From the NCBI RefSeq assembly GCF_016907275.1, contig NZ_JAFBBP010000001.1, positions 4,702,001-4,766,000 of the forward strand: a stretch of DNA of 64,000 bases, read 5' to 3'. Under the pieces are notes generated by a model, which ran no database searches, was not told the DNA's origin, and worked only from the letters and a program-made list of their open reading frames with translations. Made by a program: the position numbers and the translations under genes. The first letter of the stretch is position 1, and each line of letters opens with the position of its first letter. Source of the stretch: Micromonospora luteifusca (GTDB taxonomy: Bacteria; Actinomycetota; Actinomycetes; Mycobacteriales; Micromonosporaceae). This document shows positions 1 through 64,000 of this stretch, piece after piece.

Positions 1-26
1 GCTGGTCGTCCGCTAGGTTGGGGGGT

Positions 27-953
27 ATGACGCACGACCACCTCGACACCGCTGACCGACCGGTGTCCCGCCCCTTCGGCCGGCTGCTCACCGCCATGGT
101 GAGCCCGTTTGCTCCCGACGGCTCCCTCGACCTCGACGGTGCCGCCCGGCTGGCGAGCCACCTGGTCGACGAGCAGGGCAACGATGCGGTGGTCGTCAAC
201 GGCACCACCGGCGAGTCGCCGACCACCACCGACGCGGAGAAGGAACACCTGATTCGGGCCGTGGTGGAGGCTGTCGGTGACCGCGCCAAGGTGGTCGCCG
301 GGGTCGGCACCAACGACACCCGGCACACCATCGAGTTGGCCGCCGCCGCCGAGAAGGCCGGCGCACACGGACTGCTCGTGGTCACCCCCTATTACAACAA
401 GCCACCGCAGAGCGGGTTGCTGCGGCACTTCACCGCGGTGGCCGACGCCACCGGCCTGCCGGTGATGCTGTACGACATCCCACACCGCTCGGGCGTGCCG
501 ATCGAGACCGAAACGCTGGTCCGGCTCGCCGAGCACGGCCGAATCGTCGCGGTCAAGGACGCCAAGGGCGACCTGACCGCCACCAGCTGGGTGACCAGCC
601 GGACCGCCCTCGCCTTCTACTGCGGCGAGGACGCACTCACCCTGCCGGCGCTGGCCGTCGGCAGCGTGGGCCTGGTCGGCACCTCGACGCACTTCGTCGG
701 GGCGCTGACCGCACAAATGATCGAGGCGTTCGACGCGGGGAACATGCCGGCCGCGCTTGCCCTGCACCGGCGGCTGCTGCCGCTGTTCACTGGCATCTTC
801 CGCACCCAGGGCACCATCCTGGTGAAGGCGGGCCTGGCGTCGCTGGGCCTGCCGGCCGGCCCGGTGCGACCCCCACTGGTGGACGCCACCGACGACGAGA
901 TCGCCCAGCTGCGCGCGGACTTCGCGGCAGTGGGCCTGGAGCTGCCCGAATGA
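27..953 (+). CDS. dapA: 4-hydroxy-tetrahydrodipicolinate synthase DapA
   Basis: Cytosolic enzyme that condenses pyruvate with aspartate semialdehyde, the first committed step to diaminopimelate and lysine. Family hallmarks are visible: the GTTGES loop at residues 59-64, the catalytic Tyr in LYDIP (about Y149), and the Schiff-base Lys in VAVKDAKGD (about K177). The length of 308 aa is normal. I chose the ATG at 27 over an in-frame TTG at 18 because a G-rich ribosome-binding site (ggttgggggg) sits just upstream of it. rnj follows on the same strand after about 50 nt, the dapA-rnj order also found in mycobacteria, so the two may be co-transcribed. The promoter lies outside the window. Confidence 0.96.
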   Translation: MTHDHLDTADRPVSRPFGRLLTAMVSPFAPDGSLDLDGAARLASHLVDEQGNDAVVVNGTTGESPTTTDAEKEHLIRAVVEAVGDRAKVVAGVGTNDTRHTIELAAAAEKAGAHGLLVVTPYYNKPPQSGLLRHFTAVADATGLPVMLYDIPHRSGVPIETETLVRLAEHGRIVAVKDAKGDLTATSWVTSRTALAFYCGEDALTLPALAVGSVGLVGTSTHFVGALTAQMIEAFDAGNMPAALALHRRLLPLFTGIFRTQGTILVKAGLASLGLPAGPVRPPLVDATDDEIAQLRADFAAVGLELPE

Positions 954-1005
954 TCGAACGACACGATGGGCGCCGGGTTACGGCGTCGCAGAATGAGGTG
1001 GACGC

Positions 1006-2694
<1,689 letters not shown>

Positions 2695-2698
2695 CACA

Positions 2699-2755
2699 CA
2701 GGATCGGGCCGCTCGCCGACATCCCCCGTGGATGTCGGTGACCGGCCCGATCCTG
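2699..2755. terminator. Bidirectional hairpin terminator between rnj and the LPXTG gene
   Basis: A perfect 13-bp outer inverted repeat (caggatcgggccg at 2699-2711 against 2743-2755) encloses a second 9-bp repeat (ccgacatcc against ggatgtcgg). It begins five bases after the rnj stop and lies before the convergent gene's stop at 2773. A transcription terminator serving both strands is the simplest reading. Confidence 0.85.
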
Positions 2756-2772
2756 TTGGTACGCGCCCCGGC

Positions 2773-3831
<1,059 letters not shown>

Positions 3832-3953
3832 GACGACTCCCGGAATCTGTGGTCGGTGATGGCCGTACCACATCGACACAGCGCTTCCGGTTGCGCACTG
3901 TCGGATGTCGCATAGTCGCGCCCCGGGGTGCAACCTCTTGCCCTGTTCGCGAC

Positions 3954-5630
3954 TTAGGGCAGCGCGGCGACCGCCTCGGCGTACGCCACGCCGGTGGTGA
4001 TGGCGGCGTCCACCAGGACCATGAGTTGCGCCGGTGCGACCCCGTGCGCCAGGTCCGTGGCCACGTCGCCGGCCAGCACCAACTCCTCGCCCAGCTCGTG
4101 CGCGTACGCCTTGGGCAGCAGCCGGTCGTGGTTCCACGCATTGCAGAAGGCGTACGCCTCGGCGCGGCGGGCTGCCGGCAGCCGGCGGGTGGCCATGACC
4201 CGCGCGTGCAGCACCTCCCCGCGCTCACCGGCCCGCCGGAACTGGATCACCGCGCCACCCCACCGGCCGGCCACCGTGTCGCCCTCCTCCACCAGGTACC
4301 GGTCGCCGCGCCCGACCAAAACTTTGGTGATCATGTCGAGGCTCAGCGCCACGAGCTCCCGCTCGCTCCACTGGGCCTCATCGTCGGACCGGTCGGCGTC
4401 GGGCTCGTCGAGTTCGTCGTCGGCGGGCAGCGGGACCGATGCCGCGAGCGGGCGCTCGGCGAGCCAGGCAGCTATCCGTCCGGAGTGGTGGCCGGTGCCG
4501 TTGCGGGCGTCGAAGCTGCCGGCCAGCTCGTTCGCCACCCCGAGCAGCAGGGCACCGAGTCCGGCCACGTCCGGCTCGGTGGGGGGTCGCCCGCCGTACG
4601 CCGGGCGTGGCATCGTCCGCCCGCCCAGCCCCGCCTCCACGGCCAGCGCGCAAACGAGCGCTCCGGCGGCGGCGAACTCCATGGCGGCGAGGTCGTCGGT
4701 CGGCTGGTCCAATCGGGGCAGCTGCTCGGCCAGGATGGTCAGCCCGCGTCCCAGGTGCCCGCCCAGTGCGCAGAACCGCAGGTGCGCGGCGAGATGCGCG
4801 AACGCGGCGCGCTCGCGTCGGTGCCGGCGGTACGCCCGAACGTGTGCCGCCGCGGCCCGCTCCGGCTCGCCGGCCCGCAGGGCGGGCAGCAGGCCGGCGA
4901 CCAGATCCCGTTCGGGCTGGTCGGTGCAGGCCTCTCGGTCACCGTCGGACTCCCGTAGTTCGTCGAGCGCGGCCCGCCACTCGCCCCAACCGGCCAGCAG
5001 TTCCGCTCGCCGGGCCGGGGCGCAGCCCGGGCAGCCACCGGCCGGGCCGGGCCGCTTACCGGACCACCGTTCGTACCAGTGGCGGGCGGTGGGCTCGTCG
5101 CCCAGGTGGTCGGCGATCCGGCAGTGCAGCTCCGCGACGGTCGGCGTGTCCGGACCAGCCACGCCGACCCGGTGGGCCAGGTCGTGCAGCAGGGAGCGGG
5201 TCTGGTCCAGACCGACCCGCGGGGTGCCGATCAGTGCCTCCACCGCGTACCGCTGGTAGCGCAGCAGCAGCCCGGCCTCGGCTTCGGTGAGCAGCTCGGG
5301 CCGGTGGTCGGCGGCGGCCCGGCAGCGCCGGACCGGCTCGACCAGACGCCACCGCTCCCCGTGCAGCAGGTACGCCTCGATCAGCGCGAACCGTGCGTCC
5401 ATCCCGGACCGGACGTCGCCGGTCGCGTCGGCGCGCTCGGCGAGCCGCTCCAGGGCGGCCTGCCGGGCTGGTCCGTCGGGCAGGTCCCGGGCGTCGGCGA
5501 GCGCGGCCTCCAACGCGGGCAGGCGGCCCCCGCCGACCCCGCCGACCCCGCCGACCCCGCCGACGTGCGGCGCGTCCAGGTCGGCGGCCCGGTCGGTGCG
5601 GCTGTCGGTGAACTCGTCCCGGCCGGTCAC
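3954..5630 (-). CDS. Large YbjN-domain protein
   Basis: A 558-aa cytosolic protein with a C-terminal YbjN-like domain (FCNAWNHDRLLPKAY and DLAHGVAPAQLMVLVD near the end). The rest is helical and Arg/Glu/Ala-rich, resembling TPR-type scaffolds, with a CPGC motif at residues 200-203 that could bind metal or be redox-active. The N-terminus contains a four-fold GGV repeat encoded by a cgaccccgc-type microsatellite near 5530-5570. The GTG start at 5630 overlaps the stop of the upstream gene (GTGA), so translation is probably coupled. The frame stays open upstream as far as 6134, but that part overlaps the other YbjN gene in another frame and is not coding. YbjN domains resemble type III secretion chaperones; the actual role here is unknown. 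Confidence 0.8.
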   Translation of the reverse strand: MTGRDEFTDSRTDRAADLDAPHVGGVGGVGGVGGGRLPALEAALADARDLPDGPARQAALERLAERADATGDVRSGMDARFALIEAYLLHGERWRLVEPVRRCRAAADHRPELLTEAEAGLLLRYQRYAVEALIGTPRVGLDQTRSLLHDLAHRVGVAGPDTPTVAELHCRIADHLGDEPTARHWYERWSGKRPGPAGGCPGCAPARRAELLAGWGEWRAALDELRESDGDREACTDQPERDLVAGLLPALRAGEPERAAAAHVRAYRRHRRERAAFAHLAAHLRFCALGGHLGRGLTILAEQLPRLDQPTDDLAAMEFAAAGALVCALAVEAGLGGRTMPRPAYGGRPPTEPDVAGLGALLLGVANELAGSFDARNGTGHHSGRIAAWLAERPLAASVPLPADDELDEPDADRSDDEAQWSERELVALSLDMITKVLVGRGDRYLVEEGDTVAGRWGGAVIQFRRAGERGEVLHARVMATRRLPAARRAEAYAFCNAWNHDRLLPKAYAHELGEELVLAGDVATDLAHGVAPAQLMVLVDAAITTGVAYAEAVAALP

Positions 5631-6106
5631 GACGGCACCGCGCCGGGCAGCCGCCGGACCGCCACGGCGAGTTGGCAGCCGGTGGAGATGCCACAGTCGA
5701 GCAGTTGGTCGAGCTGGTGCGGGGTCACCCCGCGTTCCAGGTCGGTGATCACCTCGCCGTAGACCCGGGCCCGACCGTCGTCGTCGACGTGCACGAACGC
5801 CTTGGGCCAGAGCCGGTCGTGGTTCCACGAGTTGCAGAAGGCGTACAGGGCGGGCACCTGCTCGATTCCGAAGGTGGCAGTGACCATGGTGCGGACCTGG
5901 AGCAGTTCGCCGTCCCCGCCGAGGCGCAGGAACCAGATCATGTTGTCGTCGAAACGGCCCACCAGTTCGCCGTCCACGGTCAGGCCGACGGACCGGCCGC
6001 GGGCGGCGAGCACTGCGGCGACCAACTCGTCGGTCAGTGGGCGCAGTGCGCCAGGGTGCCCGGCCAGCGGTTCGCCCGGATCGCTCTCGATTTCCGGCGA
6101 CGCCAT
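5627..6106 (-). CDS. YbjN-domain protein
   Basis: A 159-aa YbjN-family protein (putative sensory transduction regulator family, chaperone-like fold). It carries the signature FCNSWNHDRLWPKAF and the C-terminal LERGVTPHQLDQLLD helix shared with the larger protein encoded immediately downstream, so the two genes are probably a duplication followed by domain gain. The start at 6106 has the upstream site AGAAGGGAT. The stop at 5627 overlaps the next GTG by two bases, indicating a two-gene operon. It is divergent from ftsK, with 113 nt between the starts. Confidence 0.85.
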   Translation of the reverse strand: MASPEIESDPGEPLAGHPGALRPLTDELVAAVLAARGRSVGLTVDGELVGRFDDNMIWFLRLGGDGELLQVRTMVTATFGIEQVPALYAFCNSWNHDRLWPKAFVHVDDDGRARVYGEVITDLERGVTPHQLDQLLDCGISTGCQLAVAVRRLPGAVPS

Positions 6107-6219
6107 GGGGCATCCCTTCTGAGGCGGATATCACGACCGGCGGCGGGGCCGGTGTTGCGACGCGCGGACACGACCGGGAAAAGCGGGGATCTGCCCGGTC
6201 CCACCGTTACCGTGACTCT

Positions 6220-8682
6220 ATGGCGGGCCGTACCTCTCAGGCGAGCCGGCGGCGCGGCGCGTCGCCGCGCGGTGGCACCAACAGTCGTGCCCGTCAACCG
6301 GCGAAGAAGACCCGGGCGCCGGTCCGGCGTCGTACCACGCCGGCCCGGCCCGGCCCGGCGGTGTACGTGGGCCGCGCGGTGGGTGCTTTGTGGATGGGCG
6401 TGGCGCACGGGATGGGTTGGGCGGTGCGCGCCGCCGGTCGGCAGGCCGCCTCGGCTCGCGATCTCGACCCGGAGCACCGCCGTGACGGCGCCGGCCTGCT
6501 GATGTTCGGGCTCGCCCTGCTCACCGCGGTGGCGCTCTGGTTCTCCGGAGCGGGCCCGGTGGGCGCGCGACTGGCCGACTCGATCCGGTTGTTCCTGGGC
6601 GCGATCTCCGTCGTCGTGCCGGTGCTGCTGATGATCGGGGCGTGGCGGTTGATGCGTCAGCCGGTTGATCCGGAGCACCGGGGCCGCGGGTTGATCGGCT
6701 GGACCTCACTGCTCGTGTCGACCGCCGCGCTGCTCCAGATCGGTCAGGCCCCGGCCAACCCGTTGCAGCGGGACTTCGCGGGTGGCCTGGTCGGCGCGGG
6801 CGTCGGCGGGTTGCTGGAGCGCGCGGTCACCGCCTGGGTGGCGGTGCCGCTGCTGATCCTGCTGCTGCTCTTCGGTCTGCTCGTGGTGACCGCGACCCCG
6901 ATCAACAAGATCCCCGAGCGGCTGGGCCTGCTCGCTGGCGGTCTGGTCGCCCCGTCGGACGCCGCCGTCGGCGAGGAGTCGGACGAGGCGGCCCCACGAC
7001 CGGCGCGCAAGAGGCCGGCGAAGCGGATGCCGCCGCCGCTGGACCCGGACGACTTCGAGGACCTGGACGGTGCGGACCTCCAGGAGACCATGGTGCTGCC
7101 GCGCAAGTCGCCGGCGAAGGTGCCGGCGAGCCGTCGGCCACCGGCCGAGCCGCCGGAGCACTCGCCCCCGCCGACCCGGGCCGAGCAGCTCGCATTGACC
7201 GGGTTGGCCGGGGACTACGTCCTGCCGCCAGCCAACATGCTCAGCGCCGGAGCCGCCGCGAAGACCCGCAGCAAGGCCAACGACGAGGTGATCGCCGCAC
7301 TGACGGGCGTCTTCGACCAGTTCGATGTGGACGCCGCGGTCACCGGTTTCACTCGTGGCCCGACGGTCACCCGGTACGAGGTGGAGTTGGGGCACGGCGT
7401 CAAGGTCGAACGGATCACGCAACTCTCCCGCAACATCGCGTACGCGGTGAAGTCACCGGACGTGCGGATCCTCAGCCCGATCCCGGGCAAGAGCGCCGTC
7501 GGCGTGGAGATCCCGAACACCGACCCGGAGAACGTCGCCCTCGGCGACGTGCTGCGCTCGCGGGCGGCGACAAGCGACCACCACCCGATGGTGGTGGCGC
7601 TCGGCAAGGACATCGAGGGCGGCTACGTGGTGGCCAACCTCGCCAAGATGCCGCACATTCTCATCGCCGGGGCCACCGGAGCCGGAAAGTCGAGCTGCCT
7701 CAACACCCTGCTGGTGTCCGTCCTCACTCGGGCGACCCCGGACGAGGTGCGGCTGTTGTTGATCGACCCGAAGCGGGTCGAGATGACCGGCTACGAGGGC
7801 ATCCCGCACCTGGTCACCCCGATCGTGACAAACGCCAAGAAGGCGGCCGACTCGCTGGACTGGGTGGTCCGCGAGATGGACATGCGCTACGACGACCTCG
7901 CCGCCAACGGGGTCCGGCACATCGACGACTTCAACCGCAAGGTCCGCAACGGCGAGATCAAGGCCCCGCCGGGCAGCGAACGGGAGATGCGCCCGTACCC
8001 GTACCTGCTGGTGATCGTGGACGAGCTGGCCGACCTGATGATGGTCGCGCCCCGCGACGTGGAGGACTCGGTCGTCCGGATCACCCAGCTGGCCCGTGCG
8101 GCCGGCATCCACCTGGTGTTGGCCACCCAGCGCCCCTCGGTCGACGTGGTGACCGGTCTGATCAAGGCGAACGTGCCGTCCCGGCTGGCGTTCGCCACCT
8201 CCTCGCTCGCGGACTCCCGGGTCATCCTCGACCAGCCGGGCGCGGAGAAGCTGCTCGGTCGTGGTGACGGGCTCTTCCTGCCGATGGGCGCCTCCAAACC
8301 GGTACGCATCCAGGGCGCCTGGGTCACCGAGCGGGAAATCGCCGACGTGGTGAAGTTCTGCAAGGACCAGCGTGAGCCGGAGTTCCGCAAGGACGTGCTG
8401 GCCCCCGCGCAGGAGAGCAAGAAGAAGATCGACGAGGACATCGGCGACGACCTCGACCTGTTGGTGCAGGCGGTGGAACTGGTGGTCACCTCGCAGTTCG
8501 GCTCGACCTCGATGCTGCAGCGCAAGCTGCGGGTCGGTTTCGCGAAGGCGGGCCGACTGATGGACCTGATGGAGACCCGTGGGGTGGTTGGGCCGTCCGA
8601 GGGGTCGAAGGCGCGCGACGTGCTGGTCAAGCCGGACGAGTTGGAGGAGGTCCTGGCCGGTCTGCGCGGCGACGGCGACTGA
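6220..8682 (+). CDS. ftsK: DNA translocase FtsK/SpoIIIE
   Basis: Membrane-anchored hexameric ATPase that pumps chromosomal DNA through the division or sporulation septum. Four N-terminal membrane helices (about residues 85-230) are followed by an acidic/proline linker, then the motor: Walker A GATGAGKSS near residues 484-492, Walker B LLVIVDELADLM near 594-605, and a C-terminal winged-helix gamma domain (SMLQRKLRVGFAKAGRLMD) that reads KOPS-type sequences. Length is 820 aa. The ATG at 6220 lies exactly six bases after a TACCGT -10 element (6208-6213), so a leaderless transcript is likely. The open frame extends back to 6037, but that part overlaps the divergent gene and is not needed. Confidence 0.94.
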   Translation: MAGRTSQASRRRGASPRGGTNSRARQPAKKTRAPVRRRTTPARPGPAVYVGRAVGALWMGVAHGMGWAVRAAGRQAASARDLDPEHRRDGAGLLMFGLALLTAVALWFSGAGPVGARLADSIRLFLGAISVVVPVLLMIGAWRLMRQPVDPEHRGRGLIGWTSLLVSTAALLQIGQAPANPLQRDFAGGLVGAGVGGLLERAVTAWVAVPLLILLLLFGLLVVTATPINKIPERLGLLAGGLVAPSDAAVGEESDEAAPRPARKRPAKRMPPPLDPDDFEDLDGADLQETMVLPRKSPAKVPASRRPPAEPPEHSPPPTRAEQLALTGLAGDYVLPPANMLSAGAAAKTRSKANDEVIAALTGVFDQFDVDAAVTGFTRGPTVTRYEVELGHGVKVERITQLSRNIAYAVKSPDVRILSPIPGKSAVGVEIPNTDPENVALGDVLRSRAATSDHHPMVVALGKDIEGGYVVANLAKMPHILIAGATGAGKSSCLNTLLVSVLTRATPDEVRLLLIDPKRVEMTGYEGIPHLVTPIVTNAKKAADSLDWVVREMDMRYDDLAANGVRHIDDFNRKVRNGEIKAPPGSEREMRPYPYLLVIVDELADLMMVAPRDVEDSVVRITQLARAAGIHLVLATQRPSVDVVTGLIKANVPSRLAFATSSLADSRVILDQPGAEKLLGRGDGLFLPMGASKPVRIQGAWVTEREIADVVKFCKDQREPEFRKDVLAPAQESKKKIDEDIGDDLDLLVQAVELVVTSQFGSTSMLQRKLRVGFAKAGRLMDLMETRGVVGPSEGSKARDVLVKPDELEEVLAGLRGDGD

Positions 8683-8734
8683 TTGTCAGGGTGCGACCGA
8701 GCCTTGTCGGGGTGGCCCGAGCCGGAGTGCGCGA

Positions 8735-8761
8735 CGGGCCCGCCGGATTCCGGCGGGCCCG
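8735..8761. terminator. Bidirectional terminator after ftsK
   Basis: A perfect 12-bp stem (cgggcccgccgg against ccggcgggcccg) closes a 3-nt loop. It lies 52 nt past the ftsK stop and 16 nt before the stop of the convergent small membrane gene, as expected for a shared terminator. Confidence 0.85.
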
Positions 8762-8777
8762 AGTCTGTGCGGCGTGG

Positions 8778-9023
8778 TCAGTTGTTGATCAGCGCGCTGA
8801 AGACCGCCACACCGATGATCGCGGCCACGACGCTGGCCGCGGCGGCGTACCAGCCCAGCGGCTTGTCACCCAGCACGGCGCCGACAATGCCCGCGATGAC
8901 GCCGAGCACGCCGAAGATGATCGGGTTGAGCAGCAGTGCGAGGACCGCGAAGACGAAGCCCACGATGGTGAGGATTCGGGCGGCGTTGCTGCGGGGACGG
9001 GCGGTGCTGGGCAAGTCGGCCAT
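8778..9023 (-). CDS. Small two-helix membrane protein
   Basis: An 81-aa protein with two hydrophobic helices (ILTIVGFVFAVLALLLNPI and a C-terminal AAAASVVAAIIGVAVFSAL) separated by a Gly-rich turn with GAVLGDKPLGWY. It resembles small DUF4190-like actinobacterial membrane proteins. The ATG at 9023 is preceded by GGAGGA at good spacing, which excludes the longer open frame. Function unknown. It shares its direction with gdx upstream but is separated from it by 83 nt. Confidence 0.75.
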   Translation of the reverse strand: MADLPSTARPRSNAARILTIVGFVFAVLALLLNPIIFGVLGVIAGIVGAVLGDKPLGWYAAAASVVAAIIGVAVFSALINN

Positions 9024-9105
9024 GTCTTCCTCCGGTTGAGAGCCTGTCGTGACGTATCGACAACTACCCACTGTGGGTGTTGGACACGCCTGTCGATGCG
9101 GCTCG

Positions 9106-9420
9106 TCAGTGGAAGATCTTCAGGCCGATCACGCCGGCGACCACCAGCAGCAGGCACAGGATCCGGGGCAGGCTCGCCGACTCGCCGAGCGCCACCATCC
9201 CGACCACCGCGGTGCCGACCGCACCGATGCCGACCCAGACCGCGTACCCGGTGCCGACCGGGATGTCGCGCAGCGCGTACGCCAGCCCGGCCATGCTCAG
9301 GGCCAGGGTCACCACGAACACCACTGATGGGATCAGCCGGCTGAAGCCGGCGCTGCGGTCCAGGGCGATCGCCCAGGCCGTCTCCATCAGTCCAGAGATC
9401 ACCAGCACGAGCCAGGCCAT
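9106..9420 (-). CDS. gdx: SMR-family guanidinium exporter Gdx (SugE)
   Basis: A 104-aa, four-helix small multidrug resistance protein. The essential membrane Glu is E13 in ISGLMETAWAIAL, and the sequence pattern (SGLMETAWA, then GTGYAVWVGIGAVGT) is that of the SugE/Gdx branch, known guanidinium/H+ antiporters, rather than EmrE-type drug pumps. The start at 9420 has a GAGGTGA site. About 60 nt upstream of the start lies a guanidine-III riboswitch, which independently supports the substrate call. Expected to work as a dual-topology dimer in the cell membrane to remove toxic guanidinium. Confidence 0.93.
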   Translation of the reverse strand: MAWLVLVISGLMETAWAIALDRSAGFSRLIPSVVFVVTLALSMAGLAYALRDIPVGTGYAVWVGIGAVGTAVVGMVALGESASLPRILCLLLVVAGVIGLKIFH

Positions 9421-9482
9421 CGTTCACCTCACGCGGGAGTGCCCGGACCGCCGGGGCCGGGACGAGTCGTGTCTGCACGTCG

Positions 9483-9527
9483 CGGGGCGTCTTGGCCTGA
9501 CCGGGTACGCCCACCACTCGTCCGGGG
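9483..9527 (-). promoter_or_regulatory. Guanidine-III riboswitch upstream of gdx
   Basis: Read on the minus strand, the sequence contains the conserved blocks CCGGACGAG, then GTACCCGGTCAGG, then CAAGACG, closely matching the crystallised Thermobifida fusca guanidine-III aptamer. The pairing is retained: the 5' CCGG can pair with the internal CCGG to make the pseudoknot, and GGGCGT pairs with ACGCCC. It lies between a TAGCGT promoter element and the gdx start codon. In known examples guanidinium binding turns on expression of the downstream exporter. Confidence 0.9.
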
Positions 9528-9557
9528 TGGCCGCGGGCGACCGGGCCACCGCCGCCG

Positions 9558-9566
9558 ACGCTAGCA
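9558..9566 (-). promoter_or_regulatory. Extended -10 promoter of gdx
   Basis: On the minus strand TGCTAGCGT forms an extended -10 element (TGn-TAGCGT). It would place the transcript start near 9551, giving a leader of about 130 nt that contains the whole riboswitch. No clear -35 box is visible. Confidence 0.5.
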
Positions 9567-9672
9567 CCGGTCAGCGGTCGTGGTGGATCGGTCGGGCGGG
9601 GTGCCGATGATCCGGTGACCTCCGCCACCCTGCATTGACCTGAACTTGACTCTAACTTGCAGTATGGCGACC

Positions 9673-10617
9673 ATGACGCTGCTGTATGCCGACCCCGAGG
9701 TCGCCACCGCGCTGGACGCGGCCACCACGGTCGACGCCATGCGTGCCGCGCTCCTGGCCGCGTACGAGGGACGCCTGGTCGCCCCGCCCCGGGCCGCCGC
9801 CCCGCTCAACGGGGGGCGGCTGGTGCTGACCGCCGGGCACCTGGTCGGCGAGTGGTACGGCTTCCGCTCGTACGACACCTTCGGTCACCCGCAGAGCGAG
9901 CAACTGGTGGTGCTGCACGATGCCCGGACCGGGGCGATCCGGGCCGTCGCGGTCGGCGAGGAGTTGGGTTCCCGTCGTACCGGAGGGTTGGGTGGCCTGG
10001 CCGTCGACGCGTTGGCCCGCCCGGACGCGGCCACCCTCGGGGTGATCGGCTCCGGCCGGCAGGCATGGACCCAGGTCTGGGCCACCGCCGCGGTCCGCCC
10101 GCTGCGCGAGGTGGTGGTGCACAGCCGCTCCGCCGCCCGGCGGGACGTCTTCGCCGCTCGGGTCCGCGCCGAGCTGGGCGTGTCGGCCCGCGCGGTGGCC
10201 GATCCGGGCTCGGCCGTGGCCGGGCGGGACATCGTGGTGCTCGCGACCACCAGCCCGACCCCGGTGCTCTGCGCCGCCGACCTCAGCCCCGGCACGCACG
10301 TCAACGCGGTCGGCTTCAAGCAGCGTGACCGCAGTGAATTCGGCACCGACCTGCTGGACGCCGCGGACCTGCTGGTCACCGACTCGCCGGCCCAGGCGGC
10401 GGACTACCAGCCGCCGATGCTCGCGGCCACACCCCCGTACGCCGGACGGTTGCGGGACCTGGGTGGGATCCTGGCCGGCGCGGTCCCCGGCCGGACCAGC
10501 GCGGACCAGATCTCCGTCTTCTGCTCCACCGGCCTGGCCGGCACCGAGGTCTTCCTGCTCGACGCGCTGACCCGGATGGGCGCGGAGTGCGGCCGCGCCG
10601 CTGCCCGGGGTAGGTGA
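9673..10617 (+). CDS. Ornithine cyclodeaminase / mu-crystallin family protein
   Basis: A 314-aa NAD(P)-dependent enzyme of the ornithine cyclodeaminase/mu-crystallin fold. The Rossmann motif GVIGSGRQA is present, preceded by [15 protein letters not shown] and followed by ATTSPTPVL and the domain-swap helix with [14 protein letters not shown]. Members deaminate ornithine to proline or reduce ketimines and imino acids; the sequence does not settle the substrate. Starts are possible at TTG 9646, ATG 9664 and ATG 9673. I prefer 9673 because a TTGACC/CAGTAT promoter (9635-9640 and 9660-9665, 19-bp spacer) would start transcription there; no Shine-Dalgarno site is visible for any of them. Not obviously linked to its neighbours. 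Confidence 0.82.
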
Positions 10618-10688
10618 CGAGGCATACACCGGCCGTGCGCACAGCCCGCGTGCGTGGGCTTCCGTGGCCGGCCCGGTACCCTCGGATG

Positions 10689-12194
10689 GTGTCTGCCACC
10701 TCTCCTTCTCCCTCTGACCACGCCGAGGGCCGTCGCGTCGCCCTGCTCACCCTGGGCTGTGCCCGCAACGAGGTCGACTCGGAGGAGCTCGCCGCCCGGC
10801 TGCACGCCGACGGCTGGCAGGTGACCACCGACGGCGAGGGTGCCGACGTTGTGGTCGTCAACACCTGCGGCTTCGTGGAGAAGGCCAAGCAGGATTCCAT
10901 CCAGACCCTGCTCGCCGCCGCGGGCACGGGCGCCAAGGTGGTCGCCGCGGGCTGCATGGCCGAGCGGTACGGCCGGGAGCTGGCCGACAGCCTGCCCGAG
11001 GCGCAGGCGGTGCTGAGCTTCGACGACTACCCGGACATCGCCGCCCGGCTGAACGCGGTCGTCGCCGGCGAGCAGATCACCGCGCACACCCCCCGGGACC
11101 GGCGTGAGCTGCTGCCGCTGACCCCGGTGAAGCGGCGCGACAGCGCCGTGTCGCTGCCCGGGCACGGCACCGTGACCCGCACCGCCGTCGACACCGACGA
11201 GCACACCCCGGCACACCTGCGGCAGATTCTGCGCCGTCGACTGGACACCGGCCCGGTGGCCTCGCTGAAGCTCGCCAGCGGCTGCGACCGGCGCTGCGCG
11301 TTCTGCGCCATCCCCGCCTTCCGTGGGGCGTTCGTCTCGCGTACCCCGGACGAGCTGCTCGCCGAGGCGGAGTGGCTGGCCAAGTCCGGCGTACGGGAGC
11401 TGGTGCTGGTCAGCGAGAACTCCACCTCGTACGGCAAGGACCTGGGCGACCCCCGCGCGTTGGAGAAGCTGCTGCCACAGCTCGCCGCGGTGACCGGCAT
11501 CGTCCGGGTGCGGGCGAGCTACCTCCAGCCGGCCGAGACCCGCCCCGGGCTGATCGAGGCGATCGCCAGCACCCCGGGCGTGGCCCCGTACTTCGACCTG
11601 TCGTTCCAGCACTCCAGCGAGCCGGTGCTGCGCAGGATGCGACGTTTCGGCTCCACCGACCGGTTCCTGGAGCTGCTGGCCAGTGCCCGCGCGTTGGCCC
11701 CGGACGCGGGCGCCCGGAGCAACTTCATCGTCGGTTTCCCCGGCGAGACCCGCGCCGACATCGATGAGCTGGTCCGGTTCCTGACCGAGGCCCGTCTCGA
11801 CGCGATCGGCATGTTCGACTACAGCGACGAAGACGGCACCGAGGCCGCCGGCCTGCCCGGCAAGGTCTCCGCCGCGACGATCAAGCGGCGCTACGACCGG
11901 CTGAGCGCGCTCGCCGACGAGCTGTGCTCGCAGCGGGCCGAGGATCGGCTCGGCTCGACCGTCGAGGTGCTGGTCGACTCGATCGCGGACGGCGTGGTGG
12001 AGGGTCGGGCGGCGCACCAGGCGCCGGAGGTGGACGGCTCCACCACCCTGGTCGCTCCGGCCGAGGGTGGGGTCGACCTCGCCGCGCTGCGCCCGGGTGA
12101 TTTGGTCCGCGCAACGGTGACCGGCACCGAAGGGGTGGACCTGCTCGCTGTGCCGGATGAGATGATCTCGGCGGCGCCCGGCGCGGCACGGTGA
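10689..12194 (+). CDS. rimO: Ribosomal protein S12 methylthiotransferase RimO
   Basis: Radical-SAM enzyme that adds a methylthio group to the conserved Asp of ribosomal protein S12. The N-terminal MTTase domain holds three cluster cysteines (LGCARNE, NTCGF, AGCMAE). The radical-SAM CxxxCxxC is CDRRCAFC at residues 199-206. A C-terminal TRAM domain begins near [11 protein letters not shown]. The paralogue miaB is at 58.5 kb; the motifs [11 protein letters not shown] and FCAIPAFRG are the RimO versions. I chose GTG 10689 because TACCCT at 10677-10682 leaves six bases before it, suggesting a leaderless message; ATG 10686 is equally in frame. The stop overlaps the GTG of pgsA. Confidence 0.92.
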
Positions 12195-12862
12195 CGGTGG
12201 GCCCGAGCGGAGCGGGGGAGCCCAGTGGTGTGGTGCCGGAAACGCCACGGTTGCCGGAGCGGAGTGCGGCGGTGACCGGAGCGACGGAGTCGACCCCCGC
12301 CCGGGTGGTCGCCGTGGTGCCCGTCGTCAACGCGGCGAACGCGCTGACCGCCCTGCGGCTCGTGCTGGTGCCGGTCTTCGGAGCCTCGGTGATCATGTCC
12401 GGGATGACCCACTCCGGCTGGCGGATGGCGGCTTGTCTGATCTTCGCGGTGGCCTCGGCGACCGACCTGGTGGACGGCTGGATCGCCCGCCGGTTCGGGC
12501 TGGTCACCTCGGTCGGCAAGGTGGCCGACCCGATCGCCGACAAGGCGCTCACCGGTGCGGCCCTGGTGCTGCTCTCCTGGTACGACCAACTGCCCTGGTG
12601 GGTGACCGCGCTGATCCTCGTCCGCGAGCTGGGCATCACGGGGTTGCGGTTCTGGGTGCTCCGGCACGGCGTGATCGCCGCCAGCCGGGGCGGCAAGGTC
12701 AAGACTGCGCTGCAGATCCTCGCCATCGCCTGGTACCTCTGGCCGATGCCGGCGGCCCTCGCTGGCGTCGGCCCGTGGATCATGGCGGCTGCCGTCCTGG
12801 TCACGGTCGCCACCGGCTTCGACTACGTAGCCCAGGCCCTCCGCCTCCGCCGTCCGCACTGA
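12191..12862 (+). CDS. pgsA: CDP-diacylglycerol-glycerol-3-phosphate 3-phosphatidyltransferase
   Basis: Integral membrane CDP-alcohol phosphotransferase that makes phosphatidylglycerophosphate. The family signature D-x2-DG-x2-AR-x8-G-x3-D-x3-D is complete, running from residue 92 ([10 protein letters not shown], then [10 protein letters not shown]). Several transmembrane helices follow, in a 223-aa protein whose first 40 residues are disordered and Pro/Ser/Thr-rich. The GTG start overlaps the rimO stop (GTGA), indicating translational coupling. It corresponds in position to mycobacterial pgsA3. The PgsA branch fits best, although related CDP-alcohol transferases cannot be fully excluded. Confidence 0.9.
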
Positions 12863-12882
12863 CCCACCCCGACCCATCCCCG

Positions 12883-12943
12883 GTTGATCATGAAGGTATC
12901 GCCACTCGGGGCGGCGTGTCGTGCCGCTAACTTCATGATCGAC
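12883..12943. repeat. Intergenic palindromic repeat, GATCATGAAG type
   Basis: The 16-base arms GTTGATCATGAAGGTA (12883-12898) and TAACTTCATGATCGAC (12928-12943) are inverted with two mismatches around a 29-nt centre. The element sits between pgsA and cinA and codes for nothing. Its architecture resembles the element at 42087-42159, although the arm sequences differ. Confidence 0.75.
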
Positions 12944-12993
12944 GCGATCGGGCCGGGAAGGTTGGGGGTCGTTGGGTGGGGAAGGAAGGGTTG

Positions 12994-13611
12994 ATGCAGC
13001 GAGAGGCGGATGGTGCGGCGGACGACGCCGCGACAGGCAGCGCGGCGGCGGGTGTGGTGCACAGTCTGGCGCAACGGCACGAGACCCTGGCCACGGTCGA
13101 ATCGCTCACCGGTGGGCTGCTGGCCGCATCGATCGTGGAGATCGCCGGGGTCAGCGGGATCTACCGCGGCGGCCTCGTGGTCTACGCCACCGAGTTGAAG
13201 GGGACCCTGGCCGGCGTGCCCGCCGACCTGCTGTCCGAACGGGGACCGGTGGACCCGGAGGTGGCGACGGCGCTCGCCGAGGGTGGCCGCCAGCGCTGCG
13301 ACGCGGTCTGGGGAATCGCCACCACCGGCGTCGCCGGCCCCGAGCCGCAGGACGGCAAGCCCGTCGGCCTGGTCTACGTCGCGGTCGCCGGCCCGAACGG
13401 CACCGAGGTCCGCCAGCTCTCCCTCGACGGCGGGCGGGAGCACGTCCGCGCGGCGGCGGTGGTCGAGGCGCTGCGGTTGCTCGCCGAGCGCATCCACGCC
13501 GCCGAAGACGCACAGGCCGCTGCCGACGCCGCCGCCCCTGACGCCGACTCCCAGACCGTAGCCGGGGCCACCCGGGGCGGGGCGGGGTCGGCCCGCGCCG
13601 ACCGCCGGTGA
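12994..13611 (+). CDS. pncC: Nicotinamide-nucleotide amidohydrolase PncC (CinA C-terminal domain)
   Basis: A 205-aa stand-alone CinA-C domain that deamidates NMN to nicotinic acid mononucleotide in NAD salvage. Motifs visible are [10 protein letters not shown], the [17 protein letters not shown] block, and [19 protein letters not shown]. The last 45 residues form an Ala/Asp/Gly-rich disordered tail beyond the usual family end. ATG 12994 is preferred over GTG 12976 because ggaaggaaggg lies just upstream. Its place between pgsA and clgR matches Actinobacteria generally, where the gene is often annotated cinA. Confidence 0.88.
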
Positions 13612-13655
13612 GCCCGTCGCGGCGAACCGACGGGCGGGGCGGGATGTCGGCCGGG

Positions 13656-13678
13656 CCCGCAACGGGTACGGTTGCGGG
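13656..13678. promoter_or_regulatory. Perfect inverted repeat upstream of clgR
   Basis: CCCGCAAC (13656-13663) and GTTGCGGG (13671-13678) form an 8-bp perfect inverted repeat around seven bases. It lies 88 nt before the clgR start, a suitable place for an operator. The sequence does not match the ClgR box described from Streptomyces (GTTCGC-N5-GCG), so the bound factor is unknown. Confidence 0.4.
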
Positions 13679-13765
13679 AAGGCTCCGACGTTTCGGGGTC
13701 GGCGCGGGTCTACCGCGGCCGGCCGCCCAGCGCCGGGCGCGAGGTATCCCTCAGGGGGAGGTGCG

Positions 13766-14206
13766 ATGATCCTGCTACGCCGGGTGATCGGTGACGCACT
13801 GCGGGCGCGCCGGCAGGGGCAGCAGCGCACGCTGCGTGAGGTGTCCACCGCCGCCAACGTCAGCCTCGGCTACCTCTCCGAGATCGAGCGGGGGCACAAG
13901 GAGCCGTCCAGCGAGCTGCTCGCCGCGATTTGTGACGCCCTCGGCGCCCGTCTGTCCGAGCTTCTGCGTGAGGTGAGCGACACCGTGGCACTCGCCGAGC
14001 AGATGCCCGAGGTGCTCGTCTCGATGCAGGACGAGCCGGCCGATGCCGCGACAGTGCCCAAGAGCACCAGCCGCGGTGTTCGTCAGGTCACCTCCGATGG
14101 CAAGGTCGCCGTTTCGGTCCGCCAGGACTCTCCGCTCAAGGCCACGTTGCGCAGCTCCCGCGTCCGCCCGACCGAGCGCGACCGGGACGTGGTCTGCGCC
14201 GCCTGA
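13766..14206 (+). CDS. clgR: Clp protease and envelope-stress regulator ClgR
   Basis: A 146-aa XRE-type DNA-binding activator. The Cro/C1 helix-turn-helix ([31 protein letters not shown]) covers about residues 22-55 and is nearly invariant among ClgR proteins. In Actinobacteria ClgR activates clpP operons and, in mycobacteria, the adjacent pspA. The C-terminus is VCAA; in Streptomyces a terminal Ala-Ala helps make ClgR itself a Clp substrate, so the regulator may be self-limiting here too. The start has gggggaggtgcg before it. It is followed by pspA and the PspM-like gene as in M. tuberculosis Rv2745c-Rv2743c. Confidence 0.92.
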
Positions 14207-14250
14207 GTCCGGCCTCTGGTTGCCCCCTGGGTGGGCTGGCCCCAGCCGCG

Positions 14251-14256
14251 TAGGGT
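14251..14256 (+). promoter_or_regulatory. Possible -10 element for pspA
   Basis: TAGGGT follows a small GGCTGG-cc-CCAGCC hairpin, 150 nt before the pspA start. It is a TANNNT element like others in this window, but no -35 box is clear, so the assignment is tentative. Confidence 0.3.
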
Positions 14257-14406
14257 GGCCCGCAGGAGCTGCCGGTGCGATCGACCGCCCGGTACGGATG
14301 CCCCGTTGGCGTTCGACTGGGACGATGGAGATCGGCCGGTGGTGGTCGGGTCGGTTCATCCGGCCCGGCCGTGGTGGAGCGACGCAAATGAGGGGATACC
14401 GCGGAG

Positions 14407-15279
14407 ATGGCGAACCCGTTCGTCAAGGGTTGGAACTACCTGATGGCGCTCTTCGGTGCGAAGATCGACGAGCATGCCGATCCCAAGGTGCAGATCCAGC
14501 AGGCCATCGAGGATGCCCAGCGGCAGCACCAGGCGCTGGTCCAGCAGGCCGCCGCGGTGATCGGCAACCAGCGTCAGCTGGAGATGAAGCTGTCCCGGCA
14601 GATGTCCGAGGTCGAGCGGTTGCAGGGCAACGCCCGGCAGGCGCTGGTGCTCTCCGACCAGGCCCGGGCCAAGGGTGACGAGGCCGAGGCAGCGCGGTTC
14701 GAGCAGTCGGCGCAGACCCTGGCCACCCAGTTGGTCTCCGCCGAGCAGGCCACCGAAGACCTGAAGACCCTGCACGACCAGGCGTTGGGTGCCGCCGCCC
14801 AGGCCCGCCGCGCGGTCGAGAACAACTCGATGATCCTCCAGCAGAAGCTCGCCGAGCGCACCAAGCTGCTCAGCCAGCTGGAGCAGGCCAAGATGCAGGA
14901 GACGGTGGCCCGCTCGCTGGAGTCGATGTCGTCGCTGACCGCGCCCACCAACACCCCGTCGCTGGACGAGGTGCGTGACCGCATCGAACGGCGTTACGCC
15001 AACGCGATGGGTCGCGCCGAGCTGGCCGGTAACTCCGTCGAGGGTCGGATGTTGGAGATCCAGAAGGCGACGATCGACTCGGCGGGCTCGGCCCGGCTGG
15101 AGCAGATCCGGTCCAGCATGGCTGGGGAGCAGCTCGGTGGTGCGTCGCAGCGACCGGCTGTGCCGCAGGCCGAGAAGACCGGCCCGGCCAACGACCCGAC
15201 GGCCGCTGCCCGGCTGGACGAGCTGCGCGCCAGCATGGCTCGCGAGCGGGGCACCGGCGACCCGACCGCCGCCGGCTGA
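14407..15279 (+). CDS. pspA: Phage shock protein A (PspA/IM30 family)
   Basis: A 290-aa peripheral membrane protein that protects and remodels the cell membrane under stress. It has the amphipathic N-terminal helix ([17 protein letters not shown]) and a long coiled coil rich in Gln, Glu and Ala to about residue 220. The C-terminal tail contains the segment [13 protein letters not shown] and, about 37 residues later, the similar [13 protein letters not shown], separated by a flexible linker, so the tail looks internally duplicated. Located after clgR and before the PspM-like gene, as in the mycobacterial envelope-stress operon. Confidence 0.93.
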
Positions 15280-15302
15280 ACGACCGGACCGAGGAGGTCA
15301 GG

Positions 15303-16088
15303 GTGGCAGACGAGCGGACTCGATACTTCCGGAGGCTGGGTCGGCTTCGCCGGTCCGCCCGACGGTGGAGCGTGCTGGCCGGTGGGCTTGGCGGCGCGGC
15401 GGCGGTGCTGACCCCGTACGCCGGGCTTGGTCTGCCCGACGCGGCCTGGGCCGGCGCCGCGGGCAGCGCGGTGGCACTCGCGGCCTGGCGTTGGATCGAC
15501 GTGCGCGCCCTCGCCGCCCAACCGGCGCCACCTGCGCTCGACCCGGCCGAGGCCGCGGCCCGGTCGCGGGCGCGGCTGATCGCCGCCGTCGAGCGGCTGC
15601 CGGTCGGCCCGGGTGTGCTGGCCGAAGTCCGCCGGGTCCGGTCCCGCATCGCGCTGCGCGGCACCAGCGCGGGTGAGCAGTGGGCCCGACTGGACCGGGC
15701 GGCACTCACCCTCGCCGGGATGGCCTCCCGGCTCACCGGGCTGGCCGAGCCGGCGGTGCTGGAGGCCGCCGCCGCCGACCGTTCGCTGCGCGACCTGGCC
15801 GCACGGGTGGCCAGCGTCGAACGTGCGCTGCGGCTGGCCCCGGCCGACGCCCGGCCGCCGCTGGCCGAGGCACACGCCGTGCTGACCGCCCAACTGGAGG
15901 GCGGGGTAGCGGCCTACGAACGGCTGGTGGTCGCCGCCGCCGGCTACCTGGCCGAGGACGCCCGACCAGAGACCGCCCACCCGGCCGCCGAGCGGCTCAC
16001 CGAGGCAACCGACCTGCTGCACGGGGTTGCCGGGGCCCTGGCCGAGCTGCGCGCCGTCGGCACCCCGCTGCGCGCACCCACCCGCTGA
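15303..16088 (+). CDS. pspM: PspM-like envelope-stress membrane protein
   Basis: A 261-aa protein with two adjacent membrane helices (about residues 24-62: VLAGGLGGAAAVLTPYAGLG and a second Ala-rich helix). A long, Arg/Ala/Glu-rich cytosolic helical domain follows, fitting the Rv2743c (PspM) family that ties PspA to the membrane in mycobacteria. It starts at GTG 15303 behind aggaggtcagg, 23 nt after the pspA stop, so the pair is one operon. Sequence conservation in this family is low, and the assignment leans on topology and position. Confidence 0.7.
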   Translation: MADERTRYFRRLGRLRRSARRWSVLAGGLGGAAAVLTPYAGLGLPDAAWAGAAGSAVALAAWRWIDVRALAAQPAPPALDPAEAAARSRARLIAAVERLPVGPGVLAEVRRVRSRIALRGTSAGEQWARLDRAALTLAGMASRLTGLAEPAVLEAAAADRSLRDLAARVASVERALRLAPADARPPLAEAHAVLTAQLEGGVAAYERLVVAAAGYLAEDARPETAHPAAERLTEATDLLHGVAGALAELRAVGTPLRAPTR

Positions 16089-16127
16089 CCACGCACGCCC
16101 GCCGCACGACGCGGCCCCCGCGACCGG

Positions 16128-19100
16128 TCACGGCGGCGTCGTGATCAGGACCGGGCGGGTGTACGGCGAGCTGCCCACGACGTTGAACGAGCGGATGCGG
16201 TAGTGGTAGGTCACCCCTCGGGCCAGTCCCGTGTTGGTGAAGCCGCGACCGGTCACCGTGAAGGTGGCCGCCTCCTGGTCGAACGCCGGGTCCAGCGCCC
16301 GCTGCACGATGAACCCGGACCCCGGGCCGGCAGGTGTGCTCGCCGCCCAGGCGAGGATCACCGTCGCGGTGTCCGGCCCCGGTGCGAGGGCGGTGACGCT
16401 CACCCCACTCGGGGTGCCCGGCGCGGGTGGAGAGGTCACCGTGGCGACCGTGGACCAGGCCGAGGCGGCGCCCAGGTAGGTGGTCCGTACGCGGTAGTAG
16501 TACGTGGTGTCCGGGGCGATCGTCACGTCCAGGTGGTTGTCGCCGGCGCCGATCGCCGTGGTGCCCGGGCCGCTGGTGAACGTCGGGTTGGTGGCCCGCT
16601 GCACGTCGATCCCGGTGGCGAACGAGCGGTTCGCCCAGCGCAGCGCCACTCGCAGCGGCGCGGCGGGCGCGAGTGCCGCGACCAGCCCGCTCGGCGCGGC
16701 CAGGTGCACCGAGGCGGGCACGCTGTTCGACCAGGACGAGTAGCTGACCGCGTTCTCCGCCCGGATCCGGTAGTGGTAGGTCACCCCGGGGGTGACGGAC
16801 GCGTCGGTGTACCGGGTGGCGGCGGCCGCAACGGTGATCGTGGTGACCTCGCTGAAGGTCGCGTCGGTGGCCCTCTGCAGCAGGTGGCTGGTGGCCGGTG
16901 GTCGACCGCCGTTGCTGGTCCAGGCCAGCGCGATCGCGGGTAGCGCGGTGGCGGAGCCGGGCACCGGCGTGGCGGTCAGCCCGGTCGGTGCCTTCGGTGC
17001 CACCCGCAGCACCAGTGGCCGGCTCATCCCGCCGTCGCGATGGCCGGCGAGCTGGCTGTGCCAGCGATACTCCCAGCCCAGGTTGACCAGTTGGTTGACC
17101 ACCGTGGCGGGCCGTCCGTCCGCCGGGCTGATCGGGGTCGACCCGGTCCTGGTCCCGGCCGGGCGGCCCGGGTCGAGCAGCCGCACGCTGTCGCCCAGCT
17201 TGAACGGCAGCACCGGGGCGACCGGGCGCAACGCCACCACCACGTCCTCCCGGGGGTTGACCCGGACGATCTGCTTCCAGCCCAACTCCGTGCCGTGTGG
17301 GAGCCGCAACGTGCCGTCCCAACCGACCCGGTTGACCACCTGCACGTCGCAGCCACCGAAATGCAGCGGCTCGGTCTGCCGGACGTTGCCGCTGATCCGC
17401 CAGAGCTGGGTGCCGTCGGTCGGAGTGCCCACCGGCACGGCGAGGTCGGTGGCGAAGACGACCTCGGTGACCGGGTCGGTCGGACCGAGCGGCAGGGTCG
17501 TCGGGTTGAACGGCCCGGCGTGCGGGTGTCCGACGCCGAGCCGGCCGGCCAGCCGGCCGTGGTCGGGCTCGAAGACCTGCTGTGCGGCTTTGACCGCGAT
17601 CGGCAGGGTCACCGGGCCGGCGCCCGCTGCCGGCGTGAACGTCACCGAGGTGGCGTGCACCGGCACCATCGTCTGCGCCGCGGTCCGGGTGCCGAACGCC
17701 GGGTCGTACGCCGGCTGGGGCACGATCGGCGGGCGTTGGCTGGCCGCGTACGCCAGGGGCAGCCTTTCGCGCAGCCGGTCCAGGTCGTACGGCGGCGCCG
17801 CCGCTCCGGTGACCCGGAACTGGAGCAGGGTGCGGGTGTTCGGGCCGTACCCCGGTTCGGTGGGGGGTGGGCCGCCCTCGGCGGTCCGGTCCGGCGCGTC
17901 GGTGTGCTGGTCGTTGCGTGGGTCGAACCCGGGCAGTGGAGCCGGGGCGTCGTTGTAGAGGAGCAGAGTGCTGCCCGGCGGCACGGTGGAGAAGTCGACA
18001 AGCACGTCGGCCCGTTCACCCGGGGCGAGCAGCAGGGCGTGCCCGTCGACGTTCAGCACCGTCGGGTCGAGCCGGTCGTAGCGGTAGCCGATCGGTCGGT
18101 TCGGCAGCACCACCGGGGCGGGCAGCAACCCGGCCTCGTTGCCGATCTGGATGAACTCCGGCCCGGCGGCGCGCGGGTCCGGCACACCGCCGTCGCGTCC
18201 GTCGGTCGGCCACCCCGTGGGCCGGTCCACCGCCCGCACGGCGGGCACCATCGGCACCTCCCCGGCGTCGGCGTCGGCGAGTGCCCCGTCGGCCGACCAG
18301 ATGGCATCGTCGGAGCAGGCGCGGTAGAGCTGGAGGTTGAGGCTGCGGTCCAGGCAGGCGTTGAGGATCCGGAACCGGTACGCGCGCGGCAGCACCTCCA
18401 GGTACGGGTAGGCGACGCCGTTGACGAGCGGCGTGTCGCCGTACGCCTCGGGAACTGCGGACGGGTGCGGCACGTCAGGGCTCAACGGCGGCTCGTCCGG
18501 CGCGGAGACAGGGTCGTGGTGCGGGTTCGGGACCCAGCCGTCGGTGTGGGCGCCGTCCCGGTCCGGGTTGCGCGACCAGGGGCCGTAGTCCCACCGGCCG
18601 GTGGGGTTGCGTCCGCCGGAGCGGTATGGGTTCTGCCGCGGCTGGTAGACGTGTGGGTGCCACAAGCTGCCCCGGGCGCCCCAGCGTTCCCGGTCCCAGG
18701 TCGGGTCCTCGGCGGCGAGTTGGACGTCGTCCGGCACGAACGTCTTGTCCTCGATCACCAGCGGCAGTTGGTCGGCCGGCAGCACCGCGTCGGCGACGAG
18801 CTGGTCCTCGGCCGGGTCGCTGAGCAGGTAGAGCGCGAGCTGCCCACCGTAGACGGTGAGCCGGGCCAGGCCGAGGGTGTTGTCGTGGAACCACAGCAGT
18901 CGGCCGCTCTGCTCGTTCGGGTAGTACAGCGTGGTGGCCCCGGCACCCGGCGCCGGCATGTCCGGTACGTGGGTCACCCCCACCCCGGTCGGGTACGGGG
19001 TGATCTCTCCAGCCGGAGTGATCCACTGCCCCGGGTTGCCGGCGCTGGTCCACCCGGTCTGCGCTCCGGACAGGTGCAGCACCGCGCGGTTCTGCGGGAA

Positions 19101-19745
19101 CGGCGCCGGCCCGTCCAGTGGGCCGAGGCCGGCTCCCTCGATCGTGTCGTCGACCGGCAGGAACAGTTCGCCGGCCCGACCGGTCGGGAGTTGGTTGATG
19201 AACTTCACCCGGACCGGTCGGCCCCGGCGGGCGAGGATCATCGGGCCGAGGTGCCAGGGCCGCTCCGGGGGTGCGACCGTGTTGTGGCCCGCCTTGTCGG
19301 TGCCCAGGTTGAGTTGCCGGTAGCCGCGCAGCCGGGTGACCGGCAGGTCCCGGTGCAGCCGTTGCGCGTACTCCTGCACGCCGATCTCGTAGTAGTCGCA
19401 GCCCGGATAGCTGATCGTGTCCGGCGTGGCCACCGGCAGGTGGCCACCGAGGTCGGTGCGGCCCTGCTGGCCCGGGATGGGCAACGGGTCGACGAACTTG
19501 CGCAGTCCGGTCCCGGGCACCAGCTGCCCGGAGGCGTCGCGCGTTGGGCGAGGGCTGTGTGCGAAGTTCGGCACGGGGCCGAAGCAGCGGGGCACCACGG
19601 CCGGGTCCAGGCTCGGTGCCGGGGCGGCCGTCTCCTCGGCGGTACGCGCGGCCGGCACGGCCGTGGTCCGGCCGTTGACGTGGCCGGTGGTGTCGCGGGT
19701 GGTCCGCTCGAAGAAGGTGGAGCGGAGTCTGCGGAACATCGCCAT
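16128..19745 (-). CDS. Multicopper-oxidase-like protein lacking copper ligands, with FnIII domains
   Basis: A 1205-aa protein. Residues about 90-915 follow the three-cupredoxin multicopper oxidase (CotA/bilirubin oxidase-like) fold. About 920-1205 are three fibronectin type III repeats, each ending in a TYHYRIR- or TYYYRVR-type strand. All four copper-binding segments can be located, but most metal ligands are changed. HxHG is HLSG (224-227), WxHDH is WFHDN (285-289), HPxHxH is EPLHFG (792-797), and WHCHxxxH is WHSQLAGH (895-902) with Ser in place of the axial Met. The type-1 Cys is thus Ser. No signal peptide is visible at the N-terminus (MAMFRRLRSTFFERTTRD). The start has GGGGAGAG upstream. 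Probably a binding or structural pseudo-oxidase; oxidase activity is unlikely. Confidence 0.82.
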   Translation of the reverse strand: MAMFRRLRSTFFERTTRDTTGHVNGRTTAVPAARTAEETAAPAPSLDPAVVPRCFGPVPNFAHSPRPTRDASGQLVPGTGLRKFVDPLPIPGQQGRTDLGGHLPVATPDTISYPGCDYYEIGVQEYAQRLHRDLPVTRLRGYRQLNLGTDKAGHNTVAPPERPWHLGPMILARRGRPVRVKFINQLPTGRAGELFLPVDDTIEGAGLGPLDGPAPFPQNRAVLHLSGAQTGWTSAGNPGQWITPAGEITPYPTGVGVTHVPDMPAPGAGATTLYYPNEQSGRLLWFHDNTLGLARLTVYGGQLALYLLSDPAEDQLVADAVLPADQLPLVIEDKTFVPDDVQLAAEDPTWDRERWGARGSLWHPHVYQPRQNPYRSGGRNPTGRWDYGPWSRNPDRDGAHTDGWVPNPHHDPVSAPDEPPLSPDVPHPSAVPEAYGDTPLVNGVAYPYLEVLPRAYRFRILNACLDRSLNLQLYRACSDDAIWSADGALADADAGEVPMVPAVRAVDRPTGWPTDGRDGGVPDPRAAGPEFIQIGNEAGLLPAPVVLPNRPIGYRYDRLDPTVLNVDGHALLLAPGERADVLVDFSTVPPGSTLLLYNDAPAPLPGFDPRNDQHTDAPDRTAEGGPPPTEPGYGPNTRTLLQFRVTGAAAPPYDLDRLRERLPLAYAASQRPPIVPQPAYDPAFGTRTAAQTMVPVHATSVTFTPAAGAGPVTLPIAVKAAQQVFEPDHGRLAGRLGVGHPHAGPFNPTTLPLGPTDPVTEVVFATDLAVPVGTPTDGTQLWRISGNVRQTEPLHFGGCDVQVVNRVGWDGTLRLPHGTELGWKQIVRVNPREDVVVALRPVAPVLPFKLGDSVRLLDPGRPAGTRTGSTPISPADGRPATVVNQLVNLGWEYRWHSQLAGHRDGGMSRPLVLRVAPKAPTGLTATPVPGSATALPAIALAWTSNGGRPPATSHLLQRATDATFSEVTTITVAAAATRYTDASVTPGVTYHYRIRAENAVSYSSWSNSVPASVHLAAPSGLVAALAPAAPLRVALRWANRSFATGIDVQRATNPTFTSGPGTTAIGAGDNHLDVTIAPDTTYYYRVRTTYLGAASAWSTVATVTSPPAPGTPSGVSVTALAPGPDTATVILAWAASTPAGPGSGFIVQRALDPAFDQEAATFTVTGRGFTNTGLARGVTYHYRIRSFNVVGSSPYTRPVLITTPP

Positions 19746-19910
19746 GACTCTCCCCGGGTCGGGGCGCGAGGTCCGCCACCCCGGCGTGGTGGACCTCGGC
19801 GCTCTGCTGACGATCGGTGAGCACTCAATCGCAGCATGCGACTCCGACGGCCAGTTAGGAATTACCCAATCGTCCGTTTCTGGGATGGCGCCGGGCGATG
19901 GGCTCCCTGC

Positions 19911-20720
19911 TCAGCCGGTTGTCGACGAGCCCGGTTGCTCGGGCTGGCAGACCGGGCACCAGTAGGTGACCCTTTCGCCCAGCTCTTCCTTGCGGATGGC
20001 GGAGCCGCAGCGGCGGCAGGGCTGGGCGCGGCGACCGTACACGTAGGTGGTCTGCCCCCGGTGCAGTGAGCCGGTGCTGCTCTGCGTCCACCGACCGCGG
20101 TTGGCGGCGAGCAGCCGCTGCGCGAGGGCCACCAGGCCGGGCAGGTCGGGCACCGCGCCGACCGGGGCCCACGGCGACACACCGCGCAGGAACAGCACCT
20201 CGCACTTGTAGAGGTTGCCCACCCCGGCCAGGTTGCGTTGGTCGAGCAGCGCCGCACCGATGGTCTGCTCCGGGTGGTCGGCGAGTCGGCGGACCGCCTC
20301 GGCCGGGTCCCAGTCCGCGCCGAGCAGGTCGGGGCCGAGGTGCCCGACCAGCTGGTTCTCCTCCGCGGTCGGCACCAGAGTCACCTCGTGCAGGTGATAG
20401 CCGACGGCGACAGCGCCGGGGCTGCGCAGCACCACCCGGATCAGGTGGGCGGGCCGACCGGTCCAGCGTTCCCCCGGGGCGTACGCCCGCCAGGCCCCGT
20501 CCATCCGCAGGTGCGAGTGCAGGGTCCAGGGCGCGTTGTCCGGGGCGTCGAGGCGCAGCAGCAGGTGCTTGCCCCGGCTGGCCGACTCACGGACGGTCCA
20601 GCCGGTGAGATCCGTGGTCGCCAGCTGTGGCACCCGGAAGTCGCTGCTGGTGATTCGCGCGCCGGCCAGCGCGCGGTGCAGCACACGCGCGGTGTTCCAG
20701 ACGGTGTCGCCTTCGGGCAC
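19911..20720 (-). CDS. nei2: Endonuclease VIII-type DNA glycosylase Nei2
   Basis: Base-excision repair glycosylase/AP lyase of the Fpg/Nei family. The catalytic N-terminus is MPEGDTVW (Pro2 forms the Schiff base, Glu3 follows). The helix-two-turn-helix segment has GVGNLYKCEVLF, and the C-terminal zinc finger has C235, C238, C255 and C258. The PEGDTVW start and 269-aa length fit the actinobacterial Nei2 branch. It starts at GTG 20720. In mycobacteria nei2 neighbours lhr; here lhr lies 2.8 kb away on the same strand with three other genes between. Confidence 0.92.
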   Translation of the reverse strand: MPEGDTVWNTARVLHRALAGARITSSDFRVPQLATTDLTGWTVRESASRGKHLLLRLDAPDNAPWTLHSHLRMDGAWRAYAPGERWTGRPAHLIRVVLRSPGAVAVGYHLHEVTLVPTAEENQLVGHLGPDLLGADWDPAEAVRRLADHPEQTIGAALLDQRNLAGVGNLYKCEVLFLRGVSPWAPVGAVPDLPGLVALAQRLLAANRGRWTQSSTGSLHRGQTTYVYGRRAQPCRRCGSAIRKEELGERVTYWCPVCQPEQPGSSTTG

Positions 20721-20829
20721 CCTGCCATCCTCCCTCTTTCGAGCGGGATTCGCATGTGTCGCTATTTGTACACAGGTTCCTCCTGATCTCCCGACATGCG
20801 AGGGTCAGGGGGTTCTGAGGAGAATATCC

Positions 20830-22119
20830 ATGACCCGACCTCGTTGTCGTTTCTCATCCGTCGCCCTCGTCGGCACTCTCTCCCTCGTCCTCACCGCGGC
20901 ACTCCTGCCCGCCGCCGGTGCCCCGAGCACTCTCGCCGCTGCCGGCGGCCCGATCGCTCTCGCCGCTGCCGCAGCCCCGGGCACTCTCGCCGCAGCCCCG
21001 GGCGTCGAACGGTGGAACGTCGACCTGTCCGTCGTCGACCGCGACGACGTCAACGTCCGGCGCACCGCCACCGGGCTGCGACTGCGGGCGGCCAAGCCCA
21101 CCGGGCGCAACGCGCGCAGCCCACGCAGCGCGGTCGCCGAGGGGATGCTCCTGAGCACGTCCCGCACCCTGGCCCGGCCGGCCACCCGCGTCCGTGCCGA
21201 GATCACCGCCTCGGTCCCCGCGGGTGCCACCGTGGAAGCGCAGGTCCGCGGGTGGCGGACCGCCGGCTGGACGGAGTGGCGGGCTGCCACCGCCGGCGCG
21301 GTCTTCGACCGGCCAGTCACCCAGGTGCAGGCCAGGGTGGTGCTGACCGCGTCCAACGGCGGCGCCACCGCGACGGTACGCGGTGTGCAACTCACCGCCG
21401 ACGCGGCCGCCGCCGTCTCCGCCGCCACGCCCGGCCGCACCTACCGGGTGTACGCCACCCGCATCGGCTTGGTCGGCGAACTGACCGCCAACGGTCGAAC
21501 CGTCCAACCCCGGGACCACTTCGCGGCGCTACCGTCGCGGCGCGGCCTGTCCCCACTCAACACCGGCGACTACACCGTGCGGGTCTGCACGACCAGCGGC
21601 TCCCGCTGCGAGTACGCCCCGGTCTGGGATGTCGGGCCGTGGAACACCCGCGACGACTACTGGAACCTCTCCTCGGTCCGAGAGAACTGGAAGGACCTGC
21701 CGCAGGGCCGGCCCGAGGCGCAGGCCGCGTACCAGTCGGGCTACAACGGCGGGCGCGACCAGTTCGGGCGTACCGTGCTCAACCCGGCGGGCATCGACCT
21801 GGCCGACGGCACCTTCTGGGACGGCCTGCAGTTGACCACGAACGCCTGGGTGGACGTCGCCTACCTGTGGACCGGGGGCGGGCCGCGCGGCGTGGTCGGT
21901 GACGGGCCGCTCAACATCCGCGCCGGGGCCAGCACGTCGTACGCGATTCGTGGCCTCGCCGCCCGGTTGGCCCACGTGCCGATCCAGTGCTACGTCATCG
22001 GCCAGTCGGTGGCTGGTCCCTACCGCACGACCACCCGCTGGAACCGCCTGGCCACCGGGCAGTACATCAGCCACGCGTACATCTCGGGTGTGTACGGCGG
22101 CACTGTGCCCGTCTGCTGA
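20830..22119 (+). CDS. Secreted protein with C-terminal SH3-like domain
   Basis: A 429-aa exported protein. The signal peptide (RFSSVALVGTLSLVLTAALL) is followed by an unusual Ala-rich stretch with the near-repeats PSTLAAAGG, PIALAAAAA and PGTLAAAPG. A central region of unknown fold has WxxxxWTEWRAA and two Cys in a VCTTSGSRCEYAP loop. The C-terminal 75 residues resemble a bacterial SH3 domain (LNIRAGASTSYAIRGL, then CYVIGQSVAGPYRTT, then WNRLATGQYISHAYIS), usually a cell-wall-binding module. The start has ctgaggag at good spacing. No catalytic motif is recognised. It is divergent from nei2. Confidence 0.75.
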   Translation: MTRPRCRFSSVALVGTLSLVLTAALLPAAGAPSTLAAAGGPIALAAAAAPGTLAAAPGVERWNVDLSVVDRDDVNVRRTATGLRLRAAKPTGRNARSPRSAVAEGMLLSTSRTLARPATRVRAEITASVPAGATVEAQVRGWRTAGWTEWRAATAGAVFDRPVTQVQARVVLTASNGGATATVRGVQLTADAAAAVSAATPGRTYRVYATRIGLVGELTANGRTVQPRDHFAALPSRRGLSPLNTGDYTVRVCTTSGSRCEYAPVWDVGPWNTRDDYWNLSSVRENWKDLPQGRPEAQAAYQSGYNGGRDQFGRTVLNPAGIDLADGTFWDGLQLTTNAWVDVAYLWTGGGPRGVVGDGPLNIRAGASTSYAIRGLAARLAHVPIQCYVIGQSVAGPYRTTTRWNRLATGQYISHAYISGVYGGTVPVC

Positions 22120-22144
22120 GCCACGCTTGCCCGGCGGGCGCCGA

Positions 22145-22387
22145 TCAGGGGCGCTCGTCGGGGCGAGCCGGGCGCACCATGTCCTGGTAGCGCGGGTGGC
22201 TGGCACCGTAGACGGCGTAGTTGAGTCGGGCGTGCGAGAGGCTCAGGTCGCCGTTGGGGCCGCCTCGGACCGCGTCCGCGTCGGCGTCGGTCTGGCCGTC
22301 ATCGGTCCAGAAACAGACCGGGCAGGTCCCCCCGCCGGTCCGGGATGCACAGCAGGGACAACCCACGGGAACCACTTGTTCACCCAC
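22145..22387 (-). CDS. CPCC family cysteine-rich protein
   Basis: An 80-aa protein matching the CPCC family pattern: GCPCCASRT near the N-terminus, then TCPVCFWTDDGQTDADAD, GGPNGDLSL and LNYAVYGASHP. The two CxxC-like pairs suggest a bound zinc ion. Family members occur as stand-alone small proteins, sometimes near toxin or immunity loci, and their function is unknown. The start is GTG 22387, with other in-frame GTGs a few codons further in. No toxin-like partner is seen beside it. Confidence 0.72.
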   Translation of the reverse strand: MGEQVVPVGCPCCASRTGGGTCPVCFWTDDGQTDADADAVRGGPNGDLSLSHARLNYAVYGASHPRYQDMVRPARPDERP

Positions 22388-22620
22388 CGGGGCAGCATTC
22401 CATAGTCGAATATCAGCCGGATACCCGCAGGAGGTCCCCGGTCATCGGCCGGGGCGCCGCCGAGCGTCCGTTCCGTACGGCCGGCCCGGCCGGCGTCGAA
22501 TCCGGCGGACCGACGCGCAGCGCCGCCGGGAGCGGGTCGACCGGCGAGAGGCGGATATGGGACAGCAGGGCCACCGGCCAGCCCTTCCCGCCGCCGGACG
22601 CCGTTGGGCAGACTGCCAGG

Positions 22621-23229
22621 GTGACAGTTCGGAGCCTGCCCGCCGTCGGAGCCCTGCTGGTCGCCGTCGCGCTCGCTGCCGGCTGCGGCAGCGGTGACGC
22701 CGACCAACCGACCGCGGCCCCATCCGGTCCGTCCGTGTCGGCTCCGGCCGCCTCCGGTTCCCCGAGCGCGACACCCCCGGCTATTCCGCCCACCGCGGGC
22801 GGCGCGGCCTCTCCGCCGGCGTCGCCTCCCGCGCCGGCCACGCCGGCTCCACCCGCCGAGGCGCAGGGTCCGACGCAGCGACGGCGGGCCACCCCACCGC
22901 CGGTGGTGCTGCCCCAACGCCCGGCCGGGGCACCTGGGGCGAAGCAGGTCGTCGACGCGTTCAAGGCGGCCGGCCTGAAGGTGCCACATGCGAAGGACCG
23001 CTCGGTCGACTGCGGACCGGACGGGCTCGGCCTGGGCTGCTCCGAGGTGATCGCCACCGACACCGTCACCGTGTACGTGTTTCCGGACGAGATCAGCGCC
23101 GGCGACATCGCGGAGACCTGGGGCGGTCAGTCGTACCGGCGTGGCGCGGTGGTCCTCAACTATCTCGAGGCGAAGACCCCGGCCGCCGAGCGCGCTCGTT
23201 ATGAGCGGGTGCTCAACGCCCTTCGCTGA
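22621..23229 (+). CDS. Lipoprotein with Pro/Ala-rich linker
   Basis: A 202-aa exported lipoprotein. The signal peptide ends in the lipobox LAAGC, with the lipid-modified Cys at residue 22. Residues about 25-105 are a Pro/Ala/Ser/Thr-rich disordered spacer that would cross the cell wall. The remaining 95 residues form a small domain with two Cys (VDCGPDGLGLGCSEV) and a strand-rich end (TVTVYVFPDE, GAVVLNYLEAKTP). The GTG at 22621 is chosen because it starts the signal peptide; the longer open frame upstream is not protein-like. Function unknown. Confidence 0.75.
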   Translation: MTVRSLPAVGALLVAVALAAGCGSGDADQPTAAPSGPSVSAPAASGSPSATPPAIPPTAGGAASPPASPPAPATPAPPAEAQGPTQRRRATPPPVVLPQRPAGAPGAKQVVDAFKAAGLKVPHAKDRSVDCGPDGLGLGCSEVIATDTVTVYVFPDEISAGDIAETWGGQSYRRGAVVLNYLEAKTPAAERARYERVLNALR

Positions 23230-23276
23230 CCGCCAACTTGTCCCCTCGGCGATCTGGGCAGCGATGTCTGGTGAGT

Positions 23277-23316
23277 GGTATACCGGTGTGTCATAAATAT
23301 GACTCACAGGTATACC
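23277..23316. repeat. 40-bp palindrome with GGTATACC ends
   Basis: The 19-base arms (23277-23295 and 23298-23316) are inverted around AA with 17 of 19 positions paired. Each arm ends in GGTATACC, itself a palindrome, and the middle reads GTCATA-aa-TATGAC. The AT content stands out from the surroundings. It may be an operator, a terminator or a mobile-element remnant; see findings. Confidence 0.85.
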
Positions 23317-23430
23317 GCTCTCTCGGGTGCGATGGGTCGCGTGGTGGCTCGTCCAGATTGCGCTCGGGCGCCGACCGATGTCTCGCAGTGACGGGTGCCG
23401 CTCCGGCCACGCGCGAAAGGGACCTCAGCC

Positions 23431-23535
23431 GGCGCGAGGTCGGCCGGCGCGTCACCACCCGGCGCGTCACCACCCGGCCCGATGCCAGCTGGCCCGATGC
23501 CAGCCGGTGCGAGGTCAGCCGGCCCGTCGCCGGCA
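23431..23535. repeat. Seven 15-bp tandem units
   Basis: Seven consecutive 15-mers begin with GG(C/T)(G/C)CG. Units 2 and 3 are identical, units 4 and 5 differ by one base, and units 1 and 6 are near copies, giving an A-B-B-C-C-A-D order. The unit length is a multiple of three, but neither flanking gene reads through it. Confidence 0.8.
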
Positions 23536-23554
23536 GCCATGGCGCGGGGCTGGG

Positions 23555-26500
23555 TCAGCCGCGCAGGCGCAGGCCGCGTGGGGTGGCCCGGAAACCGGCG
23601 GCGGTCAGCGCGTCGCGCAGCGGCGAGGAGTGCACGGCCTCGCCGTCGGCCCGCTCCACCGACAACGCACCCAGGGCCCCGGAGTGGACCGCGTCGGCGA
23701 GCGCCTTGCCGGCTGCGGCGAGCGCGTCGGTGTCGTCGCTGAAAGACAGCAGTGTCCGGCCGCCGCGTTCCACGTAGAGGACCAGCTCGCCGCCGACCTG
23801 CACCACCAGCGCGCCCGCCTTGCGGCCGGCCCGGTGTCCGGTCGCCGGGGTGGCCCCGTCGCCGGAGTCGACGACGCGCTCCGGCCAGGGCAGCGCCGCG
23901 CCGTACGGATTGGCCGGGTCGGTGGCGGCGAGCACGGTGGCCGGCGTGCCACGGCCCCGGGCACCGTCGGCCGGCTCGGCCAGTGCGCGCAGCCGGTCCA
24001 CCGCGCCGGGCACCGCGAACTGCGCCGCACCCAGCCCTTCGACGAAGTAACCCCGACGGGCAGCGCCGCGCTCCTCCAGTGCCGACAGCACCGGGTAGAC
24101 CGCCGAGAACCCGCCGACGACCTGCTCGGCCATCACCGCACCGCGCGTGACCACCCCGTGCCGCTCCAGCAGCACGTCGGCGAGGGCGGCGGCGCGTCGG
24201 GTCGGGTCGACATCGCGCTCGGGTAGGCGTGACCAGCGACCGGCGACGGTCGGCGGACCACCCCGGCTGGGCAGCGCCACCCGACCGGGTCGCCGGTAAC
24301 GGGTGCGCGGCGCGGTCGGCCGCGAGCGGTGTGCGCCCCCGGCGCCGAGCACCGCGCGCAACGGGGCGAGCGTGTCGTTGGTGAGATGCCCAGCCCAGAC
24401 CAGGTCCCAGATCACCCCGGTCAGCGCCGCGTCGTCGGTCGAGCCGACCCGGTCGGCCAGCGGCCGGAAGAACAGCGCCTGCCCGTCGCCGAGCGCGTCG
24501 AGCACCGCGTCGTGCAGCGGGGTGCGGGTCAACGCCTCGTCGGGCGGCGGGAGCAGCAGCGGTGCGGAATCCGCGTACGCCAGGGTGACCCAGCCGTCGC
24601 CCCCGGAGATCGCCCCCGACCCAGCCCAGAGCACCTCCCCGCTGGCGCACAGCTCGTCGAGTTGGGCGGGGGAGTAGTCCGCGACCCGACCGGGCAGCAC
24701 CAACCGCTCCAGTGCGGACGCCGGCACCGCCGCGCCCTGCAACTGCTCCACCGTCGCGGCGAGCGCCTCCACGCCCCGGGCGGACGAGCCGACCTGCTGC
24801 CAGCGGGGCAGGAACGTGGCCAGCGCCCGGGGCGGCACCGGCTCGATCTCCCGGCGCAGCGCCGCGAGCGAGCGGCGGCGCAGCATTCGCAGCACCTCGG
24901 CGTCGCACCACTGGGCGCCGGCCGAGTCCGGGGTGAACTCCCCGGAGACCACCCGCCCGGTGGCGCCGAGCCGGCGCAGCGCCTGCTCGACGACGAACAC
25001 ACCCAACCCGAAGCGGGCCGCGCAACTGGCTGCGGCGAACGGCCCGTGGGTGCGGGCGTAGCGGGCCACCAGGTCACCGAGCGGATCGGCCACCGGGGCG
25101 AGGTACGCCTCGGCCACACCGACCGGCAGCGCGACACCGAGGGCGTCGCGCAGCCGGGCGGCGTCCTCGACGCCCACCCAGCGCTGCTCGCTGGCGATGC
25201 GGACCCGCAGCACCCGGCGGGTCGCCTCCAGCTCGGTCAGCCAGGACTCGGGCACACCCCGCTCGGTCAACTCGGCGTCGCTCAGGTCACCGAGCACTCG
25301 CAGCAGCTCGACGACGTCTTCGGCGTCGCGGGGGCGGCGTTGCTCGGTCAGCCAGCGCAGCTGCCGATCGGTCTCGGTGAGCACGGCGGGGTCGAGCAAC
25401 TCGCGCAGGTCGACCCGGCCGAGCAGCTCACCGAGGAGGGTGGAATCCAGGGCAAGCGCGGCGGCGCGCCGCTCCGCGAGCGGGGCGTCGCCCTCGTAGA
25501 GGAACGCGCCGACGTAGCCGAAGAGCAGCGATCGGGCGAACGGCGACGGCGCGCTCGTCTCCACCTCGACCAGCCGCACCTTGCGGGTGGCCAGGTCGCG
25601 CATGAGCCCGGCCAGCGCCGGCTGGTCGAAGACGTCCTGGAGGCACTCCCGGGCGGCTTCCAGGGTGACCGGGAAGTCCGCGTACTCGCGGGCGACGTCG
25701 AGCAGTTGCGCGGCCCGTTGCCGCTGCTGCCAGAGCGGTTGGCGGCGACGCGGGTCGCGGCGGGGCAGCAGCAGTGACCGGGCGGCGCACTCCCGGAAGC
25801 GCGCGGCGAAGAGGGCGGAGGTGCCGACCGACTCCTCCACGAGCTGAGTGATCTCGTCAGGCTCGAAGACCACCACGTCGGCACCGGGCGGCTCGTCGGC
25901 GGTGTCGGGAAGTCGCACCACGATGCCGTCGTCGGAGGGCATCACCTGGGCGTCCACCCCGTACCGTTCGGCCAGCCGGCGGCCCACCGCGAGGGCCCAC
26001 GGCCCGTTGACCCGCGCACCGAGGACGCTGTGCACGGCGAGCCTCCAGTCGCCCAGCTCGTCGCGGAACCGCTCGACCACGATCGTGCGGTCGTCAGGCA
26101 GCGAGCGGGTGGCCTCCCGCTGCTCGCGCAGGTATGCCATCAGGTTGCTGGCGGCCCAGTCGTCCAGCCCACCGTCGTGCAGCGCGGCCAGCGCCGCTTC
26201 GTCGCTCTGCCGGAGCAGGGTGCGCACCCGCGCACCGATGGCGCGGCCCAGCTCCACCGGCCGGCCCAGCTGGTCGCCCTTCCAGAACGGCATTCGCGCG
26301 GCCTGCCCGGGTGCGGGCGAGACCAGCACCCGGTCGGGGGTGATCTCCTCGATGCGCCAGGACGAGGAGCCGAGCAGGAAGACATCGCCGACCCGGGACT
26401 CGTAGACCATCTCCTCGTCCAGCTCGCCGACCCGGGCGGCCCGTTCGGCACCGGCCAGGAAGACCCCGAACAGCCCACGGTCGGGGATGGTGCCGCCGCT

Positions 26501-28222
26501 GGTCACGGCGAGTCGCTGTGCGCCGGGACGGCCGGTGAGCAGGTCGGTGGCCCGGTCCCAGACCAGGCGGGGGCGTAGCTCGGCGAAGGCGGTGGACGGG
26601 TAGCGGCCCGAGAGCATGTCCAACACGGCGTGCAGCGCCGAGTCGGGCAGCTCGGCGAAGGGCGCGGCCCGGCGGATCAGCACGGCCAGATCGCCGAGTG
26701 GCCACGGCTCCAACGCCACCATCGCGACGATCTGCTGGGCCAGCACGTCCAGTGGGTTGCGCGGGTAGTGCAGCTCCTCGATCGCGCCGTCGGTCATCCG
26801 CTCGGCGACCACCGCGCAGGAGAGCAGGTCGCCGCGGTGCTTGGGAAAGACGACCCCACGGGAGACGGCGCCCACCTGGTGCCCGGCCCGGCCGACCCGT
26901 TGCAGCCCGGCGGCCACGCTCGGCGGCGCCTCGATCTGCACCACCAGGTCGACCGCGCCCATGTCGATGCCCAGCTCCAGGCTGGAGGTGGCCACCACCG
27001 CCGGGAGCTGACCGGACTTGAGGGCCTCCTCGATGTGCTTGCGCTCCTCCCGGGAGACGCTGCCGTGGTGGGCGCGGGCTATCACCGGCGTCGCGCCGGT
27101 GGCCGCGCCGGACTGGGCCATCACCTCGGCCGGGGGCCGGTTGCGTGCCGGACCGGCGGGGCCACCCCACCGCTGCGCGTCGGACGCGGGGCCGCCGTCG
27201 CCGGCCGGGTCGTCGCCGCCCGACAACCCCTGCGGTACGCCGAGGGCGCCCTCGGTCGAGGCGGAGGTCACCTCTTCGGCGGCCAACTCGTTGAGTCGGG
27301 CGCAGAGACGCTCGGCACTGCGTCGGGAATTGGTGAAGACGATGGTCGAGCGGTGCTGCCCGATGAGGGTGAAGACCCGCTCCTCCACGGCCGGCCAGAT
27401 CGAGGCGCGACGCGGCCCGGGGCCACCGAGGTCGTCCTCCGGTGGCTGCTCCTGCTCGTCCAGGCGGGTCATGTCTTCCACCGGGACCTGCACGCTGACC
27501 TCGATGGTCTTCGTGCTGGCCGGCTGCACGACGTCGACCGGGCGGGCGCCGCCGAGGAACTGCGCGCAGGCGTCGATCGGCCGCACGGTGGCGGAGAGGC
27601 CGATGCGCTGCGCCGGGGCGGGCAGCAGCTCGTCGAGGCGTTCGAGGGAGAGGGCGAGGTGAGCGCCCCGTTTGCTGCCGGCGACCGCGTGCACCTCGTC
27701 GACAATCACCGTCTGGATGCCGCGCAGTGAATCGCGGGCCGCGGACGTGAGCAGCAGGAACAGCGACTCGGGCGTGGTGATGAGGATGTCCGGTGGGGTG
27801 CGGGCGAAGGCTCGTCGCTCGTCGGCTGGCGTGTCGCCGGTGCGCATGCCGACGGTGATGTCGGGTGGTGCGACGCCCAGCCGGGTCGCGGCCTGCCGGA
27901 TGCCGGCCAGCGGGGCGCGCAGGTTGCGCTCCACGTCGACGGCGAGGGCCTTGAGTGGGCTGACATAGAGCACGCGGCATCGTTGGCGAGCCTCGGCCGG
28001 TGCGGGCTCGCGGGCCAGCCGGTCCAGTGACCAGAGAAAGGCCGCGAGCGTCTTGCCGGAGCCGGTGGGTGCCACCACCAGCGCGTTGCGGCCGGCGGCG
28101 ACCGACCGCCAGGCGCCGGTCTGTGCGGCGGTGGGCGCGGCGAAGGCGGCCTCGAACCAGGCACGGGTGGCCGGGCCGAAACCGGACAGCACCGCGCCGG
28201 CGTCTGCGTCTGCCCCGGTCAC
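23555..28222 (-). CDS. lhr: ATP-dependent DNA helicase Lhr
   Basis: A 1555-aa superfamily 2 helicase of the long Lhr type, a 3'-5' translocase that unwinds RNA:DNA hybrids and takes part in DNA repair. Walker A is APTGSGKT (51-58), the DEAD-box variant is DEVH (175-178), motif Ia is SPLKALAVDV, and motif VI is QRVGRAGHQ. The Lhr-specific winged-helix and beta-barrel segments and the long Lhr-C-terminal extension follow. The GTG at 28222 is preferred because homologues begin just before the GFGPATRAWF segment; the open frame extends to 28291. nei2, its usual partner in mycobacteria, is encoded nearby on the same strand. Confidence 0.93.
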   Translation of the reverse strand: MTGADADAGAVLSGFGPATRAWFEAAFAAPTAAQTGAWRSVAAGRNALVVAPTGSGKTLAAFLWSLDRLAREPAPAEARQRCRVLYVSPLKALAVDVERNLRAPLAGIRQAATRLGVAPPDITVGMRTGDTPADERRAFARTPPDILITTPESLFLLLTSAARDSLRGIQTVIVDEVHAVAGSKRGAHLALSLERLDELLPAPAQRIGLSATVRPIDACAQFLGGARPVDVVQPASTKTIEVSVQVPVEDMTRLDEQEQPPEDDLGGPGPRRASIWPAVEERVFTLIGQHRSTIVFTNSRRSAERLCARLNELAAEEVTSASTEGALGVPQGLSGGDDPAGDGGPASDAQRWGGPAGPARNRPPAEVMAQSGAATGATPVIARAHHGSVSREERKHIEEALKSGQLPAVVATSSLELGIDMGAVDLVVQIEAPPSVAAGLQRVGRAGHQVGAVSRGVVFPKHRGDLLSCAVVAERMTDGAIEELHYPRNPLDVLAQQIVAMVALEPWPLGDLAVLIRRAAPFAELPDSALHAVLDMLSGRYPSTAFAELRPRLVWDRATDLLTGRPGAQRLAVTSGGTIPDRGLFGVFLAGAERAARVGELDEEMVYESRVGDVFLLGSSSWRIEEITPDRVLVSPAPGQAARMPFWKGDQLGRPVELGRAIGARVRTLLRQSDEAALAALHDGGLDDWAASNLMAYLREQREATRSLPDDRTIVVERFRDELGDWRLAVHSVLGARVNGPWALAVGRRLAERYGVDAQVMPSDDGIVVRLPDTADEPPGADVVVFEPDEITQLVEESVGTSALFAARFRECAARSLLLPRRDPRRRQPLWQQRQRAAQLLDVAREYADFPVTLEAARECLQDVFDQPALAGLMRDLATRKVRLVEVETSAPSPFARSLLFGYVGAFLYEGDAPLAERRAAALALDSTLLGELLGRVDLRELLDPAVLTETDRQLRWLTEQRRPRDAEDVVELLRVLGDLSDAELTERGVPESWLTELEATRRVLRVRIASEQRWVGVEDAARLRDALGVALPVGVAEAYLAPVADPLGDLVARYARTHGPFAAASCAARFGLGVFVVEQALRRLGATGRVVSGEFTPDSAGAQWCDAEVLRMLRRRSLAALRREIEPVPPRALATFLPRWQQVGSSARGVEALAATVEQLQGAAVPASALERLVLPGRVADYSPAQLDELCASGEVLWAGSGAISGGDGWVTLAYADSAPLLLPPPDEALTRTPLHDAVLDALGDGQALFFRPLADRVGSTDDAALTGVIWDLVWAGHLTNDTLAPLRAVLGAGGAHRSRPTAPRTRYRRPGRVALPSRGGPPTVAGRWSRLPERDVDPTRRAAALADVLLERHGVVTRGAVMAEQVVGGFSAVYPVLSALEERGAARRGYFVEGLGAAQFAVPGAVDRLRALAEPADGARGRGTPATVLAATDPANPYGAALPWPERVVDSGDGATPATGHRAGRKAGALVVQVGGELVLYVERGGRTLLSFSDDTDALAAAGKALADAVHSGALGALSVERADGEAVHSSPLRDALTAAGFRATPRGLRLRG

Positions 28223-28316
28223 CGGTCCATCGTGCCCCGCCGGTACGACATCCACGACCGACCCACAGGGGAATGTGCCGGACCAAAGCAAAAAGCGCTA
28301 AAAGCGCGCTTGATGC

Positions 28317-28333
28317 GTTAAGTCTCACTTAAC
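28317..28333. promoter_or_regulatory. GTTAAGT-ctc-ACTTAAC inverted repeat
   Basis: A perfect 7-bp inverted repeat with a 3-nt centre in the AT-rich divergent region between lhr and the 128-aa gene. Two copies of AAAGCGC precede it (28290-28307). Likely an operator or part of a promoter; the binding protein is unknown. Confidence 0.45.
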
Positions 28334-28399
28334 TGCTTGCTTCCAAGGAGCAACATAAAGTAACTTCACTCCCAACGCGAATCGGGGTGAGGGGATTCG

Positions 28400-28786
28400 A
28401 TGGCCGGCGAGCAGCGCAACGTCGAACCGGGCACCGACGTGCTGATTCGCAAGGTCGACAGCCACCTTGCCGCGCTCCGCAGTGGTCTGCACGGCCCCGA
28501 GCTGGAGCTCGCCGAACGTCTCGCCCGCTGCCTGCGGGAGCTGGTCCTGTGCACCGCCCAGGCCAGCGCCGCCGATCGGGGCCAGGTCCGCGTCGCCGTC
28601 CATTACTTCGTCCTGCGCCGCGAGAGCCGCGGCCGATTGCTCGCGGTGCGGTCGCTGGCCGCCGCGGAGCGGGTGGTCGACAGGGTCGCGCGCCAACTGG
28701 GCCGCGTCGACCTGCTGGCCGAGCTGGCGCGCGACCGCCCCGCCCGCGACGACGCGCTGCCCATCAGCGACGCCCTGCTGCACTGA
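28400..28786 (+). CDS. Conserved hypothetical protein, 128 aa
   Basis: A small, helical, soluble protein rich in Arg, Leu and Ala (IRKVDSHLAALRSGL, LAERLARCLRELVLC, LAAAERVVDRVARQLGRVDLLAELARD). No catalytic motif or known domain is recognised. A GTGAGGGGATTCG site precedes the ATG, and codon use fits the genome, so it looks like a real gene. It is divergent from lhr across an AT-rich promoter region with an inverted repeat, and is followed by the Mrp operon after 152 nt. Confidence 0.65.
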   Translation: MAGEQRNVEPGTDVLIRKVDSHLAALRSGLHGPELELAERLARCLRELVLCTAQASAADRGQVRVAVHYFVLRRESRGRLLAVRSLAAAERVVDRVARQLGRVDLLAELARDRPARDDALPISDALLH

Positions 28787-28938
28787 CCCCCCGCGGGCCC
28801 CCGCGTTGCTGCGCCCCCACTCCCGGCCCAGCCGAGGGCGAATTCCGGCAAAACCCCCCGGGGGGCAACGAACTGGCGTCTGATCGCTGCTAGGCGCCAC
28901 CGCTGCCCGGGCGTCGGCCACCTCGATCGGGAGCGCAG

Positions 28939-31773
28939 GTGCTGGTACTGCTCGTCCTCCATCTCGTGGCGGCCCTTGCTGCGCCTCTGCTCGTCCGATG
29001 GTGGGGTCCACGCGCGTGCTACCCGTTGGCGCTGGCGCCGGCCGCCGCGTTCTGCTGGGCGGTGGCCCACACGCCGGCCGTCGATGACGGCGGGGCGGTG
29101 GTCGAGACGTACCCGTGGATCCAGCAGTTGGGCCTTGACATCGCATTACGGCTCACCACCCTGTCCTGGCTGATGACCCTGCTGATCGGCGGAATCGGCG
29201 CGCTGGTGCTGGTCTACAGCGCCCGCTACTTCAGCGCGGGTTCGAGCGGGCTGGCGCAGTTCGCCGCGGTCCTGGTCGCCTTCGCCGGCGCGATGCTCGT
29301 CCTGGTCTTCGCGGACGATCTGCTGCTGCTCTACGTCGGCTGGGAGTTGACCACGATCTTCTCGTACCTGCTGATCGGGCACAGCACCGAGCGGCGTTCC
29401 AGTCGGTGGGCGGCGGCGCAGGCGTTGACCGTCACCACGCTGGGCGGGCTCGCCATGCTGGTCGGGTTCATCCTGCTGGGCGAGCACGCGGGCACCTACC
29501 GCTGGTCGGAGATCGCCGCCCAACCGCTGTCCGGCGGCGGATACCTGATGGTCGCCGTGCTGCTGATCCTGGCCGGCGCGCTGTCCAAGTCGGCGGTGCT
29601 GCCGTTCAGCGCCTGGCTGCCGGTCGCGATGGCGGCACCCACGCCGGTCAGCGCATACCTGCACGCCGCCGCGATGGTCAAGGCCGGCGTCTATCTGGTC
29701 GGGTTGCTCGCGCCGGTGCTCGCCATGGTCGGCCCGTGGCGGCCGGTGGTGCAGATCGCCGGCGTGGCCACCATGCTGCTCGGGGGCTGGGCCGCGCTGC
29801 GGCAGACCGACCTGAAGCTGCTGCTGGCGTACGGGACGGTCAGTCAGCTCGGCCTGCTGGTCGCGGTGACCGGGTCGGGCACCCCGGACGCCGCCCTGGC
29901 CGGCACCGCGATGCTGCTGGCGCACGCCCTCTTCAAGGCGGCGCTGTTCCTGGTCGTCGGCATCATCGATCACGGCGCCGGCACCCGTGACCTGCGTGAG
30001 CTATCCGGGCTGCGGCACTGGTCCCGGCCCCTGTTCGTGGTCGCGGTGCTCGCCGCGGCGTCGATGGCCGGGGTGCCACCGTTGGTCGGCTTCGTCGCGA
30101 AGGAGGCGGTGTTCGGGGCGTTCATTGACCAACCGGTGCTCCTGACCGGGCTGGTCGCCGGGACGGTGCTCACCGTCGCGTACAGCGCCCGCTTCCTCTG
30201 GGGCGCGTTCGCCCACCGGCCGGGTGTGGCACCGCCCCAGCCGGGCCCGATCGCCGCGTCGCTGCTGGTCCCGCCGGCAGTGCTCGCCGGAATCGGTCTG
30301 CTCGTCGGCCCGGCCGCGAGTGTGCTGGACGGCCTGCTGCGCCCGTACGCCGATCTGCTCGGCGGGGTCGACGCGCATCTGGCGCTCTGGTCCGGACCGA
30401 CCCCGGCGCTCGGCCTGTCCGTGCTGGCGCTCGCCGGAGGCGGCCTGCTCTTCGCCGTGCGCGGGCCGCTCGCCCCGGTGCTGGCCCGGCTCCGTGCGCC
30501 GGTGGGCGGCAACCAGGGGTACGAGTGGATCGTGGGCCGGTTCGACCGGCTGGCCATCGAGGTCACCGGTGCGACCCAGCGCGGCTCCCTGCCGCAGTAT
30601 CTCGGCGTCATCCTGGTGACCCTGGTGCTGGTGCCCGGCGGGGCGATGCTCTCCGCCAGCCCCTGGCGGGCTCGGATCCCGCTCTGGGACAGCCTGCTGC
30701 AACCGGTGGTCGTGCTGGTCATCGCGGTGGCCGCGGTGCTGGCGGTCGGTGCCCGCCGTCGCCTGACCGCGATGCTGCTGGTGGGGATGACCGGCTACGG
30801 CACCGCGATGCTGTTCGTCCTGTATGGAGCGCCGGACCTGGCGCTCACCCAGTTCCTGGTGGAGACCGCGACGATCGCGGTCTTCGTGCTGGTGCTGCGT
30901 CGCCTGCCGGAGCGGTTCTCGGCCCGCCCGCTGCGCCGCAGCCGGTGGACCCGCCGGGCACTCGGGGTGGCGGTGGGTCTGGTGGCCGCCGGGCTGGCCC
31001 TCACGGCCGCCGGCGCCCGTCGGGCACCGGACATCTCCGCCGCCTTCCCGGATCTGGCGGTGGCGCAGGGGTACGGGCGCAACGTGGTCAACGTGACCCT
31101 GGTCGACATTCGGGCCTGGGACACCATGGGCGAACTGGCGGTGCTGGTGGTGGCCGCGACCGGGGTGGCCAGCCTGATCTTCGAGCGGTCCCGCACCGGG
31201 CCGCGACCGCGCCGGCCGGAGTCGGACGCGCAGGCGAACCGACCCGGCCGGCCGGTGTGGCTGCGCGGCGGACCCACCCTCTACGAGGAGCGGCGCTCGA
31301 TCGTGTTGGAGGTGGTCATCCGGCTGATCTTCCACACCGTGGTGCTGTTCTCCCTGTTCCTGCTCTTCTCCGGCCACAACGCGCCGGGTGGCGGTTTCGC
31401 CGGCGGTCTGGTCGCGGGTCTCGCCCTGGTGGTCCGCTACCTGGCCGGCGGCCGCTACGAGTTGACCGAGGCGGCTCCGATCGGCGCCGGTGCGATCCTC
31501 GGTGCCGGGCTGGCCGTGTCGGTGGGCAGCGGCCTGGTGGCGCTGCTGGTCGGTGGATCGGTGTTGGAGAGCGCCAAGGTCGACCGGTCCCTGCCGCTGA
31601 TCGGCGACGCCCACCTGGTCACGTCGCTCTTCTTCGACATCGGCGTGTACCTGGTCGTGATCGGGCTGGTGCTGGACATCCTGCGCAGCCTCGGGGCCGA
31701 GGTGGACCGGCACATCGAGGCAACCGGGGTGGCCACGGGCGGCCTGACCGTGGACAAGGGCGAGCGGGCATGA
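28939..31773 (+). CDS. mrpA: Na+/H+ antiporter subunit MrpA with MrpB-like C-terminus
   Basis: A 944-aa polytopic membrane protein and the largest subunit of the Mrp cation/proton antiporter, related to NuoL of complex I. Proton-channel helices are visible (YVGWELTTIFSYLLIG, LSKSAVLPFSAWLPVAMAAP, SAYLHAAAMVKAGVYLV). Beyond residue about 780 is a segment with EERRSIVLEVVIRLIFHTVV and HNAPGGGFAGGLVAGLAL, the MrpB-type domain, so a separate mrpB is not needed. It starts at GTG 28939. It heads a six-gene operon that supports sodium extrusion and pH homeostasis. Its stop codon lies inside a dispersed repeat shared with the gene ending at 36578. Confidence 0.93.
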   Translation: MLVLLVLHLVAALAAPLLVRWWGPRACYPLALAPAAAFCWAVAHTPAVDDGGAVVETYPWIQQLGLDIALRLTTLSWLMTLLIGGIGALVLVYSARYFSAGSSGLAQFAAVLVAFAGAMLVLVFADDLLLLYVGWELTTIFSYLLIGHSTERRSSRWAAAQALTVTTLGGLAMLVGFILLGEHAGTYRWSEIAAQPLSGGGYLMVAVLLILAGALSKSAVLPFSAWLPVAMAAPTPVSAYLHAAAMVKAGVYLVGLLAPVLAMVGPWRPVVQIAGVATMLLGGWAALRQTDLKLLLAYGTVSQLGLLVAVTGSGTPDAALAGTAMLLAHALFKAALFLVVGIIDHGAGTRDLRELSGLRHWSRPLFVVAVLAAASMAGVPPLVGFVAKEAVFGAFIDQPVLLTGLVAGTVLTVAYSARFLWGAFAHRPGVAPPQPGPIAASLLVPPAVLAGIGLLVGPAASVLDGLLRPYADLLGGVDAHLALWSGPTPALGLSVLALAGGGLLFAVRGPLAPVLARLRAPVGGNQGYEWIVGRFDRLAIEVTGATQRGSLPQYLGVILVTLVLVPGGAMLSASPWRARIPLWDSLLQPVVVLVIAVAAVLAVGARRRLTAMLLVGMTGYGTAMLFVLYGAPDLALTQFLVETATIAVFVLVLRRLPERFSARPLRRSRWTRRALGVAVGLVAAGLALTAAGARRAPDISAAFPDLAVAQGYGRNVVNVTLVDIRAWDTMGELAVLVVAATGVASLIFERSRTGPRPRRPESDAQANRPGRPVWLRGGPTLYEERRSIVLEVVIRLIFHTVVLFSLFLLFSGHNAPGGGFAGGLVAGLALVVRYLAGGRYELTEAAPIGAGAILGAGLAVSVGSGLVALLVGGSVLESAKVDRSLPLIGDAHLVTSLFFDIGVYLVVIGLVLDILRSLGAEVDRHIEATGVATGGLTVDKGERA

Positions 31774-31817
31774 GCGCGAGGAGTGAGCCGGGTTTGCGAG
31801 CCCCGCAGTCGCGAAGA
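31769..31817 (+). repeat. Dispersed stop-codon-overlapping repeat, copy 1
   Basis: The sequence starting GCATGAGCGCGAGGAG and ending CCCCGCAGTCGCGAA is shared with 36573-36615. The TGA in its first bases is the mrpA stop. This copy has a few extra bases in the centre (GTGAGCCGGGTTTGCGAG against GCGAGCTTGCGAG). Confidence 0.8.
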
Positions 31818-31828
31818 GAGGTGGCGCC

Positions 31829-32308
31829 ATGAGTGGGAACGGCGCTGGGCCGACGTTGGTGCTGGTGCTGGCCGTCGCGGTGCTGGTCGGTTGTGGAGTG
31901 ATCCTGCTGTTGGAGCGCAGCCTGACCCGGATCCTGCTCGGGGTGATCATGCTCGGTAACGGGGTCAACGTGTTGATCCTGCTGGGCGGGCGGCCCGGTG
32001 AGGCGCCGGTCGTCGGCACCGGCCCGATCGAGCGGATGAGTGATCCGCTGCCGCAGGCGATGGTGCTGACCGCCATCGTGATCACCTTCGGGTTGGCCGC
32101 GTTCCTGCTCGCGGTGGCGTACCGGAGTTGGTATCTGACCGGCGACGACGAGGTGCCCGACGACCTGGAGGACCGGCACATCATCCGGCGAGCCGTGCGT
32201 GACGAGGTGAGCACCGTCGACCAGGGCGGGGAGGGCCCGAACGGCGATCCGGAGCAGGTCGATCCGGAGCCCGCCCGCCGCCGGCTGCGGCGTGGGGACG
32301 AGGCGTGA
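31829..32308 (+). CDS. mrpC: Na+/H+ antiporter subunit MrpC
   Basis: A 159-aa NuoK-like subunit with three membrane helices (LVLVLAVAVLVGCGVILLL, ILLGVIMLGNGVNVLILL, AMVLTAIVITFGLAAFLLAVAY). The conserved DPLPQAMVLTAIVI motif is present. A charged cytosolic tail of about 45 residues extends beyond the usual family end. Its ATG follows gagaggtggcgcc. Its stop overlaps the mrpD start by one base. Confidence 0.92.
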   Translation: MSGNGAGPTLVLVLAVAVLVGCGVILLLERSLTRILLGVIMLGNGVNVLILLGGRPGEAPVVGTGPIERMSDPLPQAMVLTAIVITFGLAAFLLAVAYRSWYLTGDDEVPDDLEDRHIIRRAVRDEVSTVDQGGEGPNGDPEQVDPEPARRRLRRGDEA

Positions 32309-33813
32309 TGAGCACGCTGGTGCCGCTGCCGGTGGTGGTGCCGCTGCTCGGCGCGGCGTTGACCCTGCTGCTGGCCCGGCAGCCCCGGCTTCAGCGGACC
32401 ATCAGCGTGCTCTGCCTGAGCGGCACTCTCACGGTGGCGGTGCTGCTGCTGGTGCAGGCGTACCGGTACGGGCCGGTGGTCGTGGCGGTCGGGGCGTGGC
32501 CGGCGCCGATCGGCATCGTGCTGGTCGCCGATCAACTCGCCGCGCTGATGGTGGTGGTCTCGTCGGCGGTCACCCTCTGCGTGCTGCTGTACTCGATCGG
32601 GCAGGGTCGCAGTGAGACGAGCGAGACCACGCCGGTGGTCATCTTCCACCCGACGTACCTGGTGCTCACCGCGGGCGTCACCAACGCGTTCCTCGCCGGT
32701 GACCTGTTCAATCTCTTCGTCGGCTTCGAGATCCTGTTGGCCGCCAGCTTCGTGCTGATCACCCTGGGCGGCACGGAGACCCGGATCCGGACCGGATCGA
32801 CGTACGTGGTGGTCAGCATCCTCTCCTCGATGGTCTTCCTGACGGCGGTGGGCCTGGTGTACGCGGCCACGGGCACGCTCAACCTGGCCCAGCTCGCCCA
32901 GCGCCTCGACGACCTGCCCGACGGCGTCCGACTGGCCCTGGAGCTGACGTTGCTCCTGGCCTTTGCGATCAAGGCGGCGGTCTTCCCGCTGTCGGCGTGG
33001 CTACCGGACAGCTATCCCACCGCGCCCGCCCCGGTCACCGCCGTCTTCGCGGGTCTGCTCACCAAGGTCGGCGTCTACGCGATCATCCGTACCGAGACGT
33101 TGCTGTTTCCCGGTGGGCAGGCCGACGTGCTGCTCATGGTCGTCGCCGGGCTGACCATGGTGATCGGCATCCTCGGCGCGGTGGCCCAGTCCGATCTGAA
33201 GCGGCTCTTCTCGTTCACCCTGGTCAGTCACATCGGCTACATGATCTTCGGCGTGGCGTTGAGCACCGCCGCCGGGCTCTCCGGCGCGATCTTCTACGTG
33301 GTGCACCACATCACCATCCAGACCACGCTGTTCCTCGTCGCCGGGCTGGTCGAGGTGCGCGCCGGCAGCACCGACCTGCGCCGCATCGGCGGGTTGGCCC
33401 GGGTGGCGCCGCTCCTCGGTGTCCTGTTCTTCGTCCCGGCCATGAACCTCGCCGGGGTGCCGCCGTTCTCCGGTTTCCTCGGCAAGCTCGGTCTGCTCCA
33501 GGCCGGGGTGGCGGCCGGCGGGACGCTGCCCTGGGTGCTGGTCGCGGCTGGCACGCTGACCAGCCTGCTCACCCTCTACGTGGCGTCGCGGGTGTGGAAC
33601 ATCGCCTTCTGGCGCGCATCCCGGCTGGCCACCAGTGAGCCGTCCGTCCCGCTGCCGAAGCTGATGGTCGGTGCGACGGTGGCCCTGGTCGCCTTCGGGT
33701 TGGCGCTGACCGTGCTGGCTGGTCCGCTCTTCGATGTCACCGCCGATGCGGCCGCCGACCTGCGACTGCGTACCCCGTACGTCCGTGCCGTGCTGCCGTC
33801 GGGCGTGCCGTGA
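32308..33813 (+). CDS. mrpD: Na+/H+ antiporter subunit MrpD
   Basis: A 501-aa NuoM/N-like proton-channel subunit. The family motifs FNLFVGFEILLAASFVLI, IKAAVFPLSAWLPDSYPTAPAPVTAVFAGLLTKVG and a late LAGVPPFSGFLGKLGLL are present. ATG 32308 overlaps the mrpC stop (TGATG); an in-frame GTG lies one codon earlier. The stop overlaps the mrpE GTG. Confidence 0.94.
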   Translation: MSTLVPLPVVVPLLGAALTLLLARQPRLQRTISVLCLSGTLTVAVLLLVQAYRYGPVVVAVGAWPAPIGIVLVADQLAALMVVVSSAVTLCVLLYSIGQGRSETSETTPVVIFHPTYLVLTAGVTNAFLAGDLFNLFVGFEILLAASFVLITLGGTETRIRTGSTYVVVSILSSMVFLTAVGLVYAATGTLNLAQLAQRLDDLPDGVRLALELTLLLAFAIKAAVFPLSAWLPDSYPTAPAPVTAVFAGLLTKVGVYAIIRTETLLFPGGQADVLLMVVAGLTMVIGILGAVAQSDLKRLFSFTLVSHIGYMIFGVALSTAAGLSGAIFYVVHHITIQTTLFLVAGLVEVRAGSTDLRRIGGLARVAPLLGVLFFVPAMNLAGVPPFSGFLGKLGLLQAGVAAGGTLPWVLVAAGTLTSLLTLYVASRVWNIAFWRASRLATSEPSVPLPKLMVGATVALVAFGLALTVLAGPLFDVTADAAADLRLRTPYVRAVLPSGVP

Positions 33814-34421
33814 CCGGCCCGCCCGAGACGGCCCGGGATGCGCTCGGACCGGCGGGGTCGGGTCGCCGCCGGTTCGGGCGCTGGCGGGACCAGACGGTGG
33901 CGCTTGGGTGGCTGGTGGTGGTCTGGAATCTGCTCTGGGGCGACATCAACTGGGCGAACGTGGTCGGTGGCCTGCTGGTGGGCGGCGCGGTGCTGCTCTT
34001 CTTCCCGCTGCCGGCGGTCAGCTTCGGTGGGCGGCTGCGGGTCCGGGGGATGTTGGTGTTCGCGGCGCGGTTCGCTGTGGAGCTGGTCAGCGCGAGCCTG
34101 CACGTCGCCCGGATCGCCGTGCAGCCCGGCTACCGGCCGCGAGGGGCGATCATCGCGGTCCAGTTGCGGGTGCCCACCGACCTGAACCTGGCGCTCACCG
34201 CCGAGGCGGTCTCCTTGGTGCCGGGCACGCTGATCCTCGAGGTGGACCGGGACTCCGGAACGCTCTACCTGCACGTGCTGGACACCCACGGGCCGGCCGA
34301 CCTGGACGTGGCCCGGGAACGCACCCGCACCGTCGAGCGGCGAATCGTCCGTGCGGTGGGCTCCGCCGCCGAACTGCGCCGCGTCGAGACCGACCAATCC
34401 GAGAGGGGAATCCGCCCGTGA
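33810..34421 (+). CDS. mrpE: Na+/H+ antiporter subunit MrpE
   Basis: A 203-aa MrpE subunit with two membrane helices early on (LGWLVVVWNLLWGDI, VVGGLLVGGAVLLFF). The cytosolic domain carries the family motifs LTAEAVSLVPGTLILEVD and LYLHVLD. An N-terminal extension of about 30 residues is Gly/Arg-rich. GTG 33810 overlaps the mrpD stop (GTGA) and its own stop overlaps mrpF the same way, so translation through the operon is coupled. Confidence 0.92.
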   Translation: MTGPPETARDALGPAGSGRRRFGRWRDQTVALGWLVVVWNLLWGDINWANVVGGLLVGGAVLLFFPLPAVSFGGRLRVRGMLVFAARFAVELVSASLHVARIAVQPGYRPRGAIIAVQLRVPTDLNLALTAEAVSLVPGTLILEVDRDSGTLYLHVLDTHGPADLDVARERTRTVERRIVRAVGSAAELRRVETDQSERGIRP

Positions 34422-34681
34422 CCACGCTCCTGGCCGCCGTCCTCACCGTACTGCTGTCGGTGACCGCGCTCCTCGCGCTGGCCCGCCTCTACCGCGGTCC
34501 GTCGCTGCTGGACCGGGTGATCGCCGCGGACATGCTGCTCGCCACCATGATCGGTGCGGTGGGCGCCGAGGCGGCGGTCAACCGCCATGCCACCACACTG
34601 CCCGTGCTGGTGGTGCTCTCCCTGCTCGGCTTCGTGGGGTCGGTGTCGCTGGTCCGCTTCGCGGTGCGGGAACAGCAGTGA
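34418..34681 (+). CDS. mrpF: Na+/H+ antiporter subunit MrpF
   Basis: An 87-aa protein with three helices and the typical RLYRGPSLLDRVIAADMLLATMIG region that holds conserved charged residues for ion handling. The GTG start overlaps the mrpE stop (GTGA), and the stop overlaps the mrpG GTG. The length is normal. Confidence 0.92.
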   Translation: MTTLLAAVLTVLLSVTALLALARLYRGPSLLDRVIAADMLLATMIGAVGAEAAVNRHATTLPVLVVLSLLGFVGSVSLVRFAVREQQ

Positions 34682-35040
34682 TCGCCACGATCGCGGACTG
34701 GCTGGGCGCCGGTTGCCTGGTGGCCGGCGCGCTGCTCGGCCTGGCCGCCGGGGTCGGCGTGCTGCGCTTTCCGGACGCGCTGTCCCGGATGCACGCGGCC
34801 ACCAAGCCGCAGGTGCTCGGGGTGCTCCTGCTGCTGCTGGGCATCGCGTTGCGGCTGCGATCTCCGGCGGATCTGGGCATGATCCTGCTGGTGGCGGTCT
34901 TCCAGTTGGCGACCGCGCCGGTCGCGGCCCAGATGATCGGGCGGGCCGCGTACCGCTCGGGGCGGCTCGACCGGGGCCTGCTCGACGCCGATGAGCTGGC
35001 TGAACGGGGGTCCGGTGGTGGGTCGGCCGGACCGGCGTGA
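34678..35040 (+). CDS. mrpG: Na+/H+ antiporter subunit MrpG
   Basis: A 120-aa subunit with three helices and the MrpG motif GVGVLRFPDALSRMHAATKPQVLGV. The last 30 residues are a hydrophilic tail. GTG 34678 overlaps the mrpF stop. It closes the mrp operon; no obvious terminator hairpin follows before the next promoter. Confidence 0.92.
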   Translation: MIATIADWLGAGCLVAGALLGLAAGVGVLRFPDALSRMHAATKPQVLGVLLLLLGIALRLRSPADLGMILLVAVFQLATAPVAAQMIGRAAYRSGRLDRGLLDADELAERGSGGGSAGPA

Positions 35041-35115
35041 CGACCTGGCGGCGGCGGGCGAACCGGACGATCCGCTCCTTCGGCCCACCCCCAGCGGAGT
35101 CCCAGCCCGCGCCGA

Positions 35116-35121
35116 TAAAAT
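35116..35121 (+). promoter_or_regulatory. -10 element TAAAAT for the leader ORF and CNNM gene
   Basis: TAAAAT is followed by exactly six bases and then ATG 35128. This is the spacing expected if transcription starts on the A of the ATG, producing a leaderless message. It is the best -10 match in the region. Confidence 0.55.
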
Positions 35122-35127
35122 AGCGGC

Positions 35128-35229
35128 ATGATCGACTCTTCTGCCCAGGAGGGCAGCAGTAGCCAGCCGGGTCGTGCCCGGCATATCCCCGTACCGACGA
35201 CCCCGGGAGCCCTGAGCAACCCGTGTTGA
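35128..35229 (+). CDS. Putative leaderless leader ORF, 33 aa, overlapping the CNNM gene
   Basis: The open frame reads MIDSSAQEGSSSQPGRARHI, continues with a Pro/Thr-rich half and ends in LSNPC before a TGA at 35227-35229. It is in a different frame from the downstream CNNM/CBS gene, whose GTG at 35223 lies inside its last codons. ATG 35128 stands six bases after TAAAAT, so it could be translated from the very 5' end. The same DNA contains two perfect hairpins (CTGCCC-agga-GGGCAG and GCCGGG-tcgtg-CCCGGC). Translation of this ORF would melt them and feed ribosomes into the next gene. Too short for standard gene callers; expression is unproven. Confidence 0.5.
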   Translation: MIDSSAQEGSSSQPGRARHIPVPTTPGALSNPC

Positions 35230-36578
35230 TCGTCGTTGGTCTTCTTCTGATCATCGTGCTCACTGCCGCCACCGGTTATTTCGTGGCGCAGGAGTTCGGC
35301 TATGTCGCCGTGGACCGGGGCAAGCTACGCCAGCTTGCCGACGACGGCGATCAGGCCGCCGCCCGGGCACTGACCGTCACCAGCCGGCTCTCCTTCATGC
35401 TCTCCGGCGCCCAACTCGGCATCACCGTCACCGCCCTGCTCGTCGGTTACGTCGCCGAGCCGTACCTCGGCGGCGGCCTCGCCGACCTGTTCGGCGTGGC
35501 CGGCTTCAGCGAGGCCGTCAGCCTGCCGCTGTCGGTGGCGTTGGCCCTGGTCATCGCCACCGTCGTACAGATGGTCCTCGGTGAGCTGGCCCCGAAGAAC
35601 CTGGCCATCGCGCGGGCCGAGCAACTGGCCCGGGCGCTGAGCCGATCCACCCTGATCTACCTGGCCGTCGCCGGGCCACTGATCCGGCTCTTCGACCGGG
35701 CATCGGTGCGTCTGCTGCGCCGGATCGGCATCGAGCCGATCGAGGAACTGCCCAGCGGCGCCACCCCGGCGGACCTGGAACAGATCATCGCCGAGTCCCG
35801 CGAGGAGGGCAGCCTCGACGCCGAGATGTCCACGCTGCTCGACCGAGGTCTGGACTTCCGGGAGCTGACCGCCGGCGAGGCTATGGTGCCCCGGGTCGAC
35901 GTGCACACCGTACGGGCGCACGAGCCGGTCAGCCGGGTGGTCGAGCTGCTGGACACCGGCCACTCCCGCTTCCCGGTGCGCGGGGCGGAGGGCGTCGACG
36001 ACCTGCTCGGCGTCATCGGCATCGCCGACGTGCTCGGCGTACCCCCGGGGGAGCGGGCGACCACGCCGGTGAGCGCGGTGGCCGGGCCGCCGCTGCTCGT
36101 ACCGGAGACGTTGCCCCTACCCACGGTGCTCGACCGCCTGCGGTCCGGGCACCGGCAGATGGCCTGCGTGGTCGACGAGTACGGCGGTTTCGCCGGCGTG
36201 ATCACGCTGGAGGACATCGCCGAGGAGCTGGTGGGCCCGATCCGGGACGAGGACGACCCGCCCGATCGGGCGCCGGCCCAGCAGGACGACGGCTCCTGGG
36301 TGGTGCCGGCCCGCTGGCGGATCGACGAGGTCGCCGACAGCACCGGCATCGCGTTGCCCGAGGCACCGGAGTACGACACCCTGTCCGGGTTGGTGATGCG
36401 GGAGCTGGGCCGGGTGCCGGAGGTCGGTGACCGGCTGGAGATCAGCCTGCTGCCCGAGGGCGCGGACGGTGAGGACAACGAGGCCGAACCGAGGGCGTTG
36501 GTCGAGGTGCTGGCCGTGGACCGGCACGTGGCCGACTCGGTACGGCTGCAGTTGACCAAACCGGGGGTGACCGCATGA
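35223..36578 (+). CDS. CNNM/CBS-domain ion-transport-type membrane protein
   Basis: A 451-aa protein of the hemolysin C/CorC/MpfA family, linked to Mg2+ or Co2+ efflux and tolerance. The CNNM membrane domain covers about residues 1-200 (GYFVAQEFGYVAVDR, SGAQLGITVTALLVGYVAEP, VLGELAPKNLAIARAE). Two CBS domains follow (VPRVDVHTVRAHEP; MACVVDEYGGFAGVITLEDIAEELVG), then a C-terminal CorC_HlyC domain ending near RLQLTKPG. It starts at GTG 35223 within the end of a short leader ORF. A second family member follows in tandem, separated only by a dispersed repeat. Confidence 0.9.
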   Translation: MLIVVGLLLIIVLTAATGYFVAQEFGYVAVDRGKLRQLADDGDQAAARALTVTSRLSFMLSGAQLGITVTALLVGYVAEPYLGGGLADLFGVAGFSEAVSLPLSVALALVIATVVQMVLGELAPKNLAIARAEQLARALSRSTLIYLAVAGPLIRLFDRASVRLLRRIGIEPIEELPSGATPADLEQIIAESREEGSLDAEMSTLLDRGLDFRELTAGEAMVPRVDVHTVRAHEPVSRVVELLDTGHSRFPVRGAEGVDDLLGVIGIADVLGVPPGERATTPVSAVAGPPLLVPETLPLPTVLDRLRSGHRQMACVVDEYGGFAGVITLEDIAEELVGPIRDEDDPPDRAPAQQDDGSWVVPARWRIDEVADSTGIALPEAPEYDTLSGLVMRELGRVPEVGDRLEISLLPEGADGEDNEAEPRALVEVLAVDRHVADSVRLQLTKPGVTA

Positions 36579-36615
36579 GCGCGAGGAGCGAGCTTGCGAG
36601 CCCCGCAGTCGCGAA
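36573..36615 (+). repeat. Dispersed stop-codon-overlapping repeat, copy 2
   Basis: Nearly the same sequence as 31769-31817: GCATGAGCGCGAGGAGCGAG at the left and CCCCGCAGTCGCGAA at the right. The TGA of the upstream CNNM gene is bases 36576-36578, inside the repeat, just as at the other copy. Confidence 0.8.
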
Positions 36616-36630
36616 TGAAGGAAAGCACCG

Positions 36631-37695
36631 ATGAGCCCCGGGATCGCACTGTTCATTTCGGTGATCCTGCTGGCGCTGAACGGGTTCTTCGTGGCCGCCG
36701 AGTTCGCTCTGGTGGCCAGCAAGCGGTACCGCCTTGAGCAGGCGGCGGCCGGAGGGGGTCGGGCGGCACGCGCCGCGCTGGACGGCGTCCGCGAGCTGTC
36801 GCTGATGTTGGCCGGCGCGCAGCTCGGCATCACGCTCTGCACCCTGGGTCTCGGTGCGCTGGCCGAGCCGGCGATCGAGCACCTGCTCAGCCCGCTGCTG
36901 CACGCGGTGGGTCTGCCGGACGCGGCCAGTCACCTGGTCGCCCTGGTCTTCGCCCTCGGGGTGGTCACGTTCCTGCACCTGGTGGTGGGGGAGATGGCGC
37001 CGAAGTCGTGGGCGATCACCGACGCGGAGCGTTCGGCGACGTTGCTCGCGCTGCCGTTCCGCGCTTTCGCCCGGGTGTCCCGACCGGTGCTCTCCGCGCT
37101 CAACGCCCTGGCCAACGCGATCCTGCGGCTGTGCGGGGTGAACCAGCAGGATCAGCTCGCCCAGGTGCACGGCCCGGACGAGCTGCGGATCCTGCTGGAG
37201 CAGTCCCGTGAGCACGGGCTGCTCGGCGCCGAGCAGCACCAGTTACTGACCAGCATGCTGGAGTTGCAGGGCACGTCCGTGGCGCAGGTGATGGAACCGT
37301 TCGCCACGATGGTCACCGTCCGTCGGGACGACCCGGCCGAGCGGATCGAGGAAATCAGCCGGGACAGCGGTCGGTCCCGGCTGGCGGTGCTGGACGAGGC
37401 GGGCGACGTCTGCGGCCTCGTGCACGTCCGGGAGGCGGTGCGGGTGGTCACCACCGGCCGCGTCGCCACCGCCGGGGCGCTGATGACGCCCGCGTTCACG
37501 CTGCCCGCGACGTCCTCGGTCACCGAGGCGGTGGCAGCGATGCGGGCCCGGCAGTCGCAGCTCGCGCTGGTGCGCAACGGCGGTGGCCCAGCTCGGCCGA
37601 TCGGCTTCGTGGCCCTGGAAGACCTCCTGGAGGAGGTCATCGGCGAGTTCGACGACGAGACCGACACGGTGCCGCGCGGGCGGCGACTGCGCTGA
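36631..37695 (+). CDS. CNNM/CBS-domain membrane protein, second copy
   Basis: A 354-aa paralogue of the gene before it. The CNNM domain has LNGFFVAAEFALVASKRYRLEQ, LAGAQLGITLCTLGLGALAEP and VVGEMAPKSWAITDAE. Two CBS units follow (VMEPFATMVTVRRDDP; SQLALVRNGGG, then GFVALEDLLEEVIGEFDDE). It lacks the C-terminal CorC_HlyC domain that the first copy has. ATG 36631 follows gaatgaaggaaag. Probably co-transcribed with the first gene; tandem pairs of one long and one short member are common in Actinobacteria. Confidence 0.9.
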   Translation: MSPGIALFISVILLALNGFFVAAEFALVASKRYRLEQAAAGGGRAARAALDGVRELSLMLAGAQLGITLCTLGLGALAEPAIEHLLSPLLHAVGLPDAASHLVALVFALGVVTFLHLVVGEMAPKSWAITDAERSATLLALPFRAFARVSRPVLSALNALANAILRLCGVNQQDQLAQVHGPDELRILLEQSREHGLLGAEQHQLLTSMLELQGTSVAQVMEPFATMVTVRRDDPAERIEEISRDSGRSRLAVLDEAGDVCGLVHVREAVRVVTTGRVATAGALMTPAFTLPATSSVTEAVAAMRARQSQLALVRNGGGPARPIGFVALEDLLEEVIGEFDDETDTVPRGRRLR

Positions 37696-37818
37696 GCTGC
37701 CGACCCCGGCCGCGCCGACGAGGTGCGGCCGGGTGTGTTGCGGGCTTGAGGTCGCCTCGACGGGGTAGGCGCGCCTGGTGCGGGGCCGGCGGGGCCCCGT
37801 CCCGGGAAGGGGTGCGCG

Positions 37819-38748
37819 GTGCGGCTGACGGGGGTGTCCCGGGAGTCCGGCTGGACGGGGCTCTCCGTGCAGACCACGCTGCCCAACCCGAGCACCCGGC
37901 CGGGCCTGCGTCTGCCGGGGCGGGTGACCCTGGCCGCCGGGCCGGAGGATGTGCTGGTTCGGCACATCCGGCTCGGCCTCGTCACCACCGTCGAGCCGGA
38001 TGATCCGGCCGCCCCCCGGCGACTCGTGCAGTTCCATCACCTGCCGATCGCCGGCCGGTTCGTCGTACCGGCCGGTCGGCGGCGGGCGGTCGACTTCGCG
38101 TTGCCGCTGCCGTGGGAGACCCCGGTGACCATCTTCGGCGGGGTCCCGCTGCTGAGTCTGCGGATGGGTCTGCGCACCGAGGTGTCCGTCGACCCTGATC
38201 TCGACCAGGGGGCCATGGTGCCGGTCTTCGTGCACCCGATCCCCACCCAGCAGCACGTGCTGGCCGCGCTGGACACGCTGGGTTTCATGATTCGCCAGTC
38301 CGGGTTGCAGGAGGGCGGGCTGCCCGGGGTGGAGCACTCCTTGCCACTGCACCAGCGCTGGGGCTACTGGGTGGGGCCGCTCTATGCCGGCCCGATCACC
38401 GAGCTGGAGGTCATCTTCGTGACCAACTCGGCGGGCCTGGAGGCGATCCTCTGGATGGATCGTCGGCTGGCGCTCGCCGGGATCACCCACCAGAGCATCA
38501 GCCGGTTCCGGATCTGGCATGCGGACGCGGGCCGGCGGGACTGGGTCGCCACCGTGGACGGCTGGATACGCCAGGCGATCAACCGGCACGCGGCGGCTGC
38601 CGCGCACGCCGACTGGTCCGCGCAGATCGCGGGGTCGGCCCACGTCAGCCGCCACCCCGACGAGCCGGTCCATCCCGGCTACGGCCTCGGCGGCACCGCC
38701 GGCAGCGCCGGCGTGGGAGGCGGTGGCTCCGGCGGTGACGGCACCTGA
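37819..38748 (+). CDS. Spo0M (SpoOM) family protein
   Basis: A 309-aa arrestin-like protein of the Spo0M family, described as a sporulation-control and cytoskeleton-linked protein in Bacillus. Family landmarks are VQTTLPNPSTRPG near the start, RFVVPAGRRRAVDFALPLPWETPVT, and RTEVSVDPDLDQGAMVPVFVHP. The C-terminal third has the HQRWGYWVGPLYAG region followed by a Gly-rich tail. It starts at GTG 37819 behind gggaagggg. Its role in actinomycetes is uncertain. It ends 20 nt from the convergent LysE gene. Confidence 0.85.
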   Translation: MRLTGVSRESGWTGLSVQTTLPNPSTRPGLRLPGRVTLAAGPEDVLVRHIRLGLVTTVEPDDPAAPRRLVQFHHLPIAGRFVVPAGRRRAVDFALPLPWETPVTIFGGVPLLSLRMGLRTEVSVDPDLDQGAMVPVFVHPIPTQQHVLAALDTLGFMIRQSGLQEGGLPGVEHSLPLHQRWGYWVGPLYAGPITELEVIFVTNSAGLEAILWMDRRLALAGITHQSISRFRIWHADAGRRDWVATVDGWIRQAINRHAAAAAHADWSAQIAGSAHVSRHPDEPVHPGYGLGGTAGSAGVGGGGSGGDGT

Positions 38749-38768
38749 CCGGGCCCGGTCAGCGGGGG

Positions 38769-39440
38769 TTAGCCGGCGCTGGCTGTGGCCAGCTTGAGGC
38801 TGAAGGCCAGGAAGAGGGCGGCTACCGCGGTGGTGCCACCGGCCGCCAGGCGGCGGCGTTGGCGGAACTGGGCGGCGAGGAAGGTGCCCGCGAAGATCAA
38901 CGCGGTCAGGTAGAGCGCGCTGGTCACCTGCGCGATCAGTCCGAGCAGCAGGAACGACAACGCCGGCCAGGCATAGCCGGGGTCGACGAACTGGATGAAG
39001 AACGAGATGAAGAACAGGATCGCCTTCGGGTTCAGCAGGCTGATCACCAGTGCCTTGCGGAACGGGCTGCGCATCGCCGCCGGCTCCGCGGCGTCGATGA
39101 GCCGCGGCGTGCTCGGGTCGTTGCGGTCGCGCCAGCGCCGCACCGCGCCGAGCAGCATGGTCACCCCGACATAACCGAGGTACGCGGCACCGGCGTACTT
39201 GATCACCAGGAACAGCGGCGGGTACGCCTTGAGCAGTGACGCCACCCCGGCCGCGGAGAGGAACATCAGCACCCCGTCGCCGACGAACACGCCACCGGCG
39301 GCCCGGTAGCCGACCGCGACACCCCGTTTCGCCGCGGTGGAGAGCACGAAGAGTGAGTTCGGCCCGGGCAGCAGGATGATGGCCACGGTGCCCAGCACGT
39401 ACGTCCAGATGTCGGTGATCCCCAGCACGCCCGCCATCAT
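38769..39440 (-). CDS. LysE/LeuE-family amino-acid exporter
   Basis: A 223-aa membrane transporter of the LysE/RhtB family with about six helices. Signature segments are AIILLPGPNSLFVLSTAAKRG and, later, ISLLNPKAILFFISFFIQFVDP. ATG 39440 overlaps by one base the stop of the PNPOx-GNAT gene (TGATG), so both form an operon. A second ATG follows directly and could also serve. The substrate is not defined by sequence; leucine-type or lysine-type amino acids are usual. Confidence 0.9.
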   Translation of the reverse strand: MMAGVLGITDIWTYVLGTVAIILLPGPNSLFVLSTAAKRGVAVGYRAAGGVFVGDGVLMFLSAAGVASLLKAYPPLFLVIKYAGAAYLGYVGVTMLLGAVRRWRDRNDPSTPRLIDAAEPAAMRSPFRKALVISLLNPKAILFFISFFIQFVDPGYAWPALSFLLLGLIAQVTSALYLTALIFAGTFLAAQFRQRRRLAAGGTTAVAALFLAFSLKLATASAG

Positions 39441-40681
39441 CACGCCACCGGTGCCGTCCGCAGAAGTCCTTCTCGCAGCCTGGCCTGTGCGTTCGGCCAC
39501 TCGTCGACGGTCATCGCGTACTGCACGGTGTCCCGCCAGGAGCCGTCCGGGCGTTGCCGGTGCATCCGCAGCACCCCTTCCCGGGTCGCGCCGAGCCGTT
39601 CGATGGCCGCCTGGGAGCGAACGTTGCGGATGTCGGTGTGCCAGGCGACCCGTACCGCGCCCAGGTCGTCGAAGGCCCGGCTGAGCAGCAACAACTTCGC
39701 CTCGGTGTTGATCCCGGTACGCCACCAGGGTCGGCCGAGGAAGGTGTGTCCGATCGCCACCGCCCGCCGCTCCGGGTCGATGTCGTAGTAGGAGGTGCTG
39801 CCCACCACCGCCCCGGTCGCCGCGCACCGCTGCACCCAGGCCACCCGCTCGCCCCGGTGCTGGGCAGCCAGGGCGGTGCCGATCACCTCGGCGGTACCGG
39901 CGGGAGCGGTGGGCAACGCGGCGCTGAGGTGTCGCCACACCTCCGCGTCGGCCGTGGCGGTGTGCAACTCGTCGGCGTGCGCCAACTCCAGCGGCTCCAG
40001 CCGGACGTGCTCGCCGTGCAGTGACACCGGCTCGTGCCAGGGCGTGCGGGGCGTCCGCAGGTACGCCGGCAGCGGCGCGGTGACCCCGGCGTCCGGCTCG
40101 GGTGCCCCGGCGGTCAGTCGTAGCGGCAGCACGCCGGCCCAGTGCGGCAGGTGCAGGTCGGCCTCGTCCTCGCGGACCCCGCCGGTGCGGGCCCGGACGG
40201 ACACCTCGCGCAGTGGCAGCGCCAGTACGGCCGTCTCGGCCAGCTCGCGGCGGCTCGGCGGACGGGTGGCGGTGCTGCGTCCCGCGCCGACCTTCTCGAC
40301 CAGCGCGGTGAGCATGGCGAGCTTCTCCCGCTCGTCGGTGACCAGTCGGGCGGTGCCGAGCGCGACGACCGAGCGGTAGTTGGCGCTGTGGTGGAACTGG
40401 GAGCGGGCGTAGACCAGCCCGTCGAGCAGGGTCACCGCGACGCAGACCGGCAGCCCCTCGCCCCGGGCCGCGAGCAGCGGACGACTGCCGGTGGATCCGT
40501 GCAGGTAGAGCGTGTCACCGATGCGGACGTGCAGGGTGGGCAGCACCCGTGGCTGGCCGTCGACGGTGAAGCTGAGCGCACAGTCGTACGCCTCGTCGAG
40601 CACCGCGTGAGCGGCCGCCCGGTCGTAGCTCATCTTGTCGCGCGACCGGTTGGGTGTGGTCCGGGCGGTGGGTGGGTACAT
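39440..40681 (-). CDS. PNPOx-like / GNAT acetyltransferase fusion protein
   Basis: A 413-aa two-domain protein. Residues about 20-180 resemble the pyridoxamine 5'-phosphate oxidase-like split-barrel FMN or haem-binding domain (ALSFTVDGQPRVLPTLHVRIGDTLYLHGS; NYRSVVALGTARLVTD). Residues about 225-410 are a GNAT N-acetyltransferase of the RimJ/RimL type (VRLEPLELAHADELH; GHTFLGRPWWRTGINTEAKLLLLSRAFDDLG). The start at 40681 has AAAGGGG before it; an internal ATG (MSYDRA) is possible. It is divergent from a MocR-type regulator with a shared operator and coupled to a LysE exporter, suggesting a metabolite modification and export unit. Confidence 0.85.
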   Translation of the reverse strand: MYPPTARTTPNRSRDKMSYDRAAAHAVLDEAYDCALSFTVDGQPRVLPTLHVRIGDTLYLHGSTGSRPLLAARGEGLPVCVAVTLLDGLVYARSQFHHSANYRSVVALGTARLVTDEREKLAMLTALVEKVGAGRSTATRPPSRRELAETAVLALPLREVSVRARTGGVREDEADLHLPHWAGVLPLRLTAGAPEPDAGVTAPLPAYLRTPRTPWHEPVSLHGEHVRLEPLELAHADELHTATADAEVWRHLSAALPTAPAGTAEVIGTALAAQHRGERVAWVQRCAATGAVVGSTSYYDIDPERRAVAIGHTFLGRPWWRTGINTEAKLLLLSRAFDDLGAVRVAWHTDIRNVRSQAAIERLGATREGVLRMHRQRPDGSWRDTVQYAMTVDEWPNAQARLREGLLRTAPVA

Positions 40682-40693
40682 GCTCGCCCCTTT

Positions 40694-40725
40694 GTGCTAG
40701 TACAATCTCCTGATTGTGTCAGCAC
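40694..40725. promoter_or_regulatory. Two-part palindromic operator in the MocR divergent promoter
   Basis: GTGCT-agt-ACAAT-ctcctg-ATTGT-gtc-AGCAC is a perfect 32-bp interrupted palindrome. It covers TACAAT, a good -10 for the rightward gene, and includes the GTG start (40716) of that gene. The regulator probably binds here to control both itself and the leftward operon. Confidence 0.7.
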
Positions 40726-42056
40726 GCTATCAGCTCACCGGTACGACGGCCGTCCAGATTTCGGCCAGCATCGAGTCAGGCATCCGTACGGGCGCCCTGT
40801 CACCGGGGGCCGCCCTGCCTCCCGTGCGGGCACTCGCCGCCGAGCTGGGCGTCAGCCCCGCCACCGTGGCCCGCGCCTACCAGGAGCTGCGCCAACGCGG
40901 CCTGCTCGCCACGGCCGGCCGGCACGGCACCCGGGTACGCCCCCGCCCCCCGGTGGCCGCCCGACGCTCCGCGCTGCGACCCCCACCGTTGCCCGGTGCC
41001 CGAGACCTGTCCGGGGGCGAGCCCGACCCCCGGCTGCTCCCCCCGCTCGGCCCGCACCTGGCGGCGCTCGCCGCCCACACCGGCCCGTCGATCGGCTACT
41101 CCGACGCCGGGGTGCTGCCCGAGTTGGCCGAGGTGGCCCGCGCCCGGCTGGGCGCCGACGGCGTACCGGCGGGGGAGCTGACCCTCACCGGCGGCGCGCT
41201 GGACGGCATCGAGCGGCTGCTCGGCGCACACCTGCGCCCCGGGGACGCGGTGGCGGTGGAGGACCCGGGCTGGGCCAACCTGCTCGACCTGGTCGCCGCG
41301 CTGGGGCTGCGCCCGATCGGCGTACCGCTCGACGACGAGGGTCCGCTGGTGGCTGGGGTGGCCGCCGCGCTCGACGCCGGCGCACGGGCGCTGGTGGTCA
41401 CCAGCCGGGCGCAGAACCCGACCGGCGCCGCCGTCTCGGCTGCCCGCGCCGAGGCGCTGCGGGCGCTGCTCGCCGGGCGGCGGGACCTGCTGGTGATCGA
41501 GGACGACCACGCCGCCGAGCTGGCCCGGGTACCCCTGCACCCGCTGGCCGGGGCGACCGGGAGCTGGGCCTTCGTCCGCTCGGTGAGCAAGCCCTTCGGC
41601 CCGGACCTGCGGATGGCGGTGCTGGTCGGCGACGAGACCACGGTGGCCCGGGTGACCGGCCGTACGCGGGTCGGTGCCGGTTGGGTCTCCACCGTGCTGC
41701 AGCGGTTGGTCCTCGCTCTCTGGCAGGACCCGACGGTCACCGAGTTGGTGCAGCGGGCGGCGCAGAGCTACGAGCAGCGGCGCGACGGGCTGCTGGCCGC
41801 GCTGGCCGAGCACGGCCTGACCGCGCACGGCCGCAGCGGCATCAACATCTGGCTGCCGGTGGCGGACGAGACCAGCACGGTCACCGCGTTGCGGGACGCC
41901 GGCTGGGCGGTGGCCCCCGGCGCCCTCTACCGGATCGCCGCGCCACCCGCCCTCCGCATCACGGTCAGTCCCCTGAACACGGAGGATCTAGCCCCCTTGG
42001 CGGCCGCGCTGGCCCAAGCCGAAAACCCCACCCCACCCCGAGGCTTCCCCACTTAA
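40716..42056 (+). CDS. MocR/PdxR-type regulator (GntR helix-turn-helix plus aminotransferase domain)
   Basis: A 446-aa transcription factor. The N-terminal winged helix is GntR-like (ISASIESGIRTGALSPGAALPPVRALAAELGVSPATVARAYQELRQRGLL, residues about 13-65). A fold-type I aminotransferase domain follows with a PLP-binding Lys candidate in SVSKPFGPDLR. Such proteins sense PLP or amino compounds and often act on a divergent gene. The start codon GTG 40716 lies inside a perfect palindrome, ten bases after TACAAT, so the message is probably leaderless or nearly so. The divergent partner is a PNPOx-GNAT fusion, but the sensed ligand cannot be named. Confidence 0.88.
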   Translation: MSARYQLTGTTAVQISASIESGIRTGALSPGAALPPVRALAAELGVSPATVARAYQELRQRGLLATAGRHGTRVRPRPPVAARRSALRPPPLPGARDLSGGEPDPRLLPPLGPHLAALAAHTGPSIGYSDAGVLPELAEVARARLGADGVPAGELTLTGGALDGIERLLGAHLRPGDAVAVEDPGWANLLDLVAALGLRPIGVPLDDEGPLVAGVAAALDAGARALVVTSRAQNPTGAAVSAARAEALRALLAGRRDLLVIEDDHAAELARVPLHPLAGATGSWAFVRSVSKPFGPDLRMAVLVGDETTVARVTGRTRVGAGWVSTVLQRLVLALWQDPTVTELVQRAAQSYEQRRDGLLAALAEHGLTAHGRSGINIWLPVADETSTVTALRDAGWAVAPGALYRIAAPPALRITVSPLNTEDLAPLAAALAQAENPTPPRGFPT

Positions 42057-42086
42057 CTCACCCCACCCCCGCCCCGCCCCCAGGCC

Positions 42087-42159
42087 CGCGATCTTGCGCT
42101 TTGTGTCGTTGATATGCCCGCTATGGCTAATAAGTCGGGGCAGAAAGTGCAAGATCGCG
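42087..42159. repeat. Intergenic palindromic repeat, CGCGATCTTGC type
   Basis: The 17-base arms CGCGATCTTGCGCTTTG (42087-42103) and GAAAGTGCAAGATCGCG (42143-42159) pair with two mismatches around a 39-nt, AT-richer centre. It is noncoding and lies just after the MocR gene. It has the same architecture as 12883-12943. Confidence 0.75.
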
Positions 42160-42178
42160 AGGATTCGGGAGGGATGTG

Positions 42179-42331
42179 ATGGGTATGCGGGCGCCGGAGG
42201 TGGGGGTCATGGCTTCAGGTGGTGGGTCGCGTAAGGGCGTCTGGATCGCGGTGGCGGTGGCGGTGATCATCATCATCATCGTGCTGATCGCGATCGCTTC
42301 CGGTGGGGATGGCGGCGGCAACGGGTACTGA
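42179..42331 (+). CDS. Small single-helix membrane protein, 50 aa
   Basis: The open frame MGMRAPEVGVMASGGGSRKG is followed by one hydrophobic helix (VWIAVAVAVIIIIIVLIAIA) and a Gly/Asp-rich end (SGGDGGGNGY). Two starts have good ribosome sites: ATG 42179 (gggaggg upstream) and ATG 42209 (ggaggtgggggtc upstream), giving 50 or 40 aa. The positive residues before the helix suggest an N-in orientation. No homologue is recognised. It is too short for routine gene callers but has coding-like codon use. It precedes udgX by 72 nt. Confidence 0.55.
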   Translation: MGMRAPEVGVMASGGGSRKGVWIAVAVAVIIIIIVLIAIASGGDGGGNGY

Positions 42332-42390
42332 CGCGGGACAGCGTTCGGCACCGCGCCGGGGCGTACCCGGCAGTGAGCATCGAACGGGTA

Positions 42391-42396
42391 TATAAC
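42391..42396 (+). promoter_or_regulatory. -10 element of udgX
   Basis: TATAAC, seven bases before the udgX ATG at 42404, is a near-consensus -10 box. The spacing implies a leaderless transcript. Confidence 0.6.
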
Positions 42397-42403
42397 AGTC
42401 GGC

Positions 42404-43108
42404 ATGGCCGAGCAGACCGGGAGTGCCCCGGGCGCCCAGCGGTTCATCCCGCCCGACGCCGACACCATCGACGACCTGCGCACGGGGGCCGGCGGCTGTC
42501 GGGGCTGTGAGCTGTACCGGGACGCCTCGCAGACGGTCTTCGGTCGAGGCGACGAGAGCGCCCGGGTGGTGCTGGTCGGCGAGCAGCCCGGCGACATGGA
42601 AGATCAGAAGGGGTTGCCCTTCGTCGGGCCCGCCGGTCGCCTTCTGCGCCGTGCGGTCGATGACGCCGGGCTGGACCCGGGCGAGCTGTACCTCACAAAT
42701 GCCGTAAAGCACTTTCGTTTTGAACTGCGCGGCAAGCGGCGGATCCACCAGACCCCGGACCAGGTGCACATCACCGCCTGCCGTCCCTGGTTGGTCGCCG
42801 AGTTCGCCCGGCTGCGTCCGGAGATCGTGGTGGTGCTCGGCGCGACCGCCGCCAAGGCGCTGCTCGGTCCGTCCTTCCGGGTCACCCGGCAGCGGGGCGA
42901 GCTGCTGCCCTGGCCGGAGTCGGCCCAGCACCCGGAGGACTTCACCCAGGTGCCGATCGACAGCACCGGCGCGGTGGCCGACGCGCCGACGGCCCGGCTG
43001 CTGGCCACCATCCACCCGTCTGCCGTGCTGCGCGCCGACGACCAGGACAAGGCGTACGAGGGACTGGTCTCCGACCTCACCGTCGTCACCCGCGCCCTGC
43101 CCGGCTGA
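42404..43108 (+). CDS. UdgX-type uracil-DNA-binding/glycosylase protein
   Basis: A 234-aa family of uracil-DNA glycosylase-like iron-sulfur proteins. The motif GEQPGDMEDQKG (59-70) and the UdgX-specific loop KRRIH (111-115) are present. In Mycobacterium smegmatis UdgX the equivalent His forms a covalent bond to the abasic site after uracil excision, so this protein probably stays attached to uracil-containing DNA. Three Cys (32, 35, 126) sit where cluster ligands are expected. The final motif is HPSAVLRA. A TATAAC promoter lies seven bases before the ATG, with no leader. Confidence 0.93.
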   Translation: MAEQTGSAPGAQRFIPPDADTIDDLRTGAGGCRGCELYRDASQTVFGRGDESARVVLVGEQPGDMEDQKGLPFVGPAGRLLRRAVDDAGLDPGELYLTNAVKHFRFELRGKRRIHQTPDQVHITACRPWLVAEFARLRPEIVVVLGATAAKALLGPSFRVTRQRGELLPWPESAQHPEDFTQVPIDSTGAVADAPTARLLATIHPSAVLRADDQDKAYEGLVSDLTVVTRALPG

Positions 43109-43208
43109 CGCCGAGAACGGAGCACCGGGCACCGCCGGGTGGCGATGAGGGAGTGCGACAGCAACGACGACGCGCCCGGCCACTGGCCGGGCGCGTCGAT
43201 CGACGGTG

Positions 43209-44621
43209 TCAGACGATGCTGTTGAAGCCGTTCCAGCCGCTGCCGATCTGCTTGCTGGCGGAGTAGGGGACGCCGTTGTCGCGGACGAAGTTGTTCGCGT
43301 ACAGCAGCAGGGTGCCGTCGGTCTTGCGGCCGACGAGGTCGGTGAAGCCGTCACCGGTCACATCGGCGCCGACCAGGGTGTCGAAGCCGTTCCAGCCGCT
43401 GCCGATCTGCTTGCTGGCGGAGTAGGGGACGCCGTTGTCGCGGACGAAGTTGTTCGCGTACAGCAGCAGGGTGCCGTCGGTCTTGCGGCCGACGAGGTCG
43501 GTGAAGCCGTCACCGGTCACATCGGCGCCGACCAGGGTGTCGAAGCCGTTCCAGCCGCTGCCGATCTGTCGCGCCGACGCGCTGCTGTACGGGGTGCCGT
43601 TGTCCCGTTCGATGTTGTTCGGGTACAGCCAGAGGGTGCCGTCGGTCTTGCGGGCGACCAGGTCGGTGTAGCCGTCGCCGGTCACGTCCGCGCCGACGAT
43701 CCGGTCGAAGTTGCCCCAGCCGCTCCCGATCTGCCGCGCCGAGGAACTGCTGTACGGCACGCCGTCGTCGCGGACAATGTTGTTCGGGTACAGGAGCATG
43801 CTGCCATCCGGCTTCACGAGGAGTAGGTCGGTGAAGCCGTCACCGGTGGCGTCGGCGTTGACGATCCGGTCGGAGTCGCCCCAGCCGCTGCCGATCTGTC
43901 GCGCCGACGCGCTGCTGTACGGGGTGCCGTTGTCCCGTTCGATGTTGTTCGCGTACAGCCAGAGGGTGCCGTCGGTCTTGCGGGCCACCAGGTCGTGGTA
44001 GCTGTCGCCGGTCACGTCTGCGACCCCGGGGTCCTTCTCCGGAGTCTGGCCGCTGGTGGTGATGTTCTTGTAGCGCCGTGCGACGTAGTTGCTCGCCGGG
44101 TGCGAATCGATGAGACCGTCCCCGCCGCCGCTCAGGGTCTCCGTGGCCATCTTCACCGGCGTCGAACCGAAGGCGTAATACTCGAATGTGCCCGTGGACT
44201 GGTTGGTCCAGCGTTTGAAGAGGATGACGTGCTCGCTCGCGGAGTTCAGGATGTCGCCCGGCTGGAGGTCGCTCTTACTGATCTGCGTCGACACCGTGTA
44301 CATGTTGTAGGTCGTCTTCGACGTCGAGAGGTGCCAGGCCATCGAGACGAACCCCGAGCAGTCCCTGCGGTAGTTCTTGCCGTTCTCGTCGGGAAAGTAG
44401 CCGCTCTGGCTGTAATTGATGCTTCCGCGATTGTCGTACCAGTACCGGGCGCGACTGAGCACCTCGGTCGGACTGATCGACCCGCCCACGCTCGATGCGG
44501 CGAAGGCGGCCTCGGGAGTGCTTGCCAGCACGGTGGCGACACCCCCGGAGAGGCCGGCGCCGGCGGCGAGTGCCACACCGAGCGCCATGGTGGTCAGACG
44601 GCGAATAGCACTTCTTTGCAT
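43209..44621 (-). CDS. Secreted NlpC/P60-like protein with five FG-GAP-type repeats
   Basis: A 470-aa exported protein. The signal peptide ends near EAAFA. A cysteine-peptidase-like domain follows, with the candidate nucleophile in RRDCSGFVSMAWHL and a His in SEHVILFKRW, as in NlpC/P60 or amidase folds that act on peptidoglycan. Then come five tandem FG-GAP/VCBS-type units of 53-55 residues, each with the acidic calcium-type motif D(V/A)TGD(G/S)xxDL. The last two units are encoded by an exact 159-bp tandem duplication. The start at 44621 has AAAGGAACACC before it. Located downstream of the GFGWG peptide gene, and possibly a target or part of that system. Confidence 0.8.
   Translation of the reverse strand: MQRSAIRRLTTMALGVALAAGAGLSGGVATVLASTPEAAFAASSVGGSISPTEVLSRARYWYDNRGSINYSQSGYFPDENGKNYRRDCSGFVSMAWHLSTSKTTYNMYTVSTQISKSDLQPGDILNSASEHVILFKRWTNQSTGTFEYYAFGSTPVKMATETLSGGGDGLIDSHPASNYVARRYKNITTSGQTPEKDPGVADVTGDSYHDLVARKTDGTLWLYANNIERDNGTPYSSASARQIGSGWGDSDRIVNADATGDGFTDLLLVKPDGSMLLYPNNIVRDDGVPYSSSSARQIGSGWGNFDRIVGADVTGDGYTDLVARKTDGTLWLYPNNIERDNGTPYSSASARQIGSGWNGFDTLVGADVTGDGFTDLVGRKTDGTLLLYANNFVRDNGVPYSASKQIGSGWNGFDTLVGADVTGDGFTDLVGRKTDGTLLLYANNFVRDNGVPYSASKQIGSGWNGFNSIV
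43224..43541. repeat. Exact 159-bp tandem duplication
   Basis: Bases 43224-43382 and 43383-43541 are identical by direct comparison and encode FG-GAP-type units four and five. The remaining units are diverged. This indicates recent unequal crossing over or gene conversion. Confidence 0.9.
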
Positions 44622-44668
44622 GGTGTTCCTTTCGGTTTCTGTCCTATTTTCAGGCAAGTTTGTTCGGC

Positions 44669-44687
44669 CACCGAGTCGTGATCGGTG
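44669..44687. repeat. Hairpin CACCGA-N7-TCGGTG
   Basis: A perfect 6-bp inverted repeat in the 105-nt space between the 86-aa gene and the NlpC/P60 gene. It could reduce read-through or be an operator for the downstream gene. No T-run follows on the minus strand. Confidence 0.35.
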
Positions 44688-44726
44688 ACAGGAGCGTCGA
44701 GAAATTAGGGAAAATCGTGCTGTGGG

Positions 44727-44987
44727 TCAGATGATTCGCCACGAGTAGAGCAGGGCAGTGCTGGCGATCGTCTTGTCGACAACGTGACGCAAGGTGTCGG
44801 CGGCCTCCGTCGGGTCGTCGGTGTCGACAAACGCCAGGATGTCGGCGCTGTCTGGGCCGGCGCGGACTCGTAGGTGCTCTACGCCACTTCCGGCCAGGGC
44901 GTGCACGTGGAGCAGATCTCGCAGTTCCGCAGGGCCGATGGCTGTCGTCGAGGTGAGCGGGGCGATGCGGATGTACGTCGCGATCAT
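44727..44987 (-). CDS. Hypothetical protein, 86 aa, in the peptide operon
   Basis: A small soluble protein (MIATYIRIAPLTSTTAIGP, then LRDLLHVHALAGSGVEHLRVRAGPDSADILAFVDTDDPTEAADTLRHV, ending LLYSWRII). The alternating strands and helices suggest a ferredoxin-like fold, but no family is recognised. ATG 44987 overlaps by one base the stop of the secreted peptide gene (TGATG), so the two are made together. Its conserved-looking design beside a peptide precursor suggests a role in maturation, immunity or sensing; this is inference only. Confidence 0.6.
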   Translation of the reverse strand: MIATYIRIAPLTSTTAIGPAELRDLLHVHALAGSGVEHLRVRAGPDSADILAFVDTDDPTEAADTLRHVVDKTIASTALLYSWRII

Positions 44988-45205
44988 CAGAGCATTCCGG
45001 CTGGATTGACCGGTGCTGGTGCACCCCAGCCAAACCCATCGGCCACAAGTTGGACAGGTGACGTTTCCTGCGGAGGGCTGCCCCATCCGAAGCCGTCGGC
45101 GAGTGCCACCGTCGCGCCCGGCCCCGTGCTCAGGATGATTGCCAGACCGACGACGAGGAGAGCGAACGCCGCAAGACGGTAATTGGAATTGATGAACCGG
45201 AACAT
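44987..45205 (-). CDS. Secreted peptide precursor with two ADGFGWG(S/A)P repeats
   Basis: A 72-aa precursor. An N-terminal signal peptide (basic RFINSNYR, then the hydrophobic core LAAFALLVVGLAIILS) ends at a good signal-peptidase site, A34-L-A36, before D37. The remaining 36 residues contain ADGFGWGSP at 36-44 and ADGFGWGAP at 55-63, spaced by a Pro/Gln/Thr linker and ending NPAGML. The seven-residue core is the same in both repeats, while five of seven codons differ in the third base. ATG 45205 has GAGAGAAG upstream. It is divergent from a TrmB/LuxR-type regulator. Likely an exported signal or bioactive peptide; no family is known to me. Confidence 0.65.
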   Translation of the reverse strand: MFRFINSNYRLAAFALLVVGLAIILSTGPGATVALADGFGWGSPPQETSPVQLVADGFGWGAPAPVNPAGML

Positions 45206-45328
45206 GCGATCAACTTCTCTCTGTGTATGGCATTCCGCTGTCGGTTTGGATCTAGACGCTCTGTGGTCGATGTTTCCGCCGTGAATTAAGCATCGCGATT
45301 CCACCCCGCCTTGTCACCGGGCGCGGCC

Positions 45329-45359
45329 TGGCGTGACCCCGCCCGGCGGGACCACGCCA
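45329..45359. promoter_or_regulatory. 31-bp palindrome in the divergent promoter of the peptide and regulator genes
   Basis: The 15-base arms TGGCGTGACCCCGCC (45329-45343) and GGCGGGACCACGCCA (45345-45359) pair at 13 of 15 positions around one base. It lies between the divergent starts (45205 and 45435). A LuxR-type dimer operator is the natural guess. Confidence 0.6.
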
Positions 45360-45434
45360 GTTGCTCGGCCGGGTCCACGAAAACGATCAGTGCCCGGCAG
45401 AATGGCGGGCGTTGGTCCTACTCGGGGAGGGGCT

Positions 45435-46406
45435 ATGTTCGATTTGCTCGGGTTGTCCGCGCAGCACGAGAGTGTCTACCGCGCCATGTTGCAGCGTCCT
45501 GATCTGAACATCGCCGGGCTCTCTGCTCACCTCGGTGTGGAGCCCGGGGAGGTGCATGCGGCACTGGACGTGCTGGCCGACCTCGCGCTCATCCGGCTCG
45601 ACCCGGAGGGTGATCACGCTCGACCGGTGCGCCCGCAGGCCGGGCTGACGGCGCTTCTGACCAAGGTGGAGGCGGAGGTCGCGGTCCGGCAGAAACACGT
45701 CGAGGCGACCAAGGCCGCCATCGCCGCCATCGCGGCCGCCCACGACGACTACCACCAGGGGGCGGAAGGCCGGGTGCTCGAAGGAATCGACAGCGTACGA
45801 GACCGGCTGGCCGAGTTGGCCCACACCGCACGCGCCGAATGCCTCTCCTTCAACACCGGCGGCGCGCAGAGCCCGGACACCTTGGAGGCCGAGGCGCCGC
45901 TTGACCAGCAGGCGTTGCAACGCGGTGTCCAGATCCGCAACGTGTATCAGGACAGCTTCCGCAACGACCCCGGCACCCTCGCGCACGCCCGCTGGTTGGC
46001 GGGGCTCGGAGGGCAGTCACGCACCACGCCGACGCTGCCGATGCGCCTGGTCATCGTTGATCGGGGCATCGCACTCGTGCCCATCGATCCGACCAACCCG
46101 CGGCGAGGTGCACTGGAACTGCACAGCCACGGGATCGTCGCCGGGCTGATCGCCCTCTTCGAGCAGGTGTGGCAGACCGCAACCCCGTTCGACGGCCAGG
46201 TGACGGCCGACGCGCAGGGTCTCACCCGGCAGGAACGCGAGCTGCTGCGGCTGCTCGCCGCCGGGCACACCGACGAGTCGGCGGCGCGCAAGCTCGCGAT
46301 CTCCCTGCGCAGTGTGCAGCGCATGATGACGTCCCTGACCGAGCGGCTGGGCGCCGCCAGCCGATTCCAGGCCGGCGTGCAGGCGGCCAGTCACGGCTGG
46401 GTATGA
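45435..46406 (+). CDS. TrmB/LuxR-type transcriptional regulator
   Basis: A 323-aa regulator. The N-terminal winged helix (LSAQHESVYRAMLQRPDLNIAGLSAHLGVEPGEVHAALDVLADLALI) is TrmB-like. A central helical and alpha/beta region follows, with a conserved-looking LSFNTGGAQSP segment that may bind a ligand. The C-terminal 60 residues are a LuxR-type helix-turn-helix (LTRQERELLRLLAAGHTDESAARKLAISLRSVQRMMTSLTERLGA). ATG 45435 follows ggggaggggct; the open frame upstream is not used. It is divergent from the GFGWG peptide gene with a palindrome between, and is followed on the same strand by an MFS transporter. It may sense the peptide, but this is unproven. Confidence 0.82.
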   Translation: MFDLLGLSAQHESVYRAMLQRPDLNIAGLSAHLGVEPGEVHAALDVLADLALIRLDPEGDHARPVRPQAGLTALLTKVEAEVAVRQKHVEATKAAIAAIAAAHDDYHQGAEGRVLEGIDSVRDRLAELAHTARAECLSFNTGGAQSPDTLEAEAPLDQQALQRGVQIRNVYQDSFRNDPGTLAHARWLAGLGGQSRTTPTLPMRLVIVDRGIALVPIDPTNPRRGALELHSHGIVAGLIALFEQVWQTATPFDGQVTADAQGLTRQERELLRLLAAGHTDESAARKLAISLRSVQRMMTSLTERLGAASRFQAGVQAASHGWV

Positions 46407-46560
46407 GGAAGAGACCGCGTGGCCGACCCAGCCCGATGAGGTGGAAGCCGCGGCGGCGAGGCCCGAGAAACGGGCAACGGATCGGTTGACGGCAAAACCG
46501 GTCTTCGCTGGTCGGCGCGGGTGCGCGAGGATGGGGCCACCCCTTTGGACAGGAGCGCCG

Positions 46561-47964
46561 ATGGCCACCGACCTGACCGCGCCGCGCACGGCAGCCAGCC
46601 CCGATGTCACGGCGATCCAGCGGCGTACCCTGCGGCTGCTCTTCACCACCCAGATCATCGGTGGCGTCGGCGTGACCATCGGCATCGCCGTGGGTGCGCT
46701 GCTCGCGGCACGCATCGCCGGCACCGCGGCGGCCGGTGTCGCGCAGAGTGCCGGGGTGGTCGGTGCGGCGCTGCTCGCCGTCCCGGTCACCTGGATCATG
46801 GCGCGGCACGGTCGCCGGCCGGGCCTGGTGCTGGCGTACGCGGTCGGCGCCGTCGGCGGCGTGCTGGTGGTGCTGGCCGCGGCCACCCGCTGGGTGCCGC
46901 TGCTCTTCCTCGGCATGCTGCTCTTCGGCGGGGGCACCGCCGCGAACCTGCAGGCCCGCTACACGGCGGTGGACCTCGCCGAGCCGGCCCGACGAGGGCG
47001 GCAGCTCTCCCTGATCGTCTGGGCCACCACCATCGGTGCGGTGGCCGCGCCGAACTTCGCCGCGTTGGCCGACCGGGTCACCACCGGCTGGGGGCTGCCT
47101 CCGCTGGCCGGTCCGTTCGCGTTCAGCGCGGTGGCGTTCGTGCTGGCTGCCGTCGTACTCCTGGGGTTGCTCCGGCCCGACCCGCTGCTCACCGCGCGGC
47201 GGCTCGCGGCGGCCGGGGCGCCCGTTGCCAACCTGCCGCCGGCCGCCGATACGACGTCGACCGCCGTGGCGGCCGAGGCGCCGGCGGGCGGTGGCCCGGC
47301 CGTTGGTGGTGCGGTGCCGGCAGCCGCGCCGGTCGAGGTGCGCGCGCCGCGCGGCGCCGGGATGCGTGCGGCCTGGTCTGTGGTACGCGGACAGCCCGCC
47401 GCTCGACTCGGCATCGCCGCCGTGGCCGTGGGTCACCTGGTGATGGTGGCGGTGATGGCGATGACCCCGGTCCGGCTCGGTGAGTCGCACGCCGACGCCG
47501 ACGTGCTGCGGCTGGTCGGCATCGTGCTGAGCCTGCACATCGCCGGCATGTACGCGTTCTCGCCGGTGGTCGGTTGGCTCACCGACCGCCTCGGTCGGCG
47601 GGCGGTGATCCTCGGTGGGGTCGGGCTGCTGCTGGCCGCCTGCGCGGTCGCCGGCACCGCCGGGCACCACACACCCCGGCTCTCGGTGGGTCTGGTCCTG
47701 CTCGGGCTGGGTTGGTCGGGGACGATGGTGGCCGGCTCGACACTGCTGTCCGAGTCGGTGCCGGCCGGTGTGCGGCCGAGCGTCCAGGGGCTGTCCGACC
47801 TGATCATGGGACTGGCCGGGACCGGTGCCGCCATGGTCAGCGGGTTTGTCATGCAGTTCGCCGGTTATCCCGTGCTCACCCTGCTCGCGGCGGTCGCGGC
47901 GGTGCCCCTGGTGGCGCTAGCGTTGCGCCCGGTGCCGACCGGGGCACCGGACGAGGAGGGCTGA
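46561..47964 (+). CDS. MFS transporter
   Basis: A 467-aa membrane protein with about 12 helices, an MFS motif after helix 2 (ARHGRRPGLVLAYAVG) and a second after the central loop (GWLTDRLGRRAVILGG). The central loop (about residues 205-260) is long and Ala/Pro-rich. ATG 46561 is preceded by caggagcgccg; the open frame extends upstream to 46441 without protein-like sequence. The substrate is unknown. It follows the TrmB/LuxR regulator by 154 nt on the same strand and could export a compound controlled by it, although it also directly precedes the DUF3046-recA backbone. Confidence 0.85.
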   Translation: MATDLTAPRTAASPDVTAIQRRTLRLLFTTQIIGGVGVTIGIAVGALLAARIAGTAAAGVAQSAGVVGAALLAVPVTWIMARHGRRPGLVLAYAVGAVGGVLVVLAAATRWVPLLFLGMLLFGGGTAANLQARYTAVDLAEPARRGRQLSLIVWATTIGAVAAPNFAALADRVTTGWGLPPLAGPFAFSAVAFVLAAVVLLGLLRPDPLLTARRLAAAGAPVANLPPAADTTSTAVAAEAPAGGGPAVGGAVPAAAPVEVRAPRGAGMRAAWSVVRGQPAARLGIAAVAVGHLVMVAVMAMTPVRLGESHADADVLRLVGIVLSLHIAGMYAFSPVVGWLTDRLGRRAVILGGVGLLLAACAVAGTAGHHTPRLSVGLVLLGLGWSGTMVAGSTLLSESVPAGVRPSVQGLSDLIMGLAGTGAAMVSGFVMQFAGYPVLTLLAAVAAVPLVALALRPVPTGAPDEEG

Positions 47965-47969
47965 TCACT

Positions 47970-48170
47970 GTGCGGCTGACCGATTTCTGGACGCGCCTGG
48001 ACGAGGCGTTCGGGCCCGGCTACGCGGCCAGCATCGCCCGCGATCAGGTGCTGTCGCAGCTGGGCGGACGGACCATCGAGCAGGCACTGGCGTCGGGGGA
48101 GCAGACGCATGTGGTGTGGCGGGCGGTCTGTGCCGCGTACCCCGACCGGGTGCCCGCTCGACTACGCTGA
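47970..48170 (+). CDS. DUF3046 protein
   Basis: A 66-aa protein matching DUF3046: RLTDFWTRLDEAFGPGYAASIARDQVLSQLGGRTIEQALASGEQTHVVWRAVCAAYPDRVPARLR-type sequence, with its hallmark DFWxRLxxxFG start. Family members sit immediately upstream of recA in Actinobacteria (Rv2738c in M. tuberculosis). The function is unknown; the sequence is helical and basic. GTG 47970 follows gaggagggctgatcact, and the gene lies five bases after the MFS stop. Confidence 0.85.
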   Translation: MRLTDFWTRLDEAFGPGYAASIARDQVLSQLGGRTIEQALASGEQTHVVWRAVCAAYPDRVPARLR

Positions 48171-48207
48171 GCAGCCTTTTCGTCGCTTCCGCGTGTCGCT
48201 TGCCGAG

Positions 48208-48223
48208 TCGTACACCTGTTCGG
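48208..48223. promoter_or_regulatory. LexA-type SOS box upstream of recA
   Basis: TCGTACacctGTTCGG matches ten of the twelve fixed positions of the Gram-positive SOS box TCGAAC-N4-GTTCGA. It lies next to TATTGT (48225-48230), a possible -10 element, 131 nt before the usual recA ATG. LexA repression of recA is well established in this group. Confidence 0.7.
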
Positions 48224-48294
48224 CTATTGTCCACAGCGGGGTGCTCGTCCACAGCTCGCGGCCCGTCGGCTGGTTTTCTGTCGGACCCAGCGCC

Positions 48295-48300
48295 TAGCGT
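48295..48300 (+). promoter_or_regulatory. Second -10 candidate, upstream of GTG 48307
   Basis: TAGCGT stands exactly six bases before an in-frame GTG at 48307. If used, it would yield a leaderless recA message and a RecA with 16 extra N-terminal residues. Confidence 0.35.
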
Positions 48301-48354
48301 GTCCGCGTGACGCGAAGCTCAGCAAAGACGCCGGCGAAGGCAGGGGTGGCAACC

Positions 48355-49401
48355 ATGGCAGCAGGGCCTGACCGGGAGAAGGCACTCGACCTTGCTCTCG
48401 CTCAGATTGACAAGCAATTCGGCAAGGGCTCGGTGATGCGACTGGGTGACCGGCCGGTCATCCAGACCGCCATCATTCCGACCGGCTCCATCGCCCTTGA
48501 CGTGGCGCTGGGCATTGGCGGGCTGCCGCGCGGCCGGGTGGTCGAGATCTACGGTCCCGAGTCCAGCGGTAAGACCACGGTGGCACTGCACGCGGTGGCC
48601 AACGCCCAGCGCAACGGCGGCATCGCCGCCTTCATCGACGCCGAGCACGCGCTCGACCCGGAGTACGCGAAGGCCCTCGGCGTCGACACCGACGCGATGC
48701 TGGTCTCGCAGCCGGACACCGGCGAGCAGGCGCTGGAGATCGCGGACATGCTGATCCGCTCCGGCGCTCTGGACATCATCGTGATCGACTCGGTGGCGGC
48801 CCTGGTGCCGCGCGCCGAGATCGAGGGCGAGATGGGCGACAGCCACGTGGGCCTCCAGGCCCGGCTGATGAGCCAGGCCCTCCGGAAGATCACCGGTGTG
48901 CTCAGCAACACCGGCACCACGGCGATCTTCATCAACCAGCTGCGGGAAAAGATCGGCGTCATGTTCGGCAGCCCGGAGACCACGACCGGTGGTCGGGCGC
49001 TGAAGTTCTACGCCTCGGTCCGGCTCGACGTGCGACGCATCGAGAGCCTCAAGGACGGCACCGACGTGGTCGGTAACCGCACCCGGGTCAAGGTCGTGAA
49101 GAACAAGGTCGCCGCGCCGTTCAAGCAGGCCGAGTTCGACATCATGTACGGCAAGGGCATCTCGCGTGAGGGCTCGCTGATCGACGTCGGCGTGGAGCAG
49201 GCGATCATCCGCAAGTCCGGCGCCTGGTACACGTACGACGGTGACCAGCTCGGCCAGGGCAAGGAGAAGGCCCGGGAGTTCCTGAAGGAAAACCCGGACG
49301 TGGCCGCCGAGATCGAGAAGAAGATCCTGGAGAAGCTCGGCGTCGGGGTCGGCGCGAGTGACGCCGCCGGTGGCCCGGAGCTGCCGCCGGTCGACTTCTG
49401 A
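48355..49401 (+). CDS. recA: Recombinase RecA
   Basis: A 348-aa DNA strand-exchange ATPase and SOS co-protease. Walker A is GPESSGKTT, the conserved VVEIYGPES segment precedes it, the Walker B-type segment is [12 protein letters not shown], and the L2 loop region [35 protein letters not shown] is intact. No intein is present, unlike in M. tuberculosis. ATG 48355 starts [15 protein letters not shown], the usual start in this group, behind aggggtggcaacc. The frame is open from GTG 48307, which could be a leaderless alternative. A LexA-type box lies upstream. recX follows after 14 nt. Confidence 0.97.
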
Positions 49402-49415
49402 CCGGTCGCTGACCC

Positions 49416-50114
49416 ATGGCAGGACGACGCGCTCGTACGGGGCGAGGCTGGGATGCCAGTCCGCCCCGTACGGGCGACGCCAACGAGCCGCCTCGCCCTC
49501 GGCGGGGCAGCCGGGGTCGGTCCGCGGAGGCCGACGCCGTCGAGTCCCCGGCACCGCCTCGTGATGAGTCGGAGGTCGCCCGCGAGATCTGCCTGCGCCA
49601 GCTCGCCGTCCGGCCACGCACCCGGGCCGAGCTGGCCGGGGCATTGGCCAAACGGGGCATCTCCGAGGAGGTGTCGGCCGAGGTGCTCGACCGGTATGAC
49701 GAGGTCGGCATCATCGACGACGCGGCGTTCGCCCGGGCCTGGGTGTCCAGCCGGCACGCGGGGCGTGGCCTGGCTCGCCGGGCGCTCGCCAACGAGCTGC
49801 GCCGCAAGGGCGTGGATGGCGAGGTTGCCACCGAGGCACTGGGTGAGCTGGACGAAGAGACCGAGGCGGACACCGCCCGTGGCCTCGTGGAGCGCAAACT
49901 CCGCACTGCCCGAGGTGAGCCTGACGCGATCTTCCGGCGGCTGGTGGGCATGCTGGCCCGCAAGGGTTATCCACCCGGCGTGGCGATCCGGGCCGTGAAG
50001 GACGCGCTGGCCGCGCAGAGCGCCGAGGCCGCCGAGTTCGCGGAGCAGATAGACGCCGACGCGCTCGCCGACGCCGAGGGCGAGTTGGACCGCGACAACC
50101 GTTCGCCGGGGTGA
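49416..50114 (+). CDS. recX: Recombination regulator RecX
   Basis: A 232-aa inhibitor and modulator of RecA filaments. The three-helix repeat modules are recognisable (AREICLRQLAVRPRTRAELAGALAKRGI; VGIIDDAAFARAWVSSRHAGRGLARRALANELRRKGV; RKLRTARGEPDAIFRRLVGMLARKGYPPGVAIRAVKDAL). The first 50 residues are a disordered, Arg/Pro-rich extension. ATG 49416 lies 14 nt after the recA stop, so both are co-expressed in the SOS response. An acidic tail closes the protein. Confidence 0.94.
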   Translation: MAGRRARTGRGWDASPPRTGDANEPPRPRRGSRGRSAEADAVESPAPPRDESEVAREICLRQLAVRPRTRAELAGALAKRGISEEVSAEVLDRYDEVGIIDDAAFARAWVSSRHAGRGLARRALANELRRKGVDGEVATEALGELDEETEADTARGLVERKLRTARGEPDAIFRRLVGMLARKGYPPGVAIRAVKDALAAQSAEAAEFAEQIDADALADAEGELDRDNRSPG

Positions 50115-50659
50115 GCGGCCCCGCTGCGGGTGTGGGTGGGGGTGCGGGCGCTGGGTGGGGCACGTTCGTGGGCGCTGGGGTCGTGGTTGTCACAAAGTCG
50201 GCTCTGCGGATGGTGTCGTCGTCGCTGAACAGGTACGACATCCTGATCCGGGCCGTCAGCTCGCCGTCTTTGTCCACCGGTGTCCGGCACGGCATCAGCA
50301 TTGGGTGACTGTTCAACTTCGCTCCGTTCGGGGGGTTTGATCATGAGTCCTTGACCAGAGCACCCCCGGCGACCTAGCCTCGCCATACAGGCTCACATTG
50401 CCCGACCAGCGCAGGCTAAGCGCACAACATAGATCTCGTAACAGAACAGCATCACTTTGGCCGACTCCCGGCCTTTGGCGGCAGATCCGGACAGGCCGGT
50501 CCGGAACGCCGCGACAACTGCACCCGGTCGCCGACGCTGCCTGCGGGCACCGCCGGCGGAGAGAGCTACCCAAGGCCAGCCGCTCCGGTCGGGCGTCCAC
50601 AGCCGCAGGAGTGTGCCCTCGGCACGGTCGCTGCGGTCTCGACGTTAGGGGAGGCGGCC
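50115..50659. other. 545-nt stretch without a convincing gene, upstream of rny
   Basis: Short open frames exist on both strands but show no protein-like composition. The middle (about 50280-50460) is less GC-rich than the flanks. A strong two-tier hairpin lies at 50478-50512. The stretch probably holds the rny promoter and leader; a small RNA gene is possible. Nothing else is recognised. Confidence 0.6.
50478..50512. ncRNA. Two-tier hairpin in the recX-rny spacer, possible structured RNA
   Basis: GCGGC (50478-50482) pairs with GCCGC (50508-50512), and inside it TCCGGAC (50486-50492) pairs perfectly with GTCCGGA (50499-50505) around a six-base loop. Only small internal bulges separate the two stems. 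It lies about 150 nt before the leader ORF of rny. It is not matched to any RNA family I can name. Confidence 0.35.
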
Positions 50660-50713
50660 ATGGCGGGGCGGCGGCACAGGTTCACCGGTAGACCCGACGG
50701 GGTCCCGGCATGA
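50660..50713 (+). CDS. Leader ORF of 17 codons overlapping the rny start
   Basis: ATG 50660 has a strong ribosome site (taggggaggcggcc), better than that of rny itself. It encodes MAGRRHRFTGRPDGVPA and stops at TGA 50711-50713, overlapping the rny ATG at 50710 (ATGA). Ribosomes finishing the leader could reinitiate on rny, making rny translation depend on it. The peptide is very basic. Unrecognised by normal gene finders; expression is inferred from the site and overlap only. Confidence 0.5.
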   Translation: MAGRRHRFTGRPDGVPA

Positions 50714-52476
50714 ACGCCTTCGACGTCGTGCTCCTCGCGGCCGTCCTCGTCCTCGCCGTGGTGGTGATCGGGGCCGTGCTGGTCGGCATCCGGACGCTGC
50801 GCCGGGTGGGCGCCGCGCCGGCTCCGGAGGATCCCGCCTTCATCGCCGAGAAGGACCGTCAGGAGCAGTCCCTGGCCGCCCTTCGCAACGCGGCCGACGA
50901 GGCGAACAGCACGATCGACGTGGCGAAGTCCGCGGCGGCGGCAGCCCGTACCGAGGCGGCGGCGGCGAAGGCCGAGGCGAAGGCCGCCCGCGCCGAGGCG
51001 CGCCGGGTGCTCGACGACGCCCGCGCCGAGGCGGACACCGTCCTGGAGCGGGCCCACAACCAGGCCGAGGCGGACGCTGAGCAGTTGCGGATGACGGCCC
51101 GGCGCAGCGGCGAGCGGGAGGTCGCGGTGCTCGCCGCCACCACCCGGGAGCAGGCTGCGGAGGTGGAGCGTCGGGCGGCCCGGATGGACGAGCGGGAGCG
51201 GATGCACACCGAGGAGGTGGAGCGGTTCGCCGAGCGGGAGCGGCAGCTCACCGAGGCACGTGCGGCTCTCGCGGCCCGGGAGTCCGCGCTCGCCCAGCGG
51301 GAGGCCGAGCTCACCGAGTCGGAGGAGCTGCGTCGCCGGGAGTTGGAGCGGGTCGCCGGGCTCACCGCCGACGCGGCGAGGCTGGAGTTGATCGAGGCGA
51401 TCGAGACGTCCGCCAAGCGGGAGGCGGCGCTGCTGGTGCGCGACATCGAGTCCGACGCGCGCAGCACCGCCGAGCAGCGGGCACGACACATCGTGGTGGA
51501 CGCGATCCAGCGGGTCGCCAGCGAGCAGACCGCAGAGAGCGTGGTCAGCGTCCTGCACCTGCCCGGCGACGAGATGAAGGGGCGGATCATCGGCCGGGAG
51601 GGTCGCAACATCCGCGCCTTCGAGTCGGTGACGGGCGTCAACCTGATCATTGACGACACCCCCGAGGCGGTGCTGCTCTCCTGCTTCGACCCGGTCCGCC
51701 GTGAGGTGGGCCGGCTGACCCTGGAGAAGCTGGTCCTGGACGGGCGGATCCACCCGCACCGGATCGAGGAGGTCTACGACCTGGCCCGGCAGGAGGTGGA
51801 GGAGCTCTGCCTCCGCGCCGCCGAGGACGCTCTGGTCGAGGTCGGCATCACCGAGATCCACCCGGAGCTGGTGACCCTGCTCGGCCGCCTGCGCTACCGC
51901 ACCTCGTACGGGCAGAACGTGCTCAAGCACCTGGTCGAGACCGCGCACATCGCCGGCATCATGGCCGCCGAGCTGCGGCTGGACGTGCCCATCATCAAGC
52001 GGTCGGCGTTCCTGCACGACATCGGCAAGGCGCTCACCCACGAGGTGGAGGGCAGCCACGCCATCATCGGCGCGGACCTGGCCCGCAAGTACGGCGAGCA
52101 CGAGGACGTGGTGCACGCGATCGAGGCGCACCACAACGAGGTGCCGCCGCAGACCATCGAGGCCGTGCTCACCCAGGCCTCCGACGCCTGCTCCGGCGGT
52201 CGGCCGGGCGCGCGTCGGGAGAGCCTTGAGGCGTACGTCAAGCGCCTGGAGCGGATCGAGGAGATCGCCGCCAGCAAGCTCGGCGTGGACAAGGTCTTCG
52301 CCATGCAGGCCGGTCGGGAGATCCGGGTGATGGTCAAGCCGGACGACGTGGACGACATCGGGGCGGCGGTGCTGGCCCGGGACGTGGCCAAGCAGATCGA
52401 GGAGGAGCTGACCTATCCGGGTCAGATCCGGGTCACCGTGGTCCGCGAGTCCCGCGTCACCGAGATCGCCCGTTAG
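50710..52476 (+). CDS. rny: Ribonuclease Y
   Basis: A 588-aa membrane-anchored endoribonuclease. One N-terminal helix (VVLLAAVLVLAVVVIGAVLVG) is followed by a coiled coil to about residue 250, a KH domain with the GREG loop near 294-297 (GRIIGREGRNIRAFE), and an HD domain with the metal-binding HD pair near H436-D437 (FLHDIGKALTHE). It starts mRNA decay at the membrane, complementing RNase J encoded at 1-2.7 kb. The ATG at 50710 overlaps the stop of a 17-codon leader ORF. A perfect terminator hairpin follows. Confidence 0.94.
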   Translation: MNAFDVVLLAAVLVLAVVVIGAVLVGIRTLRRVGAAPAPEDPAFIAEKDRQEQSLAALRNAADEANSTIDVAKSAAAAARTEAAAAKAEAKAARAEARRVLDDARAEADTVLERAHNQAEADAEQLRMTARRSGEREVAVLAATTREQAAEVERRAARMDERERMHTEEVERFAERERQLTEARAALAARESALAQREAELTESEELRRRELERVAGLTADAARLELIEAIETSAKREAALLVRDIESDARSTAEQRARHIVVDAIQRVASEQTAESVVSVLHLPGDEMKGRIIGREGRNIRAFESVTGVNLIIDDTPEAVLLSCFDPVRREVGRLTLEKLVLDGRIHPHRIEEVYDLARQEVEELCLRAAEDALVEVGITEIHPELVTLLGRLRYRTSYGQNVLKHLVETAHIAGIMAAELRLDVPIIKRSAFLHDIGKALTHEVEGSHAIIGADLARKYGEHEDVVHAIEAHHNEVPPQTIEAVLTQASDACSGGRPGARRESLEAYVKRLERIEEIAASKLGVDKVFAMQAGREIRVMVKPDDVDDIGAAVLARDVAKQIEEELTYPGQIRVTVVRESRVTEIAR

Positions 52477-52487
52477 TCAGAACAGCG

Positions 52488-52520
52488 GAAGGGCCAGCCC
52501 GGACACCGGGCTGGCCCTTC
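52488..52520. terminator. Bidirectional terminator between rny and gluD
   Basis: A perfect 15-bp stem (GAAGGGCCAGCCCGG against CCGGGCTGGCCCTTC) closes the loop ACA and is followed by tctcctt. It lies 12 nt past the rny stop and 18 nt before the gluD stop. Confidence 0.9.
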
Positions 52521-52537
52521 TCCTTGCGAGCTGAGCG

Positions 52538-53509
52538 TCAGAAGCCCCCGCCGGCGCCCTCGGCCTGGGACATCAGTGCTGCGGGCGGCGGATTCTGTGC
52601 CGGGGTGCCCGCGGTCTTGCGGCCCGTGGCGAGCCGCCGCTGCACGTACTGGGCGAGCTTAGACAGCGAGTAGTTCACCACGATGAAGAGCACGGCGATC
52701 ACGACGTAGACCTGGATCGGGTTGCCCAGTGCGCCGATGACCTGCTTGCCGATGTTCAGGGTCTCCTCGTAGCTGATGATGAAACCCAGCGAGGTGTCCT
52801 TGAGCACCACGACCAGCTGGCTGATCAGTGCCGGCAGCATGATCCGGAAGGCCTGCGGCAGCAGGATCATCCGGGTGGTCTGTGCCGGGGAGAGCCCGAT
52901 GGCGGAGGCGGCCTCCGCCTGGCCGCCCGGCAGCCCCTCCATGCCGGAGCGGAGGATCTCGCCGATCACCACCGAGTTGTAGATGGTGAGGCCGATGACC
53001 AGATACCAGAGGTTGTCGAGGTAGAGGCCGAACTCGGGGAAGCCGCGGGCCACGAAGAAGATGGTGATCACGACGGGCAGGCCGCGGAAGACCTCGACGC
53101 ACACTCGAGTGATCGCCGACAGCAGCGCGCTCAGCCCGCGCAGCAGATACGCCACCGGCGTCGCCGCACCGGTGAACCGCCGTCGGATCAGGCTCTTGAG
53201 CTGGATCCGCAGCACGGCGAGCAGCGTGCCGATCGCCAGCGAGGAGACGACGGCCAGAGCCGCCGCGATCATGGTGTTCTTGAAGCCCAGGCCGATGCGA
53301 TCCCACACCTGGGAGAAGTTCTCGTTGGAGGGGTCGATCAACGGCCCCCACAGCTCCATCGAGAACTGGCCATTCTCGTCCAGGGGCCGGTAGATCAGGA
53401 AGTACGCCCCGACGAGCAGGACGAGACCGGCGACAACGCTGCTGATCAGCGTGATCCGCCGCTGACGCGGCCCGGGTACGTCGTAGAGGACGCTGGTCTG
53501 CTGACTCAT
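52538..53509 (-). CDS. gluD: Glutamate-type ABC transporter permease GluD
   Basis: A 323-aa inner-membrane permease of the polar amino-acid (HisM/GluD) class. The EAA-type loop is GLPGGQAEAASAIGLSPAQTTRMILLPQAFRIMLP. About six helices are visible plus N- and C-terminal extensions. Its ATG overlaps the gluC stop (ATGA). It is the last gene of gluABCD, the same gene set that lies next to recA-recX in Corynebacterium glutamicum. Confidence 0.9.
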   Translation of the reverse strand: MSQQTSVLYDVPGPRQRRITLISSVVAGLVLLVGAYFLIYRPLDENGQFSMELWGPLIDPSNENFSQVWDRIGLGFKNTMIAAALAVVSSLAIGTLLAVLRIQLKSLIRRRFTGAATPVAYLLRGLSALLSAITRVCVEVFRGLPVVITIFFVARGFPEFGLYLDNLWYLVIGLTIYNSVVIGEILRSGMEGLPGGQAEAASAIGLSPAQTTRMILLPQAFRIMLPALISQLVVVLKDTSLGFIISYEETLNIGKQVIGALGNPIQVYVVIAVLFIVVNYSLSKLAQYVQRRLATGRKTAGTPAQNPPPAALMSQAEGAGGGF

Positions 53510-54213
53510 CGGGCCACCGCCTGTCGCTTCTCGATCCGGTCCAGCAGGGCACCGAGCGGCACTGTCATGATCAGGTAGCCGATCGAAATGCCGATGGCGA
53601 CCGGGACGAAGGCGTAGCCCTCCGCCGAGGTGAGCTGGTCGGCGGTCTGTGACAGGTCACCGACCACCCCGAAGAAGCCGACCAGCGCCGAGTTCTTGAT
53701 CATTGCGATGATCACCGAGCCGAGCGGCACGATCGAGGCCTTCCACGACTGCGGCAGCACCACGTAGCGCAGGTTCTGTCCGAAGGTCAGACCCAGCGAC
53801 CGCGCGGCCTCGGCCTGGCCGGCGGACACCGCATTCACTCCGGATCGCAGCGCCTCGCAGACGAACGCGGCGGTGTAGAGCACCAGGGCGATCAGCGCGA
53901 ACCGGAAGTACGGCAGATCCGTGCCGAGTCGGGTGAACAACGAGTCGATCACCGGGATGCGGAGGAAGTCCGCGTTGGAGCCGAGCGCCGGCAGACCGAA
54001 CGCGGCGAAGAACATCACCACGGTCAGCGGCATGTTGCGGAAGACGTTCACGTAACCGGTGCCGAGTGCGCGCAGCGGCGGCACCGGCGAGATGCGGAGC
54101 ACCGCCACGACGGCGCCCAGGATCAGGGCGCCGATCGCGGCAAGTAGGCAGATCTGGAGGGTGAGCCAGAAACCACCCGCAAAGACGTCGAACTTGTCGA
54201 TGAGCACGTTCAC
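53506..54213 (-). CDS. gluC: Glutamate-type ABC transporter permease GluC
   Basis: A 235-aa permease with five helices. The cytosolic coupling loop is SAGQAEAARSLGLTFGQNLRYVVLPQSWKASIVPLG, and the N-terminal helix follows FAGGFWLTLQICLL. It starts at GTG 54213 and pairs with GluD in the membrane. The 36-nt gap to gluB and the overlap with gluD show one operon. Confidence 0.9.
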   Translation of the reverse strand: MNVLIDKFDVFAGGFWLTLQICLLAAIGALILGAVVAVLRISPVPPLRALGTGYVNVFRNMPLTVVMFFAAFGLPALGSNADFLRIPVIDSLFTRLGTDLPYFRFALIALVLYTAAFVCEALRSGVNAVSAGQAEAARSLGLTFGQNLRYVVLPQSWKASIVPLGSVIIAMIKNSALVGFFGVVGDLSQTADQLTSAEGYAFVPVAIGISIGYLIMTVPLGALLDRIEKRQAVAR

Positions 54214-54249
54214 GGGTCGGTGTTCCTCCCCACCCTCCAGGACGAAGGA

Positions 54250-55128
54250 TCAGTAGCGGTTGATGGTGGGCGCCGCGCCCAGTTCCGCGCCGAACTTGCC
54301 GGCGGTGTCGTCCCAGGCCTTCTTCCAGCTGCCGTCGGCGACCGCCTTGTCCAGCGTGTCGTTGATGAAACTGCGGAAGTCGGCGTCCTCCTTCTTCACC
54401 CCGATGCCGTACGGCTCCTTGGTGAAGTTGCTGCCGGCCAGCTTGAAGGAGGCCTCGTCCTTGGCGATGTAGCCGAGCAGGATCACGTTGTCCGTGGTCA
54501 CGGCGTCGACCTGGCCACTCTTGAGGGCGTCCCGGCACTTGTCGTAGGTGTCGAAGGGCACCAGCTGGGTGGCGACGTCCTTGACGTACTTCTTGATCTC
54601 CTCGAACGGCGTCGAGCCGGTGACCGAGCAGACCTTCTTGGTGCCGTCCTTGAACGAGTCCGGACCGGTGATGGTGGTGTCGTCCTTCTTGACCATGATG
54701 TTCTGGCCGGCCTCGTAGTACGGGCCTGCGAAGGCGATCCGCTCCTTGCGCTTGTCGTTGATCGTGTAGGTCGCGGCGACCAGGTCGACCGTGCCGTTGA
54801 CGATCACGTCCTCGCGGACCTTCGAGGGGGCCTCCACCCACTCGATCTTGTCCTCGGGGATGCCCAGCTCCTTGACGATGATCTTGGCGACCTCAACGTC
54901 GAAGCCCTCCGGCTTGCCGGACAGGCCCTTCAGGCCGAAGCCTGGCTGGTCGAACTTGGTGCCGACCTTGATCTTCTGGGCCTTGTTCAGCTTCTCCATG
55001 GTGCTGCCGGCGGCGAAGGACTTGCTGCCCGCGCCGGTGCCCTCCCCGCCGTCGTCGCCACCACAGGCGGTGAGGCCGAGCGCCAGAGCGGCGACCGCGG
55101 CGACTGCCGCAACGCGCTTGATACGCAT
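54250..55128 (-). CDS. gluB: Glutamate-type ABC transporter substrate-binding lipoprotein GluB
   Basis: A 292-aa lipoprotein. The signal peptide carries the lipobox LTAC with Cys22. The type-II periplasmic-binding fold shows KIKVGTKFDQPGFG, GFDVEVAKIIVKELG, VDLVAATYTINDKRKERIAFAGPYYEAGQNIMV and DAVTTDNVILLGY. The Arg/Asp pattern suits an acidic or polar amino acid, and glutamate is the best guess by synteny with C. glutamicum. The start at 55128 has AAGGAGAAG upstream. Confidence 0.9.
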   Translation of the reverse strand: MRIKRVAAVAAVAALALGLTACGGDDGGEGTGAGSKSFAAGSTMEKLNKAQKIKVGTKFDQPGFGLKGLSGKPEGFDVEVAKIIVKELGIPEDKIEWVEAPSKVREDVIVNGTVDLVAATYTINDKRKERIAFAGPYYEAGQNIMVKKDDTTITGPDSFKDGTKKVCSVTGSTPFEEIKKYVKDVATQLVPFDTYDKCRDALKSGQVDAVTTDNVILLGYIAKDEASFKLAGSNFTKEPYGIGVKKEDADFRSFINDTLDKAVADGSWKKAWDDTAGKFGAELGAAPTINRY

Positions 55129-55184
55129 ACTCTTCTCCTTCTTCGACGGAGCCCACCGAGTGCGGCGCGCTCCACTACGGACGC

Positions 55185-55940
55185 CTAGTGCGTGAGGATC
55201 TTGGAGAGGAAGTCTCGGGCCCGCTCGCTGCGCGGGTTCGCGAAGAACTCCGCTGGCGGGGCATCCTCGACCAGTTGCCCGTCGGCCATGAAGATGACCC
55301 GGTTCGCGGCGTGTCGGGCGAAGCCCATCTCGTGGGTGACCACGACCATCGTCATGCCGTCGCTGGCCAGCGAGGTCATCACGTCGAGCACCTCGCCGAC
55401 CATCTCCGGGTCCAGCGCGCTGGTGGGCTCGTCGAAGAGCATCGCCTTGGGCTGCATGGCCAGCGCCCGGGCGATGGCCACCCGCTGCTGCTGACCGCCG
55501 GAAAGCTGGGCGGGGAACTTGTCCGCCTGGTTGGCGATGCCGACCCGGTCCAGCAGGGCCAGGCCGCGCTCGCGGGCAGCAGCCGGCTTCTCCTTGCGGA
55601 CCTTGATCGGGCCGAGGGTGACGTTCTCGAGGATGGTCTTGTGTGCGAAGAGGTTGAAGGACTGGAAGACCATGCCCACCTCGCTGCGCAGCTTCGCGAG
55701 GGGCTTGCCCTCGGCGGGCAGCGGCTGGCCGTCGAAGGTGATGGTGCCCGAGTTGATCGGTTCCAGTCGGTTGATGGCGCGGCACAGCGTCGATTTGCCG
55801 GAGCCGGACGGGCCGATGACCACGACCACCTCGCCCCGACCTACCGACAGCGAGACGTCGTCCAGCACGTGCAGCGGCCCGAACCACTTGTTGACCGCGT
55901 CCAGCACGATGAGCGGTTCGCCCGTCGTCACGTCGTCCAC
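55185..55940 (-). CDS. gluA: Glutamate-type ABC transporter ATPase GluA
   Basis: A 251-aa ABC ATPase. Walker A is GPSGSGKST, the signature is [15 protein letters not shown], and Walker B is [15 protein letters not shown]. It opens the gluABCD operon and energises uptake through GluC/GluD. The GTG at 55940 follows aggggacg. The nearest upstream gene, selD, is divergent, so the operon promoter lies within 55941-56136. Confidence 0.9.
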
Positions 55941-56136
55941 CGTCCCCTGTCATCTCCCGGATCGGGGTCGGTTGACCCCCGGTGCGGCCACTGTAGGCGG
56001 CGTGATGTGGCGGGATGCAACTCGGCGGGTCACGGAGCGATAACACCGGCCCCGATCGTCGCCCGGGCGTCCGATTCCGGTCACTGTTCGAGCCGGGACG
56101 GTGGTGATCGTGGTGTGTTGTCGAGATCATGGGTGG

Positions 56137-57126
56137 ATGACCGAACCTGTACGCCTGACCCGTTACGCCCGCGGCGGTGGCTGCGCCTGCAAGATCCCTC
56201 CGGGGGAGTTGGAAATCATGGTGGCGGGTCTCGGTCCGGCCACCGGCACCGCGGAGCTGCTGGTCGGGTTGGATCACGGCGACGACGCGGCGGTGGTACG
56301 CCTGGATGAGCGGACCGGCCTGGTCAGCACCGCCGACTTCTTCACGCCGGTGGTCGACGACGCGTACGACTGGGGTCGGATCGCCGCGGCCAACGCGCTC
56401 TCCGACGTGTACGCGATGGGCGGCACCCCGTTGATCGCGCTCAACCTGCTCTGCTGGCCGCGCGACGTGCTGCCGATGGAGTTGGCCGGTGAGGTTCTAC
56501 GTGGCGGCCAGGAGGTGGCTCGGGAGGCCGGTTGTCATCTGGCCGGCGGGCACAGCGTGGACGACGACGGCCCGAAGTACGGCCTTGCGGTCACCGGCAC
56601 GGTCCGCCCGGAAGAGTTGATCACCCTCGACGCCGGGCGGGCCGGGGTGCCGTTGTCGCTGACGAAGCCGCTCGGTGTGGGGGTGCTGAACACCCGGCAC
56701 AAGGCCACCGGTGAGAGCTTCCCGGAGGCGGTGGCCACGATGAGTGCCCTCAACCGGGATGCCGCTCGCGCGGCGGTCGCCGCCGGCATCCGCTGTGGCA
56801 CCGACGTGACCGGGTTCGGGTTGCTCGGGCACGCCTCGAAGCTGGCCCGGGCCAGCCAGCTCACCGTGGCCATCGACACGGCCCGGGTGCCGTACCTGGC
56901 CGGTGCGCGAGAGGCGCTGCGCGACGGGTACGTCAGCGGCGGCAGCCGGCGCAACCTGGAGTGGATCACGCCGTGGACCGATTTCGGTGCCGTGGGGGAG
57001 GACGAGCGGTTGCTGCTGGCCGACGCGCAGACCTCCGGCGGTCTGCTGGTCGCCGGCGAGGTGCCCGGCGCGCCCGTGGTGGGTGAGTTGCTGCCCCGCG
57101 GCGAGCATCTGGTGGTGTTGCGCTGA
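56137..57126 (+). CDS. selD: Selenide, water dikinase SelD
   Basis: A 329-aa enzyme that makes selenophosphate from selenide and ATP. The N-terminal catalytic motif is GGCACKIPPGEL with Cys16 in the active place (Cys, not selenocysteine) and the ATP-linked Lys19. AIR-synthase-like motifs follow (LDHGDDAAVV, NALSDVYAMGGTP, DVTGFGLLGHA, LLADAQTSGGLL). Its presence implies selenocysteine or selenouridine use elsewhere in the genome. No selA, selB, selC or ybbB is in the window. ATG 56137 is used; the open frame from 56101 is not protein-like. Confidence 0.92.
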   Translation: MTEPVRLTRYARGGGCACKIPPGELEIMVAGLGPATGTAELLVGLDHGDDAAVVRLDERTGLVSTADFFTPVVDDAYDWGRIAAANALSDVYAMGGTPLIALNLLCWPRDVLPMELAGEVLRGGQEVAREAGCHLAGGHSVDDDGPKYGLAVTGTVRPEELITLDAGRAGVPLSLTKPLGVGVLNTRHKATGESFPEAVATMSALNRDAARAAVAAGIRCGTDVTGFGLLGHASKLARASQLTVAIDTARVPYLAGAREALRDGYVSGGSRRNLEWITPWTDFGAVGEDERLLLADAQTSGGLLVAGEVPGAPVVGELLPRGEHLVVLR

Positions 57127-57373
57127 CCGCCCTGCGACCCCCGGCCGGAGGGCCGGTGGTGTGCGCGGGGACACGCGGCGGCGTGGTGCGGTTGGCGCAC
57201 CATAGTCGATAAACTGTCACCTTCCCGCTACTCCGAGCAACGCTGCTCAGGGAAATTTTGCCCGGAATGGTCACAGACCGGTAACTTGCCCCCGGCTGGG
57301 GTCAAATGCCCCCCACCATCGTGTGTAAGGCCCGATCCGGAGGCCGGTGGGACGAACGCAGCGAGGAGGCGGA

Positions 57374-57853
57374 ATGACCGAGCTGTGGAACTGGAGAATC
57401 GACGGGGCTCAACCCGTGGAGGTCTACCCGGCGCTGGCCGAGGCGCTTGGCCGGGTGGTGATGCCGCTGGCGGTGGCCGACCCGGCTCGGTTGCCGGCGT
57501 ACGCGGTGGTGTGTGACGTCTGGCAGGCGCCGGGCGAGTTCTCGACGGTCGTGGACTGCTACGGGGTGCCCGAGCGGCTCCCCGAGCACGCGAGCATCGC
57601 CGCGCTCGCTCGACTGCTGGGCCGCAACTGCCTGTTGCGCGACGACACGCTCGACGCGGGCCGGCACCTGCTCGTCGCCCCGGACGGCACGGTCCGTCCG
57701 GTGCACTTCGACGTGCGGGACACCGACGACGGTGAGGTGCTCAGCAGGCGGCGGCTCTGCACCCTGGGTGACCCGGGTTGTCGGGGCTGGTCGCAGTGCC
57801 ACCGCTCGCGTTGGGCGCCCGACACGATCGCACCGGCGCTCGCCGCGGCCTGA
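57374..57853 (+). CDS. Hypothetical protein, 159 aa, with Cys/His-rich end
   Basis: A soluble protein that I do not recognise. It has W-rich beginnings (TELWNWRIDG), a central LGRNCLLRDDTLDAGRHLLVAPDGTVRPVHFDV region and a C-terminal CTLGDPGCRGWSQCHRSRW cluster that could bind metal. ATG 57374 has a very good site (gcgaggaggcgga). Upstream lies a 247-nt intergenic region without a clear promoter. It follows selD on the same strand, but no functional link is shown. Confidence 0.7.
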   Translation: MTELWNWRIDGAQPVEVYPALAEALGRVVMPLAVADPARLPAYAVVCDVWQAPGEFSTVVDCYGVPERLPEHASIAALARLLGRNCLLRDDTLDAGRHLLVAPDGTVRPVHFDVRDTDDGEVLSRRRLCTLGDPGCRGWSQCHRSRWAPDTIAPALAAA

Positions 57854-57911
57854 CCCCGCACGGGTCAGGCCCCGGCCGGTGCCGGGCTGGCGAGTCGCGC
57901 CCTGCTGGCGA

Positions 57912-58163
57912 TCAGCTGGACGCGGCGGCGGCCTGCCGGTCCGGGGTGCCCGATCCGGCACCCCGTACCACCAGTTGATCGAGCAGGTCGCGCGTCGCTT
58001 CGGCCACGGCGGCCACCGCGGCGTCGAACGCGGCGGCGTTGTGCGCGGCGGGCGCCCGGAAGCCGGAGATCTTCCGGACGTACTGCAACGCGGCCGCCTC
58101 GACGTCCGCGTCGGTCACCTGCGGGGTGAACGGTTCACGCAGCGTCTTGATGCTCCGACACAT
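57912..58163 (-). CDS. DUF2277 family protein
   Basis: An 83-aa protein nearly identical to the DUF2277 pattern: MCRSIKTLREPFTPQVTDAD at the start, then AALQYVRKISGFRAPAAHNAAAFDAAV and a C-terminal RDLLDQLVVRG. Function unknown; widespread in actinobacteria and proteobacteria. The start at 58163 has gagaggaggagcgcac before it. The open frame upstream is not used. It is divergent from miaB. Confidence 0.88.
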   Translation of the reverse strand: MCRSIKTLREPFTPQVTDADVEAAALQYVRKISGFRAPAAHNAAAFDAAVAAVAEATRDLLDQLVVRGAGSGTPDRQAAAASS

Positions 58164-58435
58164 GTGCGCTCCTCCTCTCTCGGCACCCGGGCTGCCACCC
58201 GCGGCGCCGGCGGCTGTACCGACGTGCGCTGTGCCGCATCTTGTCGCGTCACGGTTGGCCGCCGGCGGGTCGTCATGTGCTCCCCGTGAACGGAGCCGCG
58301 CATCGTCGGCGCCGAGTGCAAAGCCCCTGAAATCGCCCAGAACACATTCTTGTTGTGCAGCGTACTTCCCGTCCTGGACGCCCGCCATGGGTCGCCGGGT
58401 CAATGCCGGTGGCTTGGGGTCGCCAAACGGGCCGC

Positions 58436-58441
58436 TACCCT
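58436..58441 (+). promoter_or_regulatory. -10 element of miaB
   Basis: TACCCT, 30 nt before the miaB GTG, with ggggaaggggc between as a ribosome-binding region. A short-leader transcript would start near 58448. Confidence 0.4.
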
Positions 58442-58471
58442 GGTAGCCCGAGGGGAAGGGGCACCAAGAGG

Positions 58472-59965
58472 GTGGCTAGGACCTACAACGTCGTGACGTA
58501 CGGCTGCCAGATGAACGTGCACGATTCTGAGCGCATCTCCGGTCTGCTCGAACAGGCCGGCTACGTGCGCGCGGTGCCGGCCGACGACACCCCGGACATC
58601 GTCGTCTTCAACACCTGCGCGGTGCGGGAAAATGCGGACAACCGGCTCTACGGCAACCTCGGTCGCCTGCGCCCAGTCAAGGACAAGCACCCCGGGATGC
58701 AGATCGCGGTCGGTGGCTGCCTGGCCCAGAAGGACCGGGGTGAGATCGTCCGCAAGGCGCCCTGGGTGGACGTGGTCTTCGGCACCCACAACATCGGTGC
58801 GCTGCCGGTGCTGCTGGAGCGGGCCCGGCACAACGCCGCCGCCGAGGTGGAGATCCTCGAGTCCCTCGACGTCTTCCCCTCCACACTGCCCACCCGCCGC
58901 GAGTCCACGTACGCCGGCTGGGTGTCGATCTCGGTGGGCTGCAACAACACCTGCACGTTCTGCATCGTGCCCGCGCTGCGCGGCAAGGAGAAGGACCGCC
59001 GCCCCGGCGACATCCTCTCCGAGGTGCGCGCGCTGGTCGACGAGGGCGTGCTGGAGGTGACCCTGCTCGGGCAGAACGTCAACTCCTACGGCGTCGAGTT
59101 CGGCGACCGGTACGCGTTCGGCAAGCTGCTGCGCGCCTGCGGTGACATCGACGGGCTGGAGCGGGTCCGGTTCACCAGCCCGCACCCGAAGGACTTCACC
59201 GACGACGTGATCGCCGCGATGGCCGAGACACCGAACGTCTGCCACTCGCTGCACATGCCGTTGCAGTCCGGCTCCGACGACGTGCTCAAGGCGATGCGCC
59301 GGTCCTACCGCTCCGAGCGCTACCTGGGGATCATCGAGAAGGTCCGGGCAGCGATGCCGGACGCGGCGATCACTACCGACATCATCGTCGGGTTCCCCGG
59401 CGAGACCGAGGCCGACTTCCAGCGCACCCTGGACGTGGTCCGCGAGGCGCGGTTCTCCTCGGCCTTCACCTTCCAGTATTCGAAGCGTCCCGGCACCCCC
59501 GCCGCGACGATGGACGGCCAACTGCCCAAGCAGGTCGTGCAGGAGCGCTACGAGCGGCTGGTCGCCTGCGTCGAAGAGATCACCTGGGCGGAGAACAAGC
59601 GACTGGTGGGGGAGACCGTCGAGGTGCTGGTCGCGGTCGGCGAGGGCCGCAAGGATGAGCGGACCGGCCGGATGTCCGGTCGGGCCCGCGACGGTCGGCT
59701 GGTGCACTTCGCGACCGAGGCGCCCGGCACGGCGTCGATGGCCAGCCAGACCCGGCCCGGGGACATCGTGCACACCACGATCACGTACGCCGCGCCCCAT
59801 CACCTCAACGCCGACGGGGCGCCGGTGGCACACCGACGGACCCGGGCCGGCGACGCGGCCGAGGCGGGACGCTCCCCGCGTACCCCCGGGGTGTTGCTGG
59901 GTCTGCCGACGATCGGCGCGCCGCCGGCCGTGGTCGCACCCACCGCGGGCTGCGCCACTCACTGA
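58472..59965 (+). CDS. miaB: tRNA-2-methylthio-N6-dimethylallyladenosine synthase MiaB
   Basis: A 497-aa radical-SAM methylthiotransferase acting on A37 of tRNAs that read UNN codons. N-terminal cluster cysteines lie in [20 protein letters not shown] and GGCLAQ; the radical-SAM motif is CNNTCTFC. The TRAM domain ends near PHHLNADG. An additional 50-residue Ala/Pro/Gly-rich tail follows. The GTG at 58472 is the best start near the conserved [11 protein letters not shown] block; the upstream open frame is not protein-like. It is the MiaB counterpart of the rimO paralogue at 10.7 kb. Confidence 0.94.
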
Positions 59966-59970
59966 TCTGC

Positions 59971-60000
59971 GGAAGGGCCCCTCGGACAAGGGGCCCTTCC
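59971..60000. terminator. Terminator after miaB
   Basis: A perfect 12-bp stem, GGAAGGGCCCCT against AGGGGCCCTTCC, around the six-base loop cggaca, five bases past the miaB stop. The convergent cellulase gene ends at 60057, so it may serve both. Confidence 0.88.
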
Positions 60001-60056
60001 TCGGACCGCGGCTGCCTCAGACGGCCGATGCGGTGAGCATCAGCCGTCCCGGAAAC

Positions 60057-61751
<1,695 letters not shown>

Positions 61752-61888
61752 TCAGGGGTACGCGGACAGTGCGCGACGGCCCATGTCACGCGGACGTGGT
61801 CACTCGCGGAAGCTCACCGGCGACCCTCGACAGCGGTGTTCCGCCTTCGTCGCCCTCGTACCGGTGGCCCTACCTGGCTCCGTAGCAC

Positions 61889-61917
61889 ATTCTGATCAGC
61901 GCAAGTCAATGCGTCAA
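61889..61917 (-). promoter_or_regulatory. Candidate cellulase promoter
   Basis: On the minus strand TTGACG (61917-61912), a 17-base spacer and CAGAAT (61894-61889) form a sigma-70/HrdB-type promoter. It would give a leader of about 205 nt before the cellulase ATG. Confidence 0.5.
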
Positions 61918-62027
61918 CCTTCGCCGCCATCGCCGCCCGCCGTCGCTGCTGCCGCCCGCCGCCGCCGTCCCGCGCGGCCTCGCGCGGCCTGTCGCGCTGT
62001 CGGCGCGTGTGCAGGGCCGTGGACGTG

Positions 62028-62065
62028 CAGGAGCCCCCGGTCCCGTGAGGGACCGGGGGCTCCTG
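62028..62065. terminator. Terminator after the DUF349 gene
   Basis: A perfect 17-bp stem (CAGGAGCCCCCGGTCCC against its reverse complement) around the loop gtga, 13 nt beyond the stop of the leftward DUF349 gene. Confidence 0.88.
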
Positions 62066-62077
62066 GAGAACGTCAGC

Positions 62078-63286
62078 TCAGCCGGCCTGCTCGGCGAGCT
62101 GGAGGAACTGCCGCTTCGCGGCGAGCGCCTGCTCGGCGTCCTTGATCCGGCGCGCGTCCCCGGCGTTCTGCGCCCGGGCCAGCCGCTCCTCGGCTTCCGC
62201 AACCTGCGCCCGCATCTGGGCGAGCAGCGGGTTGTCCTCCTTGGTGGTGCGGCGCCACGCCGAGTCCATCACGTCGCGGACCTTGTCGTCGATGACGCGT
62301 AGCCGGCGCTCCAGCCCGGCGGCTGCCTCGCGGGGCACCCGGCCGGCCTCGTGCCACTGTGCCTGGATCTCCCGAAGCTTGGCCTGGGCGCCCTTCGGGT
62401 CGGCGTCGATGTTCAACGCCTCCGCCTCGGCGAGCAGGGCCTGCTTGCGCTCCAGGTTGCCGCGCTGCTCGTTGTCCCGTGCGGAGAAGACCTCACTGCG
62501 CCGGCTGAAGAAGGCGTCCTGCGCGCCCCGGAATCGCTCCCAGAGCTTCTGCTCGGCCTCCTTGGAGGCGCGCGGCGCGGCCTTCCACTGGGTCATCAGG
62601 TCCTTGAGCTGGTTGGCGGTGGCGGCCCAGTCGGTGGATTCCTGAAGTTTCTCCGCTTCGGCGACCAGTTCTTCCTTGGCCGTCTGCGCCTGCTTGCGCT
62701 GCGAGTCCAGGGAGGCGAAGTGGGCGCCTCGGCGTCGGGTGAAGCCGTCCCGGGCGGCGGCGAACCGCTTCCACAGCTCACCGTCGGCCTTCTTGTCGAC
62801 CCCACGGATGGTCTTCCACTCGTCGAGGATCTCCTTGAGCCGGTCCCCGGCGGTCTTCCACCCGGTGGATTCGGCGGCGAGCTTCTCGGCCTCCTCGACC
62901 AGCGCGGTCTTGCGGGCCAGCGCCTCGCCGCGAGCGGCGTCCCGGGCCGCGCGTGCTTCGCCGGCCTTCTCCTCGGCGAGGGTGGCCAGCTTGTCCAGGC
63001 GAGCGGCCAGCGCGTCGATGTCGCCGACCACGTTGGCCTCGGGCAGCGTGGTGCGGATCCGCCGGATCGTGCTCAGCGAGTGCCCGGCATCCGCCGCACC
63101 CGACTTGAGACGCGCTTCGGTCAGGTCCACCTCGGTCACCAGGTCGGCGAAGCGGCGTGCGAAGTGCGCGAGGCCCTCCTCCGGTGCTCCCGCCTGCCAG
63201 GATCCGACCACCCGCTCGCCCTCGGTGGTCTTGACGTACACGGTGCCGTCCGCGTCCACCCGTCCGAAGGCAGTCCAGTCGCTCAT
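62078..63286 (-). CDS. DUF349-domain protein
   Basis: A 402-aa, highly charged helical protein with several DUF349 repeats (ELWKRFAAARDGFTRRRGAHFASLDSQRKQ; KLWERFRGAQDAFFSRRSEVFSARDNEQR and similar). Long coiled-coil stretches separate them. The N-terminal 60 residues form a small beta-rich segment (DWTAFGRVDADGTVYVKTTEGERVVG). Function not established; DUF349 proteins are cytosolic and RNA or cell-envelope links have been suggested for some. The start at 63286 follows gaggatgggcac; the frame is open to 63370. The gene near miaB is conserved in Actinobacteria. Confidence 0.88.
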   Translation of the reverse strand: MSDWTAFGRVDADGTVYVKTTEGERVVGSWQAGAPEEGLAHFARRFADLVTEVDLTEARLKSGAADAGHSLSTIRRIRTTLPEANVVGDIDALAARLDKLATLAEEKAGEARAARDAARGEALARKTALVEEAEKLAAESTGWKTAGDRLKEILDEWKTIRGVDKKADGELWKRFAAARDGFTRRRGAHFASLDSQRKQAQTAKEELVAEAEKLQESTDWAATANQLKDLMTQWKAAPRASKEAEQKLWERFRGAQDAFFSRRSEVFSARDNEQRGNLERKQALLAEAEALNIDADPKGAQAKLREIQAQWHEAGRVPREAAAGLERRLRVIDDKVRDVMDSAWRRTTKEDNPLLAQMRAQVAEAEERLARAQNAGDARRIKDAEQALAAKRQFLQLAEQAG

Positions 63287-63475
63287 GTGCCCATCCTCGT
63301 TCTCCCGGCGTCGAGGGAAGGATCCCCCGTCGCCGCCACGGCGCAGCCAAGTTGCTTCCGGCATTGTCACAGGTCCAACCCGGTCCGCGTCGAGCGCCTA
63401 TCGCCGACCGTGACCATACGGTGTCCTAGGGGCCGAATGACCGGATCGGCGCGGAGACGCTCCGAGGATTCCCGC

Positions 63476-63481
63476 TACGGT
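63476..63481 (+). promoter_or_regulatory. -10 element of the extradiol dioxygenase-like gene
   Basis: TACGGT stands exactly six bases before GTG 63488, giving a probable leaderless start like several others here. Confidence 0.45.
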
Positions 63482-63487
63482 GATCAG

Positions 63488-64000
63488 GTGCCACTGGTCG
63501 CCGCTGCTGTCTGCCCGCATCCGCCCCTGCTCGTGCCCGAGGTGGCCGGCTCCACGGCCCCGGAGCTGGACGCCCTTCGGGCGGCGTGCGACACCGTCGT
63601 ACGCCGGTTGTTCGTCGCCGAACCGGACACGTTGCTGCTGCTCGGCAGCGGCCCGGTGACCGGCCCGATCCGCAACCCGGCGACGGGCTCCCTGCAACCA
63701 TGGGGTGTCGACCTGGATGTGCCGTTGGTCTCCGGCCAGCCCGACCGCGGTGCGGTGCTGCCGTTGAGCCTGACCATCGGGGCGTGGTTGCTGGCCCGGC
63801 ACGACCCGCGAGCGCCGGCGACCGCGACACCGACGGTCGCACCGCAGGTGACCGCCGTGCAGGTGGCCGCCGACGCGGGCCCGGCCGAGCTGGCCGCGCT
63901 CGCTGACGAGATCAACGCCGTGGGCGACCGGGTGGCGTTGCTGGTGCTCGGGGACGGGTCGGCCTGCCGGGGGGAGAAGGCCCCCGGGTACGACGACCCG
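63488..64000 (+). CDS. Class III extradiol dioxygenase-like protein (partial)
   Basis: The first 171 codons of a gene that runs off the window. The sequence starts MPLVAAAVCPHPPLLVPEVAG with the HPP(L/I)L motif of the LigB/MEMO-like dioxygenase superfamily; the His is a likely metal ligand. TLLLLGSGPVTGPI, DVPLVSG and VALLVLGDGSACRGEKAPGY follow. Such genes lie near miaB and miaA in Actinobacteria and have no settled function. GTG 63488 is favoured by a TACGGT box six bases upstream. Divergent from the DUF349 gene. Its 3' end is missing here only because the window stops. Confidence 0.8.
   Translation, partial: MPLVAAAVCPHPPLLVPEVAGSTAPELDALRAACDTVVRRLFVAEPDTLLLLGSGPVTGPIRNPATGSLQPWGVDLDVPLVSGQPDRGAVLPLSLTIGAWLLARHDPRAPATATPTVAPQVTAVQVAADAGPAELAALADEINAVGDRVALLVLGDGSACRGEKAPGYDDP

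Follow-up and report, generated by a model that had tools for sequence, protein, structure and literature searches.

A candidate peptide-pheromone cassette with a TrmB-like/LuxR-type regulator in Micromonospora luteifusca and other Actinobacteria

Introduction

Peptide pheromones that are read by intracellular receptors are a staple of Bacillota. In streptococcal competence, ComR with the Trp-rich peptide XIP, or ComDE, drives the production of CHAP-domain murein hydrolases. To our knowledge, the archaeal sugar regulators TrmB and TrmBL2 have neither a C-terminal LuxR-type HTH nor a linked peptide or partner gene. For the RRNPPA systems of Bacillota (Rap-Phr, Rgg-SHP, ComR-ComS, PlcR-PapR), the precursors may carry several pheromone copies (PMC11343458). 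Among the signals of Actinobacteria, a review names gamma-butyrolactones as well as peptides that are cyclic or modified (PMC4748050). In its passages on these signals and in the open-licence papers searched, no family of intracellular peptide receptors of the type presented here is described for Actinobacteria. Searches of the open-licence literature with motif strings and concepts likewise found no description of a cassette composed of a W-motif peptide, its partner and its regulator.

Results

The window, i.e., the whole stretch of DNA analyzed, comprises 64,000 nt of Micromonospora luteifusca (GCF_016907275.1, contig NZ_JAFBBP010000001.1, positions 4,702,001-4,766,000 of the forward strand), and the locus occupies positions 43209-47964 of it. 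A preliminary description had presented it as resembling a peptide signal with sensor and outputs, and both the 72-aa ORF and its TGATG coupling to an 86-aa ORF reported there are present in the sequence. The 72-aa ORF (44987-45205, minus strand) encodes the predicted secreted peptide precursor P0001, whose translation contains ADGFGWG twice; the ADGFGW-encoding copies are located at 45083-45100 and 45026-45043 on the minus strand. Its stop codon is overlapped by the start codon of the partner gene P0005 (44727-44987, minus strand), which is followed by the output gene P0003 (43209-44621, minus strand; 470 aa, predicted to be secreted). The gene of the regulator P0002 (45435-46406, plus strand; 323 aa), which we propose to be the peptide receptor, is divergent, and an MFS transporter gene (46561-47964, plus strand) starts 155 bp 3′ of it.

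The classification of P0002 as a TrmB/LuxR-type regulator held for the LuxR part, as the GerE/LuxR domain was significant (E 3.2e-8) and the sole Pfam family above its cut-off, whereas the TrmB part was weak by sequence alone (E 0.018, 15.3 bits vs. a cut-off of 25.6) and gained support from the predicted structure. The predicted fold comprises a TrmB-like winged helix, a long helix, a PLD-like sensor domain and a LuxR-type HTH, and thus contains the winged helix and PLD-like effector domain of TrmB-type regulators. It matched TrmBL2 and TrmB well domain by domain, with a whole-chain TM of 0.33-0.36, and residues 109-250 fitted PLD-like and TrmB domains. The PLD-like sensor domain contains no HxK string, and Pfam gave no TPR family in P0002 up to E 1. 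A LuxR-type AHL receptor was rejected, as the HTH is preceded by the PLD-like/TrmB region (109-250) and not by an autoinducer-binding domain.

The conservation of this organization was analyzed in 84 loci, consisting of the window, L044, L045, L051 and 80 fetched regions (L105-L184). The latter were high-scoring regulator matches in genomes drawn from the genus (101), the family (300) and the class (394) and were picked mostly by rank, representing a subset of the matches above the cut-offs. The P0002 homologs at the 84 loci share 42-100% identity, and related loci are not independent of each other. The preliminary description had made its reading depend on co-conservation of peptide and regulator, and peptide, partner and regulator indeed proved to be strongly co-conserved. 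Across the loci, a short ORF that usually lies 5′ of the partner gene encodes the precursor, which has a hydrophobic N-terminus and carries a tryptophan motif; the motif follows the consensus A-[DEG]-G-F-[GE]-W-G with one to three copies per precursor. A peptide candidate 5′ of the partner was found by rule in 54 of the 69 partner loci, a count that retains three probably false peptides (L111, L167, L169). Short ORFs divergent from the regulator that combine a hydrophobic N-terminus with a strict GFGW in their tail occurred in 19 of the 84 loci and in none of 812 control sequences (0/420 shuffles, 0/152 far stretches, 0/240 other window pieces). For G[FY].W the respective numbers were 29/84 loci versus 0/420, 1/152 and 2/240, and for the loosest motif 39/84 versus 6/420, 2/152 and 2/240. 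The same-strand control gave 0, 0 and 2 of 84 for the three motifs. Within the 69 W windows, which contain a few false or extra tryptophans, the positions around W were occupied by G(-3) in 62, F(-2) in 42, A(-5) in 33 and G(+1) in 43 cases. Ratios of dN and dS values for the peptide were 0.26-0.64 in four close relatives. When the motif classes, with the three probably false peptides dropped, were placed on the regulator tree, a quick build with 24 of 81 inner branches unresolved, 10 changes were required compared to a mean of 24.6 after shuffling, and none of 200 shuffles was as low. Judged from these sequences, the motif classes follow the regulator clades.

The partner P0005 has a predicted ferredoxin-like beta-alpha-beta-beta-alpha-beta fold (model pLDDT 88.9); an assignment to DUF6286 reached 23.8 bits, below the Pfam cut-off of 35. 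It adjoins the regulator in 69 of the 84 loci within 3 kb and in 66 within 1.5 kb. Conversely, 48 of 52 matches to the partner profile in the 300 family genomes had such a regulator no more than 3 kb away. No partner was present beside 28 distant P0002 homologs of the same domain order (29-34% identity by tblastn), with flanks of 1.5 kb (8 homologs) or 3 kb (20 homologs) inspected. The link to peptide and partner, as far as these homologs represent the architecture, is confined to one regulator subfamily, and the 86-aa partner is a core element of the cassette. The tightness of its linkage, which equals that of the regulator, would also fit a system in which the partner or an extracellular protein senses the peptide and the regulator is a merely co-inherited local activator, as would the loci L217-L220, where peptide and partner occur with no listed regulator within 3 kb. 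We consider this unlikely, since L150, L151, L156-L160 and L163 contain partner and regulator but no recognized peptide, which indicates that the presence of the partner is independent of a recognizable peptide.

Between the divergent genes of the window lies a 33-bp palindrome, CTGGCGTGACCCCGCCCGGCGGGACCACGCCAG (45328-45360, no strand assigned), which we propose to be the operator. It is conserved in close relatives; palindromes scoring 23 or more matches out of 33 were found in 21 of the 84 loci, with 22 being the best value among 420 shuffles. The M. luteifusca genome contains one other site within three mismatches of the palindrome arms and core.

For P0003, previously described as an NlpC/P60-like protein with five FG-GAP-type repeats, Pfam returned all five stretches (FG-GAP_3), but the NlpC/P60 label is weak by sequence (E 0.0027, 18.1 bits vs. 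a cut-off of 23); the homolog in L105 reached 23.1 bits, just at the cut-off. Of 59 loci with divergent partner, the rough, GC3-based gene calling yielded a first gene on the strand of the peptide for 44, and 38 of these 44 were scanned with Pfam; the six left out (L128, L130, L131, L133, L140, L142) are mostly close relatives of scanned loci. The products of this third gene vary and include secreted CHAP, NlpC/P60 or M23 proteins with FG-GAP repeats, SARP/LuxR regulators, response regulators and NRPS genes. NRPS or AMP-binding genes follow the module in L146 and L169, and SARP genes in L138 and L147. By resemblance alone, outside the Pfam scan, apparent SARPs were also seen in L140 and L261. 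The output position is thus kept in relatives while its domains are exchanged and the module stays, and the predicted NlpC/P60-FG-GAP protein is one choice among a set of exchangeable outputs. The MFS transporter was counted among the locus genes in the preliminary description. It does follow the regulator, but tblastn (E ≤ 1e-20) matched it only in the window and in M. parastrephiae L044, i.e., in 2 of 84 loci, with at least 504 bp 3′ of the regulator available in 84/84 and at least 1770 bp in 81/84 loci, and it was judged to be a neighboring gene and not a member of the cassette.

The combination of a peptide, a small cytosolic protein and a secreted hydrolase resembles a weapon operon, and the predicted sensor fold corresponds to a sugar-binding domain. 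The peptide might accordingly be an antimicrobial or wall-active effector and the partner its immunity protein, with the regulator sensing another cue such as a wall fragment or a sugar. This is quite improbable given that conservation is limited to about 6-8 residues, that the precursor ends directly after the motif in 19 of the 69 W windows, that SARPs, response regulators and NRPS genes are also among the outputs, and that the motif class tracks the regulator. Least probable, and very much so, is a secretion-monitoring arrest peptide. In this reading the nascent chain with its W would hold the ribosome in a stall that ends when Sec pulls on the chain, thereby controlling translation of the overlapping partner: the signal-like N-terminus, the motif near the C-terminus and the TGATG coupling recall SecM-type leaders (PMC7897499, PMC10987492), but by the strict rule 12 of 54 precursors, spread over several regulator clades, carry 2-3 motif copies, the last motif lies 0 to >20 residues from the stop, the spacing of peptide and partner ranges from overlap to >50 bp, an apparent SARP gene separates the two in L261, and the peptide of the window lacks RAPP and RAGP strings and is followed by a gene for neither a Sec nor a YidC component.

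Discussion

The reading as a peptide signal is well supported as an inference because peptide, partner and regulator are co-conserved, and the conserved palindrome adds support. Compared to the preliminary description it has been narrowed, as the MFS transporter is excluded, the output is interchangeable and the link is limited to one regulator subfamily. The locus probably represents an actinobacterial peptide-pheromone cassette, self-contained and modular, whose receptor is intracellular and non-RRNPP. This builds on the gene structure, the co-conservation, the motif, the palindrome and the folds of predicted models, from which we infer secretion, cleavage, import, binding, the sign of regulation and the role of the partner. 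The precursor would be exported by Sec and probably cleaved by signal peptidase at ALA|DGFGWG, and a protease cut at VA|DGFGWG would release the second copy, leading to a build-up of short W-motif peptides outside. A general oligopeptide ABC importer could return them to the cell; the genome contains eight SBP_bac_5 oligopeptide-binding genes, none of them in the cassette, which makes peptide import possible. The cytosolic regulator would bind the imported peptide through its PLD-like sensor domain and change its action at the palindrome, turning on the operon of peptide, partner and output in a positive feedback. For the ferredoxin-like partner, modulation of the regulator or handover of the peptide is the probable role.

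The recurrence of peptide, regulator and partner in many soil bacteria suggests an undescribed peptide "language" by which cell-wall enzymes or antibiotic-type genes are switched on. With somewhat less confidence, though still on balance, we favor an undescribed one-component superfamily of peptide quorum sensing in Actinobacteria, in which W-motif pheromones, TrmB-PLD-LuxR receptors and a dedicated ferredoxin-like co-factor would be placed ahead of secreted wall hydrolases, SARP/LuxR regulators and biosynthetic clusters and the peptide sequence would set private channels. If this is true, a hexapeptide-type key and a one-gene lock would offer direct, cheap, synthetic inducers, the cognate peptide could activate silent biosynthetic clusters behind such modules, and the many motif-receptor pairs would make specificity and cross-talk directly testable.

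Among described systems, SecM-type arrest peptides share the signal-like N-terminus, a motif and a coupled downstream gene, but in the cassette the motif is repeated and movable, RAPP/RAGP is absent and the downstream gene encodes no Sec component; a Sec/YidC arrest peptide was rejected, as the ferredoxin-like partner and varied outputs, not a localization gene, lie downstream. Actinobacterial quorum sensing by gamma-butyrolactones and cyclic or modified peptides is likewise signaling in Actinobacteria, whereas the cassette peptide is linear and apparently unmodified, with no conserved modifying enzyme seen, and the receptor is unrelated. In contrast to TrmB and TrmBL2, the cassette regulator has an extra C-terminal LuxR-type HTH and a linked peptide and partner. 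Like the streptococcal competence lysins, the cassette would place a peptide signal, with Trp as in XIP, upstream of CHAP-type wall enzymes, but here the enzyme is part of the pheromone operon itself and the receptor fold differs. The cassette and the RRNPPA systems have in common that a short secreted precursor is encoded next to a regulator of the cytosol, secretion in the cassette being judged from hydrophobic N-termini alone, and that a precursor may contain more than one copy of the peptide. RRNPPA membership was rejected, as their receptors bind peptides by a TPR domain, while the actinobacterial cassette combines a winged helix, a PLD-like domain and a LuxR-type HTH with a ferredoxin-like partner.

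Organization of the locus in M. luteifusca

The genome around the window comprises 7.16 Mb in a single contig, and the regulator has its nearest named relatives in Micromonospora parastrephiae (90% identity) and M. halophytica (79%). The preliminary description had drawn a regulator gene divergent from a precursor with a twofold motif and an overlapping partner gene, and this layout was borne out. Translation of the 72-aa ORF (44987-45205, minus strand) gave ADGFGWG twice, the 86-aa partner ORF (44727-44987, minus strand) starts inside its stop codon, and both the gene for the divergent 323-aa regulator (45435-46406, plus strand) and the MFS gene beyond it (46561-47964, plus strand) are present as drawn; among 84 loci, only M. 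parastrephiae shares the MFS gene. Of the NlpC/P60-like protein with five FG-GAP-type repeats (470 aa; 43209-44621, minus strand), the repeats stood as five FG-GAP_3 stretches, and the NlpC/P60 match was weak. The last two repeats (43220-43560) are near-identical in DNA and evidently represent a recent duplication. Within 39440-42056, a MocR/GntR-aminotransferase-like gene (40716-42056, plus strand) stands divergent from one that seems to encode a fusion of a pyridoxamine-oxidase-like protein with an acetyltransferase (39440-40681, minus strand), both recognized from sequence only.

Conservation of peptide, partner and regulator

The 84 loci were gathered by regulator homologues of 41.5-100% identity. 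A partner profile placed the partner divergent from the regulator in 59 of them at E<1e-10, and adjoining it on either side in 69, in 66 within 1.5 kb. In 28 loci with distant regulator-family homologues (29-34% identity), the partner was found in none, and the peptide motif was likewise absent. Against 300 genomes of the family, the profile gave 52 matches in 42 genomes; 48 lay at most 3 kb from a regulator (E<=1e-50), a further two were 6.1 kb away, and the last two lay elsewhere. Three of these four far matches (L218, L219, L220) keep a W-motif peptide directly upstream, and the fourth (L217) has VADGYGAEP, without W. Since the outputs differ between loci, even within one clade, what is conserved is the set of peptide, partner and regulator, the output being exchangeable. 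The 4-kb stretch L242 (G056:C1:452300-456300) contains at about 454267 a lone precursor of the kind described here (...STSLAEGFGWGSPQP); neither a partner (profile) nor a regulator (tblastn) accompanies it in this stretch, and it may be a relic or a signal-only gene. In locus L135, two regulator homologues in tandem may represent a duplicated receptor.

The partner model is confident (pLDDT 88.9, pTM 0.79) and has a ferredoxin-like beta-alpha-beta-beta-alpha-beta fold, for which structure matches were generic. Invariant residues in eight sequences include H38, R40, R42, W83 and R84, and sequence inspection revealed no obvious export signal. Our guess is that the partner modulates the regulator or carries the peptide; that the partner, and not the PLD-like domain of the regulator, acts as sensor of the circuit is unlikely.

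The precursor and its tryptophan motif

By an automatic rule, a short W-motif ORF, usually with a hydrophobic N-terminus, lies directly 5' of the partner in 54 of 69 partner loci, about three of the 54 calls looking spurious. Examples of the motif are [DE]GFGWG twice (window, L045, L105, L119), EGFGWG plus QGFGWG (L044), AEGFGWT (L112, L113, L117), ADGFGWN (L146), GGFEWA twice (L125), ADGFDWS (L138, L140), DGMTWG twice (L132), GGNEWG (L136, L137, L141, L142), GG[SA]EW[GA] (L143, L166, L168, L171, L172), GFDWG three times (L147), SLIWD (L180), TLVWD (L175) and, outside the catch of the rule, GVIGWD twice (L152). The peptides of L174 and L261 carry the repeats DGFGWDSV/EGFGWDSV and GGFGWDSV. Across 69 W windows, G occupies position -3 in 62, F -2 in 42, A -5 in 33 and G +1 in 43; in 19 of the windows, the last residue of the precursor is W itself or the one after it. 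Motif copies are often directly preceded by LA, VA or LVA, which looks like a processing site.

When counting was confined to ORFs of 30-110 aa that have a hydrophobic N-terminus, carry the motif in their tail and are divergent from the regulator, GFGW occurred in 19/84 loci versus 0/420 Markov shuffles, 0/152 distant stretches from these loci and 0/240 window stretches. The corresponding figures were 29/84 versus no shuffle, one distant and two window stretches for G[FY].W, and 39/84 versus six, two and two for the loosest motif. Motif codons differ at synonymous positions, and a comparison of four close relatives gave a dN/dS of 0.26-0.64 in the peptide gene and 0.09-0.21 in that of the regulator. 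By these sequence measures, the peptide is a genuine protein that evolves fast while its motif stays fixed.

When 51 rows labelled with five motif classes were mapped onto a quickly searched maximum-likelihood tree that covers the 84 regulators and has SH-aLRT as its only branch support, 10 changes were required, a low count that near-copies favour; label shuffles averaged 24.6, and 0/200 were as low. The Glu-before-Trp class forms one side of a branch with support 82. The pattern shows co-inheritance of peptide and regulator and is not by itself proof of recognition.

Output genes and putative operator

In 44 of the 59 divergent-partner loci, gene calling yielded a following gene on the strand of the peptide, and 38 of the 44 were scanned with Pfam. 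FG-GAP repeats were present in 20/38 outputs and a wall-hydrolase domain in 11/38 (7 CHAP, 2 M23, 2 NlpC/P60; E<=1e-4 throughout, which leaves out the weaker NlpC/P60 match of the window), the same repeats standing behind differing catalytic domains. Among the other outputs, SARP/BTAD stood in L138 and L147, a response regulator or LuxR HTH in L126, L141 and L170, and NRPS or AMP-binding proteins in L146 and L169. TPR, HAD, fibronectin type III and a weak match of Xre-like type were each seen once, and five outputs matched no family (L112, L113, L132, L137, L145). Within the GGNEWG clade, the output is a secreted-looking protein in L137 and a response regulator in L141. In L261, peptide and partner are separated by a SARP-like gene, and the regulator is convergent. 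The product of a gene 3' of the SARP-type gene in L138 and L140 resembles, by eye, part of a peptide-modifying (cyclodehydratase-type) pathway. In L128-L133, GFSWG/GYSWG modules stand opposite a gene for a B12-binding radical-SAM-like protein, which suggests, as far as sequence can tell, a biosynthetic cluster under pheromone control.

Between the divergent genes, 74 bp before the regulator, lies a 33-bp palindrome, CTGGCGTGACCCCGCC-C-GGCGGGACCACGCCAG (45328-45360). At least 23 of its 33 positions were matched upstream of the regulator in 21/84 loci (maximum in 420 shuffles, 22); most of the distant clades fall short of this, and in L133, which belongs to a clade further away, TGACGGGATCGCGCC-1-GGCGGGATCCCGTCA stands at a comparable place. 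Since only one other site in the genome lies within three mismatches of the palindrome arms plus core, the regulator looks dedicated to this putative operator.

A probable pheromone circuit and its relation to known systems

Peptide, partner, regulator, palindrome and output probably constitute a pheromone circuit. The precursor would be exported and then cleaved, and the released peptide re-imported to bind the PLD-like domain of the regulator, which would act at the palindrome and induce the operon and the output. Eight oligopeptide-type binding proteins in the genome make re-import possible and prove nothing. The pheromone reading is favoured by the motif repeats (12/54 precursors have two or three copies in which G occupies -3), the movable motif position, the class-by-clade pattern and the exchangeable outputs; it is weakened by the TrmB-like sugar domain, by loci without recognisable peptide and by a few precursors without clear export signal. 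With a sugar-sensing regulator, the locus might instead encode an effector-immunity pair, which we regard as improbable, slightly more so than a sensing partner. Least credible is a ribosome-arrest leader.

The regulator is not an AHL-type LuxR receptor. Searches of open-licence papers by motif strings or concepts found no description of the W-motif cassette. As a pheromone circuit, it would work like the RRNPPA systems of Bacillota, whose precursors may contain several pheromone copies (PMC11343458). It differs from them in a receptor without TPR domain, which rules out RRNPPA membership, and there is a fair chance that the cassette deserves a family name of its own.
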